DNA of 64,000 nt from Isotricha intestinalis. Taxonomy: Eukaryota > Ciliophora > Litostomatea > Vestibuliferida > Isotrichidae. Numbering within the stretch: position 1 is the first letter of the stretch; the number at the start of each line of letters is the position of its first letter. The translations under genes were made by a program, and so were the position numbers. This document shows, in pieces, positions 1 to 64,000 of the stretch. The notes under the pieces were generated by a model. The model was not told the DNA's origin. It saw only the letters and a list, made by a program, of their open reading frames with translations, and did no database searches. The stretch is taken from the NCBI GenBank assembly GCA_023807065.1, contig JAJJLU010003467.1, forward strand, positions 41,800 through 105,799, in the 5' to 3' direction.

Positions 1-611
1 GTTTAAATAGAATTTTAAATAGTAATAACATAAATTTAAATTCAAAAAGAGAAAAAATTAATTCTTATTCAATAAATAAAAAAAATAATAAGAAAAATTT
101 AAAAAAGAATATAGATCATAGTTTAATAAAAGATAAAAATAAAAAAAATTATGAAAGTTCAATAGTAACAACAATTCATAATAAAAATTCAAATAATAAT
201 AATAAGAAAAATAATTATAACCACAATTTAAAACAAGAAAAAAATAAAGAAAATCATAATAATTGTATTACTAATTTAGAAAAACAAATTTTAGGTATAA
301 GGAATGATTATAATTTATATTTTAATACAAAACGAAATATAAAAGTGAAAAATATAAATTATAGTAAAGATAATAAATTAATGAATGATAAAAATAATAA
401 TAATAATAATAATCAATCAAAGAAAAAAATAAGATTTTATAAAAAGAATTATTCAATATTATTAAACTTTCCAAAAAATTCAATTTCCAATATTCTACGA
501 CGACGACTACGAGTAATAAAAAAAGTATTTCTTTATGAAAAAGAAATTCAAAAAATATATATAATTAAAAAATTATATAAGTATCCCCAATCCCCATATA
601 AAATTTATTAA
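1..611 (+). CDS. 5'-truncated Asn/Lys-rich protein, left part of a split gene
   Basis: A reading frame is open from base 3 with no stop until TAA at 609-611, so the gene starts left of the window. The roughly 200 visible residues are Asn, Lys, Ile and Ser rich, with poly-Asn near codons 130-136; no domain is recognisable. The frame enters a telomere-like repeat at 583-596 and ends 15 bases after it. The last eight residues (PQSPYKIY) are therefore encoded by the repeat and adjoining insert sequence and are probably not native. The frame resumes in phase at 1399 if the insert is removed (see 1399-2088). Function unknown. The GTG at 345 is internal and should not be taken as a start. Confidence 0.6.
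   Translation, partial: LNRILNSNNINLNSKREKINSYSINKKNNKKNLKKNIDHSLIKDKNKKNYESSIVTTIHNKNSNNNNKKNNYNHNLKQEKNKENHNNCITNLEKQILGIRNDYNLYFNTKRNIKVKNINYSKDNKLMNDKNNNNNNNQSKKKIRFYKKNYSILLNFPKNSISNILRRRLRVIKKVFLYEKEIQKIYIIKKLYKYPQSPYKIY
583..596 (+). repeat. Left telomere-like terminal inverted repeat
   Basis: ATCCCCAATCCCCA, 1.6 units of C4A2T. It is an exact inverted match to 1385-1398. Runs of four C or G are very rare elsewhere in this A+T-rich window, and a double C4 unit occurs nowhere else in it. Confidence 0.85.
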
Positions 612-688
612 ATATCAAAATAATTTCAATTTTAACTTAAAATATAAATTTGGTGAAAAAAGAATCTAAATAAAAACTTAATTTATAT

Positions 689-1168
689 TTAGAACATAGA
701 GAATAAGCATAATAAAGCAAAAATAGACATTTTAATAAAAGAAGAAATGGAAGTTTTATCAACACAAGTTTTTCCATCTTTAGTTTCTTTTCCTTCAGGA
801 CAAGCTTCACAAGCAGTTTTATCACTTTTAGGAATTTTTCCAGTACATTTAACACATAGATCATTATCATCATATTCTGCACAATCTGCAATTACAGGAT
901 GACATGCTTTTCCATCTTTTGTTTCTTCACCATTGCCACAAGCCTCACAAGTAGCTCCATTAGTAGCAGGGACTTTTGAATTCCCACAAGTTATACATGG
1001 TGCTGTTGATCCAGTTGGAGTACCATATTCAGTACAATCTTCTATTTTTGTAACACATATATCAGCATTATTAGAATCTACTCCTACTTTAACTTCAGTA
1101 TTTTGACATGCTGAACTAATTAAAGAAATTAATGATAATATAGTTAAAAGATATAAAAATTTTTTCAT
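689..1168 (-). CDS. Cys-rich GPI-anchored surface antigen-like protein
   Basis: 159 residues. Residues 1-20 form a signal peptide (MKKF, then a Leu/Ile/Ser core, cleavage near SSA-C21). The ectodomain has 14 cysteines (21, 38, 45, 58, 61, 74, 77, 89, 96, 105, 108, 120, 123, 135). They form two tandem modules, about 42-89 and 93-135, each with paired C-x2-C and ending CEAC..G.ETKDGK.C. A hydrophobic C-terminus (about 144-159) after a small-residue stretch (DKTSISS) looks like a GPI-attachment signal. This layout matches ciliate immobilization antigens (i-antigen/Ser type), though it is much shorter than most. Codon use is visibly richer in G+C than in neighbouring genes. It is the only gene inside the telomere-bounded insert. 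Confidence 0.8.
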   Translation of the reverse strand: MKKFLYLLTILSLISLISSACQNTEVKVGVDSNNADICVTKIEDCTEYGTPTGSTAPCITCGNSKVPATNGATCEACGNGEETKDGKACHPVIADCAEYDDNDLCVKCTGKIPKSDKTACEACPEGKETKDGKTCVDKTSISSFIKMSIFALLCLFSMF

Positions 1169-1384
1169 TTTATCTCTATATTTACTTAATTCATATATAT
1201 ATTAAGAATTTTTTATCATAATTTAATGAAACATAGGAGTTACAAATTTAAGAATATCACGAAAATAGTATTTTTAACGTTTAAATATTTCATAATATTT
1301 TTTTCTTTTATATTATGACCTTTAAAATTATAATATTTTAATATTTTTAGAAAAATGTTTCATTGATTATTGATTATAAATTAT

Positions 1385-1398
1385 TGGGGATTGGGGAT
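1385..1398 (-). repeat. Right telomere-like terminal inverted repeat
   Basis: TGGGGATTGGGGAT, the exact reverse complement of 583-596. It is followed directly by CAG at 1399-1401, where the host reading frame resumes. Confidence 0.85.
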
Positions 1399-2088
1399 CA
1401 GAATCTAAAAAGAGAAAACAAAATAAATAAATTATTAAAATATAAAAATAATCCAAAAAGCATAATAGAAAATAAGATAGAAAAGGAAAAAGAAAAGAAT
1501 GATGATAAATTAGATAATAATATTCATTTAAGAAATTCATCAAAATTATTAAGAGAAAATACAACTTTATTAAAAATAATAGAAAAAAATGAAAATAATG
1601 AAATTGAAGAAATTAAATTAATGAATGATATAAATGAAATTATGGGAAATGAACTTGATTTACCTCTTCCTTTTAATAATATTATGCTTTCTCCTTTAAG
1701 AGAAAATAAAGTAAATAATAATAATTTAAAAAATGTTAATAATAATAAGAATATTTATGATAATGATATAAATAATAAAGAATGTTTTTTTAATATGTTG
1801 TTTGATGAAAGTAATTTAGATTGTTATTGTAATTATGATAATAATTTTAATAATATAAAAAGTGTTGTGAAGAAAATTAAATTTAATCAAGTTATTGTTA
1901 ATTGTGGGAATTTTTTCTCGAAAAATAATAATAAATATTTAAAATATATTAAGTCATTTAATGAAAAATTCGAAGATGAAATTCGGTTAAATAAAGATAA
2001 AATAAATTGTTGTATTAGAAATGAAATAAATAATTTATCTTTTAATAGCACACAACCTGGCTCAAATAAAAAAGATATTAAAATATAA
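1399..2088 (+). CDS. Asn/Lys-rich protein, right part of a split gene
   Basis: The frame is open from 1351 (after a TAG at 1348-1350) to the TAA at 2086-2088, but has no ATG until codon 1621-1623, which is unusual for an independent gene here. Joining TAT (582-584) to CAG (1399-1401) gives one continuous frame with the left part, of about 195 + 229 residues. The product is Lys/Asn/Glu rich, with a predicted helical N-terminal half, a small Cys cluster (NLDCYCNYDNN) and a C-terminal segment with CGNFF and NKDKINCC. No family recognised. Whether the join happens in DNA or RNA, or never happens, cannot be decided here. Confidence 0.6.
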   Translation, partial: QNLKRENKINKLLKYKNNPKSIIENKIEKEKEKNDDKLDNNIHLRNSSKLLRENTTLLKIIEKNENNEIEEIKLMNDINEIMGNELDLPLPFNNIMLSPLRENKVNNNNLKNVNNNKNIYDNDINNKECFFNMLFDESNLDCYCNYDNNFNNIKSVVKKIKFNQVIVNCGNFFSKNNNKYLKYIKSFNEKFEDEIRLNKDKINCCIRNEINNLSFNSTQPGSNKKDIKI

Positions 2089-2348
2089 AATTATTTTCTA
2101 TGTAAAATTATATAAATATTATTCTAATTTATTAAGTGAATTATAAAAATAAAAATATATGAAATAACTTCTTAATATTAATACTTAAGAAATATTTTAA
2201 AAATAATTTTATAACCATTTACTCATAATTATTTATTTATATTTAATCCCTTTAATATTACAAATAAATAAATATAAAAATTTCAATATTAATAATACTA
2301 AATATTTAATCATACTAAAAAATCACATTTTTCTTTCATAACATATTT

Positions 2349-3497
2349 TTAACTTATTTGATTTATATTAATACCAAGATTAAAATTTGAGTTTAATATA
2401 TCTCTTCTAATTTTATTTTTAATATATTGTAATTCTTTTTTTTGTTGAGCTAAATTTTTTTCATTTATTTTTTTTTCTTCAACATATTTCCAATAATTAT
2501 TAAAAACTTGAAGAAATTTTTTATTATCATATAAAGTTTGAAAATCATAAGTTCCATTTTTATAAATGTTAATTTTTTTATCAATAATATCATCAATATC
2601 TGTTTGAAAAGAAGGAGTGACTAAAGGAAAATAATGCCATTCTTTTAATAATTCTTTTAAACCTAATTTTATATTTGGTCCTTTTTCTTCAATATCTAAA
2701 ATTTTTTTCTTTAATAATTGAGTTTTTAATTTTTTTTCATCAATTGATATACTTGTTATTTTCCTTTCTGTTTTTCCTTTTTTTTTATCATTTGAAAAAT
2801 CATTTTTAGTTTGCGATAAATTTATACTTGAAAAATCTAAAAGCTTTTTAGGTAAATTTTTATTATTTAATTTTAATCTTATATTTCTACTTTTAATGTT
2901 ACTATTACTTTTATTATCTTTGAAACTTGTTAAAAAAAGATTATTTGAAGTATTAATTTTATAATTTTCTTCAAAAAGATTATCACACAAATTTATATTT
3001 GAAGGTGTTAATGAAGAAGTATCTTGAGTTATATTAATTGATGGCATATTATTATTATTTAAATTTGTATTTATTATTAAAGGCATTGTCTTATTATTTA
3101 TTTTATTTGTTTCATTATTTGATTTTATTATTCTATTTATATGCTTTTTATTTCCATAATTTCTTGAAAAATTATTTTTATTGGTAAAATAATTTTGACT
3201 TGTTTTATTTTTAATTTGATAAAATGGATTATCATCTTCTTTTTCTTTAATTTCATTTTCATTATTAGAGTAATTAAGAAAGCTTTTTCTATTTTTATTA
3301 TTATATGAAAATGTTCTTGTCATTATTTCTTTATATTCTATATTATTTGAAAATAAATCATCTATCTCTTTAACTTTGTTTCCAAGTAATGTTAAAAAAT
3401 TTGAACCTAAACCTGGTTTTAACTTTAATTTTGGAGCTTGTAATTTTTGAAATATACTTAATTTAAATTTTTGAATTTTTGATTTTTTTTTAAGCAT
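2349..3497 (-). CDS. Hypothetical protein, conserved-looking C-terminal block
   Basis: 382 residues, ATG start, basic N-terminus (MLKKKSKIQKFKL, then PKLKLKPGLGSNFL). The middle (about 70-240) is Asn/Ser/Lys-rich and probably disordered. The last 120 residues look structured and less biased: KEWHYFPLVTPSFQTDID followed by a helical stretch with FLQVFNNYWKYVEEK. I do not recognise the family. It starts a minus-strand block of five genes spaced 78-378 bp apart. Confidence 0.75.
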   Translation of the reverse strand: MLKKKSKIQKFKLSIFQKLQAPKLKLKPGLGSNFLTLLGNKVKEIDDLFSNNIEYKEIMTRTFSYNNKNRKSFLNYSNNENEIKEKEDDNPFYQIKNKTSQNYFTNKNNFSRNYGNKKHINRIIKSNNETNKINNKTMPLIINTNLNNNNMPSINITQDTSSLTPSNINLCDNLFEENYKINTSNNLFLTSFKDNKSNSNIKSRNIRLKLNNKNLPKKLLDFSSINLSQTKNDFSNDKKKGKTERKITSISIDEKKLKTQLLKKKILDIEEKGPNIKLGLKELLKEWHYFPLVTPSFQTDIDDIIDKKINIYKNGTYDFQTLYDNKKFLQVFNNYWKYVEEKKINEKNLAQQKKELQYIKNKIRRDILNSNFNLGININQIS

Positions 3498-3687
3498 TTT
3501 TTTATGAATTTTTATTAAATTATGGTTTATAACGAATTTTATTCTAATTTTACTAAATAATAAAATTAAAAAAGATATTTAAATTAATCACTTTAATTTA
3601 TTTTTTTACTTTTTATATTATAAAAAAATTTTTTAATAAGTAAATATACTATAATAACTATTATATAAATAAAAAAAATTATTAACA

Positions 3688-5415
3688 TCATTTATCATTT
3701 AAAGCATAAATTACCTCAATATCTGTTTCATTTTTTAATTCTCTAAATCTATTTCTAATTATATCACTTATTTTTTTTTGAGAAGAAATTTTCATAATTT
3801 TTTTTAATATAATAACAGAATTATATCTTATATTAGGGACATTGTCTTTAGATAATTTAATAATTAAATCAATTAAATTATTTTCAATAAAATCTAAATG
3901 CTTTTTATCATTTAATAATTCTAAAATAGAAAAATTAATAGTGTTTCTTATTAAATAATTTTCAGAAAGTGACATTTCATTAAATTTTTCAATTAATTTA
4001 TTATTGAAATTTTTATCATTAATATTTTCGAAAATGCTTTTTAAATTTTCACTCATTTTTTTTCTAACTTCATAAACGGGATCTTTAAGTAAATCAAAGA
4101 TTAAATCAGATAAATTATCAAGAAAAATAGTTTTATTAATAACTTTCGAAAAAATAGAAATTGTTTCTAAAATTTCAACTCTTAATCTCCATTTTTCACT
4201 TTTTGCAACATCTTTAATATAAGGAATAATAGTTTGAAAGAATTGAAAATCATTTTGAAAATTTTTATTAAATTTATCTAAATTATTCATTATTATCATT
4301 CTAACAGTTAATTCATTATCTTTTATTAAAAGAGTAAAAATAGGAATAATATATTTTTGGAATTTATTTTTATCAATTAGATTACATATTAATAATAAAT
4401 TATTAGCTAAACTTTCTCTTACAAAAACAATATTATCATTACATAAATCTTTTAATTTTTCAAAAATTTTATTAAAATAATTATCATTAGAAAGAATTTT
4501 ACAACAAGATTCTAAAGAATAGCAAATAGAAGATTTAACTTCACTTTCATCATCACTAATTAAATTATATAAAGTATCAATTAAAAAAATTTTAAAATCT
4601 TCATTTTTTAATAAAGGAATAAATCCTAATAAACTTGAAAAATTTTTTGCTACTGTTAATCTTGTTCTCCAACTTTCATCATCAGATAATTTTTCTATTG
4701 AATCTTGAATAAAAAAATCATATTCAATTATATTTTTTATTGTTTTTAAAGATAATAATGAATCAATTAAATTTATTCTTATTGAATCACTTTCTTCTTG
4801 AATTAATTTATTGAAAAAATCTTCAATATCTTCTTTTTCTAAATACTTAATTATATTTTTTAATATTTGTGAAAATTTAACTTTAATCATAGTAACATCT
4901 GATTCGATGAAATTATCTAAAATTTCTAATATATCTGTTTTATTTTTTTCTTTTCTAAATTTATCAAAAGAAATTGAAATTAAATCAAGACATCCTATTT
5001 CTAAATTCAATTCTTCTGAATCATATAATTTATTAATTAAATCAACAACTTCTTTTTCAATATCATAAAATTTTATATTAGAAAAAATATCATTTAAAGT
5101 TTCCATTAATTCTTTTCTTACTTCTAAATCATCACAATGAAAAATAATTTCTATTAAAGGAAAAATATCATTAATATATTTTCTACCACCAATACATTCT
5201 ATTATAACATTTAATTTTTTTGTTATTTCTAATGTACTTATTTCATCTTCTATATCTATACAATTTATTATATATGGTAAAACTTCTTTACGAAATTTCT
5301 CTTCTTTAAATGAATCTCCTAATATTTTTATATTCGAAAATGCCTCTGTTTTTATTAAGGAATCTTTACTTTGTAAATTTTGGATTATTATATTTGGTGA
5401 TAGTATTTTTTTCAT
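3688..5415 (-). CDS. PP2A scaffold subunit A (PR65)-like HEAT-repeat protein
   Basis: 575 residues built almost entirely of paired helices with HEAT-repeat spacing of about 38-40 residues. Motifs typical of PR65 include ECIGGRKYINDIFPLIE near the N-terminus, DDESWRTRLTVAKNF in the middle, VFVRESLANNLLLICN, SEKWRLRVEILETISIFSK and DPVYEVRKKMSENL. The length is close to the about 590 residues and 15 repeats of PR65. In the family, the A subunit bridges the catalytic and regulatory B subunits of protein phosphatase 2A. The weak match at the extreme ends leaves open a related HEAT scaffold such as a PP4 regulatory subunit. Confidence 0.8.
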   Translation of the reverse strand: MKKILSPNIIIQNLQSKDSLIKTEAFSNIKILGDSFKEEKFRKEVLPYIINCIDIEDEISTLEITKKLNVIIECIGGRKYINDIFPLIEIIFHCDDLEVRKELMETLNDIFSNIKFYDIEKEVVDLINKLYDSEELNLEIGCLDLISISFDKFRKEKNKTDILEILDNFIESDVTMIKVKFSQILKNIIKYLEKEDIEDFFNKLIQEESDSIRINLIDSLLSLKTIKNIIEYDFFIQDSIEKLSDDESWRTRLTVAKNFSSLLGFIPLLKNEDFKIFLIDTLYNLISDDESEVKSSICYSLESCCKILSNDNYFNKIFEKLKDLCNDNIVFVRESLANNLLLICNLIDKNKFQKYIIPIFTLLIKDNELTVRMIIMNNLDKFNKNFQNDFQFFQTIIPYIKDVAKSEKWRLRVEILETISIFSKVINKTIFLDNLSDLIFDLLKDPVYEVRKKMSENLKSIFENINDKNFNNKLIEKFNEMSLSENYLIRNTINFSILELLNDKKHLDFIENNLIDLIIKLSKDNVPNIRYNSVIILKKIMKISSQKKISDIIRNRFRELKNETDIEVIYALNDK

Positions 5416-5756
5416 TTTGATATTTAATTTTTGGAAAAAAAAATTATTTTTTTTTCATTTAGTGAAAAATTAATTTTATAAATATATTTATTATATTATA
5501 ATTAAGGATTATCTTTATATTTTTATTTTTTTATTTGTATTTTATATTTTTAAATTTAATCTGTTGTTAAAGAATATTTATATAATAAATTAAATTGTAT
5601 TATTATTTCATTTTAATTGTATTCAAAAAAAGAAAAGAAAATTTAATTAATTGTTTATCAAATTTTTTTGATAAATTTTATTTATTTTAAATTCACCTTT
5701 TAATAAATATTATAAAAATATTTATTTAATATTCTAATAATATATATATCAAAAAA
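5416..5756. other. Intergenic, nothing recognised
   Basis: 341 bp of A/T-rich sequence between two minus-strand genes. It holds poly-T tracts and no credible ORF or RNA structure. It should contain the promoter of 3688-5415 and the 3' end of 5757-7628. Confidence 0.6.
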
Positions 5757-7628
5757 TTATTTATACAATATATAATTCAAATTATTATCTTCTTCATTTA
5801 TATTAATATTTTTATTTTTTATAATTTTTACATTTGTTTTTAATTTCGGTTTACAATCAATTTTATGAATAGGTTTAAAAATAATTTTATTATTTCTTGA
5901 TAAAATAGTTTCAATTTCTTTTTGTCTTTTTATTTTCATTTCTTCGACAAATTTTTTATTTTTCATAATTCCTTTAATAACAGAATATTTTTTTTTAGCT
6001 TTAAAATATAAATCAATTTTTTCTTCTGTACTTTTATATTTTTTTTCATCTTCCATAATACCATTAATTAATTTTTCAAAAAATAATAATGAATCAATTA
6101 ATATATTTTGTTTTTTTCCATAAACTTCTTTTACTTTTAAAAAATCATAATTTAAATGAAAATGTTTTATTGCATAATTTTGAATTAAAGGAATTTTTAT
6201 TATTTTTAATATTTTATTCTTAGCATCTATCATTAAATTTTCTTTTTCAGAAATTTTAAATTGTTTAATTAAATTATTTTTAAAATCTAATAAGAAATTA
6301 AAATAAAATTTCCTATCATTTAATTTTTTTTTTTTTAAATTAATTTCATCAATAAGAATATCATATGAATTATTATAAATTTCATTTTGAAAATCTAATT
6401 CATTTTTTAATAAAGTAAAATTTCTATTTTCAATATAAAAAATACATAAATCAAGAATTCTCATTTGTTTTCTTTTAAAAATTTCATCAAAATCATTTAA
6501 ATCTTCAAAAATTGGAGGATTAATATTAGGAGTATATTCTTTATTATTATCATTTGTATTATCATAATAATAAAATTTATTACTATAATTCCCTTCATAT
6601 ATTTTCTTCACATTTAATAAACCATATTTTGATAATAAATTTTTGTCTTTTGTTTCACTTAAATCTTTTATATTATATTTCATTTGAAATAATAATACTT
6701 TAACTTTAATAAATTGCTTTTTTTTATTTATTAAAGTTTGAACTTTAAATTTTAAATCTTGAAGTTCTTTTTTTTTTTTACTTTTTTCTAAAAATAATTG
6801 ATATAATTTTACATATTCTTCTGATTCTATTCTATTTAATTCTAAAAGAAATTTTCCAAAAGTTTTATTATAAATTTCATATAATTTTCTATTTTTTTTA
6901 AAATTATAATTAATTAAATTAATTTTAGTATTTTCTCTTTCTATTTTTTCAATTTCAGTTTTATAAACCTCATCAATGACATTAGATTTAATTTTTGATT
7001 TTCTTAAAGCATCAACTGAATTTTTAAAAGTTTGAATAGTTTCTCCTCTATTTGTAATTAATTTAATATTGTTATATTCTTTTTCATAAATTGAAGGTAA
7101 AAATTTTTGAAGTCTAATTTCTTGTGTAAAACTTATTGATTCTGAATTATTTCTTGTTTGATAATTACTATAATTATTAAAATTTATTATTGATATATTT
7201 TCACTCTTTGTATTTTTCCTATCTAATAAAGAATTTGTATAAAAATTTTCAGCTCTATTATTCTTTTTTTTATGAATTTTTGACATAAATAATTTTTGGT
7301 CTTTTAAATTTTCATATAATTTAAATCTTATTTTTCTAACTTTATCACAAGTAAAATCAGTATCAAAACTTTCAAAATTATCAAAATCATTTTTACTAGA
7401 AAAATTTATATTTATGTTTTTATAAAGATTTCTTTTTCCACTTCTATGAGATTTATTAATTATTAAACTTTGATTATCTATATTCAAAGTATTTTTCATA
7501 AATGTTTGAGTTATTGTACTATTTGATATTGAATGATGATTATATATAGAATATGTATTAAATTCTAATGAATTTTCTCCTTTAAATAAACTTATTTTTC
7601 CTTTTTTTTTTGGATGAGGAGTTAACAT
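5757..7628 (-). CDS. Coiled-coil protein of unknown function
   Basis: 623 residues, ATG start. The N-terminal 200 are basic and Ser/Asn-rich, beginning MLTPHPKKKGKISLFKG. From about 215 to 600 there are long charged helices: KTEIEKIERENTKINL, LELNRIESEEYVKLYQ, KKKKELQDLKFKVQTL, YKSTEEKIDLYFKAKKKY, then KRQKEIETILSRNNK. This suggests a filamentous or cytoskeletal protein. No named domain is identifiable. Confidence 0.75.
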   Translation of the reverse strand: MLTPHPKKKGKISLFKGENSLEFNTYSIYNHHSISNSTITQTFMKNTLNIDNQSLIINKSHRSGKRNLYKNININFSSKNDFDNFESFDTDFTCDKVRKIRFKLYENLKDQKLFMSKIHKKKNNRAENFYTNSLLDRKNTKSENISIINFNNYSNYQTRNNSESISFTQEIRLQKFLPSIYEKEYNNIKLITNRGETIQTFKNSVDALRKSKIKSNVIDEVYKTEIEKIERENTKINLINYNFKKNRKLYEIYNKTFGKFLLELNRIESEEYVKLYQLFLEKSKKKKELQDLKFKVQTLINKKKQFIKVKVLLFQMKYNIKDLSETKDKNLLSKYGLLNVKKIYEGNYSNKFYYYDNTNDNNKEYTPNINPPIFEDLNDFDEIFKRKQMRILDLCIFYIENRNFTLLKNELDFQNEIYNNSYDILIDEINLKKKKLNDRKFYFNFLLDFKNNLIKQFKISEKENLMIDAKNKILKIIKIPLIQNYAIKHFHLNYDFLKVKEVYGKKQNILIDSLLFFEKLINGIMEDEKKYKSTEEKIDLYFKAKKKYSVIKGIMKNKKFVEEMKIKRQKEIETILSRNNKIIFKPIHKIDCKPKLKTNVKIIKNKNININEEDNNLNYILYK

Positions 7629-7706
7629 TATTTTATATAAAATATATTATTATTTTTTTCCTTAAAAAATTAAAAAAAATTATTTTTAAAATCAGAATAA
7701 AATATT

Positions 7707-9863
7707 TTAATAATAACTAGAAACAAAACCATTTTGATCTCTTACACATTTAGGCATTTCACTAATATAAACTATTCCTTGATTAAAACCTTGATGTAAC
7801 TTTAAATCATTAATAACTTTTTCAGTTCCAAAATAAGGATGTTTCAAAATACCATAATTTTGATTATGTCCTAAAGTAATAGCATCAATATCATTAATAT
7901 TAACAGAAATTCCATTATTTAAAATTAAATTATACCAATAATCAATATAATATTCTTTAGGTTTTTTAATATTAATAGGAAATACCCAATTTCCATTATA
8001 GAAAATAGGATGATAAGGAGTGAATAAAACATTATTAATTTCAACAGCAAAATCCATTTTTTTAACTTTTTGAATAATTACACAATTAACAATACTTCCA
8101 TTAAAAAGAACATCACCTTTAATTAAATGTTTAACTTTTTTAAATTTATTATTTTTCAATTTTACAATTCCATTTCCATCAAAGCATCCTCCATAATAAT
8201 CCATAAATCTATCTAAATCATCTCTATTAAAAGAATTATTAGAATAATGATGTCTACCACCATAATGTTCTCTTTCTGGAGGTTGAAGATCTAAAAATAT
8301 TTTATTACATTTTTTCCTATATTCATTAAATTTATCTCCTCCATATAATTGAAGTGATTCATCTTTGAAATTTCCACATTGCTCTAAATAATGAAATCTT
8401 ACAAATGATCGTAAATAATCTTTTCCCCATTTATTATAATATTGATTCTCAAATGCTTTTTGAACTTGACCATGATTTGCATGTTCATTTATTAAATCTA
8501 TTAATATTTTATTTAAAAAATCAGTTTTTATATTTAAAGTTTCTATCTCTTTATATAATGCTTCTATTTCTTTTAATGCATTACTTTTATCTTGTTTTTC
8601 TAAATTTGAATTTATTAAATCTATTAATCTAAAACGATAATATTGATTTAAAATATCTTTCATTTCATTTTCATCGTTAATTTCCTTTCCAATATCAACA
8701 TTAAATTCTTGATTAGTACTTTTTAAAACTAATTTAATTTTAGTATCATTAATGTCATTTTTGTTGACTTTACAAATGAAATTTCTGGAAGAATCTTGAT
8801 AAAAACCTCCAATAGGATAAGATTCATTTAAAACCTTATTTTGAACATGAACAAAGCAATTATTAGTGGTTAAATTGAGAATATTACTCATAAAATTAAT
8901 AAATATAGTTCCAACCATAGTACAATCAGGACAATAACCATAAATTCCATTTCCAATTTTAGCAATATCTTCCATTAAAACACTATCAACATCATATCCA
9001 AAAGCAAAAGTATTAATAATGAAATTAACATCCATATCACTTAATATTTCTTTTAATGAAGGAATTATTCCTAAAGGAGGATTGATATTTGGTTCACCAT
9101 CAGTAAATAATAATAATTGAATATTATAATTAGAATTAAGATATTTTTTAGTAGAATTAATTCCTACTCTTAGTCCATCCCATAAATTTGTACAACCATC
9201 AGGATGAATATTTTTAATTTGTTCCAATGACATTTCTCTTCCAGTTTTATCCATTTTAATTGGTTCTAAAAGTATCTTTGCTTTATTTTCAAAAGTAATT
9301 AAACATAACATATCATCATCTTCTAAAGTAGAAATAATTGTATTCATTGAATGTTTAACTAATTGTAATCTGGAAAAAGATAAATCTTCCATTCCTTTTA
9401 CTGTTTCACATGCATCTGAACCCATAGATCCTGATATATCTAATATTGATATTAATAATAATGGTTCTCTTTTTTCAGGAGGATTTAATTTTGCCTTTAT
9501 ATTTATCACATAAGAATCTGTTTCTTTTGGATTTTTTATATAATTTGCTGATATTGAATTTAATGTTAATTTCTCTTTTTCTTTTGGAATAAATGGCTTT
9601 TTATCTTCTTCTGATACTTTTATATTTGGATTTTCCTTTAAAAAATTTTCAATTAAATTTTTTAAAGCATAATTTATTTTTCCTTCTTCAAATTTCATTG
9701 GAATTTTTGTTAAGGGAGAACAGGGATTTTGTTTTAATGCTTTTTCTATTGTTGTTTTTTCATAAGTTTGACCATCTGGAAATATCATTGGAGTCTCCAT
9801 TATTTCTAATGATATTGGATCAATAAATTCTTTGGGGATTTTTACTTTTTTTTCAGAATCCAT
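7707..9863 (-). CDS. U-box / vWA / Hint-domain protein
   Basis: 718 residues with three parts. Residues 8-78 are a U-box (PKEFIDPISLEIMETPMIF..GQTYEK), the E2-binding fold of ubiquitin ligases. Residues 135-310 are a von Willebrand A domain with a MIDAS motif D142-I-S-G-S146, a conserved downstream Thr (DGCTNLWDG) and LLFTDGEPN. From Cys560 to about 700 is a Hint (hedgehog/intein) domain: C560 follows Gly-Gly, LIKGDVL is block A-like, and FTPYHP (614-619) carries the TxxH motif of block B. Hint modules of the BIL/hog type are known in ciliates and can cleave or ligate at the leading Cys. No classical C-terminal HN follows, so any activity would more likely be N-terminal cleavage than splicing. 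The substrate is unknown. Confidence 0.85.
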   Translation of the reverse strand: MDSEKKVKIPKEFIDPISLEIMETPMIFPDGQTYEKTTIEKALKQNPCSPLTKIPMKFEEGKINYALKNLIENFLKENPNIKVSEEDKKPFIPKEKEKLTLNSISANYIKNPKETDSYVINIKAKLNPPEKREPLLLISILDISGSMGSDACETVKGMEDLSFSRLQLVKHSMNTIISTLEDDDMLCLITFENKAKILLEPIKMDKTGREMSLEQIKNIHPDGCTNLWDGLRVGINSTKKYLNSNYNIQLLLFTDGEPNINPPLGIIPSLKEILSDMDVNFIINTFAFGYDVDSVLMEDIAKIGNGIYGYCPDCTMVGTIFINFMSNILNLTTNNCFVHVQNKVLNESYPIGGFYQDSSRNFICKVNKNDINDTKIKLVLKSTNQEFNVDIGKEINDENEMKDILNQYYRFRLIDLINSNLEKQDKSNALKEIEALYKEIETLNIKTDFLNKILIDLINEHANHGQVQKAFENQYYNKWGKDYLRSFVRFHYLEQCGNFKDESLQLYGGDKFNEYRKKCNKIFLDLQPPEREHYGGRHHYSNNSFNRDDLDRFMDYYGGCFDGNGIVKLKNNKFKKVKHLIKGDVLFNGSIVNCVIIQKVKKMDFAVEINNVLFTPYHPIFYNGNWVFPINIKKPKEYYIDYWYNLILNNGISVNINDIDAITLGHNQNYGILKHPYFGTEKVINDLKLHQGFNQGIVYISEMPKCVRDQNGFVSSYY

Positions 9864-10241
9864 TTTTATATAATATTTTTTTTTGGGGATTCATTTATAT
9901 CGTTTTTAAAATAGTTTACATAAGATTTTTTAATTTTTTTTTTTCTTATGATTTTTATAGAGGAAGTATATTAATCCTAATTATAATTTATTATTGTTTT
10001 TATATATTATCTATATTGTAATTGTTTTTATGTTTTATTTAATTTATTTTTATATTTATTGTTTTTATTTATTACATTTTATTAACTTTTTTTTTTTAAT
10101 GTTTAAAAAAAGTATAAATATTTTTTTGTTAAAGATATTAAATAAAATTTTTAAATTATATATTTACATTTATTTAAAAAAATTGAATTGCATTAAATAA
10201 ATTTATAAATTTAAAATAATAATTTTAAATAATATAAAACA
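9864..10241. other. Intergenic region with T-rich tracts
   Basis: 378 bp upstream of the U-box/vWA/Hint gene. It is T-rich on the plus strand. A 68-codon plus-strand frame (9994-10200) is almost pure Phe/Leu/Ile/Tyr and is judged spurious. A single TTTGGGGATT at 9882-9891 repeats the one at 9831-9840 inside the gene start. Confidence 0.5.
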
Positions 10242-11594
10242 TTAATTATTTAATATATTATTGTTATTATCATTTTGAGTAATATAATCATAATTATCTT
10301 CTAATTCATTTGCTCTTAATTTTCTTTTATTAATATTTTCAAAAAATTTAAAATAAACAATAGTAATAATTAAAAGAATAAATAAAATAAAAACAAAAAT
10401 CCAAGATAAAGGAAAAATAAATTTCCCAATATTTTTATCATAAAATCCAATAATTTTGTTTTCTCCGTCAAAAACAAACAAATATTTTTTAAAAAAAGGT
10501 TTTCCTAAAATTATATCACTTTTTTCATATTGAGAAGTTTTTTTAAAAACAATAAGAAAATATTTTATTCCATTAAAATCATAAAATAAATCTTTATAAG
10601 TTAAAGTGAAATTATATTTAGCATCTAAATTTTCAATAACTAAATCAGGAAAACTTTGTAAATTAATATTATTATCACAAAAAAAGGAAATAAATGTTTT
10701 TTTTGTAAGAGGATAATTTATACTAAATTCTTTTTCAAAACATTGATTAATAAATTTATCAAAAAAATTTGTTTTAATTTTATTATAATAATTATTATCT
10801 AATTGAATTAAACCAAATTCATATTGAAAAGAAATAAAAATAGTATCATCAAAAAGTTTTTCATTATTTAAATATATAAAATTATGATTCATTGACCAAA
10901 GTAATTCTTCTTCAATTAAAGGCATTTTAAAATAAATAAAATTTTTTTCTGAATATTTTTTGTCTATATTATGACAATAATCACCAAAAATGATTTCTCC
11001 TTCATCATTATTTTTTTCTGAAAATTGAAGATAAAAAATATAAGAATCTATAAATTTATTTTCTATTAATTGTTTAATTATATTAGCTGAATCATTTAAA
11101 TTTAAACATTTTCTATTTGATATTTTTAATCCAAATTCACCAGAAAAAAATTTAGCTTCATCAATTAAATCTTTTGCTAAAACAAAACTGAAATTTTCAA
11201 AAAAGATTTGTTTATTATTTAAAGAAAAATTATCTTGTACTAACATTCCATGTTTAAAATGTAAATTAATAAAAGTAATATAAACTAATTTTTGATTTAT
11301 GACTTTAAAAGTTTTTGAAATATTTTGATTAAATTTTTCACAATTTGAATTTTTATAATCTTCTGATACAAAAAAAGTTGGAAATTGTTGAAGTTTAAAA
11401 TACATATTTAATTTTTGAGGGGGATTACCTATTTCTATTTCTGTATATATTTTATTTTCTAATAAATTTTCCATTATATTTGTTTCATTTAATACTAATT
11501 CTAATTTCCTTTTAAATGGGATTTTTATTATTTTTTTTAATATTACTTTTTTTATGAAATATATTTGGAAAAGAAATGCAATAATGCTTTTCAT
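10242..11594 (-). CDS. Pepsin-like membrane protein lacking catalytic aspartates
   Basis: 450 residues. The N-terminal hydrophobic stretch (1-20) may be a signal or anchor. The fold of family A1 aspartic peptidases is traceable: IYTEIEIGNPPQ (49-60), GEFGLKIS, GEIIFGDY, and near the end IILGKPFFKKYLFVFD with KIIGFYD. Where active enzymes have DTGS, this protein has KLQQ (67-70). The second Asp motif is replaced in the FISFQYEFGLIQL region. A transmembrane helix (about 395-418) and a 32-residue cytoplasmic tail follow. Probably a non-enzymatic surface or endomembrane protein. The start at 11594 is the first ATG of the frame that gives the hydrophobic leader. Confidence 0.75.
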   Translation of the reverse strand: MKSIIAFLFQIYFIKKVILKKIIKIPFKRKLELVLNETNIMENLLENKIYTEIEIGNPPQKLNMYFKLQQFPTFFVSEDYKNSNCEKFNQNISKTFKVINQKLVYITFINLHFKHGMLVQDNFSLNNKQIFFENFSFVLAKDLIDEAKFFSGEFGLKISNRKCLNLNDSANIIKQLIENKFIDSYIFYLQFSEKNNDEGEIIFGDYCHNIDKKYSEKNFIYFKMPLIEEELLWSMNHNFIYLNNEKLFDDTIFISFQYEFGLIQLDNNYYNKIKTNFFDKFINQCFEKEFSINYPLTKKTFISFFCDNNINLQSFPDLVIENLDAKYNFTLTYKDLFYDFNGIKYFLIVFKKTSQYEKSDIILGKPFFKKYLFVFDGENKIIGFYDKNIGKFIFPLSWIFVFILFILLIITIVYFKFFENINKRKLRANELEDNYDYITQNDNNNNILNN

Positions 11595-11752
11595 TTTTTA
11601 AACTTTTATGAAATAATTTAAAATAAACATATATAATATTATTTATTAATATATTTGAATATATAAAAAATGAATTTATAAAAACAGATTTATTTATTTT
11701 TTTTTTAAAATATATAAAAATCAATTATAATTTTTTTAAGTGTAATAAAAAA

Positions 11753-13423
11753 ATGAATAATGAAAGAGAATGGGAATATAAAGGAAATTCTGAAGAACAG
11801 AATTTAAACAATGAAATAATAATTAAAGGAAATAAAAAAAATTATTATAAATATAAAGAAAATGAAAGAGATTATGAATATCAATCTTATAGAAAATATA
11901 AAAAAAATGATTATAATGAAAAAGGAAGAAATAATGAAAATGGAGTATATAAAAAAAATAAGAAAAAGAAAAGAGAAAATAATTTAAATCATTACGAGAA
12001 CAATGAAAGATATTCGGAAAATAATAAAGAATATATTAAAGAAGGAAACAATCAAAATATACAAGAAGTAAGAAATAAACATAAAAAAAATAATCAAAAT
12101 TTTAATCAAAATAATTCAAAAAAAAATTATTCTTATAATAATTCAAATAGTAATAATTCTTATAATACAAATAATAATAATATAAATAATAATGGTAATA
12201 ATACTAACAATGCGAACAATAATAATAACAACTTAAATATAATAAATAATAATATTAATGACCAAATTCAACAAAATAATTTAAATAAATTTAATTTTTA
12301 TTCTGAAAATTACTTAAATAATAATAATTCAAATAATAATAATTTAAATCAAATAATAAATCAAAATCAATTTAGAAATTTTCAAAATAAAAAGCAATTT
12401 AATAAAGTAAAAGCAAATAATAATAATTTAACAATGACAACATCAACAATTCAAATTCCAAGTGAAAAAAATATAGATAATAATCAAATTAAAGATTCAA
12501 GTAATTTAAATACAGAAAATTCAACTAATCAAAGTTTATCAATTTCAGATTTTAATTATTCAAATTTACCTCATTTAAATTATACAAATGATATTTTTTT
12601 AAATAATTTAAATAATCAAATGAATTATATGAATGAACAAATTTATTATCCTAATTCTATTCCAATGAATTTTTTTCCTTTTACTATTAATTTAGAACAA
12701 AATCAAATGTTTAATTATAATAATTTTAATTTAAATAATATTTATCAAAATCAAAATATTGATAATAAAGAAAATAAAAAGAAGAATAATATTATTGGGA
12801 AAAATAAAGGAAATAAAAATAATATGAATAATAATATTAATTTTAATAATGTTAATAATGGAATGTTTATTTATCAAAATAATAATAATAAAAGAAATAA
12901 TAATAAGAAATTACCTTTAAGAAAACTTAATTCTGATAAAAATATTCCTATGAATAATTTATCTTTTATTCCTCAAAATAATTTATTTAATAATAAATTA
13001 ATTAATCAAAAACAAGAACAGTTTTTTCCTTTTAACAATTTAATCATAAAAATAAAATTACCAAATGGAAAAGAAATAAATGATATTTTAAATATTAATT
13101 TACTTGAAGGAGATTTTCAAAATTTTACTCAAAGAAATATTATTAATAATAATTTAGATCTTAAATTAATTGAACCTATTTATAAGAAAATAATAAATAC
13201 AATGGAATTAACTAAAAATATTTTATCAAATAAAATTTCAAAAATTGATATATTAAAATTTGAAGAATTAAAAAATTTTTCTCAAAGAAAAAATAATGAA
13301 AAAGAAAATATAAATGATAATGATATAAGTGTTGAAGATATATTTCAATATAATAAATATATTGAAAAATTTAAAGAATTAAAAATAAATGAAATTGAAG
13401 AAAAATTAAATTATACAATATAA
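11753..13423 (+). CDS. Asn-rich low-complexity protein
   Basis: 556 residues. Residues 1-110 are Lys/Glu/Arg/Tyr/Asn-rich and 110-430 are dominated by Asn, Gln, Ser, Tyr and Phe with poly-Asn runs, so prion-like in composition. The last 120 residues look folded: NLIIKIKLPNGKEINDIL, then helices to the end. It is divergent from the pepsin-like gene, 158 bp away. The composition suggests an RNA-binding or condensate-forming protein, but no RNA-binding motif is visible. Confidence 0.75.
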   Translation: MNNEREWEYKGNSEEQNLNNEIIIKGNKKNYYKYKENERDYEYQSYRKYKKNDYNEKGRNNENGVYKKNKKKKRENNLNHYENNERYSENNKEYIKEGNNQNIQEVRNKHKKNNQNFNQNNSKKNYSYNNSNSNNSYNTNNNNINNNGNNTNNANNNNNNLNIINNNINDQIQQNNLNKFNFYSENYLNNNNSNNNNLNQIINQNQFRNFQNKKQFNKVKANNNNLTMTTSTIQIPSEKNIDNNQIKDSSNLNTENSTNQSLSISDFNYSNLPHLNYTNDIFLNNLNNQMNYMNEQIYYPNSIPMNFFPFTINLEQNQMFNYNNFNLNNIYQNQNIDNKENKKKNNIIGKNKGNKNNMNNNINFNNVNNGMFIYQNNNNKRNNNKKLPLRKLNSDKNIPMNNLSFIPQNNLFNNKLINQKQEQFFPFNNLIIKIKLPNGKEINDILNINLLEGDFQNFTQRNIINNNLDLKLIEPIYKKIINTMELTKNILSNKISKIDILKFEELKNFSQRKNNEKENINDNDISVEDIFQYNKYIEKFKELKINEIEEKLNYTI

Positions 13424-13530
13424 TAAATAATTTTAATTAATTTATATTATACAATATAAATTTTTGTTAAATCAATGATTTATTTTTTTAATAAAAAATA
13501 TATAATACATTTAAATAAAAATATATTAGT

Positions 13531-14328
13531 TTACACTTTTTCTTTTCTAAGTCTAATTTTCATATTATTATTTTCATTTAAAGACGAAGTTGAACTTGAT
13601 AAATCTTCAATTAATAATTTTTCATAATCAAAGAAACCAATAAATTGAAAGAAAGATAAACTTAATTTCAAATAAATATTTAAATTATCAAAATTAATAT
13701 AATGATTTACATTTTTTTCACAAAATAAATCAATTAAACAACAATTCTTAATAGAACAATAAAGAATAAAAATTAAATAAATGTATAAAAAAATATATCC
13801 TCCTGAAAAACATATATTAATTATTGAAGAAATAATTAGAAAATCTTTTTCAATATTTGCAATTAAATTCCAATTATTTTTTAAAGTTATAATTGACATT
13901 ATTATATTGAATAAATAAGTAAATAGAATAAAAAATATAATTTTATGATTTGAAATATATTTTTTAATAAATTTTGATAATTTTTTAACTGTTAATTTAT
14001 TCATATTTCCTATATTTAAATTATGTTCTTGATATAAAGAATAAATAATAAAATTTAAATAATAATTGATTCCTAAAGAAATTAATTGAAGATAATAATA
14101 TTTTGATATATGCTTTTTTTTAATATTGTCATTATTATTTATGAATACTACTAATAATATAATTGATGGTGTCATTAAAATAAAATGATTAATAAAAAAT
14201 AAGAATGAAAATGGTCTTTGAAAAAAATTAGTTAAAAAACTACATATTAACTTTAAAGGATAGAAAATAATACTTAGAAAATATAAAAAACTATTACATA
14301 AGAGTAAACAATATTTATCTGAATTCAT
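13531..14328 (-). CDS. Multipass membrane protein, unknown
   Basis: 265 residues with five or six hydrophobic segments: about 8-33, 42-64, 80-100, 128-150 and 165-192, with a possible extra helix near 225. Loops are short. The C-terminal tail is charged (ENNNMKIRLRKEKV). No motif identifies a family. It converges with the Asn-rich gene, 107 bp away. Confidence 0.7.
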   Translation of the reverse strand: MNSDKYCLLLCNSFLYFLSIIFYPLKLICSFLTNFFQRPFSFLFFINHFILMTPSIILLVVFINNNDNIKKKHISKYYYLQLISLGINYYLNFIIYSLYQEHNLNIGNMNKLTVKKLSKFIKKYISNHKIIFFILFTYLFNIIMSIITLKNNWNLIANIEKDFLIISSIINICFSGGYIFLYIYLIFILYCSIKNCCLIDLFCEKNVNHYINFDNLNIYLKLSLSFFQFIGFFDYEKLLIEDLSSSTSSLNENNNMKIRLRKEKV

Positions 14329-14518
14329 TTTATATTAATTTTCATTTTTATAAAAAGAATTTTTTTAAATAAATTAATATATAAAATAATTAATTCATTA
14401 AAATAAAAAAATACATTATATATATATCAATCTAATTATGATTAAATTATTTAATGTCCTTTTCAAAAATATATAAAAAAAAATAAAATTACCATAAAGT
14501 TAAAAAAAAAAAATATTT

Positions 14519-15844
14519 TTATTTCTTTTTTTTTTTTCTTAAACAAATTTCAATAGTAAAAAACATAAAAAAAAGAAGAAAAAGAATTAAATAAACTGCA
14601 TAAAATTCGATAAAATTTTTATTATTTGTAATAACAAATCCACAATAAATTCCAGTTTGTTCATAAGACCAAGTTTTTTCTAAAATAGTTCTTTTAAAAT
14701 CGTCATAAGATAGAGTTTCTAAAGTTTTATTATTAAAGACGATATTAATAAAATAATTAAAATCAGAATTTTTTTCTAATTCTAAAAAAAGACCAGAAGC
14801 AAAAGAAGGGAAATTCATTTCTAATTTGAATAAAAATCTTAATAAATCTTCCATCATAATAACAGTAGAATCATGAGCTGATAATAAAAAAAATTTAGGT
14901 ACAGATAAATTATTTATATTATTTATATCATTATAAACTATATTATCCATATAATTTAAAACTAATCTCAATAAAACACTTGAACTTGCTAATGCAATTT
15001 CATTATTTGAATCTTTCGCTTGAATTTCTTTACTTTTTAATTCTATAAATTCTTCAGAAAAGTTTTTTAATTGTGTTATATTAATTCCATATTCTTCAAA
15101 TCTACTTAAATTTCTTCCATCTATTATATTTATTATTATTCCTAATGTTAATTCATTTATATTATTTAATTTTATAAAGAAATTTTCATCATTTGTTATA
15201 TTATAATATTTAAGTAATTTTTCACCAAAAGTTTTATTAAATTTATTAATGAAATTATTTATTTCTTGTTTATCCTGATTTTTTTTTCTTGCTTTTTTTA
15301 AAGGAGGACAACCATTATCTTTTTCAAATTGAAAAATTTTATCTTTTTTATTAATAATATGAATAGGAATTTCATTAGGAATATTATAAGGTAAAGCATA
15401 ATCACCTAAATTATCTTTTTTTTTCATAACCTTTTTATTTTTCTTTAAATAATTAGGAATAGAAGTTTTAAATTGATTATTATATAAAACATTTTCAAAA
15501 TCATTTTTAAACATTCCATTTAATTGAGCTCTTGCAGACATAATAGTTCGATTTGATAAAGTAGAATAAACAATAATTTCTTTAGGATTATAATAATTGA
15601 AAGAAATTAAATTTTTATATTTATTTCTTATTAAATTTCCTAATAAATAATGTTGCCTTAATCCTACTGATGATAATTCTTGTGCTCCATACCATTTTTC
15701 TCCTATTATGTCTTTTCCTTCTTCATCTAATGTTGACATACTACGAGCTCCGTGACGACATTGCTCAAACACAAATAAGTATTTCGATTCCACTTTTGAA
15801 ATATATAATAACAGGATTTTTATTGTTATTATTAAGTTTAACAT
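14519..15844 (-). CDS. Histidine acid phosphatase, membrane-anchored
   Basis: 441 residues. A signal peptide (about 1-20) leads directly to FEQCRHGARS, the branch-2 histidine phosphatase motif with RHGAR at 30-34 (nucleophile His31). LSSVGLRQHYLLGN (58-70) matches the following helix of the family. LLSAHDS (320-326) supplies the catalytic HD pair, H324-D325. A C-terminal transmembrane helix (about 412-434) and a Lys tail imply a type I protein facing the lumen of lysosomes or food vacuoles, or the exterior. All key residues are present, so it is probably active on phosphomonoesters at acid pH. Divergent from the next gene, 109 bp apart. Confidence 0.9.
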   Translation of the reverse strand: MLNLIITIKILLLYISKVESKYLFVFEQCRHGARSMSTLDEEGKDIIGEKWYGAQELSSVGLRQHYLLGNLIRNKYKNLISFNYYNPKEIIVYSTLSNRTIMSARAQLNGMFKNDFENVLYNNQFKTSIPNYLKKNKKVMKKKDNLGDYALPYNIPNEIPIHIINKKDKIFQFEKDNGCPPLKKARKKNQDKQEINNFINKFNKTFGEKLLKYYNITNDENFFIKLNNINELTLGIIINIIDGRNLSRFEEYGINITQLKNFSEEFIELKSKEIQAKDSNNEIALASSSVLLRLVLNYMDNIVYNDINNINNLSVPKFFLLSAHDSTVIMMEDLLRFLFKLEMNFPSFASGLFLELEKNSDFNYFINIVFNNKTLETLSYDDFKRTILEKTWSYEQTGIYCGFVITNNKNFIEFYAVYLILFLLFFMFFTIEICLRKKKKK

Positions 15845-15953
15845 TTTTGAACTTTTTTTTTGGATTATTTATTTTTTTTATAGATTTCATTAATTATATT
15901 ATTTGTTTTTTGATTTTTTTTATAATCTTTATAATTATTTTTAACAAGATAAA

Positions 15954-16472
15954 ATGGAGAAAAAGGATAAAAATCAATTAAAAGAACAAAAAGAAAATAA
16001 AATGAAAGATGAATGGGAAAAAATAAATGATTGCTATAAAAATAATATAAATTATAATTATCTTCAAGAGAATAAAAAGAATAATGATAAAATTTCAAAT
16101 CAACACATTTTATGCGAATATAAAAAAAACATTTTTATAAATAAAAATATAAATAATGAAAATGAGAAATGTATAGAATGTCATTCTAATAATTATAATA
16201 AAGATAATTCTTATTATGAGATAAATCTTAATAATAAGAAAAATGAATATTTGAATGGTAGTAACTTGATTAATAACAATTTATTTTCAAATAAAGATAA
16301 TTATAATAAAATAAATAAAAATGATTTTAAAGAAGAAAAGAATGAAAATGAGCCAAAGAAAAAATATATTTTCCTTAAAAATGTTTTGAAATTTGAAAAA
16401 ATATTAATCAAGAAAAATGAGCAAATTCAATTATTAAAAGATTATATATCTAAAAATTTTATCGAATTATGA
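15954..16472 (+). CDS. Small Asn/Lys-rich hypothetical protein
   Basis: 172 residues, ATG at 15954, terminated by TGA. Strongly Lys/Asn/Glu-rich. A small Cys/His group (CIECHSNN) lies near residue 64. The last 50 residues may form a helix (YIFLKNVLKFEKILIKKNEQIQLL). No family is recognised, and low complexity makes it a moderate-confidence gene. The TGA end is one of the pieces of evidence that UGA is a stop in this genome. Confidence 0.55.
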   Translation: MEKKDKNQLKEQKENKMKDEWEKINDCYKNNINYNYLQENKKNNDKISNQHILCEYKKNIFINKNINNENEKCIECHSNNYNKDNSYYEINLNNKKNEYLNGSNLINNNLFSNKDNYNKINKNDFKEEKNENEPKKKYIFLKNVLKFEKILIKKNEQIQLLKDYISKNFIEL

Positions 16473-16658
16473 TTTAAGAAACATAAATAATTTTAATTTG
16501 ATGGATTATAAATTTTTATATATTTGTATTATTATTAATAAATAACTAAATAAATAGATTGTTAGATTTAATTTCTTTAAAAACAATAGAATAGTATTTA
16601 GTATTATTGAATTATATTAAAATATTTATTTTAATTATTTTATAAAAATTAAAAAAAA

Positions 16659-17921
16659 ATGTTAAGACATTCTTCATTATCATTAAGTAAATATTCAACT
16701 AGTAAAACAAATTCAATGAACATAAAAATAATATCAACAAAATTAATTAAAAATGAAGGATTTTTTAATTGTAACTTTGTTCAATATATAATAAAAATAA
16801 AAACAGTTTATAAAACATGGATAATAAATAAAAGATATTCAGATTTTGAACAATTATATTTAAAATTATATAAAAAATATCCTTTTATAAATTTTCCTTC
16901 ATTTCCTCCAAAAAGAGTTTTTAGATTTACAGATAATACAATTGAAGAAAGAAAAAATAAATTTAATCATTTTCTTTATTTTATTAATCATAAAATGAAT
17001 ATTTATTCTATTCCAGAAATTATTGAATTTTTAAATTTTGATAAAGATACTTTAAATATTTTATTAAAAAAAAAAAATATGATTGCACAAAAAAATTTTC
17101 AAGATGAATTTAATTATTATAATATTATTAATAATAATAAGTCTTTAAATAGAGTAATGAGTACTTTGAATTTAAATCAAACTAATAATTTTAATAATGA
17201 TTCTTTTTTTAATGATGAAAATTATTTTATTAGTTTTGAAGAATTTAAAAGAAATAACTTTTCTATAAGAGATAATAATTTAAGTTTATATGTTATTGAA
17301 GAATTTTTAAGAAATTTAGATGAACAAAATGAACATATTACAGAAATTGTAAAAACGTTTTTTAATTTTATGAAATATAAAAATAAATGGAAAATATTTT
17401 CAAAGGAAGAAATAATAAAATTATTTATTGGAGGATTTATAACAAAAGAACAAAATAATAATATTAATAATATATTAAATAATTCAACAAATGATACAAA
17501 AAATATTGAAGAAAATAATGATAATGATATTAAAAAAGATTTATTTTCAAGTGATAATATTCCTCATTTAGTAAGAGGAATTTTTTTTCATATTGGAAAT
17601 TATAATTTAAATTATTATGGAAGTAAAAGTTGTATTAATTTTCTTTTAAAATTATTAGATACTGAAATTAATCCAGAAGCTGAATTATATATTCAAATTT
17701 ATTGTTCAAGAAAAATAGATAATATTAAATTAATGAATTTACCTGAATTATATATTAAAAGTGGAAATGATTGTAAAAATTGCTTTAAATTAATTGAAAT
17801 TTATCTTAAAGGAAAATATAAAAATGAAAATGAATTAGATTTTTATTTGAATCAAATTGGTGATGAAAATTTTAGTAAAAAATATAAAAATTTTATACAA
17901 AAAATTGTTGTTGGATTTTAA
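16659..17921 (+). CDS. PX-domain phosphoinositide-binding protein
   Basis: 420 residues. Residues 20-128 form a PX domain: INKRYSDFEQLYLKLYKKYP contains the RY pair (R59-Y60) that contacts the 3-phosphate of PtdIns3P in canonical members. It is followed by the Pro-rich loop FPSFPPKR, then EERKNKFNHFLYFI. After an Asn-rich linker, residues about 205-420 are helical (FEEFKRNNFSIR.., HLVRGIFFHIGNYNLNYYGS), possibly an armadillo-type module. Expected to bind endosomal membranes in trafficking. Confidence 0.85.
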   Translation: MLRHSSLSLSKYSTSKTNSMNIKIISTKLIKNEGFFNCNFVQYIIKIKTVYKTWIINKRYSDFEQLYLKLYKKYPFINFPSFPPKRVFRFTDNTIEERKNKFNHFLYFINHKMNIYSIPEIIEFLNFDKDTLNILLKKKNMIAQKNFQDEFNYYNIINNNKSLNRVMSTLNLNQTNNFNNDSFFNDENYFISFEEFKRNNFSIRDNNLSLYVIEEFLRNLDEQNEHITEIVKTFFNFMKYKNKWKIFSKEEIIKLFIGGFITKEQNNNINNILNNSTNDTKNIEENNDNDIKKDLFSSDNIPHLVRGIFFHIGNYNLNYYGSKSCINFLLKLLDTEINPEAELYIQIYCSRKIDNIKLMNLPELYIKSGNDCKNCFKLIEIYLKGKYKNENELDFYLNQIGDENFSKKYKNFIQKIVVGF

Positions 17922-18263
17922 GAATATAACACTTAATTATTATGGTATTAATGTTAATATAATTTGTAAATTCAAAAAAATAATATATATTAATTATAAA
18001 TAAACATTAAAATAAATAATGTTATGTTTTAATTGTATTAATAAAATAATGTTAACGTTTAAAAAAAAAGAATTAATTAATTTATTAATATAATTTAAAT
18101 TTAAATAAATCGAAAAAATCAAAAAATAAATATTCTGGAAAAAACTTAAAAAAAAGTATATAAAAAAGTAAAAATTCTTCAATATATTAACCAAAAAAAA
18201 ACAAACAATTTTTAATATATAACAATAAAAAATTCGAAATAAAAAAAAGATCTAAAGCATTTT
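17922..18263. other. Intergenic between convergent genes, nothing recognised
   Basis: 342 bp of A/T sequence containing the 3' ends of the PX gene and the p23 gene. A 66-codon minus-strand frame (17994-18194) is Phe/Leu/Ile/Asn only and judged spurious. Confidence 0.5.
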
Positions 18264-18812
18264 TTACTTAACTTCTTCTTTATCCAAATCACTTAAATCA
18301 CTTTTTTTTTCATTATTATTCTGATTATTATTATCATTATTTTTTTCATTATTTTCTTCTTTATCATTATTTTTATTTTGTTGTTCATCATTAATATCAT
18401 CTTCATCCATTTCTCCTAAATCTCCAAAATCTTGTCCTGCAAAATCAGGTTGTTTAGCTTCTTCTTCTTCATCTTCTTCAGTATAATAAACCCAATCAGT
18501 TTCTATCCAATGTCTTTTAACAGAATCTTTTGTTAATCTTTCCCAATAAGGTCCTTCTTTTTTTTTTTTAATATTTAAAAATACATTTCTTCCTTCTAAA
18601 TTATATTTACTTTCTTCTTTTAATACTTCATCATATAATTCTAATTCAAATGAATAATTTTTAGAACCATCTGTTCCATTATATTTTAATGTCTTATTTT
18701 CTATTATTTCTATTGTTGGTTTCTTTGTGTGAACCACTAATATTGTAATGTATAAACGATCTTTTCTTTGAGCCCATTTTAATATTGGATATTGATTTTT
18801 AACGTTTTCCAT
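18264..18812 (-). CDS. p23/Sba1-type Hsp90 co-chaperone (CS domain)
   Basis: 182 residues. The CS (p23-like) beta-sandwich spans about 5-110: PILKWAQRKDRLYITILV at the start, then GPYWERLTKDS.RHWIETDW, the family's conserved W..R..P/R.W..D.W block. An acidic Asp/Glu/Asn tail follows (from about 118: EEDEEEEAKQPDFAGQDFGDLGEMDED), as in p23, where the tail supports passive chaperoning. Length is near the usual 160-220. It should bind the ATP-closed Hsp90 dimer. Confidence 0.9.
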   Translation of the reverse strand: MENVKNQYPILKWAQRKDRLYITILVVHTKKPTIEIIENKTLKYNGTDGSKNYSFELELYDEVLKEESKYNLEGRNVFLNIKKKKEGPYWERLTKDSVKRHWIETDWVYYTEEDEEEEAKQPDFAGQDFGDLGEMDEDDINDEQQNKNNDKEENNEKNNDNNNQNNNEKKSDLSDLDKEEVK

Positions 18813-19011
18813 TTTTTTTAAATGGTTTTTTTTACTTTAATGGCTTTTATATTGTTTTTAAAATTGGTGTTTTTTTTAATTTTCTTTTATATTGTTTTTT
18901 TTAATTATTTTTTAATATTTTTTTATATATTTTTTTATTTTTGATTTATTAAGAAAATTAATATAAATATAATTCAAAAAAAATAAATAAAATTATTAAG
19001 AGTAATAATAA

Positions 19012-20112
19012 ATGTCGAAAAACATACATTATTCAAGTAATAATTCAAACAATAAAAAATATCAAAATCAAAATTATAAATATGAAGAGGAATCAGAATA
19101 TAGAATAATAACAAAGAATTTAGTATATATAATAGGATTAAGTGAAAATCTTTCAGATAAGAATAAATTAGAAAAATATGAATATTTAGGTCAATACGGT
19201 AAAATATTAAAAATAATAATAAATAAGAAAAGAGCATATAATAAAAATAATAAATATGGGCCAACATATTCAGCATATATAACATATAATGATCCTTATG
19301 AAGCATCAATTGCAATATTATCTTTAAATAATATTATTATTGATAATCATTTAATTAGAGCAAGTTTTGGAACAACAAAATATTGTCAAGCTTATTTAAA
19401 TAAAACTCAATGTTATAACAAAGATTGTTTCTTCTTACATAAAAAAGCTAATCTTGAAGATATAATTTATAAATGTGATATTAATAATAATTTATTTTTC
19501 TATAACCAACAAAAATATGCTATTAAATTAGCTGATGTTTATAATCCTATTGTAAAAAAAAAATTATTAGATAATAAAAAAAAAAATTGTATTTTTCCTT
19601 CTTGTGATTTAATTTATGAAAACAAAGTTGTTATTGAAAATACGCCAAAAGTGAAAAAAATAATAAAAAAAATAAATAATATAAATAGTAAAAAAGAAGA
19701 TAAGAAAATAATAGAAAAAAGAATTGATGAAATTGAAATTAAAGAAACAGAAAATACAAATTCTACTTTAACAAATAGTCATTATTTAAATTCTTCTTTT
19801 AGTAGTAAATCCATTGATGAAAATAATAATGGAAATAATTATAATAATTTTTTTTCTGTTAGAGATAAATCTAGATTTGATTTTGTTAATACTGAAAAAA
19901 AAGATAATGTAAATATTCCTTCTTTTGTTTATAAAATTAATAATTTGTCTTTTAAAATTAATATGTTACTTTGTCAATCTGATAATGTTGGTAAAGAAAA
20001 TCAATTTCTTTATATTGATGAATTAAATAATATTGATAATAATGAAAATGAAAAAAAATGGAAAAATTTCTTAGTCGAAAATCTAAAAGAATCGAAAAAT
20101 AAATCAAATTAA
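19012..20112 (+). CDS. NOT4: NOT4-like RRM/CCCH protein without RING
   Basis: 366 residues. Residues 30-118 are an RRM very close to that of NOT4/CNOT4 (RIITKNLVYIIGL, YEYLGQYGKI, YITYNDPYEASIAI, IRASFGTTKYC). It is followed by a CCCH finger C125-x8-C134-x4-C139-x3-H143. In NOT4 this RRM-C3H pair follows an N-terminal C4C4 RING that ubiquitinates substrates for the CCR4-NOT complex. Here the protein begins only about 29 residues before the RRM and no RING is encoded. The 199-bp gap upstream has no room for it. The C-terminal half is Asn/Lys/Ser-rich with a short terminal helix (EKKWKNFLVENLKES). Likely an RNA-decay factor or a second NOT4 paralogue. Confidence 0.8.
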   Translation: MSKNIHYSSNNSNNKKYQNQNYKYEEESEYRIITKNLVYIIGLSENLSDKNKLEKYEYLGQYGKILKIIINKKRAYNKNNKYGPTYSAYITYNDPYEASIAILSLNNIIIDNHLIRASFGTTKYCQAYLNKTQCYNKDCFFLHKKANLEDIIYKCDINNNLFFYNQQKYAIKLADVYNPIVKKKLLDNKKKNCIFPSCDLIYENKVVIENTPKVKKIIKKINNINSKKEDKKIIEKRIDEIEIKETENTNSTLTNSHYLNSSFSSKSIDENNNGNNYNNFFSVRDKSRFDFVNTEKKDNVNIPSFVYKINNLSFKINMLLCQSDNVGKENQFLYIDELNNIDNNENEKKWKNFLVENLKESKNKSN

Positions 20113-20414
20113 TACATTTTTATAAAACTTAAATTATTTTTTTTTAAAAACAAATTAATATAATATAAATATAATAATAAAAAAAACATAATAATTCTCA
20201 TTAAAATTTTTTTCTAAAAAATAAAAAAAATAAAATATAAAAAACTTAAAAAAAAAAATAGTAATATTTAAAGGAAGTGAATAAGTGGATTCCAAATAGA
20301 GATTTTTTTAGAACATAAAGAAATATAAAATTCTTTAAATTAATTGTTAATATTTTTTATTTACTTTTATAATTTTTTTATATTTAAAAAAAAAGTAATT
20401 AAATTAAAATTTGA
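20113..20414. other. Intergenic between convergent genes, unexplained slightly G-rich spot
   Basis: 302 bp. Mostly A/T, but 20271-20298 (GGAAGTGAATAAGTGGATTCC core) is richer in G than the rest of the gap. It has only a 4-bp GGAA/TTCC pairing potential. It does not fold as a tRNA and fits no snRNA I can recognise. Confidence 0.4.
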
Positions 20415-22202
20415 TTAATCTTCTGAATATCTTGTTCTTTCTATACTCGGATCTTCATTTTGTTTAATTTGATTTTGTATCATATTTAATTTTTGCTTTA
20501 AAAGACCATTATCTTTAATTAATATAATATTATCTTTTAATAAATTGTTTCTATCTTTTTCAAGTTCTTCAATTTTTAAATCTTTATTATCTTTTTCTTC
20601 TAATCTTAATCTTTGATTATTTATCATTGATTTTTTAATTTCAATTTCTTCTTTTAATTTTTTATTTTCTTTATTTAATTGCTCAATTATTTTTAATTCT
20701 TCTTTTAATTTATAATTTTCTTTTTTTAAATCTTTATTTTCTAAATTTACATTTTGAGAAAAATTTTTTAATTTTTCAAATTCTAAAGATTGTTTTTTTA
20801 AATTTTCATTTTCTAATCTTAAATTATCAATAATATTTTCAGGATTAGCATCTTTAATTTTATATAAAATATTAAAAATATTTTTTAACACATTTTCAAT
20901 TTCTTGTTTATAATTAATATCCAAAGAAATTTGTTTTTTAACTTCAATTCTAAAATAATTATTTTTTTCTATTTCATATTTCATAGTATTAAATAAATTT
21001 TCTAAATATTTTTGATTTTTAAAATTTTCATCTTGATTTAAAGTTAAAGAATATTTTAAATTTTTATTTTCATTTTCTAATCTTTTAATATTATTATCTA
21101 TTTTACTTTTAGCTTGAATTAAATTATTTTTAATTTTATTAAAATTAACTTCTCTAATATTATTATTAATATTTAAATCAGGAATTTCAATATTTTCATT
21201 ATAAACTTCAGTTAAATAATGTTGAATCCATCTTGAAATATTATCAATATTATCATTTGAATAAGTAATAACTTTCATATAATTATTTTTATTAATAACA
21301 TTTTCATCTTCTTTTTTTTGTATTTTACCAATTAAATTTTTTAATTCATTTTCATTTTTTTCATTTGAACCTGATAATTTAATTAAATCATGTTTTAAAG
21401 TATTTATTTCTCTATTTAATATTTCATTATCTTCGTATAATTTTGAATTTGAATCTTTCATTTTTTCATAATCTCTTTTTAAATTATTATATATTGAATC
21501 TATGTTTAATTTTTCTTTTTGAATATTTGATATTTCTTCTTTTAATATATTATTATCAAATAATATTTTTTCATTTTCTTTTATTAAATTTAAATTTTCT
21601 TGTTGAATTAAATCTGTTTTGTTTTTATAATTCTTTAATATAGATTTATTTTCATGTAATTCATTTATTTTTTTTGAAAATAATTTATATTCTTTTTCAT
21701 ATTTTTCTTTTTCTTTTTTATTTTCTTCAAATATATTTTCATAATTATTTATTTCTGATTCATATTGTTTATTTTTTTGAATTAAATTTTTATTTGTATT
21801 CATAATATCATTAAATTGTTCATAAATATTATTATAATCAACTTTTAATTGTTCAATTTTATTTTCTTGAATTTGAATTAAATTTTCATATTCATTAATT
21901 TTTTTATTTTTATTTGATAATTCCATTTTTAAATTAGCTTCATTTTTTAAAATATCTTTAATATGTTCATTATTATTATTAGGATTAATTGGACTATCAA
22001 TATTTAAAAAATCATTTTGTAAATGATAAGTTTGAGAATAATTAGTTCTTGCTGTATTATAATTTGAATTTCTATTATATGGATTTGAAGCAACTTTAAA
22101 ATCTCTAAATTTAGTATTTATATTTTTATTATTATTATTATTATATAAAGAAATTGCCATTTCATTTCTATTTCTTAATCTTATTGGGATAAAAGATGCC
22201 AT
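20415..22202 (-). CDS. Long coiled-coil protein
   Basis: 595 residues. Residues 1-75 are basic and Asn-rich (MASFIPIRLRNRNEMAISLY). From about 85 to 580 it is almost continuous heptad-rich helix (KKINEYENLIQIQENKIEQL, LRLENENLKKQSLEFEKL, NKENKKLKEEIEIKKSMI). Such proteins are typically basal-body, axonemal or cytoskeletal. No specific family can be named from sequence alone. Confidence 0.75.
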   Translation of the reverse strand: MASFIPIRLRNRNEMAISLYNNNNNKNINTKFRDFKVASNPYNRNSNYNTARTNYSQTYHLQNDFLNIDSPINPNNNNEHIKDILKNEANLKMELSNKNKKINEYENLIQIQENKIEQLKVDYNNIYEQFNDIMNTNKNLIQKNKQYESEINNYENIFEENKKEKEKYEKEYKLFSKKINELHENKSILKNYKNKTDLIQQENLNLIKENEKILFDNNILKEEISNIQKEKLNIDSIYNNLKRDYEKMKDSNSKLYEDNEILNREINTLKHDLIKLSGSNEKNENELKNLIGKIQKKEDENVINKNNYMKVITYSNDNIDNISRWIQHYLTEVYNENIEIPDLNINNNIREVNFNKIKNNLIQAKSKIDNNIKRLENENKNLKYSLTLNQDENFKNQKYLENLFNTMKYEIEKNNYFRIEVKKQISLDINYKQEIENVLKNIFNILYKIKDANPENIIDNLRLENENLKKQSLEFEKLKNFSQNVNLENKDLKKENYKLKEELKIIEQLNKENKKLKEEIEIKKSMINNQRLRLEEKDNKDLKIEELEKDRNNLLKDNIILIKDNGLLKQKLNMIQNQIKQNEDPSIERTRYSED

Positions 22203-22293
22203 TTAAATATATTTTTTTTATTTTAAATTTAAAGTACAGAATAAAATTTTAAAAATATATATTTATAAGATTAATAATTTATTTATATTGAAA

Positions 22294-23307
22294 TTATTTT
22301 TCACCAAATAATTTTTTGTTCATTTGTTGATAAAAGGTTAAAAAATCTTCATTATGAATGATAATGTTATTATCATTATTTCTTTTTCTAGAATGTTCAT
22401 ATTGATAATTTTTATAATTTGTATCATTATTATCATCTTCAGTATAAGTTAAAGTAATTGTTTGTTGTTCACTTTCATTAAAACCAGATTTATTTTTTTC
22501 TTTACTATTATTATTTGTTACTGTATTTGATGTTTGTTTACTATTAAAAAAAATAGAATCATTTGATATTAAATCAAATTCATTATTATTATTTTTATTA
22601 TTATTATTAGTATTATTTTTATTGTTATTAGTATTATTATTATTAATATTATTATTATTATTAATACTATTTTTATTATTATTATTATTGATTTTATTAT
22701 CTATTGAATTTTGTGATTCAATAATTAAGTTTTTGTTTTTTTTCTTTGTTTTATTTATAATATTATTTAGGTTAAATGTTTTTATATTTATATTCTTTGA
22801 TAAATTTTTTTTTCTTTTACTTGTCATTGTTGTTGATGTTGTTGTTATTGTTTGTTCTAAATTTGATATTGAATTACTTCTATTCATTATTGTTTGTTTA
22901 TGTTCTTTTATATTTATTTTATTATCTCTTTTATTAATAGTTTTATTTTTTGGATTTGATTTTTTTAAAAATAAATCTAATTTTAATTTATTTGATAAAC
23001 TATTTATACTTTTAACATTTTTTGTATGTTTTGATTTTATTTGATTTTTTGTTTTATTTAAAGATTTTTCCTTTGAAAAAGATTTATTTTTTTGAGAAAA
23101 AGAGCATTTTGAATTATTTTTACTTTTATTTTTTGAATTTGAGGTTCTAATGAAATTTTGATAATCGTTGAATAAAGTAATTTTCATTGGATGTTTTTCA
23201 TTTTGTATAAAAAACTTTTCTAAAATTGTAGATTTATTTTTACTTTGACATTTCTTTTTTTTTTGACTATTAATATGATGACTCAAAGTATTATTCATTT
23301 GAAACAT
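22294..23307 (-). CDS. Disordered Asn/Lys/Ser-rich protein
   Basis: 337 residues, ATG start. It is basic and Ser/Lys-rich to about residue 190, followed by an AAT-repeat-encoded poly-Asn tract (about 195-240). A more mixed C-terminus (ESEQQTITLTYTEDDNND.. and EDFLTFYQQMNKKLFGEK) may be a short helix. No domain is seen. The opposite-strand Leu-rich frame over the same bases is a shadow of the poly-Asn run. Confidence 0.65.
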   Translation of the reverse strand: MFQMNNTLSHHINSQKKKKCQSKNKSTILEKFFIQNEKHPMKITLFNDYQNFIRTSNSKNKSKNNSKCSFSQKNKSFSKEKSLNKTKNQIKSKHTKNVKSINSLSNKLKLDLFLKKSNPKNKTINKRDNKINIKEHKQTIMNRSNSISNLEQTITTTSTTMTSKRKKNLSKNINIKTFNLNNIINKTKKKNKNLIIESQNSIDNKINNNNNKNSINNNNNINNNNTNNNKNNTNNNNKNNNNEFDLISNDSIFFNSKQTSNTVTNNNSKEKNKSGFNESEQQTITLTYTEDDNNDTNYKNYQYEHSRKRNNDNNIIIHNEDFLTFYQQMNKKLFGEK

Positions 23308-23384
23308 TAAATTAAATATTTAAATTTGGAAATTAAAAGAAATATAAAAATAATAAATTTAACTTATTTATATAATAAAAAAAA

Positions 23385-24146
23385 ATGTCAAAAAGAAAAG
23401 ATAAAAGAATAGCAAGAATGAAATTATTAGAATTAACAAGACCAAATGATTTTTATCAAGTATCTAATGGTTCATTATATTTTCAGAAAATAATGAATAG
23501 ATATAAAAAATCAAAAAAGCAGAATATAATATTTCCAGATATTAATAGTTTAATAAGTGATTATAGAACAGAGAAAATAAAAACATTTTCAGAAAGTGAA
23601 GTAATAAAAGATGAATTAGGAGATGAAGTAAGAAAATTTAAAGCTTTACAAAGTATAACAAATCCACAAAGATTAAGTGTTAAAAATGCAAGTGAAAATA
23701 CTGATAAAAATATTTATAGGAGAATTAAAGAAAATAGAAAAAGTTTAATTATTACTTTACAAAAATTTGAAAGAAAAGGAAAAATTTTAATTCCTGAAAA
23801 TAAAAAAGAAGATATTAAACCTGATTTAAATCCTAATAATATTTTATATCATAGGAAAACTATTTTAGAAAAGAAACAAAAAAGAAAAGAATCTATGACT
23901 GAAAGTTATAATTCTTTTGAAGATACTGAACAAGCAAATACTAAAAATTCTTTACCTATATTAAATCAGAAAATTGATTATATGGCTAAAGATGTTATTA
24001 ATGATAGTGAAAATTTAAGAACTACTTATAGTAAACATATTAAATTATTTACTACAAGATTTGATAACTGGAAAACTATTCAAGAATTTAAACATCCAGA
24101 ATTTAAAATTAGAAATAAAAAAAATAAAACCATTGATGATTTTTAA
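23385..24146 (+). CDS. Hypothetical basic protein
   Basis: 253 residues with balanced composition, so likely a real folded or partly folded protein. It starts MSKRKDKRIARMKLLELTRP and continues with NDFYQVSNGSLYFQKIMNRY. The C-terminus reads YSKHIKLFTTRFDNWKTIQ and ends in a Lys-rich tail. No known domain recognised. Divergent from the gene at 22294-23307, 77 bp apart. Confidence 0.7.
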   Translation: MSKRKDKRIARMKLLELTRPNDFYQVSNGSLYFQKIMNRYKKSKKQNIIFPDINSLISDYRTEKIKTFSESEVIKDELGDEVRKFKALQSITNPQRLSVKNASENTDKNIYRRIKENRKSLIITLQKFERKGKILIPENKKEDIKPDLNPNNILYHRKTILEKKQKRKESMTESYNSFEDTEQANTKNSLPILNQKIDYMAKDVINDSENLRTTYSKHIKLFTTRFDNWKTIQEFKHPEFKIRNKKNKTIDDF

Positions 24147-24258
24147 ATAAAAAATTAAAGTTTTATTACACAAAAAATAATAATTTTATTTTATTAAAAA
24201 AAAAAATAAAATAAAAATCTATAAGAAAAAATTGTATATAACTAATTAAAAATAGAAT

Positions 24259-27200
24259 TTAAACTTTAGTAGTAGAATTAGCATATTGCTTAAAAGTTTT
24301 ATTTTTAAAAGAATAAACATAAACATTATTAAAACAATTAAAATTAACAGCAATTTCATCTTTATCTAAATCATTAATCATATAATGGAAATTTTTTTCA
24401 TACCAAAAAGAAGATTCACCTCCAGGAGGAAGTCCTTCATCTTCTTTAGTTAAAATTACGAAATTTTCTTTATTAACAATTTCAATTTTTAAAACATCTC
24501 TTGAATAATCAAAAGATTCATCATAACCACCAACTAATAAAATTTCTTTATTTTGTTCTCTTTTTTTAATTCTTAAATCAATAATTCCCATATTATATTT
24601 TTGAAGTAAAGATTGTTCTCCTTTAACACGAACTCTTTCCCATTGTTTAGTTAATTTAATATTTTCTCCATTGAAAAGTTCATATCTTTCAATTTCAGTA
24701 ACACTTTTTTTTGTTGAATAATCCCATCCTCCAAAAACATAAATATATTTCTTATTATAAAAAAAAGTAGAAGCATCACTTCTATTTTTATGCATTGAAG
24801 GTAAAATTAACCATTTATTAAAAATATTATCTGTTGTTTCTATCATTTCTACTTCTTTACTATCCCATCCTCCTATTACTAATATATAACTTTTTTTATC
24901 TGTTAATAAAGACATCATTGTATGAAATCTTCTTGTAAAATTCATTTCTACACTTTCTTCAATTACTTTCTGATTTATTCTCATATATATAAATGATGAT
25001 GTTGCTTCGTCTTTTACTTCTCCTCCTGTTATGAAGAAATATTCTCCTTGATGTAATGTTGCACATCCTGGTAAAAATGAATTTATTTTTATTTTATGCT
25101 TTTCAAAATCTATTTTAAATTTTTTATATGAATTCTTTGTATAAGAAAATATTGTATTTGTTAATGGAATTATCATTAATAATTCTTGGGTTAAATATAA
25201 TGAATTTGAAGTTGAATAATCAAAAAATTTATGTTTTTCAGTGTGAATTTTTGATTCTGTTGATTTTAACATTTTTAATAAATTTTCTGTATATAATTCC
25301 TTTCTAAATATATATTTTCCTGGAATTCGAAGTCCTTCACATTTATCTTTTAATTCATTTGCATTTATTTTTAATGATTCTGTACATTCTGTAAATTTTT
25401 CCCATTTTTTTTTAAATAATAAAAAATTAGAATGGTCTATTTCTTTATTTATAAATGATAACTTAAAACGATTTAAATGAGATAAAAATAAATTTTTAGT
25501 TGTATAAAAAATTTTACAGTAATCTCCTATTTTTTTACTTTCTTGAAATATTTTTTGAAATTTTGAATCTAAGAAATTTTGCTTACTTTCATCTAAATGT
25601 CTTATTTGTAATTTATGTAAATCTTTTATTTTTTTACGTATTTCATTATAAGTTTGTTTTATTTTTTCTTTTTCAGCTTCATAATCACTATTAAAAGTAT
25701 TACAAAATTTTTGAATGATTTTATAATTTTTATCTAATTCAATTTTTTCAACTTCTAATTGTTTTTCTCTTAATTTTTCTTTATCTTCAATGAAATCAAT
25801 AACTTTATCTCCATCTAAAGCATTAATTCCTCCTAAACAAGTATATTTATGTCCATCATGTTCATTTCTAAATGATTCATCACATAAAACTTCTTTACAT
25901 TCATAACAATATAAATTTTTTATTCTATCTTTATGTTCATTACAAAATTTAAATTCTGTCCCATCTAAATTTCTAGTATTATTTCCTTGAGGTTTTGTAA
26001 AAAATTCTGTATTTGGATAAATTCCTTCTTCTTTATATGATGAATATAATCTTCCATATATATTAATTAATTTTTGAATTCTTTCATTTTCTTTATTTGA
26101 AATTTTCAAAATATCATATTTTTCTTCTTTGAAAAAATCATTGCATTTTTCAATTAATTTATCAGGAGTAATTCTATTATAAATTTCTTTTTCAACACAT
26201 TTCATAATAATTTGAGCTAAAGATTTAGTGATAGTTTTAGGAATTCTAGGAATAGGATCTTTAATAACAACATCTCCATTATCATCATATTGATTATTAT
26301 TGAATTGCTCTCCTTGGAAAATTCTAGTTAGAAGAGGATTAATAGAATCATCTTCATATTTAGAATAATCTAAAAATAATTCAATTAATAAACAACCAAA
26401 AGACCAAATATCTTCTGAATAACCATATTGAGGAGCTTCACTTGCTAATTCTGGAGGAACATATTTTGGTGTGAAAGTCATTCCATCATAAAAAAGAGAA
26501 TTTTTTAATTTTGTTAATATTTCATTATCTATTTCTTCATTTCCTATAAAAATTTCATCTGGTAACATAAATGAATTTGCAAAATCAAATATTTTTATTA
26601 ATTTATTTGTTTTATCATATGTGAAATAATCTAATGAAAAATCTCTATATATTATTCCATTTGAATGAAGTAATATTAATATTCTTAGTAATTGAGACAT
26701 TATCATTAATTTTTCATTTGAATTATTTGTTGTATCACTTTCTTCTTCATTTTCTTCTACTTCATTATTTTCTTGTTTATAATCAAAATTAATTATTTCT
26801 TGAATTAAACTTAATTTGAAATATTCATAAAAAGTATAAAAACAAGAATTTTGAGAATCATAAAAAAAAGCAATCATTTTGTTGATAAATTCAGGTGATT
26901 CTGAATCAATTAATTTAAAATATATTTCTAATTCTGTATATATTTCATTCATTTCTGTTATATTATTTACATTAAAACATTTTATAAAAGAAGGAGTTCC
27001 TTCTTCATCTTCTTCAGATAATTTTGCTCTTCCATAAAATATTACATCTCTATGTTGATATAATTGCTTTTCTATTGAAAAATCTAAAGCATCTAATTCT
27101 AAAATTTTTTTATTATCTAAATAATTGATTAATTCGTGAATTTCAGTAATTCTCTTTGAAGAAGTAAAAATTAGATTTTTATCTTGTTCATTTACTTCTT

Positions 27201-27516
27201 TTAAATTTCTTGTTTCATAATCATAAAAATCAATTTCATAAAAATCAGGTAATTTAATATCATCATCTTGATTTGGTTCAATTAAAGAATTATATTGTTT
27301 ATCTTGAGAAATTTCATTTGAATCATCACTACTTCCACTTTTAGAACTACTATTATGACTTGAATCTTTTTTTGATTGTTCATTTTTATTTGTTGTTATT
27401 TCATTTTCCTTCTTTGGTGTTTTTTTCTTTGAATTTTTTTCACTTTTTATTTCATTATTTTCCTTATTTAAAAAATTTAATTTAGGAGACATTGGAGTCA
27501 AATCTTCATTTTTCAT
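24259..27516 (-). CDS. Pseudokinase / B-box / Kelch fusion protein
   Basis: 1085 residues. After a disordered acidic leader, residues 150-470 have a protein-kinase fold. The catalytic loop is YRDFSLDYF (290-298), with Ser and Tyr at the positions of the usual Lys and Asn. DFG is DFA (311-313), while the APE-equivalent VPPEL and DIWSFGCLLIEL are kept. Residues 524-557 are a B-box zinc finger (CNEHKDRIKNLYCYECKEVL..HDGH), followed by a coiled coil to about 720. From about 800 to 1050 there are Kelch-type blades: FFITGGE, ILVIGGWD, IYVFGGWD and ILLVGGYD. Probably a scaffold rather than an active kinase. Confidence 0.85.
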   Translation of the reverse strand: MKNEDLTPMSPKLNFLNKENNEIKSEKNSKKKTPKKENEITTNKNEQSKKDSSHNSSSKSGSSDDSNEISQDKQYNSLIEPNQDDDIKLPDFYEIDFYDYETRNLKEVNEQDKNLIFTSSKRITEIHELINYLDNKKILELDALDFSIEKQLYQHRDVIFYGRAKLSEEDEEGTPSFIKCFNVNNITEMNEIYTELEIYFKLIDSESPEFINKMIAFFYDSQNSCFYTFYEYFKLSLIQEIINFDYKQENNEVEENEEESDTTNNSNEKLMIMSQLLRILILLHSNGIIYRDFSLDYFTYDKTNKLIKIFDFANSFMLPDEIFIGNEEIDNEILTKLKNSLFYDGMTFTPKYVPPELASEAPQYGYSEDIWSFGCLLIELFLDYSKYEDDSINPLLTRIFQGEQFNNNQYDDNGDVVIKDPIPRIPKTITKSLAQIIMKCVEKEIYNRITPDKLIEKCNDFFKEEKYDILKISNKENERIQKLINIYGRLYSSYKEEGIYPNTEFFTKPQGNNTRNLDGTEFKFCNEHKDRIKNLYCYECKEVLCDESFRNEHDGHKYTCLGGINALDGDKVIDFIEDKEKLREKQLEVEKIELDKNYKIIQKFCNTFNSDYEAEKEKIKQTYNEIRKKIKDLHKLQIRHLDESKQNFLDSKFQKIFQESKKIGDYCKIFYTTKNLFLSHLNRFKLSFINKEIDHSNFLLFKKKWEKFTECTESLKINANELKDKCEGLRIPGKYIFRKELYTENLLKMLKSTESKIHTEKHKFFDYSTSNSLYLTQELLMIIPLTNTIFSYTKNSYKKFKIDFEKHKIKINSFLPGCATLHQGEYFFITGGEVKDEATSSFIYMRINQKVIEESVEMNFTRRFHTMMSLLTDKKSYILVIGGWDSKEVEMIETTDNIFNKWLILPSMHKNRSDASTFFYNKKYIYVFGGWDYSTKKSVTEIERYELFNGENIKLTKQWERVRVKGEQSLLQKYNMGIIDLRIKKREQNKEILLVGGYDESFDYSRDVLKIEIVNKENFVILTKEDEGLPPGGESSFWYEKNFHYMINDLDKDEIAVNFNCFNNVYVYSFKNKTFKQYANSTTKV

Positions 27517-27560
27517 TTTTTTTAAAAATGAATTTTTTTTAAAAAAATATATTAAGAAAA
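27517..27560. promoter_or_regulatory. 44-bp bidirectional promoter/leader region
   Basis: Only 44 bp separate the start codons of the divergent pseudokinase/Kelch and Aurora-like genes. It is A on one side and T on the other, with no recognisable element. Both 5' leaders must be extremely short. Confidence 0.5.
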
Positions 27561-29732
27561 ATGTTAGAAAATAAAATAAAAAGTGAAAATAATGTGGTTA
27601 AGAGAATTCCTCAATTAAATAAAGTGAAAAAACGTTTATTAATATTATCTCCTCCAGTTGAAGCAGGATTAGAAAGAGAAGCATGTAAAACAGATTTTGA
27701 AGCATTAGAAGATAAGAATATAGGAAAAGGAGGATTTGGATGTGTATGGAAAGTACGTCATAAAGAAACGAAGAAAGTATATGCAATAAAAGTAATAAAT
27801 AAAGAATCAATAATAAAACAAAATTTAGTAGAACAAACAAATAGAGAAATTCAAATAATGTATAAATTAGATCATCCATATATAATCAAATTAGCAAATC
27901 ATTTTGAAGATGATGAAGATTTTTGTTTGATAATGCAATATGCATCTAAAGGACAATTATATTCTCAAATAAAAAGATTAAAGAGATTAGATCAAAAGCA
28001 AGCAGCTCAATATATGAGAGAAATAATATCAGCAGTAAAATATCTTCATACAAGGGATCCACCAATAATTCATAGAGATATAAAACCAGAAAATGTATTA
28101 TTAGATTCTGAAGGAATATGTAAATTAGCAGATTTTGGATGGAGTAATTTTGAAGAAGGAAATAAACAAAGAGAAACTTATTGTGGAACTCCTGAATATT
28201 TAGCACCTGAAATGATTAATAAAAGTGGACATGATGAAAACATTGATATTTGGTCTCTTGGTGTTATGTTATTTGAAATGTTAACTGGGAAAACTCCTTT
28301 TAATTTTAAAGGAGATAGAAATCAATTATATAATTCTATTAAAACTTTAAAAATTGTTTGGACTGATGATTTTCCACCTTTAGCAAAAGATTTAATTTCT
28401 AAAATTTTAAGACTTCAACCTAAAGATAGATTAAGTCTTGATCAAATTATTGAACATCAATGGTTTAAAGAAATTCCACTTATTAGACCTATTTTAACTG
28501 AGTATAATTATAGTAAAGAAGAAAAATTAACTTCTCATTTAATTCATAGTAATAGAGAAAATGAAGAAAAGAAAATTGAGAATGAAAAAAATAAGAATAA
28601 TTTAAACATTAATTCTATTAATGTTAATAATATAGATAATAATCTTATGAATTCTGTAAGCTCAAAGTCTTCTGTTATTATTGTTTCTGAAAAAAATCAA
28701 ATTAGAGTTGATAGAATTCAATATGAAAAAGATCAAAATGAATTAGATTTATTAAGAAATGAAAATAGTAAAAAAGAAAAAACTATAAATGAATTAAGAC
28801 AAAAATTAGAAAAAAGTTCAAATGAGCTTTCTTCTTTACAAATTAAACAACGAGAAATAAAGAATGTTGTTTCTGAATTAGAAGAAAAATCTACTAAATT
28901 ATTAAAAGTTGAAGGTGAGTTAAAATTAATGAAAGTTGATTTTGAGAGAATTAATAAAGAATATAATTTATTAAAAGAAAAAAATGAAGAATTAATTGCT
29001 TTAAATACTGAATTTGAAACAAAAAATAGGAATTTAGAAAATAAATTATTAACATCAGAACAAGAAAAAAATGAAGAAATAGAATATTTACAACAAAAAT
29101 TACAAAAAAGAGAAAATGATTTTGTAAATGAAGAATCATTAAAAGATCCAAATAAAATATTAAAAATAACATCAGATAATATATCAGAATTAATTCAATT
29201 AGTAAATACAAAGTTTTCAAATATAAAAACAAAAATATTAAATCAAGAAAATGAAGAAATAGAATTTAGAACAAAATTATCAAATAATATTGATCAAAAA
29301 GTAAATAGTATAAAAAATGATTTTCAAAATATTCAAAAAGAAATTGCAAATGAAGAAACAATTTTAATAAAAAAACAATTAGAAGAAGCAAATAAATTAA
29401 ATGAAGAAAATATGAAAAAAATGGAATGGTATAAAAAACAAAATTCTGAATTAGTTCAATATAAAAGTCAATTTAATTTACAAAATTCTAAAGTTGAACA
29501 ATTAAGTGAAGAAATAAATTCTTTAAAAAATGCACAAAAAATTACTGAAGAAAAATTTCTTTATGTTAATAATTTAACTAAAGTTCAAAATGAAAAAATT
29601 GATAAGTTAAAAAATGCAAGAGATATTTATAAAAATGCTTTTAATGAAGGAGCTAAAAGATATGATGCTCAAGTTAAAGGAAAAACATTAAAAGAATTAC
29701 TTAATTTTAATACTAATTTTGAAGAAGCTTAA
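27561..29732 (+). CDS. Aurora-like Ser/Thr kinase with long C-terminal coiled coil
   Basis: 723 residues. Kinase domain about 46-303: GKGGFG (55-60), AIK with Lys77, HRDIKPEN (171-178), DFGWSNF (191-197) and RETYCGTPEYLAPEM, the activation segment typical of Aurora kinases. All catalytic residues are intact. Unlike most Auroras (kinase at the C-terminus, 300-400 residues) this one continues with about 400 residues of heptad-rich coiled coil (310-700) and a short conserved-looking end (AKRYDAQVKGKTLKELLNF). Expected role in mitosis or basal-body function. Confidence 0.9.
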   Translation: MLENKIKSENNVVKRIPQLNKVKKRLLILSPPVEAGLEREACKTDFEALEDKNIGKGGFGCVWKVRHKETKKVYAIKVINKESIIKQNLVEQTNREIQIMYKLDHPYIIKLANHFEDDEDFCLIMQYASKGQLYSQIKRLKRLDQKQAAQYMREIISAVKYLHTRDPPIIHRDIKPENVLLDSEGICKLADFGWSNFEEGNKQRETYCGTPEYLAPEMINKSGHDENIDIWSLGVMLFEMLTGKTPFNFKGDRNQLYNSIKTLKIVWTDDFPPLAKDLISKILRLQPKDRLSLDQIIEHQWFKEIPLIRPILTEYNYSKEEKLTSHLIHSNRENEEKKIENEKNKNNLNINSINVNNIDNNLMNSVSSKSSVIIVSEKNQIRVDRIQYEKDQNELDLLRNENSKKEKTINELRQKLEKSSNELSSLQIKQREIKNVVSELEEKSTKLLKVEGELKLMKVDFERINKEYNLLKEKNEELIALNTEFETKNRNLENKLLTSEQEKNEEIEYLQQKLQKRENDFVNEESLKDPNKILKITSDNISELIQLVNTKFSNIKTKILNQENEEIEFRTKLSNNIDQKVNSIKNDFQNIQKEIANEETILIKKQLEEANKLNEENMKKMEWYKKQNSELVQYKSQFNLQNSKVEQLSEEINSLKNAQKITEEKFLYVNNLTKVQNEKIDKLKNARDIYKNAFNEGAKRYDAQVKGKTLKELLNFNTNFEEA

Positions 29733-29890
29733 ATTTTTATTTTTTTTCTTAATTTATTTATTTTATTATTTCAAATATTTAAATAAAAAAACACATTTTA
29801 AAGAATTAACTAATGAAATATAAATGATTTATTTTTTAATAAAATTAACTATTATAATCCTATTACATATATGAAAATAAAAAAAAATGT

Positions 29891-31024
29891 CTAATAAATT
29901 TCTTTAACAGTAATAGTTTGATTATTTTTTAATAAATAAGCTCCCATACATTTAATATTTGGTTTCAAAAAAATTTCTTGTTTGCTTTCAGCAAATAATC
30001 TTGGTTTCATAATATTAGAAAAATCCATAATTGCTTGATTAAATAATTCTTTTGAAGAGTCAGTAAATTTAAATTTATGAATTCTAGTTCTTCTATTTGG
30101 ATCTCCTGAATACATAGGATAATAATAAGTAAATGTTAAATAAGGAGCTTTATATACATTTTGAAAAAATTTATTCACTGCTTGTTGAACGTTTGTACAA
30201 TTTAAATTTATATATTCTGATATTTTTTCATTTGATAAATTTGGTACTCCTACCATTAATCTAAATAAATCAAATTTTTCTTTGTTGTAATATTTTTGAT
30301 AAGGATTTGTTTTTACATTTTTTATTTCTCCACTATTATTTGATAAGTTATATATTTGATTATATTTATTCAAAGTTGTATTTTGTGTGTTGTTATATTT
30401 ATTTTTGTCTTCTTCTATTTTTAATTCTCTTTTTATATTTTGATTAGATGGAATTATTTCAGCTGAAGAAAGACTTCTGTTTAATCTATTTATACAATTT
30501 AAATTTAGAAGAAAATCATTTTTATATTTATTAATATATATTAAAATATTATTTTTTTGTTCCGGCAATAAATTTATATATTCTTCTTGGGAAATTTGAT
30601 TTAAATATTGAGATGTATTTTCTACATCTAAAAAGTTTATTGATGATATTAAAATCTTAAAATTTGAATAATCTAATTTATTATCATAATCTATTTTTGT
30701 ATTTAACATTTTAATTTCATTTTCTATTTGAGATATATTATTTGATAAATCATTGAATTGATTTTCAGTATAATATAAATTCATTATTTTATTCAATAAC
30801 TGTTTCTTTTGAATTATTTTTTCTATTAAATTTTTATCATTATTTTCATTTTCAAAAATTTTTAGATTTACATCATTATTTCTTAAATATTCATTTCTAT
30901 TATTATATGAATTTATATTCATAAAATTTTGATTTTGATTCATTGCATATTGATTTTGTGGTAAATTATTTGTTATAAAATTTTCTCTGAAAATTATGTC
31001 TTGTCCGATTTTAACACTTATCAT
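29891..31024 (-). CDS. Hypothetical protein with possible UBA-like helix bundle
   Basis: 377 residues. The N-terminal 230 are Asn-rich with short helices (KIIQKKQLLNKIMNLYY, INEIEN-type segments). Around 245-290 the sequence KFDLFRLMVGVPNLSNEKI then INLNCTNVQQAVNKFF resembles a UBA-like three-helix unit. It is followed by a compact region (YYYPMYSGDPNRRTRIHKFKF ... NIKCMGAYLLKNNQTITVKE) which I cannot assign. The UBA reading is tentative. Confidence 0.65.
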   Translation of the reverse strand: MISVKIGQDIIFRENFITNNLPQNQYAMNQNQNFMNINSYNNRNEYLRNNDVNLKIFENENNDKNLIEKIIQKKQLLNKIMNLYYTENQFNDLSNNISQIENEIKMLNTKIDYDNKLDYSNFKILISSINFLDVENTSQYLNQISQEEYINLLPEQKNNILIYINKYKNDFLLNLNCINRLNRSLSSAEIIPSNQNIKRELKIEEDKNKYNNTQNTTLNKYNQIYNLSNNSGEIKNVKTNPYQKYYNKEKFDLFRLMVGVPNLSNEKISEYINLNCTNVQQAVNKFFQNVYKAPYLTFTYYYPMYSGDPNRRTRIHKFKFTDSSKELFNQAIMDFSNIMKPRLFAESKQEIFLKPNIKCMGAYLLKNNQTITVKEIY

Positions 31025-31066
31025 TTTTTTAAAAATTAATATAGAAAATTTAATAAATTAATTTAA

Positions 31067-32713
31067 ATGTCTTATCAAATAAAAAAACATAAAAAAGTTA
31101 TATTAGAGCCTTTATCAACTTTTAATGATTTGTTTAAAAAAGCAGAAACTTTATATAATATAGAACAAAATTATAGTAAAACAAGTAGGAATAGTAATTC
31201 AATTAAAAGTGAATTATCATTAAAATCAATTACAAAAATTCCTAATTTAAAAAGTAGAAATATAATAAGTGAAAGATTATATAAATCAAATACTTTTAAT
31301 TCAGATCATTTTAATATTATAAAAACAATTAAAACAATAAAAAAGAATACACATGAAAATTTTCAGTCAAATGATCCATTTTTAAGAAATAAATTTAGAA
31401 TTGGATTTGATAAAAAGAATAGTAAATATGTATTTGAACCTGGGAGACAAATTTTTGAATATAAAAAAAGAAGAGCAAATATATTAATTGATAGAGATGG
31501 TTCTATAAATAAATTTTTAGCTGAAAATAAGGGTATAGGATTAAATAATTATATAATAAAATATTTAAATAATGAATCAGAAAAATTAATTAAAAAAGAA
31601 GAAAAAAATGATAAAAAAATAGAAGAAGGAGAATTAAATAATTATAATAATAATAAGAATTTTTTAAATTATATACACAGTCAAAATGAAGCTTTGAAAA
31701 AAATAGAAAATTCATATTATAAATTAGGTAAAATATATAGAACTTTATTAAAAGAAGAATATTTAGAAAAAATAAATCAAAAAACAATAGATGATGAAAT
31801 GGAGAAAATATTAAATAATTTAGAAGAATTAAGAATAATATGTAAATTCATAACAGAAATAACAAAAGGAGATTCTAGTAAATTTAATAATGTAATAATA
31901 GAAAAAGAAAATAAATATTTAATGCATTTAAGTCCAGAAAAATTTGATTTTAATAAATTTACAACAAGAGCAATTCAAAATTATAATTTTTGTTTAGAAA
32001 ATAATGAAAAAGAAGAAAATGAATTAAATGAAATATTAAAAGATGATAAATTAATGGAAGATAAATTTAATGAAGTTGAAGTGAAAATAATAAAACTTTT
32101 AGATAATATTCAACAAATTCAATTAGAACATAAAATAATGAGAAGTGATATTGAAAATAATATAAATGAAATCAATGAAAGATTAAATTTTCATGAAAAA
32201 GAATATGAAATTTTAAAAGAAATGTATTATAATGAATTAGAAAGTATAAAAAAAATGCCGAATTCAAGTAATAAAAGTAAATTTGGAATTGAATTAATTG
32301 AAGAAATATATAATTATATTTTAGAATGTGAAGGAAAAATAAATAAAATAAATTATAAATTAAATACTGATTTACTTAATGATTGTATTAATAAAATAAA
32401 AAATCAAGAAAATAAAATAAATTTTTATCTTAATGAGTTAGAAATAATGGAAATGCAAGATCCACATATTTTTATTGAAATAATAAATACAAGGAAAAAT
32501 TATAATAAAGATAAAAAACAAATAGAAAAGAAAAAACAATTAGATGATATGATAAATGAAACAAAAGAAAAATCAGAAAATAGATTTAATAAAATAATCA
32601 TTAAATCAAGAAAGACAGAACCTCCTTTTAGAAGATTTAAAAAAATAATAAAAAAAGATATAAAAAAAGAATATGGATATAATCCAGAATATGATATGAT
32701 ATTATATAAATAA
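31067..32713 (+). CDS. Coiled-coil protein, unknown
   Basis: 548 residues, ATG at 31067, 42 bp from the divergent neighbour's start. The basic N-terminal 150 include FLRNKFRIGFDKKNSKYVF and PGRQIFEYKKRRANIL. The remainder is charged helix with several coiled-coil stretches. The C-terminus is basic (KTEPPFRRFKKIIKKDIK, then EYGYNPEYDM). Composition is typical of ciliary or cytoskeletal proteins, but no domain is recognised. Confidence 0.7.
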   Translation: MSYQIKKHKKVILEPLSTFNDLFKKAETLYNIEQNYSKTSRNSNSIKSELSLKSITKIPNLKSRNIISERLYKSNTFNSDHFNIIKTIKTIKKNTHENFQSNDPFLRNKFRIGFDKKNSKYVFEPGRQIFEYKKRRANILIDRDGSINKFLAENKGIGLNNYIIKYLNNESEKLIKKEEKNDKKIEEGELNNYNNNKNFLNYIHSQNEALKKIENSYYKLGKIYRTLLKEEYLEKINQKTIDDEMEKILNNLEELRIICKFITEITKGDSSKFNNVIIEKENKYLMHLSPEKFDFNKFTTRAIQNYNFCLENNEKEENELNEILKDDKLMEDKFNEVEVKIIKLLDNIQQIQLEHKIMRSDIENNINEINERLNFHEKEYEILKEMYYNELESIKKMPNSSNKSKFGIELIEEIYNYILECEGKINKINYKLNTDLLNDCINKIKNQENKINFYLNELEIMEMQDPHIFIEIINTRKNYNKDKKQIEKKKQLDDMINETKEKSENRFNKIIIKSRKTEPPFRRFKKIIKKDIKKEYGYNPEYDMILYK

Positions 32714-32760
32714 AAATTATGTTTTTTTAAATTTATAAAAAAATAAAAAAAATAAATAAA

Positions 32761-34824
32761 ATGACTTCACAAAAGGAGATAAATATTATAATATCAAACG
32801 AAGAAAATTTAAATTCTGTAAACAAAGATAAGATTGAAAATTCTTCAATTTTATCTCCTAAAAAGACATTAGAAATTAAATCAATAATAGAAACGAGTCC
32901 AGAAGTAAAATCTCATTTTACAAGAAATGAAACATTATCTCCTCAAAATATAATAGATTCAGAAAAAATGGAATTGAATAATAAAAATTTTCCATCAAAA
33001 GAATTGTTTTTAAAAAGAGAAAATTCTGAGAAAATTTCTTATAACATAAAAAGTCATAGTCCAATTGTGAATTATTATGCTGGATTAGATCATACTTATT
33101 ATTCACCTGATAATTATTCTTTTAATAATAAAGGAGATCTAATTTTTAAATTTTATAATAATACTAATAATGATATTTTTAATAATTTTTCTAGTTATTC
33201 TCCTAATTCTATTTTTAATAAAAAACCTAATTTAAATGTTTTTGATAATAATCAATTAAATGTAAAAAGTTCTTTACAAGAAAGAATTGAAAATAATAGT
33301 GAGAAAAATAATATTTTGAAAGAAACAAGTAGAAAAAATTCTTTTAATGAAGACGAAGATTCTAATCAAAATCAAGAATTATATATGTTATCTTTTAATA
33401 GTGATGATGATGAAAAGGAAAATGAAAATGAAGATAAAAAAAAAGAAAATAAAAATATAATTTCAATGCCTTATATTCCTAAAAATTATAATAATAATTA
33501 TATGCCAAATAAATTTGATGAATATTCAAATATGAAATATTTCATTCCAAAAGAAAATTATAATGATAATGAAAATAATAAATTTGCTTTTAATAGAGAA
33601 GAGAATTTATCTTTAAATAAAATAAAAAATAATGAAGATAAGAATAAAATAAAAACAATAAATCAAAATGATATGATAACAATAACATTAAACAATAAAA
33701 AAGTAAAAAGAATAGATCCAAAAAAATATATGGATGAATCATATGAATTTTTATCTCATAATATATTTCCTTTATCAAAAGATCAAGGAGGATGTAGATT
33801 TTTACAAAAAAAATTAGAAGATGATCCTTTAACATCAATTAAATATTTTTATCCTGCAATTTTACCATATTTAATTCCATTAATAAAAGATTCTTTTGGA
33901 AATTATTTAATTCAAAAAATATTTTCTTATATAAATGAAAATCAAATAAAAGAAATAATAACAATAATATCGAATAATATATTAGATATAGGATCAAATT
34001 CACATGGAACAAGAGTAATTCAATTTTTAATTTCATTTCTTTCAACAAATGATTTATCTAATTATTTTTATAATATAATTAAACCACATATAATTCCTTT
34101 ATTAAAAGAATTAAACGGAACTCATATTATTCAAAAATTTGTAAATGACTTTCCACAATATCAAAACTTAATTGATGATATTATTATTAGTAATTGCTCT
34201 TCTTTATCTATGCATAGACATGGTTGCTGTGTTTTACAAAAATTTTTAGAATCTATTAATGGAGAAAAAAAAGATAAATTAATTAATAGTTTATTAAATG
34301 ATTGTGAAAATTTAATCATTAATCAATTTGGTAATTATGTTATTCAAAGTATTTTATTATTAAATGAAATTAATTATTCTAATATTATTGTTGAAATTAT
34401 TATTAAAAATCCATCTTTTTATAGTAAACATAAATATAGTTCTAATGTTGTTGAAAAAAGTTTTGATTATTGTGATGATGAAATTAGGAAAAAGTTAATT
34501 CAAATTTTATCTGAAAAAAATATTGTTTGTGATTTAATTTTAGATGCTCATGGAAATTATGTTATTCAAAAAGCACTTTCTTGTGCTGATAAAGATTTAC
34601 AAGATATTATAATTGATAATTTAAAAAGTGTTTTTCCAAAGTTAAAAAATGTTTCTTTTGGAGAAAGAATTATTAATAGATTAAGTAATTTATATCCTCA
34701 ATTAAATGATTATTTTTATTTAAAAAAAGATTATAATAAAAGATTTAATAAGAAAAAAGAAAATAATTATTATGATAATAATTATTATGATAATAATAAT
34801 TATTATTATAAATCTAATAAATAA
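32761..34824 (+). CDS. Pumilio/PUF RNA-binding protein, eight repeats
   Basis: 687 residues. The N-terminal 325 are disordered (Ser/Asn, acidic). Eight PUF repeats span about 328-665. The base-contacting positions read: R1 C345/Q349, R2 N381/Q385, R3 T417/Q421, R4 T454/Q458, R5 C489/Q493, R6 N525/Q529, R7 S561/E565, R8 N599/Q603. By the PUF code this predicts 5'-UGUA-N-AUA-3', the classical Pumilio element. Stacking residues are mostly canonical (R/Y/H/N), except Cys490 in R5. PUF proteins bind 3' UTRs and repress or destabilise mRNA, often through CCR4-NOT. A UGUAAAUA lies just after the stop codon. The tail is Tyr/Asn/Lys-rich. Confidence 0.95.
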   Translation: MTSQKEINIIISNEENLNSVNKDKIENSSILSPKKTLEIKSIIETSPEVKSHFTRNETLSPQNIIDSEKMELNNKNFPSKELFLKRENSEKISYNIKSHSPIVNYYAGLDHTYYSPDNYSFNNKGDLIFKFYNNTNNDIFNNFSSYSPNSIFNKKPNLNVFDNNQLNVKSSLQERIENNSEKNNILKETSRKNSFNEDEDSNQNQELYMLSFNSDDDEKENENEDKKKENKNIISMPYIPKNYNNNYMPNKFDEYSNMKYFIPKENYNDNENNKFAFNREENLSLNKIKNNEDKNKIKTINQNDMITITLNNKKVKRIDPKKYMDESYEFLSHNIFPLSKDQGGCRFLQKKLEDDPLTSIKYFYPAILPYLIPLIKDSFGNYLIQKIFSYINENQIKEIITIISNNILDIGSNSHGTRVIQFLISFLSTNDLSNYFYNIIKPHIIPLLKELNGTHIIQKFVNDFPQYQNLIDDIIISNCSSLSMHRHGCCVLQKFLESINGEKKDKLINSLLNDCENLIINQFGNYVIQSILLLNEINYSNIIVEIIIKNPSFYSKHKYSSNVVEKSFDYCDDEIRKKLIQILSEKNIVCDLILDAHGNYVIQKALSCADKDLQDIIIDNLKSVFPKLKNVSFGERIINRLSNLYPQLNDYFYLKKDYNKRFNKKKENNYYDNNYYDNNNYYYKSNK

Positions 34825-34841
34825 ATTAATATATTAATATT

Positions 34842-34849
34842 TGTAAATA
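34842..34849 (+). promoter_or_regulatory. Candidate Pumilio response element in the PUF gene's own 3' UTR
   Basis: TGTAAATA on the sense strand, 17 bases after the stop codon of the PUF gene. It matches the UGUANAUA element predicted from that protein's own repeat code. Chance occurrence is not negligible in such A+T-rich DNA. Confidence 0.4.
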
Positions 34850-34972
34850 AAGCCATTTATAATACAATTATTATAATAATTCTTTAATAAATTTTAAAAT
34901 TATTTTTTTTATTATTTAATTGATTATTAATTAATATGATAATAAACAAATAATTTAAATTTTAATTTTTCT

Positions 34973-36139
34973 ATGAACGAAGAATCTAAATCTTCAAAGT
35001 TAAAATCAAAAGAAAATTTATATGCTTTATTTTATGAAATAATAAGTGAAATAAAAGGATGTAAAATAGAAATTGAAGAAGAAGAATTTCAAGAAAATAT
35101 AGAATCAATACAAATGTCTCAATTAATAAATTATATAAAAGATTCACTTAACATTTTAATAGAAAAAAAAAAAGATGAAGTTAAAGAAGAACAAAAAAAA
35201 GAAGATTTGAAAAAAATGAAAAATTTAAGAAAAGAAAACGAATTATTAAAATATGAAAATAGATTAAATAAATTAGAAGAAAAAGAAAGATATTTAGTTA
35301 AATTATATTTTAAAGGGAAATTAAATAAAGAAGCAATGGAAAATAAAATAAGTGAATATATGGATATGGAAGATGAATATGAAGAAATGAAATCTAAATT
35401 AAAATTTGAAGATAGAAGAATTGTAAATAATAATAAAAAAGATAATGAAATTGTTAAATTAAGAAAAGAAAATACTGAATTAAAAAATGAAATAAAAGAA
35501 AAAAATGAAAAGAATAATAAAATAGAACAAAAAATTATAGAAAAAGAAAAAGAAATAGAATTATTGAAAAATGATTTAGAAAATTTAAAAAATAAATTAG
35601 AAGAAAAAGAAAAAGAATTAAATCTTTTTTCAAATATAAATATAAATATAACAAATAATAATAAACAATCAAAGATTTCAAATTATAATTATTCAACAAA
35701 TAACACAACAAAAATTATACCAAATACAACAAAAAACGAAACAAATAAATCTTTAAAAAATTCTCATTCAATGAAATCTTATCTTTTAAAAAAAGTGAAA
35801 TCAAAAAATAATTTTAAAAATAAAAAAAATGAAAGTTTAAATAATACAAGAAATGAAATTATTAACAGAGAAAATATTGATTTTTTATCTAAAAATTCTA
35901 TTAATAATAATAAAAGCCAAAATAATTCTTATTGTAATAATAGTAATATTAAAATTAAAAAAATTAAAGATAATAATAAAAATATTGTTCTTAATAATTG
36001 TTATATTAATTCAAAATTTCCTAATTTAAATTATAAAAATCAAATGAATATTTTTAATTATTTACGTAAAAGTAATTTTACTTCAAGAAAAAAATCTAGT
36101 AATTCTAATATAAATTATTTTTCCATATTAGGTGATTAA
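34973..36139 (+). CDS. Coiled-coil protein, unknown
   Basis: 388 residues. Residues 14-60 (YALFYEIISEIKGCKIEIEE) look folded. Residues 60-225 are a long coiled coil with a short break (ERYLVKLYFKGKLNKEAMEN). Beyond 230 it is disordered, Asn/Ser/Lys-rich. Function unknown. The start at 34973 is the first ATG and gives a balanced N-terminus. Confidence 0.7.
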   Translation: MNEESKSSKLKSKENLYALFYEIISEIKGCKIEIEEEEFQENIESIQMSQLINYIKDSLNILIEKKKDEVKEEQKKEDLKKMKNLRKENELLKYENRLNKLEEKERYLVKLYFKGKLNKEAMENKISEYMDMEDEYEEMKSKLKFEDRRIVNNNKKDNEIVKLRKENTELKNEIKEKNEKNNKIEQKIIEKEKEIELLKNDLENLKNKLEEKEKELNLFSNININITNNNKQSKISNYNYSTNNTTKIIPNTTKNETNKSLKNSHSMKSYLLKKVKSKNNFKNKKNESLNNTRNEIINRENIDFLSKNSINNNKSQNNSYCNNSNIKIKKIKDNNKNIVLNNCYINSKFPNLNYKNQMNIFNYLRKSNFTSRKKSSNSNINYFSILGD

Positions 36140-36242
36140 TTATCTTTAAATAATATTAAAAAATATTTAAAAAATAAAAATTAATTTTTTTTATAAAAAA
36201 GATTAATTTAATGTATAAAAATATTTAAAAAAATGGAATTAT

Positions 36243-37771
36243 TTATTTTCTATTGAGTTTTAAATGTTCATTCATTTTTAAAATATCATCTGTATAATCA
36301 TATTCAATATCATGAATAATTTTATCAATTTCTTCTTCTTTTTCTAAATTTTTATAATCAATTTCTCCATAACTTGAAGTTTTAATTATTAAATTATGCA
36401 TTAATTCTGGAATATTTGTTAAAGCATTTTGTTTAAATCTCTTTGAATAACCATGTAAATTTGCTCCTTTCACTGAACTAGAAAAAATAAATAAATTTTA
36501 TTTTACTTTGTTCTTTCTGGCATTTTCTTTTTATATTTTTTTAAATAATCTATTATTTCATTTTCACTTTCTTTAAAAGTTTTTTTTTTCACTTCTTCAT
36601 ATAAATTATTTAAATCTACTTCTTTTTGTTTATCTAATATTGTTTTTAATTTTTTATTCATTCTTGAACTTATATCTTTATAATGTATATCATTATTCTT
36701 TGTATTCATACTACTTCTTCTAAAAGAATTTTGTGGAAAACTTAATATTTGATGTTTATTTATCATTATCATACTGTTTCTATTTCTGCTTTTTTTAAAA
36801 AAATTAGATTTTGATTTTTTTAAACTTTTTTCTTCTTCTTTCTTTTCTTCTGTTTTTTCTTCTTCTTTTTCTTCATCTTTTTCATTAATTAATTTATTTA
36901 TATTATAATTAAAATTAATATTTGTACCATAACTATTAGTTTTTCTATGAAAATTAGTGAAATTAGTTTCTTGAGTAGAATTAAATTTTGATTTTGTTAA
37001 AGAATTAACATCAAAATAACTAGTTCTGGTTGAAGAAATAATATTATTATAATCACTTCCAGTTCTATTAAATATACTAATTGTTTTACCATCAAAATCA
37101 TAATTTAAATTCATATCATCAATAGTTCTTTTTGTCATTTGAATATCATTTTTTAAATTATTAATTTTTTCATTGTAATTTTCTTCTTCTTCATCTTGTT
37201 CTTTAAATTTTATTGTTGATGTTAAATTATAACTTCTAATTTTATTTGTTCCTTTTAATATACTATCTACTTTTTCTAAATATTCTTCTAATTGATTCCC
37301 TTCTTCATTTCCTATTAACTTAAGTATATATTTATATTTCTCATTTTTTTCTAAAAATATTGATTGTTTAAATAAATTTTTATTTGTGTTATTAAATAAT
37401 TTATTTGTGTCATAACCTTGTTCTTTATATTTTTTAATTAAATGATTATATAAAATTTGATCTCTTTGTATTTTTTTATTTATATTATTATCTATTGATA
37501 TTCCTTTATAACCTTTTGAAAAAACATTTGTTTCTTTTGACAATTGAGAAATTAATAATTTTTTCTGTCTAAATTTATTTTGAAATTCAACTAATTTATT
37601 TTTCATTAGGTTTTTTTTTGGTTCATATTTTAAACGATTATATTTTACTGGGACATAAGTTTCTGAGGTTAATAAATGAGGTTTTAAAGCAGTTCTAAAA
37701 TTTCTTTGAGTTTGAAATGGTAATGCATTTATAGCTTTTTCTAATAATGGTGATACATGCTTTTTATTCAT
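36243..37771 (-). CDS. Two-exon gene, unknown protein of 499 residues
   Basis: The frame from ATG 37771 runs into a stop at 36503-36505. Removing a 29-nt intron (36478-36506, GT...AG on the minus strand) joins it in phase to an ORF ending at 36243. Exon 1 is 36507-37771 and exon 2 is 36243-36477. The junction reads ...PERTN|SVKGANLHGYSKRF. The product is basic at its N-terminus (MNKKHVSPLLEKAINALP, FQTQRNFRTALKPHLL), Glu/Lys-rich in the middle (about 310-330), and ends with a helical acidic segment (SYGEIDYKNLEKEEEIDKII). No known domain. The small 76-codon frame at 36243-36473 is not a separate gene: it has no ATG, only an internal GTG. Confidence 0.85.
36478..36506 (-). other. 29-nt spliceosomal intron
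   Basis: On the minus strand it begins GTAAAATA and ends TTTTTTCTAG. It contains an in-frame TAA directly at the donor. Splicing restores a 499-residue frame in phase 2. Confidence 0.85.
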
Positions 37772-38025
37772 TTTTTTTAATTATAAATTCAATTTAAGAA
37801 ATTTAATTAATTTAAATTTAGTTTAAAATTATTATATCAAAAATTTAAAGAAATTATATATGAATTTAATATAAATTTTTTTAATTTGTTTTATGTTTTT
37901 CAATCTTTTTATTAAATAAATATTGATTTCATAAAAAATATTATAATTTTTTTATAAATTATCAAAATATTATACATATAAATATTTAACAAAAAGTTAT
38001 TTATAATATTAAAAAATTGTTATTA

Positions 38026-40911
38026 TTACTCTTCTATTTTTTCTATTATTTTATAATTTTTGATTACTTTTTTAATATTATTATCTAATAACTCTGTATC
38101 ATTAAAATGAGGAATAATAATATTTTCAATATTACTTTTTTTATTTCCAATAATTTCATTAATTGAATTATCTAAACCTTGAATTAAAGGATGAATTCTA
38201 ATAGGATTTTTATTAGGAATAATTTTTTTAAAATTCTGAAAAATAGAATCATTATTTCTAATTTTAGTTGTTAAAGGTATAATATTTAATTTTTTTGGTT
38301 TTTTTAATTGTTTCTCAATTGATGAATCTAAATTTTTTTTTATATATTCATTATCATTATTATTTGCTTTTTTAGAATTATTGGAATTGATTGTCTCAAA
38401 AATTGGAGATATTGTTATTATTTCATTTTTATTAATAATATTATTATTATCTATAGAAGGTAAGTGAACATTTATATTTGAATTATTATTTTTTCTTGTT
38501 CTTAATTTAATTGAATCAATTGTGTATTGATTATTATTATTATATAAATTATAATTATTCTTTTTTATATTTAAACTATTTCTATTAATTTTTCTATTAA
38601 AAGAATTAAAATTTATTCCATTTGGAATTAATTCTTTTTTATTTGGAGTATTTGAATTTATTGTTTTATGATTTGATTTATTTATTATATTATTATTACT
38701 ATTGTTATATTCTAATTTATTTCCATTACTTCCAAAAAAAGAATAATTATTTTGTAATTGATTAAATGATTTTTCTTTTTTATGTTTATTTCTTTTATTA
38801 AAAGCTGAAATTGCTCTTTTTTTATCTTTATTTGGTATATTATTAATTTGTTTAAAATTTTTTTGAAACAGAATTGCTTTGTTTTCATTGTCTATATTAT
38901 TTATTTCTTTGGAAACTTTTTCAGATGAATTATCATTTTTTGAATGAGGAGAAAATAAATTTAAATATTTATTTTCATCTCCTTTAATATACACTTTTTC
39001 ATTAGCAGATACATTATTATCTTTATTAAAAAAAAGATTATTTTGTTCAAAAAATTTTTTTTTTATGTTTATATCAATTCCTTTTTTTGAATTTATTTTA
39101 ACAGGATTATTATTTGTATTAATATTAGTAATATAACTTAAATTATTAAAATTTATATTAATCAAAGAAAGATCTTTATTATTATTTTCTGTTAATTGAT
39201 TTAAATAACTTAAATTATAACGACTATGAGATTGTGATTTTTGTGGTATTCTAGAATGATTATTTTGATTATTTTTTTTTTCATTATTCACTTTATTCAA
39301 AATTATTTTATTATTAAGAATATTATTATTTGAATTAGATTTTTCGAAAGGTTGATTAATTATTTTATTTTGTTTTTCAATTTCTTCTAAAATTTGTTCT
39401 GCTTTTATACTACTATCACTTACTTTAGAATTATTATTATTATTTTTTATGGAATTTTGATTTAAATTTGTCATTGTATTTTCTGATATATTAATGTCCT
39501 CTTTTATATCATCTTGTGTTAGTTCTGAATTTTTATTACTTAATATATTCTCATTATTATAATTCATATTATTATATTTATCTTCTATATTTTTAAAAAC
39601 TGGAATTTCATTTATCATATTTGTTTCACTGTAATTGTGATTTAAATTTTTTTTTTTTTCCAATTTTGCAATATTTGTTTTTTTTTTAATATCTTTTGAA
39701 TTTATATTATTTTCTTTATCATTTATATTATTCAAATGTTTTTGTTCAGTTATATTTATTTTAGGCAATTTATTTCTAATTTTATTCATGGCACTTTGAA
39801 TATTTCTTCTTGTTGTAGAGGAATTATATCTATTTTTTGGTAAAATTAAATTAATATCATTTAACTTTTTAGGCATTTTAATTGTATTCAAAAGATTATT
39901 AATTTCTTTCCCATTACAAATTTTTTTATTTTCATTATTGTCTTGATTAAATAATCCTTTATCAATTTTATAATTTAAGGATGAATTAAAATTAAATAAA
40001 TTTTTTTTTTTAATATCAATTTCTTCATCATTAAAAATATCAATTTGATTTCCTTGTAAATTGAAAAAACTTATTTGTTGAACAATAATATTCAACAACT
40101 GATTACAATTAGGTCGATTAATAGGATTAATTTGTAAGCACATATAGACAATACTAGCTAAAGCTTTGGAATAAATTTTAGGTATAGGTTCATAAATACC
40201 TTTCATTACTTTATCATAAACAATTTCCATAGAATTTCCTCTGAAAGGAGCTTTTAAAGCACAAATTTCATAAATTAAACAACCTAAAGACCAAATATCA
40301 CTTTTAAAATCATATGATTTATTTTCCCATATTTCAGGAGATGCATAATATGGAGTTCCTGTTTGAGTATTATGTAAATTATTTTTTAAAATTTTACTCA
40401 CATTTAAATCTCCTATTTTTACAATGTTATCATTAAATAAAAATATATTTGCTGATTTTATGTCTCTATGCATTATTTTTGAATCATGTAAACTTTTTAA
40501 TCCTTTTATTATTTGGATTATCATATTTATAATTTCATATTCAGTGAAATATAAATTTTTCTTTTGTCTAACTGTTATTTTTTTCTCTAAATCACCACAT
40601 TCTGCATATTCCATTACTAAACATAAAGAATTATTTATTTTGTCAAAAAATGATTCTTTATATTGAATTATATTTTTATTATTAATTGATGCTAATATTC
40701 TTATTTCATTTAAAGAATTGTCTTTTTCTTTTTCCTTTAATTGATTTAAATATACTTTTTTTAATGCATATATATTTCCATCTGTTTTCCTTTTTACTTT
40801 ATAAACTGTTCCAAATGAACCATGTCCTAATTCACATATTAATTCAAAATCAGACATTGATGAGTGAATATCTTCTTTATTAGAAATTTTTGGATAAATT
40901 TCACCAAACAT
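38026..40911 (-). CDS. NEK-family Ser/Thr kinase with long disordered tail
   Basis: 961 residues. Kinase domain about 22-282: LGHGSFGTVYKV, Lys51 in ALKK, HRDIKSANIF (148-157), DLN at the DFG position (168-170) followed by VSKIL, TGTPYYASPEIW, DIWSLGCLIYEI. The DLN variant and the YYASPE segment are typical of NEK kinases in ciliates and other protists, so catalysis is expected. The remaining 670 residues are Asn/Lys/Ser-rich and probably disordered, without recognisable coiled coil. NEKs commonly act at cilia, basal bodies and in cell-cycle control. Confidence 0.9.
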   Translation of the reverse strand: MFGEIYPKISNKEDIHSSMSDFELICELGHGSFGTVYKVKRKTDGNIYALKKVYLNQLKEKEKDNSLNEIRILASINNKNIIQYKESFFDKINNSLCLVMEYAECGDLEKKITVRQKKNLYFTEYEIINMIIQIIKGLKSLHDSKIMHRDIKSANIFLFNDNIVKIGDLNVSKILKNNLHNTQTGTPYYASPEIWENKSYDFKSDIWSLGCLIYEICALKAPFRGNSMEIVYDKVMKGIYEPIPKIYSKALASIVYMCLQINPINRPNCNQLLNIIVQQISFFNLQGNQIDIFNDEEIDIKKKNLFNFNSSLNYKIDKGLFNQDNNENKKICNGKEINNLLNTIKMPKKLNDINLILPKNRYNSSTTRRNIQSAMNKIRNKLPKINITEQKHLNNINDKENNINSKDIKKKTNIAKLEKKKNLNHNYSETNMINEIPVFKNIEDKYNNMNYNNENILSNKNSELTQDDIKEDINISENTMTNLNQNSIKNNNNNSKVSDSSIKAEQILEEIEKQNKIINQPFEKSNSNNNILNNKIILNKVNNEKKNNQNNHSRIPQKSQSHSRYNLSYLNQLTENNNKDLSLININFNNLSYITNINTNNNPVKINSKKGIDINIKKKFFEQNNLFFNKDNNVSANEKVYIKGDENKYLNLFSPHSKNDNSSEKVSKEINNIDNENKAILFQKNFKQINNIPNKDKKRAISAFNKRNKHKKEKSFNQLQNNYSFFGSNGNKLEYNNSNNNIINKSNHKTINSNTPNKKELIPNGINFNSFNRKINRNSLNIKKNNYNLYNNNNQYTIDSIKLRTRKNNNSNINVHLPSIDNNNIINKNEIITISPIFETINSNNSKKANNNDNEYIKKNLDSSIEKQLKKPKKLNIIPLTTKIRNNDSIFQNFKKIIPNKNPIRIHPLIQGLDNSINEIIGNKKSNIENIIIPHFNDTELLDNNIKKVIKNYKIIEKIEE

Positions 40912-40984
40912 TTTTTTTATTTTTAATTAATTTGTTTTTTTATTTAAATAAAATTTGAAAATTTTAATTAAATATAAAATCTAA

Positions 40985-42682
40985 ATGGAAAACAAATTTA
41001 TAGCTTTTGCAAGACAAATTCAATCAAATCAAGAAGATGAAAATTCAATAAATTTAAAAGGTAGAAATAAAATTATTAATTTAAAATAAAAAATAGAAAT
41101 ATTTTCACAAGATGAAGTAGAAGAATTATTTAATTCTCAACAATCAACTTTTCACCCTCCTTCGAATCCAGAAGACGAAACAAAATCTCCATCATCATTT
41201 CGTAGTAAAACAGCATCAAATGCTTTATTTACTCGTCAAAAATTAATAAATGAAATTATTACTTTAATTAGAAATCATTTTATAATGGAAAAGAAAAATG
41301 CTTATGTTAAAGCAATGGATTGGTTAAGAAATGAATTAATGGAATCTTTATTATTTAAATCTGATGAATTAACTTTATCTAAAATAAATGAATTAAAAAA
41401 AGAAAGTAAAGATATGCAATATGCTGTTTCTTGGTTAGAAGAATATTCTACTATAAAATTAAAAGATATTGATAAAGAACAAGAAGATTTATTACCATCT
41501 TCTTATTCTAAAAGACGAGATGTTGGAGATATTAATGAAATTAAAAATATATTATTAAAAGAAAAAGAAAGAAAAGGTTCAAAAATATTACATTTATCTT
41601 CAAAAACTTTAATATCTTCAATTAATCCAAATATTTCAATAGATAATAAATTTTTAGATATACCGGAAGAAATAATAGAAAACATTGAAGAATCAACATT
41701 TTCAATATTTAAATTAGATGAAAAAGTAGGAAGAGAAAATACTTTAGGAATAATAGGTTATTATATATTTAATGTATATGGTTTTTATACATTAATTAAA
41801 TATCCAATATTTGAAAATTTTATAAAAGCAGTATCAAGAGGATATATAAGAAAAAACCCTTATCATAATGATTTACATGCTGGAGATATAACTCAAACTT
41901 GTATGGTATTTTTAAATAAAGGAAAAATGAATAATTTAATTAATTTAGATATTTATAATTTATGTGCTTTATTTATTTCTTGTATGGTTCATGATTTTAA
42001 ACATCCTGGAGTTACTAATAATTTTTTAATTAATAATAATGATCCTATTGCTATTAGATATAATGACAAAAGTGTTTTGGAAAATTTTCATGTTGCTGAA
42101 ACTTTTAATTTAATTAATTCTCATTCTGAATATAATATTTTTTCTGATTTAGATAAAACTGAAAGTGCTTTAATGAGGAAAAAAATAATTAAATGTGTAT
42201 TATCAACAGATATGGTTCATCATGCAGAACAATTTTCCTTTTTAAAAATGTGTATTGATAAAAATTCAATATCTAAAGGAAATAATTCATATAAAATTTT
42301 TGAGGGTTTAGAAGGATTAAAGAAAAGTGAAATGCAACAAAATTTTATGGATACATTAATTCATATGGCAGATATATCTAATCCAACAAAACCTTTTGAA
42401 ATTTATTCTATTTGGGCTGAAAGAGTAATGAATGAATTTTATTTACAAGGTGATAAAGAAAAAGAATTAGGTCTTCCTATTTCTTTTTTATGTGATAGAG
42501 ATACTACTACTATTCCTCAAGGACAATTAGGATTTATTGAAGGTGTTGTTATTCCCTTTTTTTCCACTATTAATGAAATTTTCCCTGAGTTACAATTTTG
42601 TATTGATAATTTATATGAAAATAAAAAAAGGTTTAAAGAATTGAAAGAACAAGATGAGAAAGATAAAGAGAAAAAAAAATGA
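40985..42682 (+). CDS. Class I cyclic-nucleotide phosphodiesterase, two exons
   Basis: The conserved frame starts at 41285, but an upstream ATG at 40985 joins it in phase when a 36-nt GT-AG intron (41061-41096) is removed. This adds 88 N-terminal residues (MENKFIAFARQIQSNQED...) for 553 in total. The HD catalytic domain has YHNDLHAGD (H282, H286), CMVHDFKHPG, FMDTLIHMADISNP and the invariant Gln in GQLGFIEG, so metal ligands and the purine-clamping Gln are present. It hydrolyses cAMP and/or cGMP; specificity cannot be read here. The N-terminus has no GAF, PAS or membrane segment. It ends with a Lys-rich tail and TGA. Divergent from the NEK gene, 73 bp apart. Confidence 0.93.
41061..41096 (+). 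other. 36-nt spliceosomal intron
   Basis: Begins GTAGAAATAAAATT and ends AAAAAATAG; purine-rich with no polypyrimidine tract. Unspliced, the frame meets TAA within the intron. Spliced, it continues LK|EIFSQDEVEELF into the phosphodiesterase. Confidence 0.85.
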
Positions 42683-42827
42683 AAGTTTTTCAAATTATTG
42701 TTTTAATTGTTTATTAAAGAATATAAAAATTTATTAAAATTATTTAAAATAATACAGTTTTTTTTGTGGAAATTGTCTTTTATATTATATTTTTATAATG
42801 AATAATTAATATTAAATAAAATAAAAA

Positions 42828-45032
42828 ATGTATAATGAGCAATTAGATTTTTCAAAAAAAACAAAAGATGATAATTATTTTATAAATAATATTCATAAAC
42901 CAAAACAGGAAGATAATAATATTAATGATATTCGTCATGAAAAAGTTAATACAATAATAAATAATCAATTAAAGCAAAAAGAAAATGATGATGCATATAA
43001 TGAACAATTAAATTTTATAAATAAAAGAAATGAGCCAGTATATATAATTGAAAAAGCAAATCCATTATATTATAATTCAAAAGTTGAAAGAAATGAAAAG
43101 AAAAAAGAAGAGAAAAAAACAATGAAAAAAAAGGGAAATAAAAAAGAAAAATGGAGACCTGGTCAAATTATAAATAAGAAAAAACCAATTGAAAAATATA
43201 AGAAAAAATATCAGACTGGTATAGTAAATTATAAAGCAAAAAATAATACTATTAAAGGAGGATTTGATTTAAATACAAATACAAATGCAAAAGGATTATT
43301 TGATCCTAATTTAAAATTAAATGAATTAGATGAATCTTCAAAAACAAAAAAGCAACAATTAGATAAATTAAGAAAAATTAAAGAATATGATTTAAAATAT
43401 GGGAAAAAAGTTAAAACATTACAAATGTATCAAAATTATTTAGATGCTTTTGAAGATAATGAAAATAGGAAAAATGATTATGAATTTCATAAAAAAATGA
43501 ATTATCCAAATAAATATTCAAAAGCAAATAAAGAAGAATTACTTAGAAAGTTAAATATTCCTAATCCAAAAGTAAATTATAATAAAATAAATTTAGATTT
43601 TAATTTTTCAAAATATGAAGATATAATAAAAAGTTTAGAAGAGCAAATAGAATATGAAAGAGAACAAAGAAGAAATACAAATATGAAATATTTAGAAAAA
43701 GTAAAAGAATATGAAGATTTACAAATATCAAAACAAATAGGAAAGCCAATTGTATTAAATAAAAGAAGTAGAAGTGCTTTGAGAATATATAAAAATAGAA
43801 GAAATAATAGATTAAATAGATATAATAAAGGATATCCTGCAGGAGGGAAATTTAGAAGACAAATAGATAAATTAAAACAAAGAGCAAAAAGTGTAATGAA
43901 TAGAGCAGCTAAACAAACTAGAGAAGATTTATATAAAGAAAATGCTAAAAAAATTACAAAAAGTGCAAAAAAAAGAATTGATAAAGATTTTAATAGAATT
44001 TATCAAAATTTAACTAATAGAAATAATAATATTATCAATAATAAATTTAGAAATAAATCACCAAATAATAAATTTATTTCTGTTGATAATATCAATAACA
44101 ATCAACAAAATTATTCTCAAAAATTTAAAACTATTAATATCCAAAATTATAATAATAATTATATTATTAGTCCTCAATCTAATATTGAAAATGCAATAGT
44201 AAATGAAGTTTTTTCAAATGATGATTTTAAAAAAACGGATAATATGAATAAATTTGAAATAATAGCAAATTTAAATAATAAAATTGATAAATATAATAAA
44301 GGAATTCCTCAATTAGTTAATAAAGTAAATGATACAATAAATAAAATAAACAATACAAATGTTTTAGATAATAATATTTCTCATCCTTTAATTAAAATTG
44401 CTTCTAAAAGTGCTGGTCAAGTTTTACAATTACATTCAAAGGAAATTGGAGAAGAAATTATTAATGATTTATTACTTGAAATTGTTTTTGAATTACAATT
44501 TATAGAAGCTCAAAAAAATAAAAAAGAAGAAAGAAATAATTTTACAATTTTCTTACAAGAATATTATAAAAATGTGAAAGAAATGGAAAATATTGAAAAA
44601 GAAGTTTTATCAAAATTATCAAGTAAAAATCCTTTAGCTCCATATGAATCAGTTACAAATAATTTAAGTATAAATAAAAATTCAAATAATGTTGATATTT
44701 TAAATCCGTTTGATGAAAATTATAAAGGAAATAATAATTTAAGTAAAGGAGAAGAATTTTTAATTATAAATGAAAAGCCAAAAGCTTATATTGCAACAAA
44801 TCATCCAAAAACAATATTGAATGCTGAAAGTTATTCAAAATCTTTTAAGGATTATATGTTAATGAAAGGCTCTTTTTATTATCCTAATATCTTTGGAATT
44901 TATGATGAAGTTGTTAAAGAATTAACAAATCAAATTTGTGATGAAGAATGTGATAAATGTTTAAAAGAAGTTGATAATTTTGTTGAAGAAATGTATAGAG
45001 AAGAAGTTCTTAAAGCTGATTTAAAGATATAA
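42828..45032 (+). CDS. Large basic coiled-coil protein, unknown
   Basis: 734 residues. The N-terminus is Lys/Glu-rich with KEKWRPGQIINKKKP and KKKYQTGIVNYKAKNNT. Residues about 175-300 are helical (YLDAFEDNENRKNDYEF, SLEEQIEYEREQRRN) and 310-420 are Arg/Lys-rich. The C-terminal 230 look folded: SHPLIKIASKSAGQVLQL, GEEIINDLLLEIVFELQF, then KAYIATNHPKTILNAESY, ending in an acidic Cys-containing helix. The layout suggests a centriolar or ciliary structural protein, but no family is assigned. Confidence 0.75.
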   Translation: MYNEQLDFSKKTKDDNYFINNIHKPKQEDNNINDIRHEKVNTIINNQLKQKENDDAYNEQLNFINKRNEPVYIIEKANPLYYNSKVERNEKKKEEKKTMKKKGNKKEKWRPGQIINKKKPIEKYKKKYQTGIVNYKAKNNTIKGGFDLNTNTNAKGLFDPNLKLNELDESSKTKKQQLDKLRKIKEYDLKYGKKVKTLQMYQNYLDAFEDNENRKNDYEFHKKMNYPNKYSKANKEELLRKLNIPNPKVNYNKINLDFNFSKYEDIIKSLEEQIEYEREQRRNTNMKYLEKVKEYEDLQISKQIGKPIVLNKRSRSALRIYKNRRNNRLNRYNKGYPAGGKFRRQIDKLKQRAKSVMNRAAKQTREDLYKENAKKITKSAKKRIDKDFNRIYQNLTNRNNNIINNKFRNKSPNNKFISVDNINNNQQNYSQKFKTINIQNYNNNYIISPQSNIENAIVNEVFSNDDFKKTDNMNKFEIIANLNNKIDKYNKGIPQLVNKVNDTINKINNTNVLDNNISHPLIKIASKSAGQVLQLHSKEIGEEIINDLLLEIVFELQFIEAQKNKKEERNNFTIFLQEYYKNVKEMENIEKEVLSKLSSKNPLAPYESVTNNLSINKNSNNVDILNPFDENYKGNNNLSKGEEFLIINEKPKAYIATNHPKTILNAESYSKSFKDYMLMKGSFYYPNIFGIYDEVVKELTNQICDEECDKCLKEVDNFVEEMYREEVLKADLKI

Positions 45033-45132
45033 TATATTTTTTTGAAAGAAATTAATATATATAAAATTTCAATTAATTAAAAAAAATTAAAATTAAAAAG
45101 ATAAAATTTATTAATTATATTTATTAATCATA

Positions 45133-46068
45133 ATGGACATTGCTTTAATGGGAGCTCAAAGAAGTGGGAAAACAAGCATAAAAAAAGTGATATTTCAGAA
45201 AATATCTCCTCATGAAAGTGTATTTAATGATTCAACATCTCAAGTAGAGACATTTCAAATAAAAAATTTAGGTAATTGTAAATTTGATATTACTGAATTT
45301 CCATATAATATAATGAATATGGAAAAATTATCATCAATAGAAAATAATTATCTTCAAAATTGTGGAACTTTAATATATGTTTTTGATAGTCAAGATAATT
45401 CAAATTTACCTTTTGATTATTTTAATCAAAATATTATTCCTTTATTAACTAAACATCCTTTTCCACTTTCTATATTTATTCATAAAACTGATTCTTGTAA
45501 TTTATGTCAAAATGAATTAGAAAAACAAATTGGAGACATTAAATCTAAATTTAATCAAATGTTAAAATCAGTTAAATCTATTGATGTTAAATATTATGTT
45601 ACTTCAATTTATGATTATTCTCTTTTTGAAACTTTTTCTAAAATTTTTCAAAAAACAATGCCACAAAATAAAAATGTTTCAAAATTATTAGATAATTTAT
45701 CTGAAAATTGTAAATTTGATAAATGTTATTTATTCGATGTTTTTTATAAAATTTATATTGGAGTTGATTTTGTTCCTTATGAAGACCAAATTTATGAATT
45801 ATGTTCTGATATGATTGATGTTGCTTTAGATATGAGTGGAATTTATGGTGATGAAAATAATAATAATGATTCTTATTTTGATGATAATTCTACTTGTATT
45901 ATTAAAATAGATGGACATGAAAAAAAAAATTTTCTTTATTTAAGATTTATTGATTCTAATTTAGTTTTGATTTCTATGATTAATGAAAAAAATTTTTATA
46001 GACCTCATTTATTAGATTATAATATTAAATTGTTTATTGAAACTGTTAAATTGATTCTTCAAAAATAA
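45133..46068 (+). CDS. RagC/D-type (Gtr2) GTPase
   Basis: 311 residues. P-loop GAQRSGKT (7-14), then SIKKVIFQKISPHES and FNDSTSQVE, which align with the RagC/D switch I region. HKTD (117-120) is the guanine-specificity motif in the RagC/D form. YVTSIYDYSLFETFSK and FLFDVFYKIYI..YELCSDMIDVALDMSGIYG match the RagC/D C-terminal roadblock region. Switch II, DFPGQ in RagC, is EFPYN (55-59) here, losing the DxxG Gly. In the family, RagC/D pairs with RagA/B on lysosomes to recruit TORC1 in response to amino acids. No RagA/B partner lies in the window. Confidence 0.9.
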   Translation: MDIALMGAQRSGKTSIKKVIFQKISPHESVFNDSTSQVETFQIKNLGNCKFDITEFPYNIMNMEKLSSIENNYLQNCGTLIYVFDSQDNSNLPFDYFNQNIIPLLTKHPFPLSIFIHKTDSCNLCQNELEKQIGDIKSKFNQMLKSVKSIDVKYYVTSIYDYSLFETFSKIFQKTMPQNKNVSKLLDNLSENCKFDKCYLFDVFYKIYIGVDFVPYEDQIYELCSDMIDVALDMSGIYGDENNNNDSYFDDNSTCIIKIDGHEKKNFLYLRFIDSNLVLISMINEKNFYRPHLLDYNIKLFIETVKLILQK

Positions 46069-46207
46069 TAATGAATTTATAAAAATAAATGAATTAATTT
46101 CTTTTAGTTATCATAATATTATTAATGAAAGAAAAAAAAAGAATAGATTGAGAAAAAGTAACACTTAAATTAAATAATAAATAATTTAAATAAAAGAAAC
46201 GAAAAAA

Positions 46208-46270
46208 ATGTATAAATCATTTCCTAATACCCAAAAAATTATGCAAATTTATCCTAAAAAAGATGATTAA
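46208..46270 (+). CDS. Tiny ORF, 20 codons, doubtful
   Basis: ATG TAT AAA ... GAT GAT TAA encodes MYKSFPNTQKIMQIYPKKDD in the 219-bp gap between the Rag and PKG genes. It has an A-rich ATG context and a balanced composition for this genome, but nothing else supports it. It could be chance or a gene remnant. Confidence 0.15.
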   Translation: MYKSFPNTQKIMQIYPKKDD

Positions 46271-46287
46271 AAACAATTTAATATATT

Positions 46288-48933
46288 TTAATATTCTTGA
46301 TACCACTTATCAAAAATTGTCATTTTCATTTTATCAATAGTAGCTCCTCTTCTTGGTTCATATTCCTTATAATATTTTTTAACATAATCAACAAAAAGTT
46401 GATCAGTAGGTTCCATAACTTCATCTTTTCCTTCTTTTCCAAGAGGTAAATATCCAGCTTTCATATTCATTTCAATTAATTGTTCCCAATTAAAATTTTG
46501 GAACCAAACATGATTTTTAATTCTTTCACTTTTAGTTAATCTCTTAACAGGATTTTTATTTAACATATTTGTCATTAAATTTTTAAAATCTCTATCTTTG
46601 CAAAAAGAAGGAAAAGATAATTTAGTATTAACAACAGCTAAATAAACTTCCATAGGATCATCTGCATTTTCTCCAAATGGAACTCCACCACACATGAATT
46701 CATACATACAAATAGCAATAGACCAATAATCAACTTGAAAAGAATATCCTTCTCCTAAAACAACTTCTGGTGCCATATAATGAGGAGTTCCTATTATTGT
46801 TGATGTTCTATCATCTATTTTTTTACATGTTCCAAAATCTATTAATTTTATATATCCATTTTTATTTAATACCATTACATTTTCTGGCTTTAAATCACGA
46901 TAAATAAATTTCCTGTTATGTAAATATTCCATTGCTAATAAAAGAGAACCTCCATAAAATTGAGTCTGAACTGCTGTTAATAATCCAATATCACGAATTG
47001 TATCAAATAATTCTTTCCCTTGTATATATTCCATTAAAAAATATATGAAACGATCATCTTTTAATGTCTTTACTAATTTTACTATAAAAGGATGATCTAT
47101 TTGTAATAAAATTGATCTTTCTAATTCTAAATTATTATGAAGTTGCTCAAAATTTATTTGCTTACGAGAAATACCTTTAATTGCATATGTAAATTTATTT
47201 TTTTTACATTGAACCAATGAAACTGAACCATAATTTCCAGAACCTAATGTTTTTACAAATAACAAATCTTGTAATTCAATTGTATCATCTTGTAAATATA
47301 ATCTATTAAGAAGAAATTGTTTCATATTTTCTTCTATTGTACTCATAAAATCATTTTGACTTAAATAAAATAATGATACTGGTCCTTTTGACACTATTGT
47401 TGCTGAACGTGCTTCATTAAAGAAAAGAGCTCTTTCTCCAAAATATTCTTTTTCATTTAATGTTCTTATATATTTATTATTTACTGTTATATCTACTTTA
47501 CCTGATTTTACTATATAAAATTTATCTCCTGTTTCTCCTTCTTTTATTATTTTTTGTCCATCTGAAAAATTTTCTACTCTAATTTTACTTGTTAAAATTT
47601 CCATTTTAGTTTTAGAAAGATTTTTAAAAACAGAAACTTTAGATAAAGTATCAATAATATCACTTTTATTTAAAATTTCTTGTAAACTTCCTCCTAATTG
47701 TTTAATAACATCTTCAGTTTTAGCTTTAAGTAATAAACAATCAAATTCAGTAATTAAATCACAATTAATTTGTTCTTGTGAATTATTAAGTAATTCTTCT
47801 TCAAATAATAAAGCACCTCTATTAGCAACAATTTCTTTTTTTTCTTTATCAATTAAATGACCATCAATAATAACAACAATATGACTAGATTTAATATATC
47901 CTTTTTCAAAAGCAACAGAACCTGGACCTAAATTTATAGCTTCAAAAAAATGGAAAATATCTTGTAATAAATCAGAATTAAAAATAGAAAAATATTTTGA
48001 TGTTATAAAAGAAGCTTTAATAAAATTTAAAAAGAGGAAAGAAATATATTTTTCACCTAACATATTTTGTAAAGTGGCTTTGGAAATAGAATAACAAACA
48101 CAATGAGTTTTAGTAATAACATCCATAGTTCTTTGACTTTGAACTAAAATAGATCTTTCTCCGAAATTTTCTCCTTTTTTTAAAGTTCTAACAACTTTTC
48201 CATCATGAACAATATTAACTTCTCCTTCTTTGATAATATAAATACAATCAGCATTTTCACCTTCTTTAACAATATATTTTCCTTCTTCGAAAGTTTCTTT
48301 AATTAAACTAAGACAAAGAATAGCTTGTTGATAATGATCAATAGTTCTAAGAATAGGAACAGATTGAATGAAAGTTTTATTTTCTTCAAAGTTCATTTTT
48401 GTAATGTGATCAACAATTTTTCTAAAATTTTTCCTTTCTAAAACCCATAAACCACATTCAGTAACTGCTTTAACTGTTCCTGAACGAGGTGCTCCATGTA
48501 ATAATGCTAATTCACCAAATGATTCTCCAACTGAAAAAGTTTTTATTTTTTTTTCATCAATGAATAATTCCACTGTTCCCACTTTTAAAATATAAAAAAA
48601 ATTTCCTGGTGTTCCTTGCTGAAATATTATTGTATTTGATGGTACTGTAGCAAAAGACATTTCTTTTATTATTTCTAATCGAGCTCCTCTTTCTAATGTT
48701 CTCATAAAAAAATGCTTCATTATACAATTGTCTATTAATTCTTTGTCTTCACATTGACGGTTGTGCTTCATTTTTATTGTTAGTACTTCTGATTCTTCTT
48801 TTGATGATTCTATGTCTTCGTTTATTGTCAAATTTTTTTTCTTATTTGAACCTCTTGTTGGCGTTTGATCTCTTGTTACATCTTGGTTTGTAAAATTTAT
48901 TGGACTTATATCTCGAAGAAGTTGGGAACCCAT
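46288..48933 (-). CDS. cGMP-dependent-type protein kinase with four CNB modules
   Basis: 881 residues. CNB-A about 75-185 (FGELALLHGAPRSGTV), CNB-B about 195-310 (FGERSILVQSQRTMDV) and CNB-D about 430-545 (FGERALFFNEARSATI) have the phosphate-binding cassette with Glu and Arg. CNB-C about 320-425 is degenerate (LLFEEELLNNSQEQIN, no Arg). AGC kinase domain 556-812: GSGNYGSV, Lys in YAIKG, YRDLKPEN (678-685), DFG (699-701), GTPHYMAPE, and an AGC tail ending about 881. Four CNBs with a dead third and a C-terminal kinase is the architecture of apicomplexan PKG. Activated by cyclic nucleotide; cGMP versus cAMP cannot be settled. Confidence 0.92.
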   Translation of the reverse strand: MGSQLLRDISPINFTNQDVTRDQTPTRGSNKKKNLTINEDIESSKEESEVLTIKMKHNRQCEDKELIDNCIMKHFFMRTLERGARLEIIKEMSFATVPSNTIIFQQGTPGNFFYILKVGTVELFIDEKKIKTFSVGESFGELALLHGAPRSGTVKAVTECGLWVLERKNFRKIVDHITKMNFEENKTFIQSVPILRTIDHYQQAILCLSLIKETFEEGKYIVKEGENADCIYIIKEGEVNIVHDGKVVRTLKKGENFGERSILVQSQRTMDVITKTHCVCYSISKATLQNMLGEKYISFLFLNFIKASFITSKYFSIFNSDLLQDIFHFFEAINLGPGSVAFEKGYIKSSHIVVIIDGHLIDKEKKEIVANRGALLFEEELLNNSQEQINCDLITEFDCLLLKAKTEDVIKQLGGSLQEILNKSDIIDTLSKVSVFKNLSKTKMEILTSKIRVENFSDGQKIIKEGETGDKFYIVKSGKVDITVNNKYIRTLNEKEYFGERALFFNEARSATIVSKGPVSLFYLSQNDFMSTIEENMKQFLLNRLYLQDDTIELQDLLFVKTLGSGNYGSVSLVQCKKNKFTYAIKGISRKQINFEQLHNNLELERSILLQIDHPFIVKLVKTLKDDRFIYFLMEYIQGKELFDTIRDIGLLTAVQTQFYGGSLLLAMEYLHNRKFIYRDLKPENVMVLNKNGYIKLIDFGTCKKIDDRTSTIIGTPHYMAPEVVLGEGYSFQVDYWSIAICMYEFMCGGVPFGENADDPMEVYLAVVNTKLSFPSFCKDRDFKNLMTNMLNKNPVKRLTKSERIKNHVWFQNFNWEQLIEMNMKAGYLPLGKEGKDEVMEPTDQLFVDYVKKYYKEYEPRRGATIDKMKMTIFDKWYQEY

Positions 48934-49060
48934 ATGTTTTAATATATTTAGAAATTATATTATTTTTAAAGAATTAAAATTTTATTTATTTTTTTTTAAA
49001 CCAATCTTTGTTAAATAAAATAAAATATCTATTATAAAAAAAAAATAATTGAAAAATCAT

Positions 49061-50134
49061 CTAATTTAAAGTTATTAAATTTTCAATTTTTTCTAATTGA
49101 ACTTCAGATTCAATACTTTCAATAAATTTGATTAAATCTTTTTCTTTTTTCTTAGGTGCAAATCCTCTAAGAATAGGGACAACTCTAATATCATCAATTC
49201 CTTTATTATCAATTTTAAAAGAAGTATTAATTTCAAAATTAACATTATTAAAACCAGCTTCTTCTAATTCTCTATTAATTGTATAAATAACATTTGTTTT
49301 AATTTCATTATTTGCTTTTAACCACCAAGTATTTAAATTTTCATATTCATTATTATTTTCTTCATTTTGATATAGTAAAGTTTCTTCTAAATTATTTAAT
49401 TCATTTATATTGTTTAAACTTCTATTTTCATAAACTTGTCCTTTCTCATTTATTATTATTAATCTTGGTAATTTTAAACCATTAAATGCATTATCGCCTT
49501 CTGAAAAAAAATAATGTTCACTTAATATTCCATTTTCAATTAAACTTTTTTTTCTTTGTAAGAAATTATTAGTTTTACAAACAAAAATAATAGGAATTTT
49601 TTTAATTGTATCATTAATGTAATTAAAATCATTATCATTATCATAAATAAAAATAATACAATCAGATTGAGGTAAATTTATAGTAGTTTCATTACCTTCA
49701 ATATTATATAATTTAGGTGAATCAAATTTTTGTCCTTTACCTTGAGTCTCTTCAATTTTCCATGATTCATCTTCATCAATATCAAAAAAGGAATTTGTCA
49801 TTGACAAAGAAGAAAATAAATCATCTTTAAATTCTTCTAATGATGATAATGTATTATTTGGTATTTGACCATTGATTTCAAATTGTCTTTTTATTCCATC
49901 TATCGATGCTTTCTCTTTTAATTCTGATGTTATTGAATCATATAATGAATTTTTCATTTCTGATTCTATTATTTTAATTAGTTCTAATAAATTTTCTTGA
50001 TCCTTTTCTAGTAATAATTCTGTCTTTGGTGTTATGTTATTTTGTATATGCTCATAAAATTTTGGAGCATGCTTTTTTATAAAATTTTCAGGTATTGATA
50101 TTTCATTACATAATTTTAAAAGGTCAGTTAACAT
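49061..50134 (-). CDS. Hypothetical protein, possible thioredoxin-like fold
   Basis: 357 residues. The N-terminal 120 are helical and acidic (MLTDLLKLCNEISIPENF). Around 150-250, SDCIIFIYDNDNDFNYIN, KKIPIIFVCKTNNF, YFFSEGDNAFNGLKLPRL and IIINEKGQVYENRSL show the beta-alpha order and a Leu-Pro before a strand seen in thioredoxin-like domains. There is no CxxC. The C-terminal segment (IRVVPILRGFAPKKKEKDL) is unassigned. Fold call tentative, function unknown. Divergent from 50213-52630, 78 bp apart. Confidence 0.65.
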   Translation of the reverse strand: MLTDLLKLCNEISIPENFIKKHAPKFYEHIQNNITPKTELLLEKDQENLLELIKIIESEMKNSLYDSITSELKEKASIDGIKRQFEINGQIPNNTLSSLEEFKDDLFSSLSMTNSFFDIDEDESWKIEETQGKGQKFDSPKLYNIEGNETTINLPQSDCIIFIYDNDNDFNYINDTIKKIPIIFVCKTNNFLQRKKSLIENGILSEHYFFSEGDNAFNGLKLPRLIIINEKGQVYENRSLNNINELNNLEETLLYQNEENNNEYENLNTWWLKANNEIKTNVIYTINRELEEAGFNNVNFEINTSFKIDNKGIDDIRVVPILRGFAPKKKEKDLIKFIESIESEVQLEKIENLITLN

Positions 50135-50212
50135 TTTTTTTTTTATTTTAAATATTTTTTAATATTTTAGTTTATTTTTCAAATATTTTTTCTATTTGAA
50201 ATTCTAATTAAA

Positions 50213-52630
50213 ATGTCTTTCTTTAAAAAATATAAGACTGAAGGTGATGAATTAAAGAAAAAAAAGTTAAAACCTATCAATATATTATTTCATAAAGATA
50301 AAAATATTTCAATTGGAATAGAAAAAAAAACTAAAGAAGTTTTATTGGAACGCCATAATTATAATGATTTTTTTCAAAATATAAATAAAATACAAAATAT
50401 TAAACTTATAGACCATTTTTCTAAATTTAAATCTAGAAATTTGAAAATAATAAAACCTTCTTTGATTTCCGATTTTCATTTCCCAGATATTAGAATTAAA
50501 AGATATAATTCAAATTCTAATGTAAATGAAAGTAATTACTACAATAATTTATATGGAAATGAAAAAAAAACAACAGAATCCATTGAGAAAATATATGATT
50601 CTTTAAAAAATAATGATTTATCCCCGAAAAAAGAAAAAAAAAATTTATATTATTTTAAAAATTCAAATAGTCAAAAAACAATTAAAGATAATTCTTTAAT
50701 TATTTCAGAAACTATTTTAAAGAATGATTCTTTTGATTTAGAATATGATGAAAGAATGATATTTTCAAGAATGAATAAAAATTTGAAAGCTCATTATAGA
50801 CAATTTATTCTTGAAAGAATAAATTATTTGAAAAAACATGAAAATAATAATTTAACTCATTCTCTTACAAGAAAATATGAAGAAAAAGAAAATAATTTTA
50901 TTTTAAAGTTAAAAAGCTTAGAAATAGTTTTTGAAAATATTGAAACAAAAAAAGTGAAAAAATTAAATTTTCCTTTTAGTTATTTACCTATTTTTTATTA
51001 TAATCACTTTCAATATTTTAGATATATTCTTTTATCATTAATTCAATTTTCAGATGATTTCGAAAATATATCATATGATGAAAAAAGAATGATTCAATTT
51101 ATAAAACATTCAAGTTTATTTAAAGAAAAATCAAATATAGGTAATTTATCAACTTTAATTCATTTAAATTTATATTCAAGAACATTATATAATAATGATA
51201 ATAAATATGAAAAAGAAATTAATATGAAAGGAAATTTATATGTTTTTTTATGGAACACTCCAAAATATATTTTTAAAGTTCAAATTAGACTTCCTTTAAT
51301 TGAAGCTATTTTTTTAAATATTAATAAAGTTGTTGAACATCATGCTAATATGGATATGATATGTTTTTTACTTGAAAATAATTTTATGAATTGGACTTAT
51401 TATATTACAAATTATTTTGTTTCTTTTAAATCATTTAGATTATATTATGAAGAAAATTTATCAAAAAGAAAAAGAGATTTTTTCACCAATAGAGTTAGAG
51501 AAGTTTATAGAATTACTCCTTTAAAAATAGTAAATTTTATTGATTCATTAAATAATAAAAAGTTTTTTTTATATTTTGATACAAATAAAGATTTACAATC
51601 TTTAATTAAAATTATTCATGGATTTAAACTTGAAATTTTTCATTTTCAAAAATTTTTTGATTTTGTTTTTTCATTTAATCAAATGAAAATATTATCAATA
51701 ATTGCAAAATATGAAAATTTAAGACTTTTTTTTCTTAAAATAATAAAAGAAAATAAACTTAATTTTACAATTACAATTGATAATAATTTTTTTACACTTT
51801 TTGATGAAAAAGAATTTAAAAACATTTATCATTTTAAAGGAAGAGGAATATATCATAAAAAAACATTTAATAGACAATTATCAAGTAAAGAATTGGGAAC
51901 AAAAAGAAAAAAAAAAAAAGAGAATTTAAAAAAAATATTTAATTTTGAAAATTCTTTTGAAGAAGATTTATCATTTGAAAGAAATAAAGCAAATGTTATT
52001 GAAAATGAAAATTCAAATAAAACTTATAGAAAAATAAGTTTTTTAGATTTTATAAAATCAGAAGAAAAAACAAATGATAATCAAAGAAAAAATGAAAAGA
52101 AAGAAACAATAAATAAAAGAAGAAATAAAAGAAATTTAACAGTAAATCTAAAATGTCATAATTTAAATTTAAAAAATCATTTAAAATTAAATACTTTTAC
52201 AAAATATTCTCTTTATTATAAAGATAAAAAAGAGAAAATAAAAATTCCAATTGAAGAAAAAGAACAATTTGAAGATTTAAAAGAACAAAAAATTTTTATT
52301 TATAATCCGTTTGTAGAAAATTATATAATATTAAATAATAATATTCAAACAAATACAACAAGAAATATAAAATATGAAATAAAAATTACAAATTTTAAAG
52401 CTTTAGTTGATATGCCTAAATATTTAATACCAAAATTTTTAAATGATAATCCTAATTTTATAAATAAAAAAGAGAATTTTGGAGAATTTGAAGAAGAAAA
52501 TATAGATTATACTATAAATAAATATCTTGTTAGTCCAAAAAAAAAAAAAATGAAAATTAATGAATTTAGAAAATCTGCTTCTAATAAACGTTTAATTCAA
52601 ATTTTTAAAAATCCAACAGAAAATAAATAA
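50213..52630 (+). CDS. Large hypothetical protein
   Basis: 805 residues. After a basic leader (MSFFKKYKTEGDELKKKKLK), residues about 190-530 are rich in aromatic residues and look folded: MNKNLKAHYRQFILERIN, NFPFSYLPIFYYNHFQYF, YVFLWNTPKYIFKVQIRLP, then VREVYRITPLKIVNFIDS. There is no clear transmembrane helix. The last 260 residues are Lys/Glu/Asn-rich. No known family recognised. Repeated tightly spaced Phe/Tyr with Lys suggest a helical scaffold. Confidence 0.75.
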   Translation: MSFFKKYKTEGDELKKKKLKPINILFHKDKNISIGIEKKTKEVLLERHNYNDFFQNINKIQNIKLIDHFSKFKSRNLKIIKPSLISDFHFPDIRIKRYNSNSNVNESNYYNNLYGNEKKTTESIEKIYDSLKNNDLSPKKEKKNLYYFKNSNSQKTIKDNSLIISETILKNDSFDLEYDERMIFSRMNKNLKAHYRQFILERINYLKKHENNNLTHSLTRKYEEKENNFILKLKSLEIVFENIETKKVKKLNFPFSYLPIFYYNHFQYFRYILLSLIQFSDDFENISYDEKRMIQFIKHSSLFKEKSNIGNLSTLIHLNLYSRTLYNNDNKYEKEINMKGNLYVFLWNTPKYIFKVQIRLPLIEAIFLNINKVVEHHANMDMICFLLENNFMNWTYYITNYFVSFKSFRLYYEENLSKRKRDFFTNRVREVYRITPLKIVNFIDSLNNKKFFLYFDTNKDLQSLIKIIHGFKLEIFHFQKFFDFVFSFNQMKILSIIAKYENLRLFFLKIIKENKLNFTITIDNNFFTLFDEKEFKNIYHFKGRGIYHKKTFNRQLSSKELGTKRKKKKENLKKIFNFENSFEEDLSFERNKANVIENENSNKTYRKISFLDFIKSEEKTNDNQRKNEKKETINKRRNKRNLTVNLKCHNLNLKNHLKLNTFTKYSLYYKDKKEKIKIPIEEKEQFEDLKEQKIFIYNPFVENYIILNNNIQTNTTRNIKYEIKITNFKALVDMPKYLIPKFLNDNPNFINKKENFGEFEEENIDYTINKYLVSPKKKKMKINEFRKSASNKRLIQIFKNPTENK

Positions 52631-52739
52631 TATTTGATAAATAATTATATTTTATACATATATTTTTAAAAATATCTTTTTACAAATCAAACTTATTTTA
52701 TTTATTTATTAATTTTTGTTTTAAATTTTTTTGAACATT

Positions 52740-55007
52740 TTATTCTAAATCATCTTCAACTTGTTGTTCAGTCATTGAATTATCATTACCAGCATTTCTT
52801 CTTTGCATAATCACAGAATCAATTTTTTTTTTCATTTCTTTCATTTGTTTAATTGTTTTTATTGTTTTCAAAGCATTATTTTTTAAAGCTTTAGAAGCTT
52901 GTTCACTAGTATCAAAAAATAAAGGATGAAAATATTCTTTAAATTCATCTTGAGAAACTTGATATCTTTGTAATTCATTTGCAAAAAATTCATCGTAATT
53001 TATACTTGATGGATTATTTTTTGATTTTTGATCTTCGAATAATTTTTCTATTTTTAAATTACTATTTAAATTCATTTTTTCCATATTTTCACATTCTTTT
53101 GAATGCTCATTATATATTTTATTCATTGTTTCCATTACTAAATTCTTATTTGCTTTTGCTAATTCTCCAAAAGATTTTGGCTTTTTTTCAATTAAATCAA
53201 ACATTAATTTTGTGTTTTGAATACATTTTTTTAAATATTTTATCATTATTACTTGAGTATCAGTATATCCTAAAAAACTTGTATTCATTTTTTGTAAAAT
53301 ATTAACTTCACTTTTTATTTCTTTTATAACTAAATCAATTCTTTCTGCAATATCAAATAATTGATCTTTAGTTGGTATAATATCAAAAGATTTTATTTTC
53401 TCTGATAAAATTTTATTGTCATCAATAACAGATATAATGCATCTTTTTTCATAATTAAATGCCATTTCATATTCTTTTTCTTTAATAATATTCCTTTTAT
53501 ATTGTCTACTAACAGAAATCATTTTTAATCCATGATAAATAATATTTGAATGAATATCTTTTAATTGATTTCTTATTTTTAATCTTGTAATTAATTTATA
53601 TGCTTTTTGTTCATTTTCAGTTAGAATACTTTTTTGAGTTAAAAAAATCATCATCATACTTACAAAATAAATTCCAACAATACAAGCAAAAATAATTAAA
53701 AATCTTCCAAAATGTGTTTTTGGGAAAAAATCTCCATATCCAACAGTAGTCATTGAAACAAATACACACCAAATTGCATTCCATCTATAATGCCAATTTT
53801 GTAATATTATTTTTTGACTTTCCCAATAATGAAGTTCAAAAATTCTTATACATAAAGCAAAACTAATACAAGATAAAAAAAATAGAAAAATTAAAGCAAT
53901 AAAAGGATTATTTTTTTGATATGCTTTCATAGTAAATAATAAATTTGTTGATAAATAAAATTTATCTAAAATTTTTTCAGAAATCATTGAATCCCAAATT
54001 GAGAAAGCATTTATAAATTGAAAAATATATAAAAATCTATAAACTGAAAAAGCACTTAAAAGAGAAGAGAAAGGTAAAACTAAAATACAATCTAATTGAC
54101 TGAAAATAAGAACTTTATTTAATGTTGGATATTGAAAAATTAATAAAAATAAACCTTCTATAAATAAATATAAACAAAATCTACTTTTATAAAAAGGAAT
54201 TCCTGATTCTTTTATTATTTTATCCTCTCTGTAAAAAGATAAATATCTTGACCCAACTAAAAATAATCCTCCACATAAAGTTAATGATAAAATAATATAT
54301 CTAAATGATTTTTCATTTTCTCCTATTTTTAAAGAAATTTTTATTTTTTTATAATCTGTTAATGAATCATTAAAATCATAAGTGTTTTCATTAATAGAAA
54401 ATGTATTTAATATATCAAAATTGTTAATTGAAGTATATGTCAAATTATGATTCATATAATGAGTTAATATTGTTGGTAATAAATTTCCATTGTATTCTAA
54501 ATTTAAAGTTAAATTTACATTATTTTCTGAAAAAATTTGTTCCCAAGTTATATCTGGATTTCTATAAAGATTATTAATTACTATTGAACCCACTACTCTT
54601 TTATACACATTTAATTCTGAATAATTTTCATTTTCTATCTGACAAAAAATTTCTGAAACTATTATTATTATAGATGATATTATATCAAGAATATGAATGT
54701 ACTTTTTTAACAATTCAATTTTTTTTTGCTTAGTTTTCACTCTTTTTAAATCAATATCACCTATTTGACTAGTTTTTAATTTTGAAGAAATAAAACTTAA
54801 AGAACTTGTATGTGATGTACCTTCCTCTGAAATTTCACTTGTTAAATTTGATAAATTATAATTATCTTTCATATTTAATTCTTTAGATTTAAATCTATTT
54901 TTTAAATCTATTTCCATTCCATCAAAATCCTTTTGTAATGTTTGTCCTTGTGGATTTTTATTTAATTCTTCAAGATATGGATTATTTCTTGATAAAAGTA
55001 AATACAT
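52740..55007 (-). CDS. Potassium channel, SK/calcium-activated type
   Basis: 755 residues. Six hydrophobic segments lie between about 103 and 455. The pore loop WCVFVSMTTVGYGDFFP has the TVGYGD selectivity filter at 421-426, followed by the last helix (RFLIIFACIVGIYFVSMMMI). There is no Arg/Lys-rich voltage-sensor helix, which suits SK-type rather than voltage-gated channels. After S6 come helical cytoplasmic regions (YKLITRLKIRNQLKDI ...) where SK channels carry the calmodulin-binding domain. A long S1-S2-like loop (about 120-235) is unusual. Expected in the plasma or ciliary membrane. Confidence 0.85.
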   Translation of the reverse strand: MYLLLSRNNPYLEELNKNPQGQTLQKDFDGMEIDLKNRFKSKELNMKDNYNLSNLTSEISEEGTSHTSSLSFISSKLKTSQIGDIDLKRVKTKQKKIELLKKYIHILDIISSIIIIVSEIFCQIENENYSELNVYKRVVGSIVINNLYRNPDITWEQIFSENNVNLTLNLEYNGNLLPTILTHYMNHNLTYTSINNFDILNTFSINENTYDFNDSLTDYKKIKISLKIGENEKSFRYIILSLTLCGGLFLVGSRYLSFYREDKIIKESGIPFYKSRFCLYLFIEGLFLLIFQYPTLNKVLIFSQLDCILVLPFSSLLSAFSVYRFLYIFQFINAFSIWDSMISEKILDKFYLSTNLLFTMKAYQKNNPFIALIFLFFLSCISFALCIRIFELHYWESQKIILQNWHYRWNAIWCVFVSMTTVGYGDFFPKTHFGRFLIIFACIVGIYFVSMMMIFLTQKSILTENEQKAYKLITRLKIRNQLKDIHSNIIYHGLKMISVSRQYKRNIIKEKEYEMAFNYEKRCIISVIDDNKILSEKIKSFDIIPTKDQLFDIAERIDLVIKEIKSEVNILQKMNTSFLGYTDTQVIMIKYLKKCIQNTKLMFDLIEKKPKSFGELAKANKNLVMETMNKIYNEHSKECENMEKMNLNSNLKIEKLFEDQKSKNNPSSINYDEFFANELQRYQVSQDEFKEYFHPLFFDTSEQASKALKNNALKTIKTIKQMKEMKKKIDSVIMQRRNAGNDNSMTEQQVEDDLE

Positions 55008-55109
55008 TTTATTTATTTAAATTTTAATTAAAAATTTTAATCGGAGAGAAAAAGAAAATATATTAATTTTTTTTAAAAACAAATTCTATACATAAAAAAA
55101 TAATAAAAA

Positions 55110-58100
55110 TTAGAATATGGAAGATTCAAGTTTTAAGGCATCTTTATATAAAGTTTCATCTTCCATTAAATATTTTACAGGGATAATTCCAATAAAATTT
55201 AAAAAGGAATTAAATACAGTTCTACTTGAATAAACAAAATACAACATAATGAAGAATAAAAGAAAACTTCCAATCACATAAATAAAGCAAATCATTTTGA
55301 AAGTTTTCTTCATGGTTTTTAAGTTAGTTTCTCTGAAACTTTTAAAAATTTCAACAGTTTTCATATAAGCTTTAAACAAATAAAATTCAATGAATAATTC
55401 ATATTGACTAAAAGCAGAAGAATTATCAATTAATGATTCAAAAGTTTTTTCATTATTATTAAGACTATTTAATTCATCAATAACAGTATTTAAAATAACA
55501 CTCATTTGAGTAATTGATTGTTCCATTCCTTTTAATAAAATACTTTGCCAGAAAGTAGAGCAATTACCATAAGCATTTTCATCATCTTTAAATAAAACAG
55601 CACAAGCATCTGAATTATATAAATTATTTAAATCAGTTGCACTATCAGAAATTCTTTTCATATCATTTACTAAAGGCATTAATAAATTACCTAATTTTGG
55701 TGTTGTTATATCTGCTGCTGAAGGAACAGTCATTTCAAATTTTACTGTTGCATTTACACATTCTTCAGTATCACATTCTATTCCATTTATTGTTATACTT
55801 TCTCCTTTGTTACTGTCGTTTCTTAAAAATTCCAATGCATTTTTTATATTTGATAATAATTCTTCATATGGATCTAATTGAGTTTTTAATGAAAGGAATA
55901 TATCAAATGATGATTTATATATTCCTTCTACTTGATTTGTTGATGAATCAAAGGATAAGTAATCCTTTTTCTTTTTCGATTCTATTAACATAAATACTAA
56001 ATAATATGACATTGATACTACAATTATTGCCATTACTTTTAATATGTAAAATAAATTCCATCTAAAAAAATATTTAGACATTATTTTCTTCTTTTTATTT
56101 CTTGCTTGTTGAAGTTTGTTTTGTTTTCCTCCTTTTTTTCCACGAATTTTCTTATCACTTTTATCATCTTTCCTATTTTTTTTATTTTTTTTATCTTTAT
56201 CATCATCATCATCTTTTTTTGATTTTTTAGAACCTATTTCAATATCTAATTCTCCACCTCCTTTTTCTTCATCATCTCCTGTATCATTTCTCAATTTCTT
56301 TTTTAAATCATCTAATATTTTTAAATAGGCATCAAAATTTAAAGAATGAAATTTAATTAATTTTTCAAGGAAATATTTCTCCATTTCATTTATTTTATAT
56401 ACTAAATAAGTATATCCTACAGTTAATAATATAAAAACAATTATAGCCAATATCAATGAAATTGGGAATAAATTAAAATTATTTTTTATTTTTTTACTTC
56501 TTTCTTCTTCATCATAACCAATAATAGTTTCATCATTAATATAATCTAAACTTTGAATTAATATATTATCAGAATTAACATCATAAACATTATTAATATC
56601 TGCATAATATCTATTTAAATTAGCATTTAATTTTAAACCATTTGCAACTAATAAATTTAATAAATTATCAGTATCTATTGTTAAAGAATCTGTGGTAGAT
56701 AAATTAAAAAGAGTTAATTCAATTGTTTTCATTTTTCCTAAAATATTTTTAAAATCTTTATAAAAATAAGAAGAATTTTCTTTTTGCTCTTTAATATCTG
56801 CAATACATTCTGCCAATAAACCAGCATAAAAATTAGTGCAATTTCCTCCATTAATTATACAAAAAGTATCATCAATAAATTTATCTTTTTTCCATTTTAA
56901 ATTTAAAGTGGAAAGATATACACAAGAAACAGCAATCTTTGAATGGTTGAAATATAAATTTTCACTTAAATATTCTGTTAAATCAGAAAAATTAGATAAA
57001 GTTCTTATTAACTTTAATAACATAAATCCAATAGTAGTAACTCCAAATACTAGACATAAATATTTCATTAATTTAATACTTGAAATTTCTCTTTTTTCTA
57101 AAATTCCATTTTTTAATTTATTAAAACCAGCTGAATCAACACTTGATCTTGTCATACTTGAGGAAGCAATAGATGGTCCAGTATATTCATTATTTTTCAT
57201 TAAATCATCTTCAGGTGGACCATGAGTTTTCATATTATTTGAATTGGATTTTTCTTCATCATCTTTTTCTTGAATTTCATCATTTTCTTCATGTTCTATA
57301 TTATCACCATTATTACCACTATTTGATACTTTTAATTTAATTTGCTTCCCATTTTTTTCATCTCCTCCTTCACTTATTAAATCTTCTTTTTTCATTACCC
57401 CACCACTTCCGTTTAAACTTGAAGGAGCTTTTGAATTTTCATTTAAAGCAATTAAATCATTAGTTATATAAACTCTATGGTAATAATATTTATTCTCTAA
57501 AAATGTCTTTGTTATTATCTTATAAAATACACTAAATGGTTTTGGATATTTTGAACTTATATCACGAACTAAATCATCATATTCTGATACAACATTATTT
57601 TTTATATCATCTTCATCTCTTAATTTTCCTTTTTGTTTTATTTTATCTAAAACATTATCTACTTTATTATCTAATTCTTTCCATACTGCTACTGGATATA
57701 AATTTCCTTTTAAATCTATTTCACTTTTTGGAATTGTAAATTTATTTTCTTGATATTCTAACTGTAATAAAATTTCTGGAAGAACTAATGAAATATGATG
57801 ACCATATAATCCTTGAGTTAAACCATAATTATTATTCATAGTAAATGATGCTCCTCCTTGAGTCATTTCTGTAAAACCATTTATTTTAAAATCTTTATCT
57901 AAAATTAATATAAAATTATGATCTTGGACTTTTGTTATATATGCAGTATAAATTAAACCATAACTTAAATTTGGTATACATTTCACAAATAATTTTATAT
58001 TAAAAATTCCTCCATTCTTCCCTTTTAATAACATATCTCTTTGAATTTTAAAAGTATAATTTAAATTTGAAAATTTAATAGCTTCTTCAATTAAATCTTT

Positions 58101-60125
58101 ATGAAAAGATTGAATAACATTTGGTAATAAATCATCAATTGTCATATTTAAAATTTCTTTTCCGCTGAATAAAAATAGATCAGGGAAATTTGGTGTTGTA
58201 TATAAAATTTTTCCTAAATTTTGGTATCCATCAACTAATAAAATTGAAGATAAATCTTGAATAAACATTGAATGATAAATATTATTTCTTTCAGATAATT
58301 TATTTGTTTTTAAAGTTGAATATTTTTTAGCTTCTGTTCTTGCTAAAATATCATCTTGTAATATTGTTTCTAAATATAACATATAATCTTTTTCACTTTC
58401 ATCACTAAATGGATTTAGTTCTACTAATTTTTCCCATAATTTTAATATTTCTTTTCTTAATTTTAAAATGTCCTCTCCTAATTTTAAAAAATTTTCAGTT
58501 GTTTTTGGTGTACTTACATTATTTTTTAAAATATCAAAATATTCAATTTGATTACAAGCTGCATCATAAATTTTAATTTTAAATAAATCCATATAAATAT
58601 TATATAATATAACACTACCTATTTGAACATGTTTAATTGATTCTTTATTATTACTTTTAGATAATTTATTTACCATATGTTCTTTTATTTCTTCCATTAG
58701 AATATATTTAAAATATAAATGTTTATGACTATTTACTTTTAATTTAGAACATAATGATATTGTAAAAGTTGGATTTTTAATTTTATTCATGAGAAAATAG
58801 CACATATTTAAAACAATATCATTTTTCAAAAATGATTTATCTAGATGATGATCATAAACTATAAATATTATTGAAAGTATTGGAAGAGCATTTGCAGAAT
58901 TAAATTTTTTTCTTAAATGGTCGTTTTGACCTAATTTAATAAATTTCTCATTTAATTCAGGAGAATTAGATACATATTCTTCAAATCTTTTAATAATCCC
59001 AACTAATAAAGTTTTAGCTTTAACACTTCTTATATTCATTAAATTAAATAAAGTAATATTAAACATTTCTATTTCTTTTAAACTTTTTGCTTCAAAAATA
59101 TTTAAATCAGTTAATAAATATTCTTTTCTAAATTCATTCATAAAAAATAAAGTACAACCTAAAATAATCCAACCTGTTAAATGAAAAATTGTAGTATCAT
59201 TAATGTTAAAAACAGATTTAATTGTAATCACAAAAGAAAACCATGTAACAAAAACCCATCCAAATTGAATCATTTTATTCATTTTATCATCGATATATAA
59301 AACAAATCGGTAAACATAAAATGAAAAAAATAAAGAATTAAAGAATACATAACCTTGAAGAAAAATTCTATAAACTTTTTTATTTTCAAGATGAAATTTG
59401 ATAAAATAGGCAATTAAAAACATTATAATTTTAGAAATATTAACATATATTTCATAATTACAATTAATTCTAGCACAAACTTTACTTTCATTTATTGAGC
59501 CAATTTCATTATAATAAATTGATAAAAAAATAGAAGAAATTAAATAAAAAATTAAATTAATTATAGAAATAACTGTAATTATAAAATGAAAAATATCTGA
59601 ATAACATTTAACATTTAAATATTTATGAATTCCTTTATCACAATCTGTTGCCATAAGAGAAATCTGAACTATTGGTCCTATTAAATATTTCATTAAAACT
59701 ATAATAATTAGATTTAAAATTGTAATTGGAAATTTAATATAAAATCTTCCTATTTTAATTGAAATAATTAAGTAAACTAGACAAATTAATATAATAATCG
59801 TCAAACCAGATGTACATAATAAAGCTAATTTATATGATTTTTTATCTGTTACTATTTCTTGAATGAAAATTACTTTTGAAATATATTGTAAAATATTTAC
59901 TGCATTATCATCTGTTTTCTTTTCAATATTTACAATTGTAATCATCATAACTTGAACAAAGAAAAAAAATTTCATTATAATAAAGAAAAAAATAGAAAAA
60001 TCTTTATAACTTATTAGAACTTTCATTAAATTAAAAAATTTTATTAATTTCTTCTTTGTATATACTTCTAGAAGTTGCATTGAATCACCGAAATCTATCC
60101 AATTTATAATATTTGATTCTATCAT
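55110..60125 (-). CDS. Giant TmcB-like multipass membrane protein with PAS-like domain
   Basis: 1671 residues. About eight transmembrane helices in the first 340 residues (FFIIMKFFFFVQVMMI ... GWIILGCTLFFMNEFRKE) lead into a cytoplasmic helical region (about 360-640). A PAS-like domain follows (about 645-780, SSILLVDGYQNLGKILYTTP to LILDKDFKINGFTEMTQGG). After an acidic linker come four more helices (about 1030, 1240, 1360, 1620). Between the second and third is an Asp/Lys-rich loop, and between the others are luminal domains with Cys. This is the layout of the TmcB/TmcC-like family greatly expanded in ciliates; role unproven, presumably sensory. Confidence 0.85.
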   Translation of the reverse strand: MIESNIINWIDFGDSMQLLEVYTKKKLIKFFNLMKVLISYKDFSIFFFIIMKFFFFVQVMMITIVNIEKKTDDNAVNILQYISKVIFIQEIVTDKKSYKLALLCTSGLTIIILICLVYLIISIKIGRFYIKFPITILNLIIIVLMKYLIGPIVQISLMATDCDKGIHKYLNVKCYSDIFHFIITVISIINLIFYLISSIFLSIYYNEIGSINESKVCARINCNYEIYVNISKIIMFLIAYFIKFHLENKKVYRIFLQGYVFFNSLFFSFYVYRFVLYIDDKMNKMIQFGWVFVTWFSFVITIKSVFNINDTTIFHLTGWIILGCTLFFMNEFRKEYLLTDLNIFEAKSLKEIEMFNITLFNLMNIRSVKAKTLLVGIIKRFEEYVSNSPELNEKFIKLGQNDHLRKKFNSANALPILSIIFIVYDHHLDKSFLKNDIVLNMCYFLMNKIKNPTFTISLCSKLKVNSHKHLYFKYILMEEIKEHMVNKLSKSNNKESIKHVQIGSVILYNIYMDLFKIKIYDAACNQIEYFDILKNNVSTPKTTENFLKLGEDILKLRKEILKLWEKLVELNPFSDESEKDYMLYLETILQDDILARTEAKKYSTLKTNKLSERNNIYHSMFIQDLSSILLVDGYQNLGKILYTTPNFPDLFLFSGKEILNMTIDDLLPNVIQSFHKDLIEEAIKFSNLNYTFKIQRDMLLKGKNGGIFNIKLFVKCIPNLSYGLIYTAYITKVQDHNFILILDKDFKINGFTEMTQGGASFTMNNNYGLTQGLYGHHISLVLPEILLQLEYQENKFTIPKSEIDLKGNLYPVAVWKELDNKVDNVLDKIKQKGKLRDEDDIKNNVVSEYDDLVRDISSKYPKPFSVFYKIITKTFLENKYYYHRVYITNDLIALNENSKAPSSLNGSGGVMKKEDLISEGGDEKNGKQIKLKVSNSGNNGDNIEHEENDEIQEKDDEEKSNSNNMKTHGPPEDDLMKNNEYTGPSIASSSMTRSSVDSAGFNKLKNGILEKREISSIKLMKYLCLVFGVTTIGFMLLKLIRTLSNFSDLTEYLSENLYFNHSKIAVSCVYLSTLNLKWKKDKFIDDTFCIINGGNCTNFYAGLLAECIADIKEQKENSSYFYKDFKNILGKMKTIELTLFNLSTTDSLTIDTDNLLNLLVANGLKLNANLNRYYADINNVYDVNSDNILIQSLDYINDETIIGYDEEERSKKIKNNFNLFPISLILAIIVFILLTVGYTYLVYKINEMEKYFLEKLIKFHSLNFDAYLKILDDLKKKLRNDTGDDEEKGGGELDIEIGSKKSKKDDDDDKDKKNKKNRKDDKSDKKIRGKKGGKQNKLQQARNKKKKIMSKYFFRWNLFYILKVMAIIVVSMSYYLVFMLIESKKKKDYLSFDSSTNQVEGIYKSSFDIFLSLKTQLDPYEELLSNIKNALEFLRNDSNKGESITINGIECDTEECVNATVKFEMTVPSAADITTPKLGNLLMPLVNDMKRISDSATDLNNLYNSDACAVLFKDDENAYGNCSTFWQSILLKGMEQSITQMSVILNTVIDELNSLNNNEKTFESLIDNSSAFSQYELFIEFYLFKAYMKTVEIFKSFRETNLKTMKKTFKMICFIYVIGSFLLFFIMLYFVYSSRTVFNSFLNFIGIIPVKYLMEDETLYKDALKLESSIF

Positions 60126-60485
60126 TTTTTTATTTTATTAAGTTTTTTGAAATAAAAATAAAACATATTTTTGTTAAATATTATTGAAACAATTATTAAT
60201 TTTTTATGGGAAATAGAAATAAAACTTAATAATATAGAATAGAGATTTTAAAAAAATAATATAAGAACAAATAAAGGATTAAAAAATATTCCAACAAAAG
60301 AAAAACATTCTGAAGATATAATAAATGCTAAAGAAAATAAAAAAGAAAAAATAATAAATTTAATTTTTTGTAATCATATTAAAAAAAAGAAAAATATAAT
60401 CGAATTCAAATTTTAAATTGTTTCAAACAAAAAGAAGAATCAGTTTTTATAGGAATAGATAATTGAAAAAAATTAAAAGAAAAAA
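60126..60485. other. Leader of decayed gene / intergenic
   Basis: 360 bp upstream of the recognisable pseudogene. Stretches such as 60270-60400 look like decayed Lys/Asn-rich coding sequence with frequent stops in all frames; no intact gene. It also holds the promoter of the minus-strand TmcB-like gene. Confidence 0.45.
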
Positions 60486-61200
60486 ATGAAATCAATAATA
60501 AAAAAATTGATATTTGTTGAAATATATGTTCCCTGAAGAAGATAGATTCATAGTAAAATATAAATTCAATGAAACTTTAAAGAATATAAATTATATGTTT
60601 TGTTCATATATATCAATGATAACAATTGATTTCCAAAAAGTTGATAGTAGGAATGTAACAAAATTATGTTGATTATTTTCTTATTGTTATAATTTAAATA
60701 ATTTAAATTTTTCTGCTTTTCATACTGAAAAAGTAAGAGATATGAGTAGAATGTTTTTATATATGTTTATCTTTAAAAGAATAAAATATATCTACTTTAA
60801 ATACATCAATCGTTACTAAAATGAAAGTTATGTTTTATTAATGTAGAACTTTATCTAATTTAACTATAAATAATTTTAATAATTCAAAAGTAAGTTATCA
60901 ATGTGAATGGAATATTTTTTAATTGTAAAATCATTAAAATCTTGATATAACGAATTTTGATACAAAAAATTTAGTGATATGAGTTATATGTTTTATTATT
61001 GTTCATCATTAGAACATTTAAATTTATCAAAATTGAATACTGATAATGTTATAGAAATGAATCATATGTTTTTTAAATGTACTTCTTTAAAATCTTTATC
61101 TAATTTTTAAACAAATAAAGTGATTAATATAAATGAAATATTTGCTTTGTGTAATAATTTGATTTTTTTAGATTTTTCTAATTTTCGCCAATTAATGTAA
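60486..61200 (+). pseudogene. Decayed BspA-like (DUF285) repeat protein
   Basis: From ATG 60486 the frame reads MKSIIKKLIFVEIYVP, then a one-base shift continues EEDRFIVKYKFNETL. Further on, across stops and shifts, come pieces of the DUF285 repeat: NLNNLNFSAFHTEKVRDMSR, DMSYMFYYCSSLEHLNLSK, LNTDNVIEMNHMFFKCTSL and FALCNNLIFLDFSNF. At least three frameshifts and several stops (TGA and TAA) interrupt it. The intact family consists of leucine-rich BspA-like surface repeats, common in gut protists and bacteria. It is separate from the copy at the right end of the window. Confidence 0.8.
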
Positions 61201-61356
61201 TTAAGATGAATAATATTTTATTTGTGTATTTTATACAAAGATGAAAAATTTAAAAATGCTTATTAAATTTTAATTTTTCATTATTAATTATTTATAAACA
61301 ATTAATTTTATCATTTTTTTAATTAAAATTACAGTTACATATAATAATATCAAAAT

Positions 61357-63012
61357 ATGTCAATTTTGTTAAGACAAAAAATAAGAACTAACCTTGAATT
61401 TCAAGGTAGAAAAATAACAACAGAAATTCCTCCATATAAAACTTTAAAATATGTAAAAGAATTAGCAAAAAATTTATTTTATCCAATAAATTCAGATATA
61501 AAATTAGTATATCAACATAAAGATATAACACCTTTTGAAAATAGTGTAATTGGAGATTTCTTTAAAAGAAAAAATCAAATTTTTATTAAAATATTACCTT
61601 ATTATCAAAATGATAAGGAAAAATATATAGAAGAAGAAAAAAAATTTTATAATAATATAAATAAATCAGTAACAAATCAATCAAAACAAATATTTATTTG
61701 TTCATGTAAAAATGATATTATAGGAAATTATTGTAGGAATTGTAAAGACTTTATTTGTAATATATGTAGAATAAATAAAGAACATGAAAATCATAGAGTA
61801 ACTCAAGTTGATATTGACAATTTAGTTGAAAGTGTGAAATTATATGCAATTACATTACAAAGTGAAGTTTTGTTAAATATAAAATCCACAAGAGAATTTT
61901 GTAAAAAAAATGAAATGAAAAACTCTGGTGATAAAAATGTTAATTCACGTCATCAAATAATTCAAAATAAGTATGATAAAATATATGATATATATTCTCA
62001 ATGTATTAAAGATATAAATCCAAAAAATAATATAAATAAAGATGCAGATTTAATTTTGGCAGAATATATTCAGAAAACAAATGTAACAAATGATGATATT
62101 GAACAAATTTTAACTGAAATTTATATGAAATATACTAAACAAAGAAAAGGAATGACAACAGATGAATTTAATAATTATTTTAAAATGTTAGGAGAAAAAG
62201 AAGTTGAATTGGAAAATCAATCAACTGATATTTTAGCTTTTAGAGTAAATTTTGAATTAGATGAAAAAATGAATCAAATCTATGATAAATTAGAAAATGT
62301 TTTAGATTTAACTTTAAATTCAAAAACTCCTTTAGGATTAGACCCTAATACATTTTATTTATATAATATTGTTAAAGAAAGAAAAGAAAAAGAAAAATTA
62401 AAAAATGATAATTCCGAAAAAGAGAAAAAAGAAGAAGAAAAGGAATATGAAGAAGAAGAAAAAAAAGAAGAAGAGGAAGAAGAAAAAAATGAAAATAATG
62501 AAATAAATGACAACAATGAAAATGAGGAAATTCATGAGGAAGAAGAAAATGAAGATATTATAAAAAATAAAAAATTGGGAACAATTAAAGATAAAAATTT
62601 AATGCAAAATATAGAAAAAAATGATTTAATAAATAAAGGAGTTTTAAATGAAAATGATATAAAAAATAATAATGAAAATAATAATGAAAATAATAACAAC
62701 AAATATAGTAATAATGAAAATAATAATTATGAAGATATTGATAATGAGAATAATGATAATGAAGATATTAACAATGATTATAATAATAATGATGATAATA
62801 ATTATGAAGATAATAAAGAAAATAATGAAGATAATGAAGAAAATAATAATGGAAATATTAATGAAAATGATGATGTAAATATCGAACATTTACAAATAAA
62901 AAATAATGAAGAAAATGAAAATGAAGAAGAACAAGATTTTGAATATCAAGAAAATGAAGAAGAAGATAAAGATAAAGAAAATATAATGAAAGAAAATTCA
63001 GGAAATTATTAA
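61357..63012 (+). CDS. Ubiquitin-like / B-box protein with acidic Asn-Glu tail
   Basis: 551 residues. Residues 8-83 have a ubiquitin-like beta-grasp pattern (KIRTNLEFQGRKITTEI, IKLVYQHKDITP, NQIFIKILPYY). Residues 113-146 are a B-box zinc finger: C115, C117, C126-x2-C129, C134-x2-C137, H143-x2-H146. A helical middle (150-345) follows. From about 345 the chain is almost entirely Glu, Asn, Asp and Lys, encoded by GAA/AAT/GAT repeats, and probably disordered. B-box plus coil without RING suggests a scaffold or adaptor. Confidence 0.8.
   Translation: MSILLRQKIRTNLEFQGRKITTEIPPYKTLKYVKELAKNLFYPINSDIKLVYQHKDITPFENSVIGDFFKRKNQIFIKILPYYQNDKEKYIEEEKKFYNNINKSVTNQSKQIFICSCKNDIIGNYCRNCKDFICNICRINKEHENHRVTQVDIDNLVESVKLYAITLQSEVLLNIKSTREFCKKNEMKNSGDKNVNSRHQIIQNKYDKIYDIYSQCIKDINPKNNINKDADLILAEYIQKTNVTNDDIEQILTEIYMKYTKQRKGMTTDEFNNYFKMLGEKEVELENQSTDILAFRVNFELDEKMNQIYDKLENVLDLTLNSKTPLGLDPNTFYLYNIVKERKEKEKLKNDNSEKEKKEEEKEYEEEEKKEEEEEEKNENNEINDNNENEEIHEEEENEDIIKNKKLGTIKDKNLMQNIEKNDLINKGVLNENDIKNNNENNNENNNNKYSNNENNNYEDIDNENNDNEDINNDYNNNDDNNYEDNKENNEDNEENNNGNINENDDVNIEHLQIKNNEENENEEEQDFEYQENEEEDKDKENIMKENSGNY
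62640..62880. repeat. Imperfect trinucleotide (AAT/GAA/GAT) repeat within coding sequence
   Basis: This low-complexity stretch codes for the Asn/Asp/Glu tail of the B-box protein. It produces long spurious open frames on both strands and is probably length-variable between alleles. Confidence 0.6.
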
Positions 63013-63712
63013 AGATAAATTAAAATATTAAATAAATAAATAAAGTATAAAAAATAAAGTGAAAAATATAAAAAAAATTAAAAAAACATTAAAAAAAAGG
63101 GAGAATTTGAATCATTAGAAGTTCTTAATACAAACATTAAAAATATTTTTATTATATCAAAAATTTTGTTAAAAAAAACTAATATCATATTGATGAATTT
63201 TTAAAAATAAATGAAAAAATCAAAAAAAAAAACAATTTATAATTTTTTTTTGAACAAAAAATGAAAAAATTACAAAAAATATTCAAAAAAAAAAAACAAA
63301 AAAAAGCAATTTGTTTTTTCAAAAAAACAAAACGTAAAAATCACAAAAAATCGAAAAATTATAAAAACGAAAAATTTTAGAAAAAAAATGTCAAAATAAA
63401 TTTAACAAAAATATTCCAAAAATCCTCAAAAAAAAAAAACTCCAAATTTAAACTTAAAAAAAAAACTAAAATAAAATTTTTAAAAAAAATTTCTTGATTG
63501 AAAGCAAAATAAAAAATTTTTATAAAAAAAATTCTTGATAAAAAAAGCAAAATCAAATTTTAAAAAAAAAAATCCTTGATAAAAAAATTAAAAAAAAAAA
63601 TGTAAATAAACATTCCTTGATAAAAAAATCAAAAAAAAAGTGTATAAAAAAAAAAATCTTCAAAAAAAAAAAAAATAAAAAAAAAAACATCAAAAAACAA
63701 AATTTTTTTCAT
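63013..63712. other. 700-bp non-coding, strongly A-biased tract
   Basis: No reading frame of note. The plus strand is dominated by A runs separated by short T/C/G words, far more strand-asymmetric than other gaps in the window. It separates the B-box gene from the BspA-like gene end and contains the 41-bp periodic repeat described separately. Confidence 0.7.
63452..63662. repeat. Degenerate tandem repeat, 41-bp period
   Basis: The word CTTGAT recurs at 63493, 63534, 63575 and 63616, exactly 41 bp apart each time. Poly-A lies between the words, and TTC or TCC usually precedes them. Weaker copies (CTTAAA at 63453, CTTCAA at 63658) extend the phase by one unit on each side. Confidence 0.7.
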
Positions 63713-63931
63713 TTAATTTTTCCATTTTTTTAATATTTTTTCATCTATTGTATTTAAAGAAGTTAAAGAAGAACAATTATAGAACATCCAACTCATATCT
63801 TTAACATTATTAGTATTAAAATTAGATAAATTTAAAGAAGTTAAAGAATAACAACGATTGAACATACTACTCATATCTTTAACATTATTAGTATTAAAAT
63901 TAGATAAATTTAAAGAATTGTTATGAAGAAG
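63713..63931 (-). CDS. C-terminal end of a BspA-like (DUF285) repeat protein, 5' part broken
   Basis: The minus-strand frame is open from 63931 down to the stop at 63713-63715. It encodes two near-identical 26-residue repeats of the form SLTSLNLSNFNTNNVKDMS followed by a MF-x-C segment, and ends TIDEKILKKWKN. The DNA repeats are 63756-63833 and 63834-63911 (78 bp). Upstream of the second repeat the frame hits a TAA at 63932-63934. The sequence there resumes repeat-like words out of phase, so the gene is either a pseudogene or broken by a small insertion or assembly join. The family forms leucine-rich surface proteins. Confidence 0.75.
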   Translation of the reverse strand, partial: LLHNNSLNLSNFNTNNVKDMSSMFNRCYSLTSLNLSNFNTNNVKDMSWMFYNCSSLTSLNTIDEKILKKWKN

Positions 63932-64000
63932 TTAAAAGAGAACATTCTAATTGGGATTGGAATTCTATTGGGGAAGTTAAAAATGAAGAAGAAATTAGAA
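63923..64000 (+). CDS. Possible start of a gene running off the right edge
   Basis: From ATG 63923 a frame stays open to the window end and would encode MKKLKENILIGIGILLGKL..., like a signal peptide. An overlapping frame (…REHSNWDWNSIGEVKNEEE) is also open and less hydrophobic. The bases are richer in G than their surroundings. Too short to decide between the frames. Confidence 0.2.
   Translation, partial: MKKLKENILIGIGILLGKLKMKKKLE

Follow-up and report, generated by a model that had tools for sequence, protein, structure and literature searches.

A telomere-capped, gene-sized segment within an interrupted gene of Isotricha intestinalis

An 816-bp segment that carries a complete antigen-like gene between two telomere-type caps lies inside another protein gene of Isotricha intestinalis, and we consider it probable, though by no means assured, that a telomere-capped gene-sized molecule was captured there, along with filler DNA, as end joining repaired a break in the host gene. 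Positions given without a contig refer to the window, that is, the whole 64,000-nt stretch analysed (G000:C903:41800-105799), which belongs to a 105.8-kb contig (C903) in an assembly of 57.3 Mb and 2153 contigs. The long reading frames of the window are open under the standard code, for which reason ciliate code 6 was dropped; no RNA family or tRNA was found in the window. One of its other genes (7707-9863, minus strand) encodes a 718-aa protein with a U-box, a von Willebrand A domain, a Vwaint stretch and a Hint-type Vint domain (Pfam). Muniziella cunhai, Balantidium ctenopharyngodoni and Entodinium caudatum are litostomes. The genetic code and telomere unit found here match those of such gut ciliates, going by the unit and the standard code given in excerpts of the papers: the standard code with CCCCAAT telomeres for M. 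cunhai (PMC11316547), and the CCCCAAT unit for B. ctenopharyngodoni (PMC10978948) and E. caudatum (PMC6211341).

The capped segment and its gene

The initial annotation had described exact 14-bp inverted ends, oriented as on a linear chromosome, and double C4/G4 units unique in the window, and each of these points was confirmed. ATCCCCAATCCCCA occurs as an exact copy at 583-596 and its exact inverted counterpart TGGGGATTGGGGAT at 1385-1398, where 3e-5 exact copies of the 14-mer would be expected in the window under its first-order Markov model. At up to three mismatches the window holds one further site (7982-7995, three mismatches), and CCCCAATCCCC and GGGGATTGGGG are confined, window-wide, to the two caps. 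The left cap (583..596, minus strand) presents two telomere units with the C4 strand outward, as at the left end of a chromosome, and the right cap (1385..1398, plus strand) two units with the G4 strand outward, which is the orientation of the assembly's contig ends as printed. The two caps share one terminal phase, and the inverted repeat that they form measures exactly 14 bp and extends neither outward nor inward: comparison of the inner 40-bp flanks of the caps gave a local score of 11, reached in 878 of 1000 shuffles.

Each cap is made up of two telomere units of the organism itself, since the 14-mer is found at contig ends and those ends read (CCCCAAT)n, with some variant units; the comparison with the true telomere unit that had been proposed as a check thus gave the same unit, CCCCAAT. 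With up to one mismatch allowed, the assembly contains 1454 + 1602 occurrences of the 14-mer (overlaps included); among the matches listed, those on the minus strand are at the very start of a contig, and those on the plus strand, where the contig's length is known, at its very end. The passage from cap to body at the end of contig C4 has the form CCCCAATCCCCATATAAA, the same as in the capped segment. Each cap has only two units, whereas at least four G4/C4 runs occur in the outer 80 bases of 28 of the 32 contig ends counted; two of the 32 have just two runs. Many telomere arrays (L044-L071, contig ends) contain one 6-nt unit (GGGGAT) amid the 7-nt units, and 37 of 54 matches are followed by G, most of those on contigs of known size lying at the contig end. 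Many of the printed arrays stop at GGGG or GGG.

Between the caps is a complete 159-aa ORF (689..1168, minus strand; 480 bp), with a 5' flank of 216 bp (1169..1384, G+C 0.134) and an AT-rich 3' flank of 92 bp (597..688, G+C 0.098). A complete gene with short flanks, bounded on both sides by the organism's own telomere unit with its G strand 3' outward, is what a nanochromosome would present. Ciliate somatic nanochromosomes, including those of B. ctenopharyngodoni as described in part of the paper, likewise have one gene, short AT-rich flanks and telomeres (CCCCAAT) at both ends (PMC10978948), but the present segment is embedded in another gene of a 105.8-kb contig and bears just two units at each end.

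The annotation had placed one complete surface-antigen gene in the 816 bp; the completeness of the ORF stands, and the name 'surface antigen' would follow from the architecture, which by eye begins like a signal peptide, contains cysteine pairs and KETKDGKxC-type motifs and ends in a hydrophobic tail, and which presumably resembles that of the ciliate immobilisation antigens. A database search yielded 20 relatives at 45-98% identity, and in the 12 of these that were aligned with it most cysteines are kept. Its own genome gave 10 tblastn matches, self included. No Pfam family scored above cut-off, and no relatives of the protein (P0006) were found in the viral collection.

The assembly gave neither a second copy of the capped segment, the next-best DNA match being one of 79% that spans 335 bp, nor a free linear copy, only the integrated one. 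As the shortest contig of known length is 10,299 bp, a molecule below 1 kb may have been filtered out of the assembly. The two closest antigen proteins are encoded on contigs that measure 814 and 907 bp; of the 20 relatives, 9 are on contigs below 1 kb. We rejected this as a sign of free nanochromosomes, because a control p23-like gene behaves likewise: 85 of the best 120 of its 201 relatives are on contigs below 1 kb, and its closest (98%) is on one of 9291 bp (counts below 1 kb made by hand).

The interrupted host gene and the make-up of the insertion

The 5' part of the host gene occupies 1..494 of the window (plus strand), with the frame open up to the insertion and with the relatives P0001-P0003 aligning throughout; the start codon (ATG) is at C903:41397, ahead of the window's first position, and tblastn of P0001 matches C903:41397-42353 at 93%. 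The 3' part (1399..2088, plus strand), recognised by frame and relatives, resumes with CAG and runs for 229 codons and a stop, an open length reached by none of 5000 random sequences (longest 101). P0001 (526 aa), P0002 and P0003 are respectively 98, 93 and 67% identical in the alignment, and 88, 81 and 53% by BLASTP over residues 250-558. All three are uninterrupted at LLNFPKNSISNI/QNLKREN (SNI/QNLKREN; slash, point of insertion) or a variant of it, and all three are without the capped segment and also without the 30 residues upstream of it (window 495-584). The assembly also contains a paralog (C962:28707-30251) whose 522 codons form one unbroken open frame; it is 67% identical to P0001 and is the only full uninterrupted match among the scored candidates; C903 itself matches P0001 in two pieces, the second with two stops.

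Because three relatives and one paralog read through, and because the relatives lack the 30 codons upstream, the host gene was formerly continuous, and the true insertion is 495-1398, 904 bp, with no host residue lost. The host gene is now interrupted by it. The empty site would be expected to read approximately AATATTCAGAATC. Thus the capped segment at 583..1398 was rightly recognised, but as judged against the relatives the inserted DNA starts at 495 and not at 583. An insertion of 814 bp with duplication of AT was considered and given up: removal of 814 bp at the AT repeat does yield one frame of 558 codons (removal of 815 or 816 bp does not), the host frame being open through 495-584, but the relatives are without another 30 codons, and this version was replaced by the 904-bp one. 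The empty site of the 814-bp model has no match in the assembly at up to three mismatches, a result that is uninformative for the 904-bp model.

Elsewhere in the assembly, C503:21765-22142 encodes 126 residues that are 90% identical to the C-terminal part of P0001, the remainder of which has no match at that locus, so that this is perhaps a partial duplicate of the host gene. Weaker matches to P0001 are on C74 and C721, and no relatives of P0001 were found in the viral collection.

The 90 bp that precede the segment are of two kinds. The first is a 19-bp filler, CTACGACGACGACTACGAG (495..513, plus strand), absent from P0001-P0003, with a G+C content of 0.579 (58%) vs. 13-23% for the window in 2-kb steps. 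At up to three mismatches it occurs at one other place in the assembly (22 for a reversed control pattern), and no source for it was found there, that best other site being three mismatches off. The second is a 71-bp piece (514..584, plus strand) that equals C1272:7700-7777 save for a 7-bp gap (E 9.9e-25, and alignment), with a weaker match (79%) on C1509. Past this piece C1272 reads AAGTAT/ACATTC and the window AAGTAT/CCCCAATCCCC. A telomerase-RNA origin of this flank was dropped, C1272 having no continuation into template-like sequence.

The joints share little. AT (583-584) is common to the 71-bp piece and the cap at their joint, the joint of filler and 71-bp piece has no common base, and each host joint has one common base (C, T), amounting to a direct repeat of TC only; a single common base at a joint does not exceed chance expectation. 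Direct repeats around the 904-bp insertion are at most 2 bp long.

Origin of the insertion

We propose that a double-strand break occurred in the host gene, at which a linear gene-sized molecule of macronuclear type, bearing the antigen-like gene and two telomere units at each end, would have been caught along with the 19-bp filler and a 71-bp copy or fragment of another locus, and that end joining then closed the break, interrupting the host with no residue lost. This reading is drawn from the anatomy of the insertion: a filler, a copied fragment and a complete capped molecule are joined through 0-2 common bases, as end-joining repair of a break would leave them, against relatives and a C962 paralog that are empty. 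In these respects (own telomere unit, host continuity and mosaic make-up) the earlier suggestion of a capped gene-sized molecule integrated into another gene is supported. We infer that a free chromosome had been captured, that a non-homologous or microhomology-mediated mechanism joined the pieces, and that all this took place in a single event. Counting against capture are the free copy that was not found, the small number of units per cap, and the common phase of the caps, which is also expected of a transposon; furthermore, the open frame through 495-584 and the exact resumption of frame upon removal of 814 bp would fit two separate events.

There are partial precedents. Interstitial telomeric sequences were inserted at double-strand breaks in primates, rodents and horse, according to the parts of two papers that we consulted (PMC7215372, PMC8537989). 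As here, telomere-type DNA was placed in a break and is seen against an empty relative, with a flank of other origin possible; the difference is that a telomere array (sometimes with telomerase-RNA copies beside it) was inserted in those cases, and here a whole gene-sized segment capped on both sides in the orientation of a chromosome. A captured nanochromosome was not named in the titles or abstract openings that a limited open-access search returned.

The alternative that survives best, which we nonetheless regard as unlikely, is an element of TBE or MITE type that carried the antigen gene and transposed to this site, so that the telomere-like ends would be transposase sites and AT (or TA) the target duplication. 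It could have gone first to a site like that on C1272 and later moved with 71 bp of flank, or else 495-584 could be an older in-frame insertion, with the capped segment arriving later at AT, a two-event version that needs the same right limit for both. The frame restored by the 814-bp removal speaks for an element, as does a MITE family of the assembly whose ends read TATCCCCAATCCCC. These partly palindromic elements, for which 47 stretches spread over 18 contigs gave matches, start TATCCCCAATCCCCC(C)TATATTAAAT and measure 143 to 246 bp where they are clearest. On 16 contigs 25 ends could be read by eye, and 23 of these have TA on the outside, namely 10 of 11 left ends (exception, C1470) and 13 of 14 right ends (C1298 unclear). 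Those 16 contigs are 14 of the 18 matched ones plus C164 and C1200; C964, C1319, C1975 and C2006 were left out, as were ends decayed beyond recognition. In its outer 13 bp and its phase the capped segment agrees with the MITEs, and it has TA on its left.

The resemblance ends there. The end of the MITE family is ATCCCCAATCCCCC(C)TATATTAAAT at a TA target, and its terminal repeats go on with TATATTAAAT-like sequence, but those of the capped segment do not, only the outer 13 bp being common, and its right flank is TC, not TA. Comparison of the inner 40 bp gives 27 for MITE vs. MITE and 15 and 12 for MITE vs. the two segment ends (12.5 is the shuffle mean of another pair). That the ends inside the caps do not resemble each other argues for a chromosome rather than an element with terminal inverted repeats (TIRs). 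The insertion's left limit is 88 bp outside the cap, the segment was found in one copy only, no transposase ORF lies between the caps, and the only match in the assembly to DDE_3, the transposase family searched, carries four stops. Among the MITEs, telomere-type ends TATCCCCAATCCCCCCTATATTAAAT at TA are seen at L072:1-168 (C474), L083:1501-1643 (C276), L077:783-1028 (C1470) and others; copies lie less than about 100 bp from the telomere-capped ends of C371, C422 and C543, and within 250 bp of contig ends with no visible telomere on C474, C1200, C1298 and C2092.

The target site duplication of Tc1/mariner elements other than TBEs is TA. Neither this nor the ANT of TBEs is present here: AGT and CAG are beside the caps and TC around the 904 bp, and AT would be duplicated only on the assumption that the left 90 bp arrived earlier, in an event of their own. 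In Oxytricha TBEs, as described in part of the paper, inverted telomere units likewise bound a segment inside other sequence, but they are one part of a TIR of 78 bp (TBE1) or 112-117 bp (TBE2.2), and those elements have an ANT target duplication and three ORFs; the inverted repeat of the window segment is pure telomere unit, stops at 14 bp and is no longer than a telomere tip, and the segment has no transposase (PMC4724952). The small TBE-like element suggested earlier is accordingly left as the weaker of the two original readings, with no repeat past the telomere units, no second copy, no direct repeat above 2 bp and a left limit 88 bp outside the cap. The Tel-1 elements of Tetrahymena, transposon-like and with telomere repeats at their ends, are similar in having internal telomere units beside mobile-looking DNA; they differ in being germline-limited, and the comparison is with their description only.

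We also judge it quite unlikely that the arrangement is a chimera, made of unrelated molecules joined in amplification, library preparation or assembly. Internal telomere-type junctions are many in the assembly, and for B. ctenopharyngodoni about 3% of contigs have embedded telomeres, called chimeras or artefacts after PCR checks in the part of that paper seen (PMC10978948). Such a chimera is improbable here, however, because its path would have to quit the host gene, link three unrelated pieces and re-enter the gene at the very next codon; and the contig carries the insertion, the sole full uninterrupted match among the scored candidates being the 67% paralog.

Least probable of all, and by our estimate improbable outright, is that germline-limited DNA (an internal eliminated sequence or a germline arrangement) entered the assembly while the somatic gene is intact, for although the host frame is destroyed by the insertion, as it would be by an eliminated sequence, and the relatives' proteins may represent the somatic form, the sole direct repeat around it is TC, a piece matching C1272 is not expected in an eliminated sequence, and the assembly is probably mainly somatic, as many of its contigs end in telomeres.

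Internal telomere-type sites and implications

A palindrome of two 10-nt telomere seeds head to head, GGGGATTGGGCCCAATCCCC, occurs inside contigs at 47 places in near form, 32 of them exact (counted by hand from the list), and at none for a reversed-pattern control; examples are C20:13102-13121, C164:66095-66114, C601:11036 and 12670, and C1823:7632 and 11459. Five of the 32 exact palindromes had their flanks inspected, and at none of them did a further full telomere unit follow to the left or right, which speaks against full telomeres having been ligated at random; near-form palindromes on C79, C650 and C1296 have extra, irregular units. The palindrome may represent a chromosome-breakage site that was left uncut and that, once cut, would give ends that prime telomerase, or it may be the product of a telomere fusion. 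In part of a paper on Oscheius tipulae, the elimination motif is by implication palindromic and spans the telomere addition site (PMC13370393). A limited search of the open-access literature found no paper that joins Litostomatea, chromosome breakage, germline and telomeres. On C221 a reading frame runs through a telomere-type site. C733 (L074, C733:5000-9900) carries two copies of one telomere-type site at a spacing of 2994 bp; 261 of 261 bases around the site are identical, as are 1710 of 1907 along the stretch at that shift, from which we take this to be a tandem duplication of about 3 kb.

The initial annotation had proposed a search of the assembly for other bounded segments. C1296 has a segment of about 1.67 kb between two telomere-telomere junctions, its neighbours being other telomere-type ends; by eye, MORN-like repeats EGEYLNGKRNGKGKEY are encoded there (L076:1311-2471, minus strand) in a frame broken by stops, and it is possibly a decayed nanochromosome. 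C601 and C1823 have two junctions each, 1634 and 3827 bp apart. Among internal sites with known surroundings, the window segment alone is capped at both ends and sits directly within a single gene. The antigen relatives covered, on C137, C1450 and C2051 (those on C997 and C1979 were left out), are unbounded, with no internal telomere-type unit in the flanks examined; the relative on C137 is about 1.3 kb from a telomere-capped contig end, and that on C2051 has a lone telomere-type unit 4.3 kb off. These relatives give no support to the proposal that capped segments have been a route of antigen-gene dispersal.

Telomere caps are supposed to bar chromosome ends from break repair. If capture is the true account, short ends of the ciliate somatic nucleus do enter end joining, and antigen genes would have a simple route by which to change neighbourhood. 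The locus suggests that the repair of DNA breaks can capture such very small chromosomes. With its empty paralog and relatives it is also a test case for sorting real internal telomeres from assembly chimeras; the one litostome genome paper that we consulted on this point treats embedded telomeres as artefacts (PMC10978948). We advance only tentatively, as a possibility that we rate well below even, the broader idea that whole telomere-capped gene chromosomes can re-integrate into larger chromosomes in these ciliates, here moving a surface-antigen gene to a new locus. Were such re-integration to occur in the germline or reach it, it would be a heritable path of gene dispersal with neither a transposase nor an RNA intermediate.
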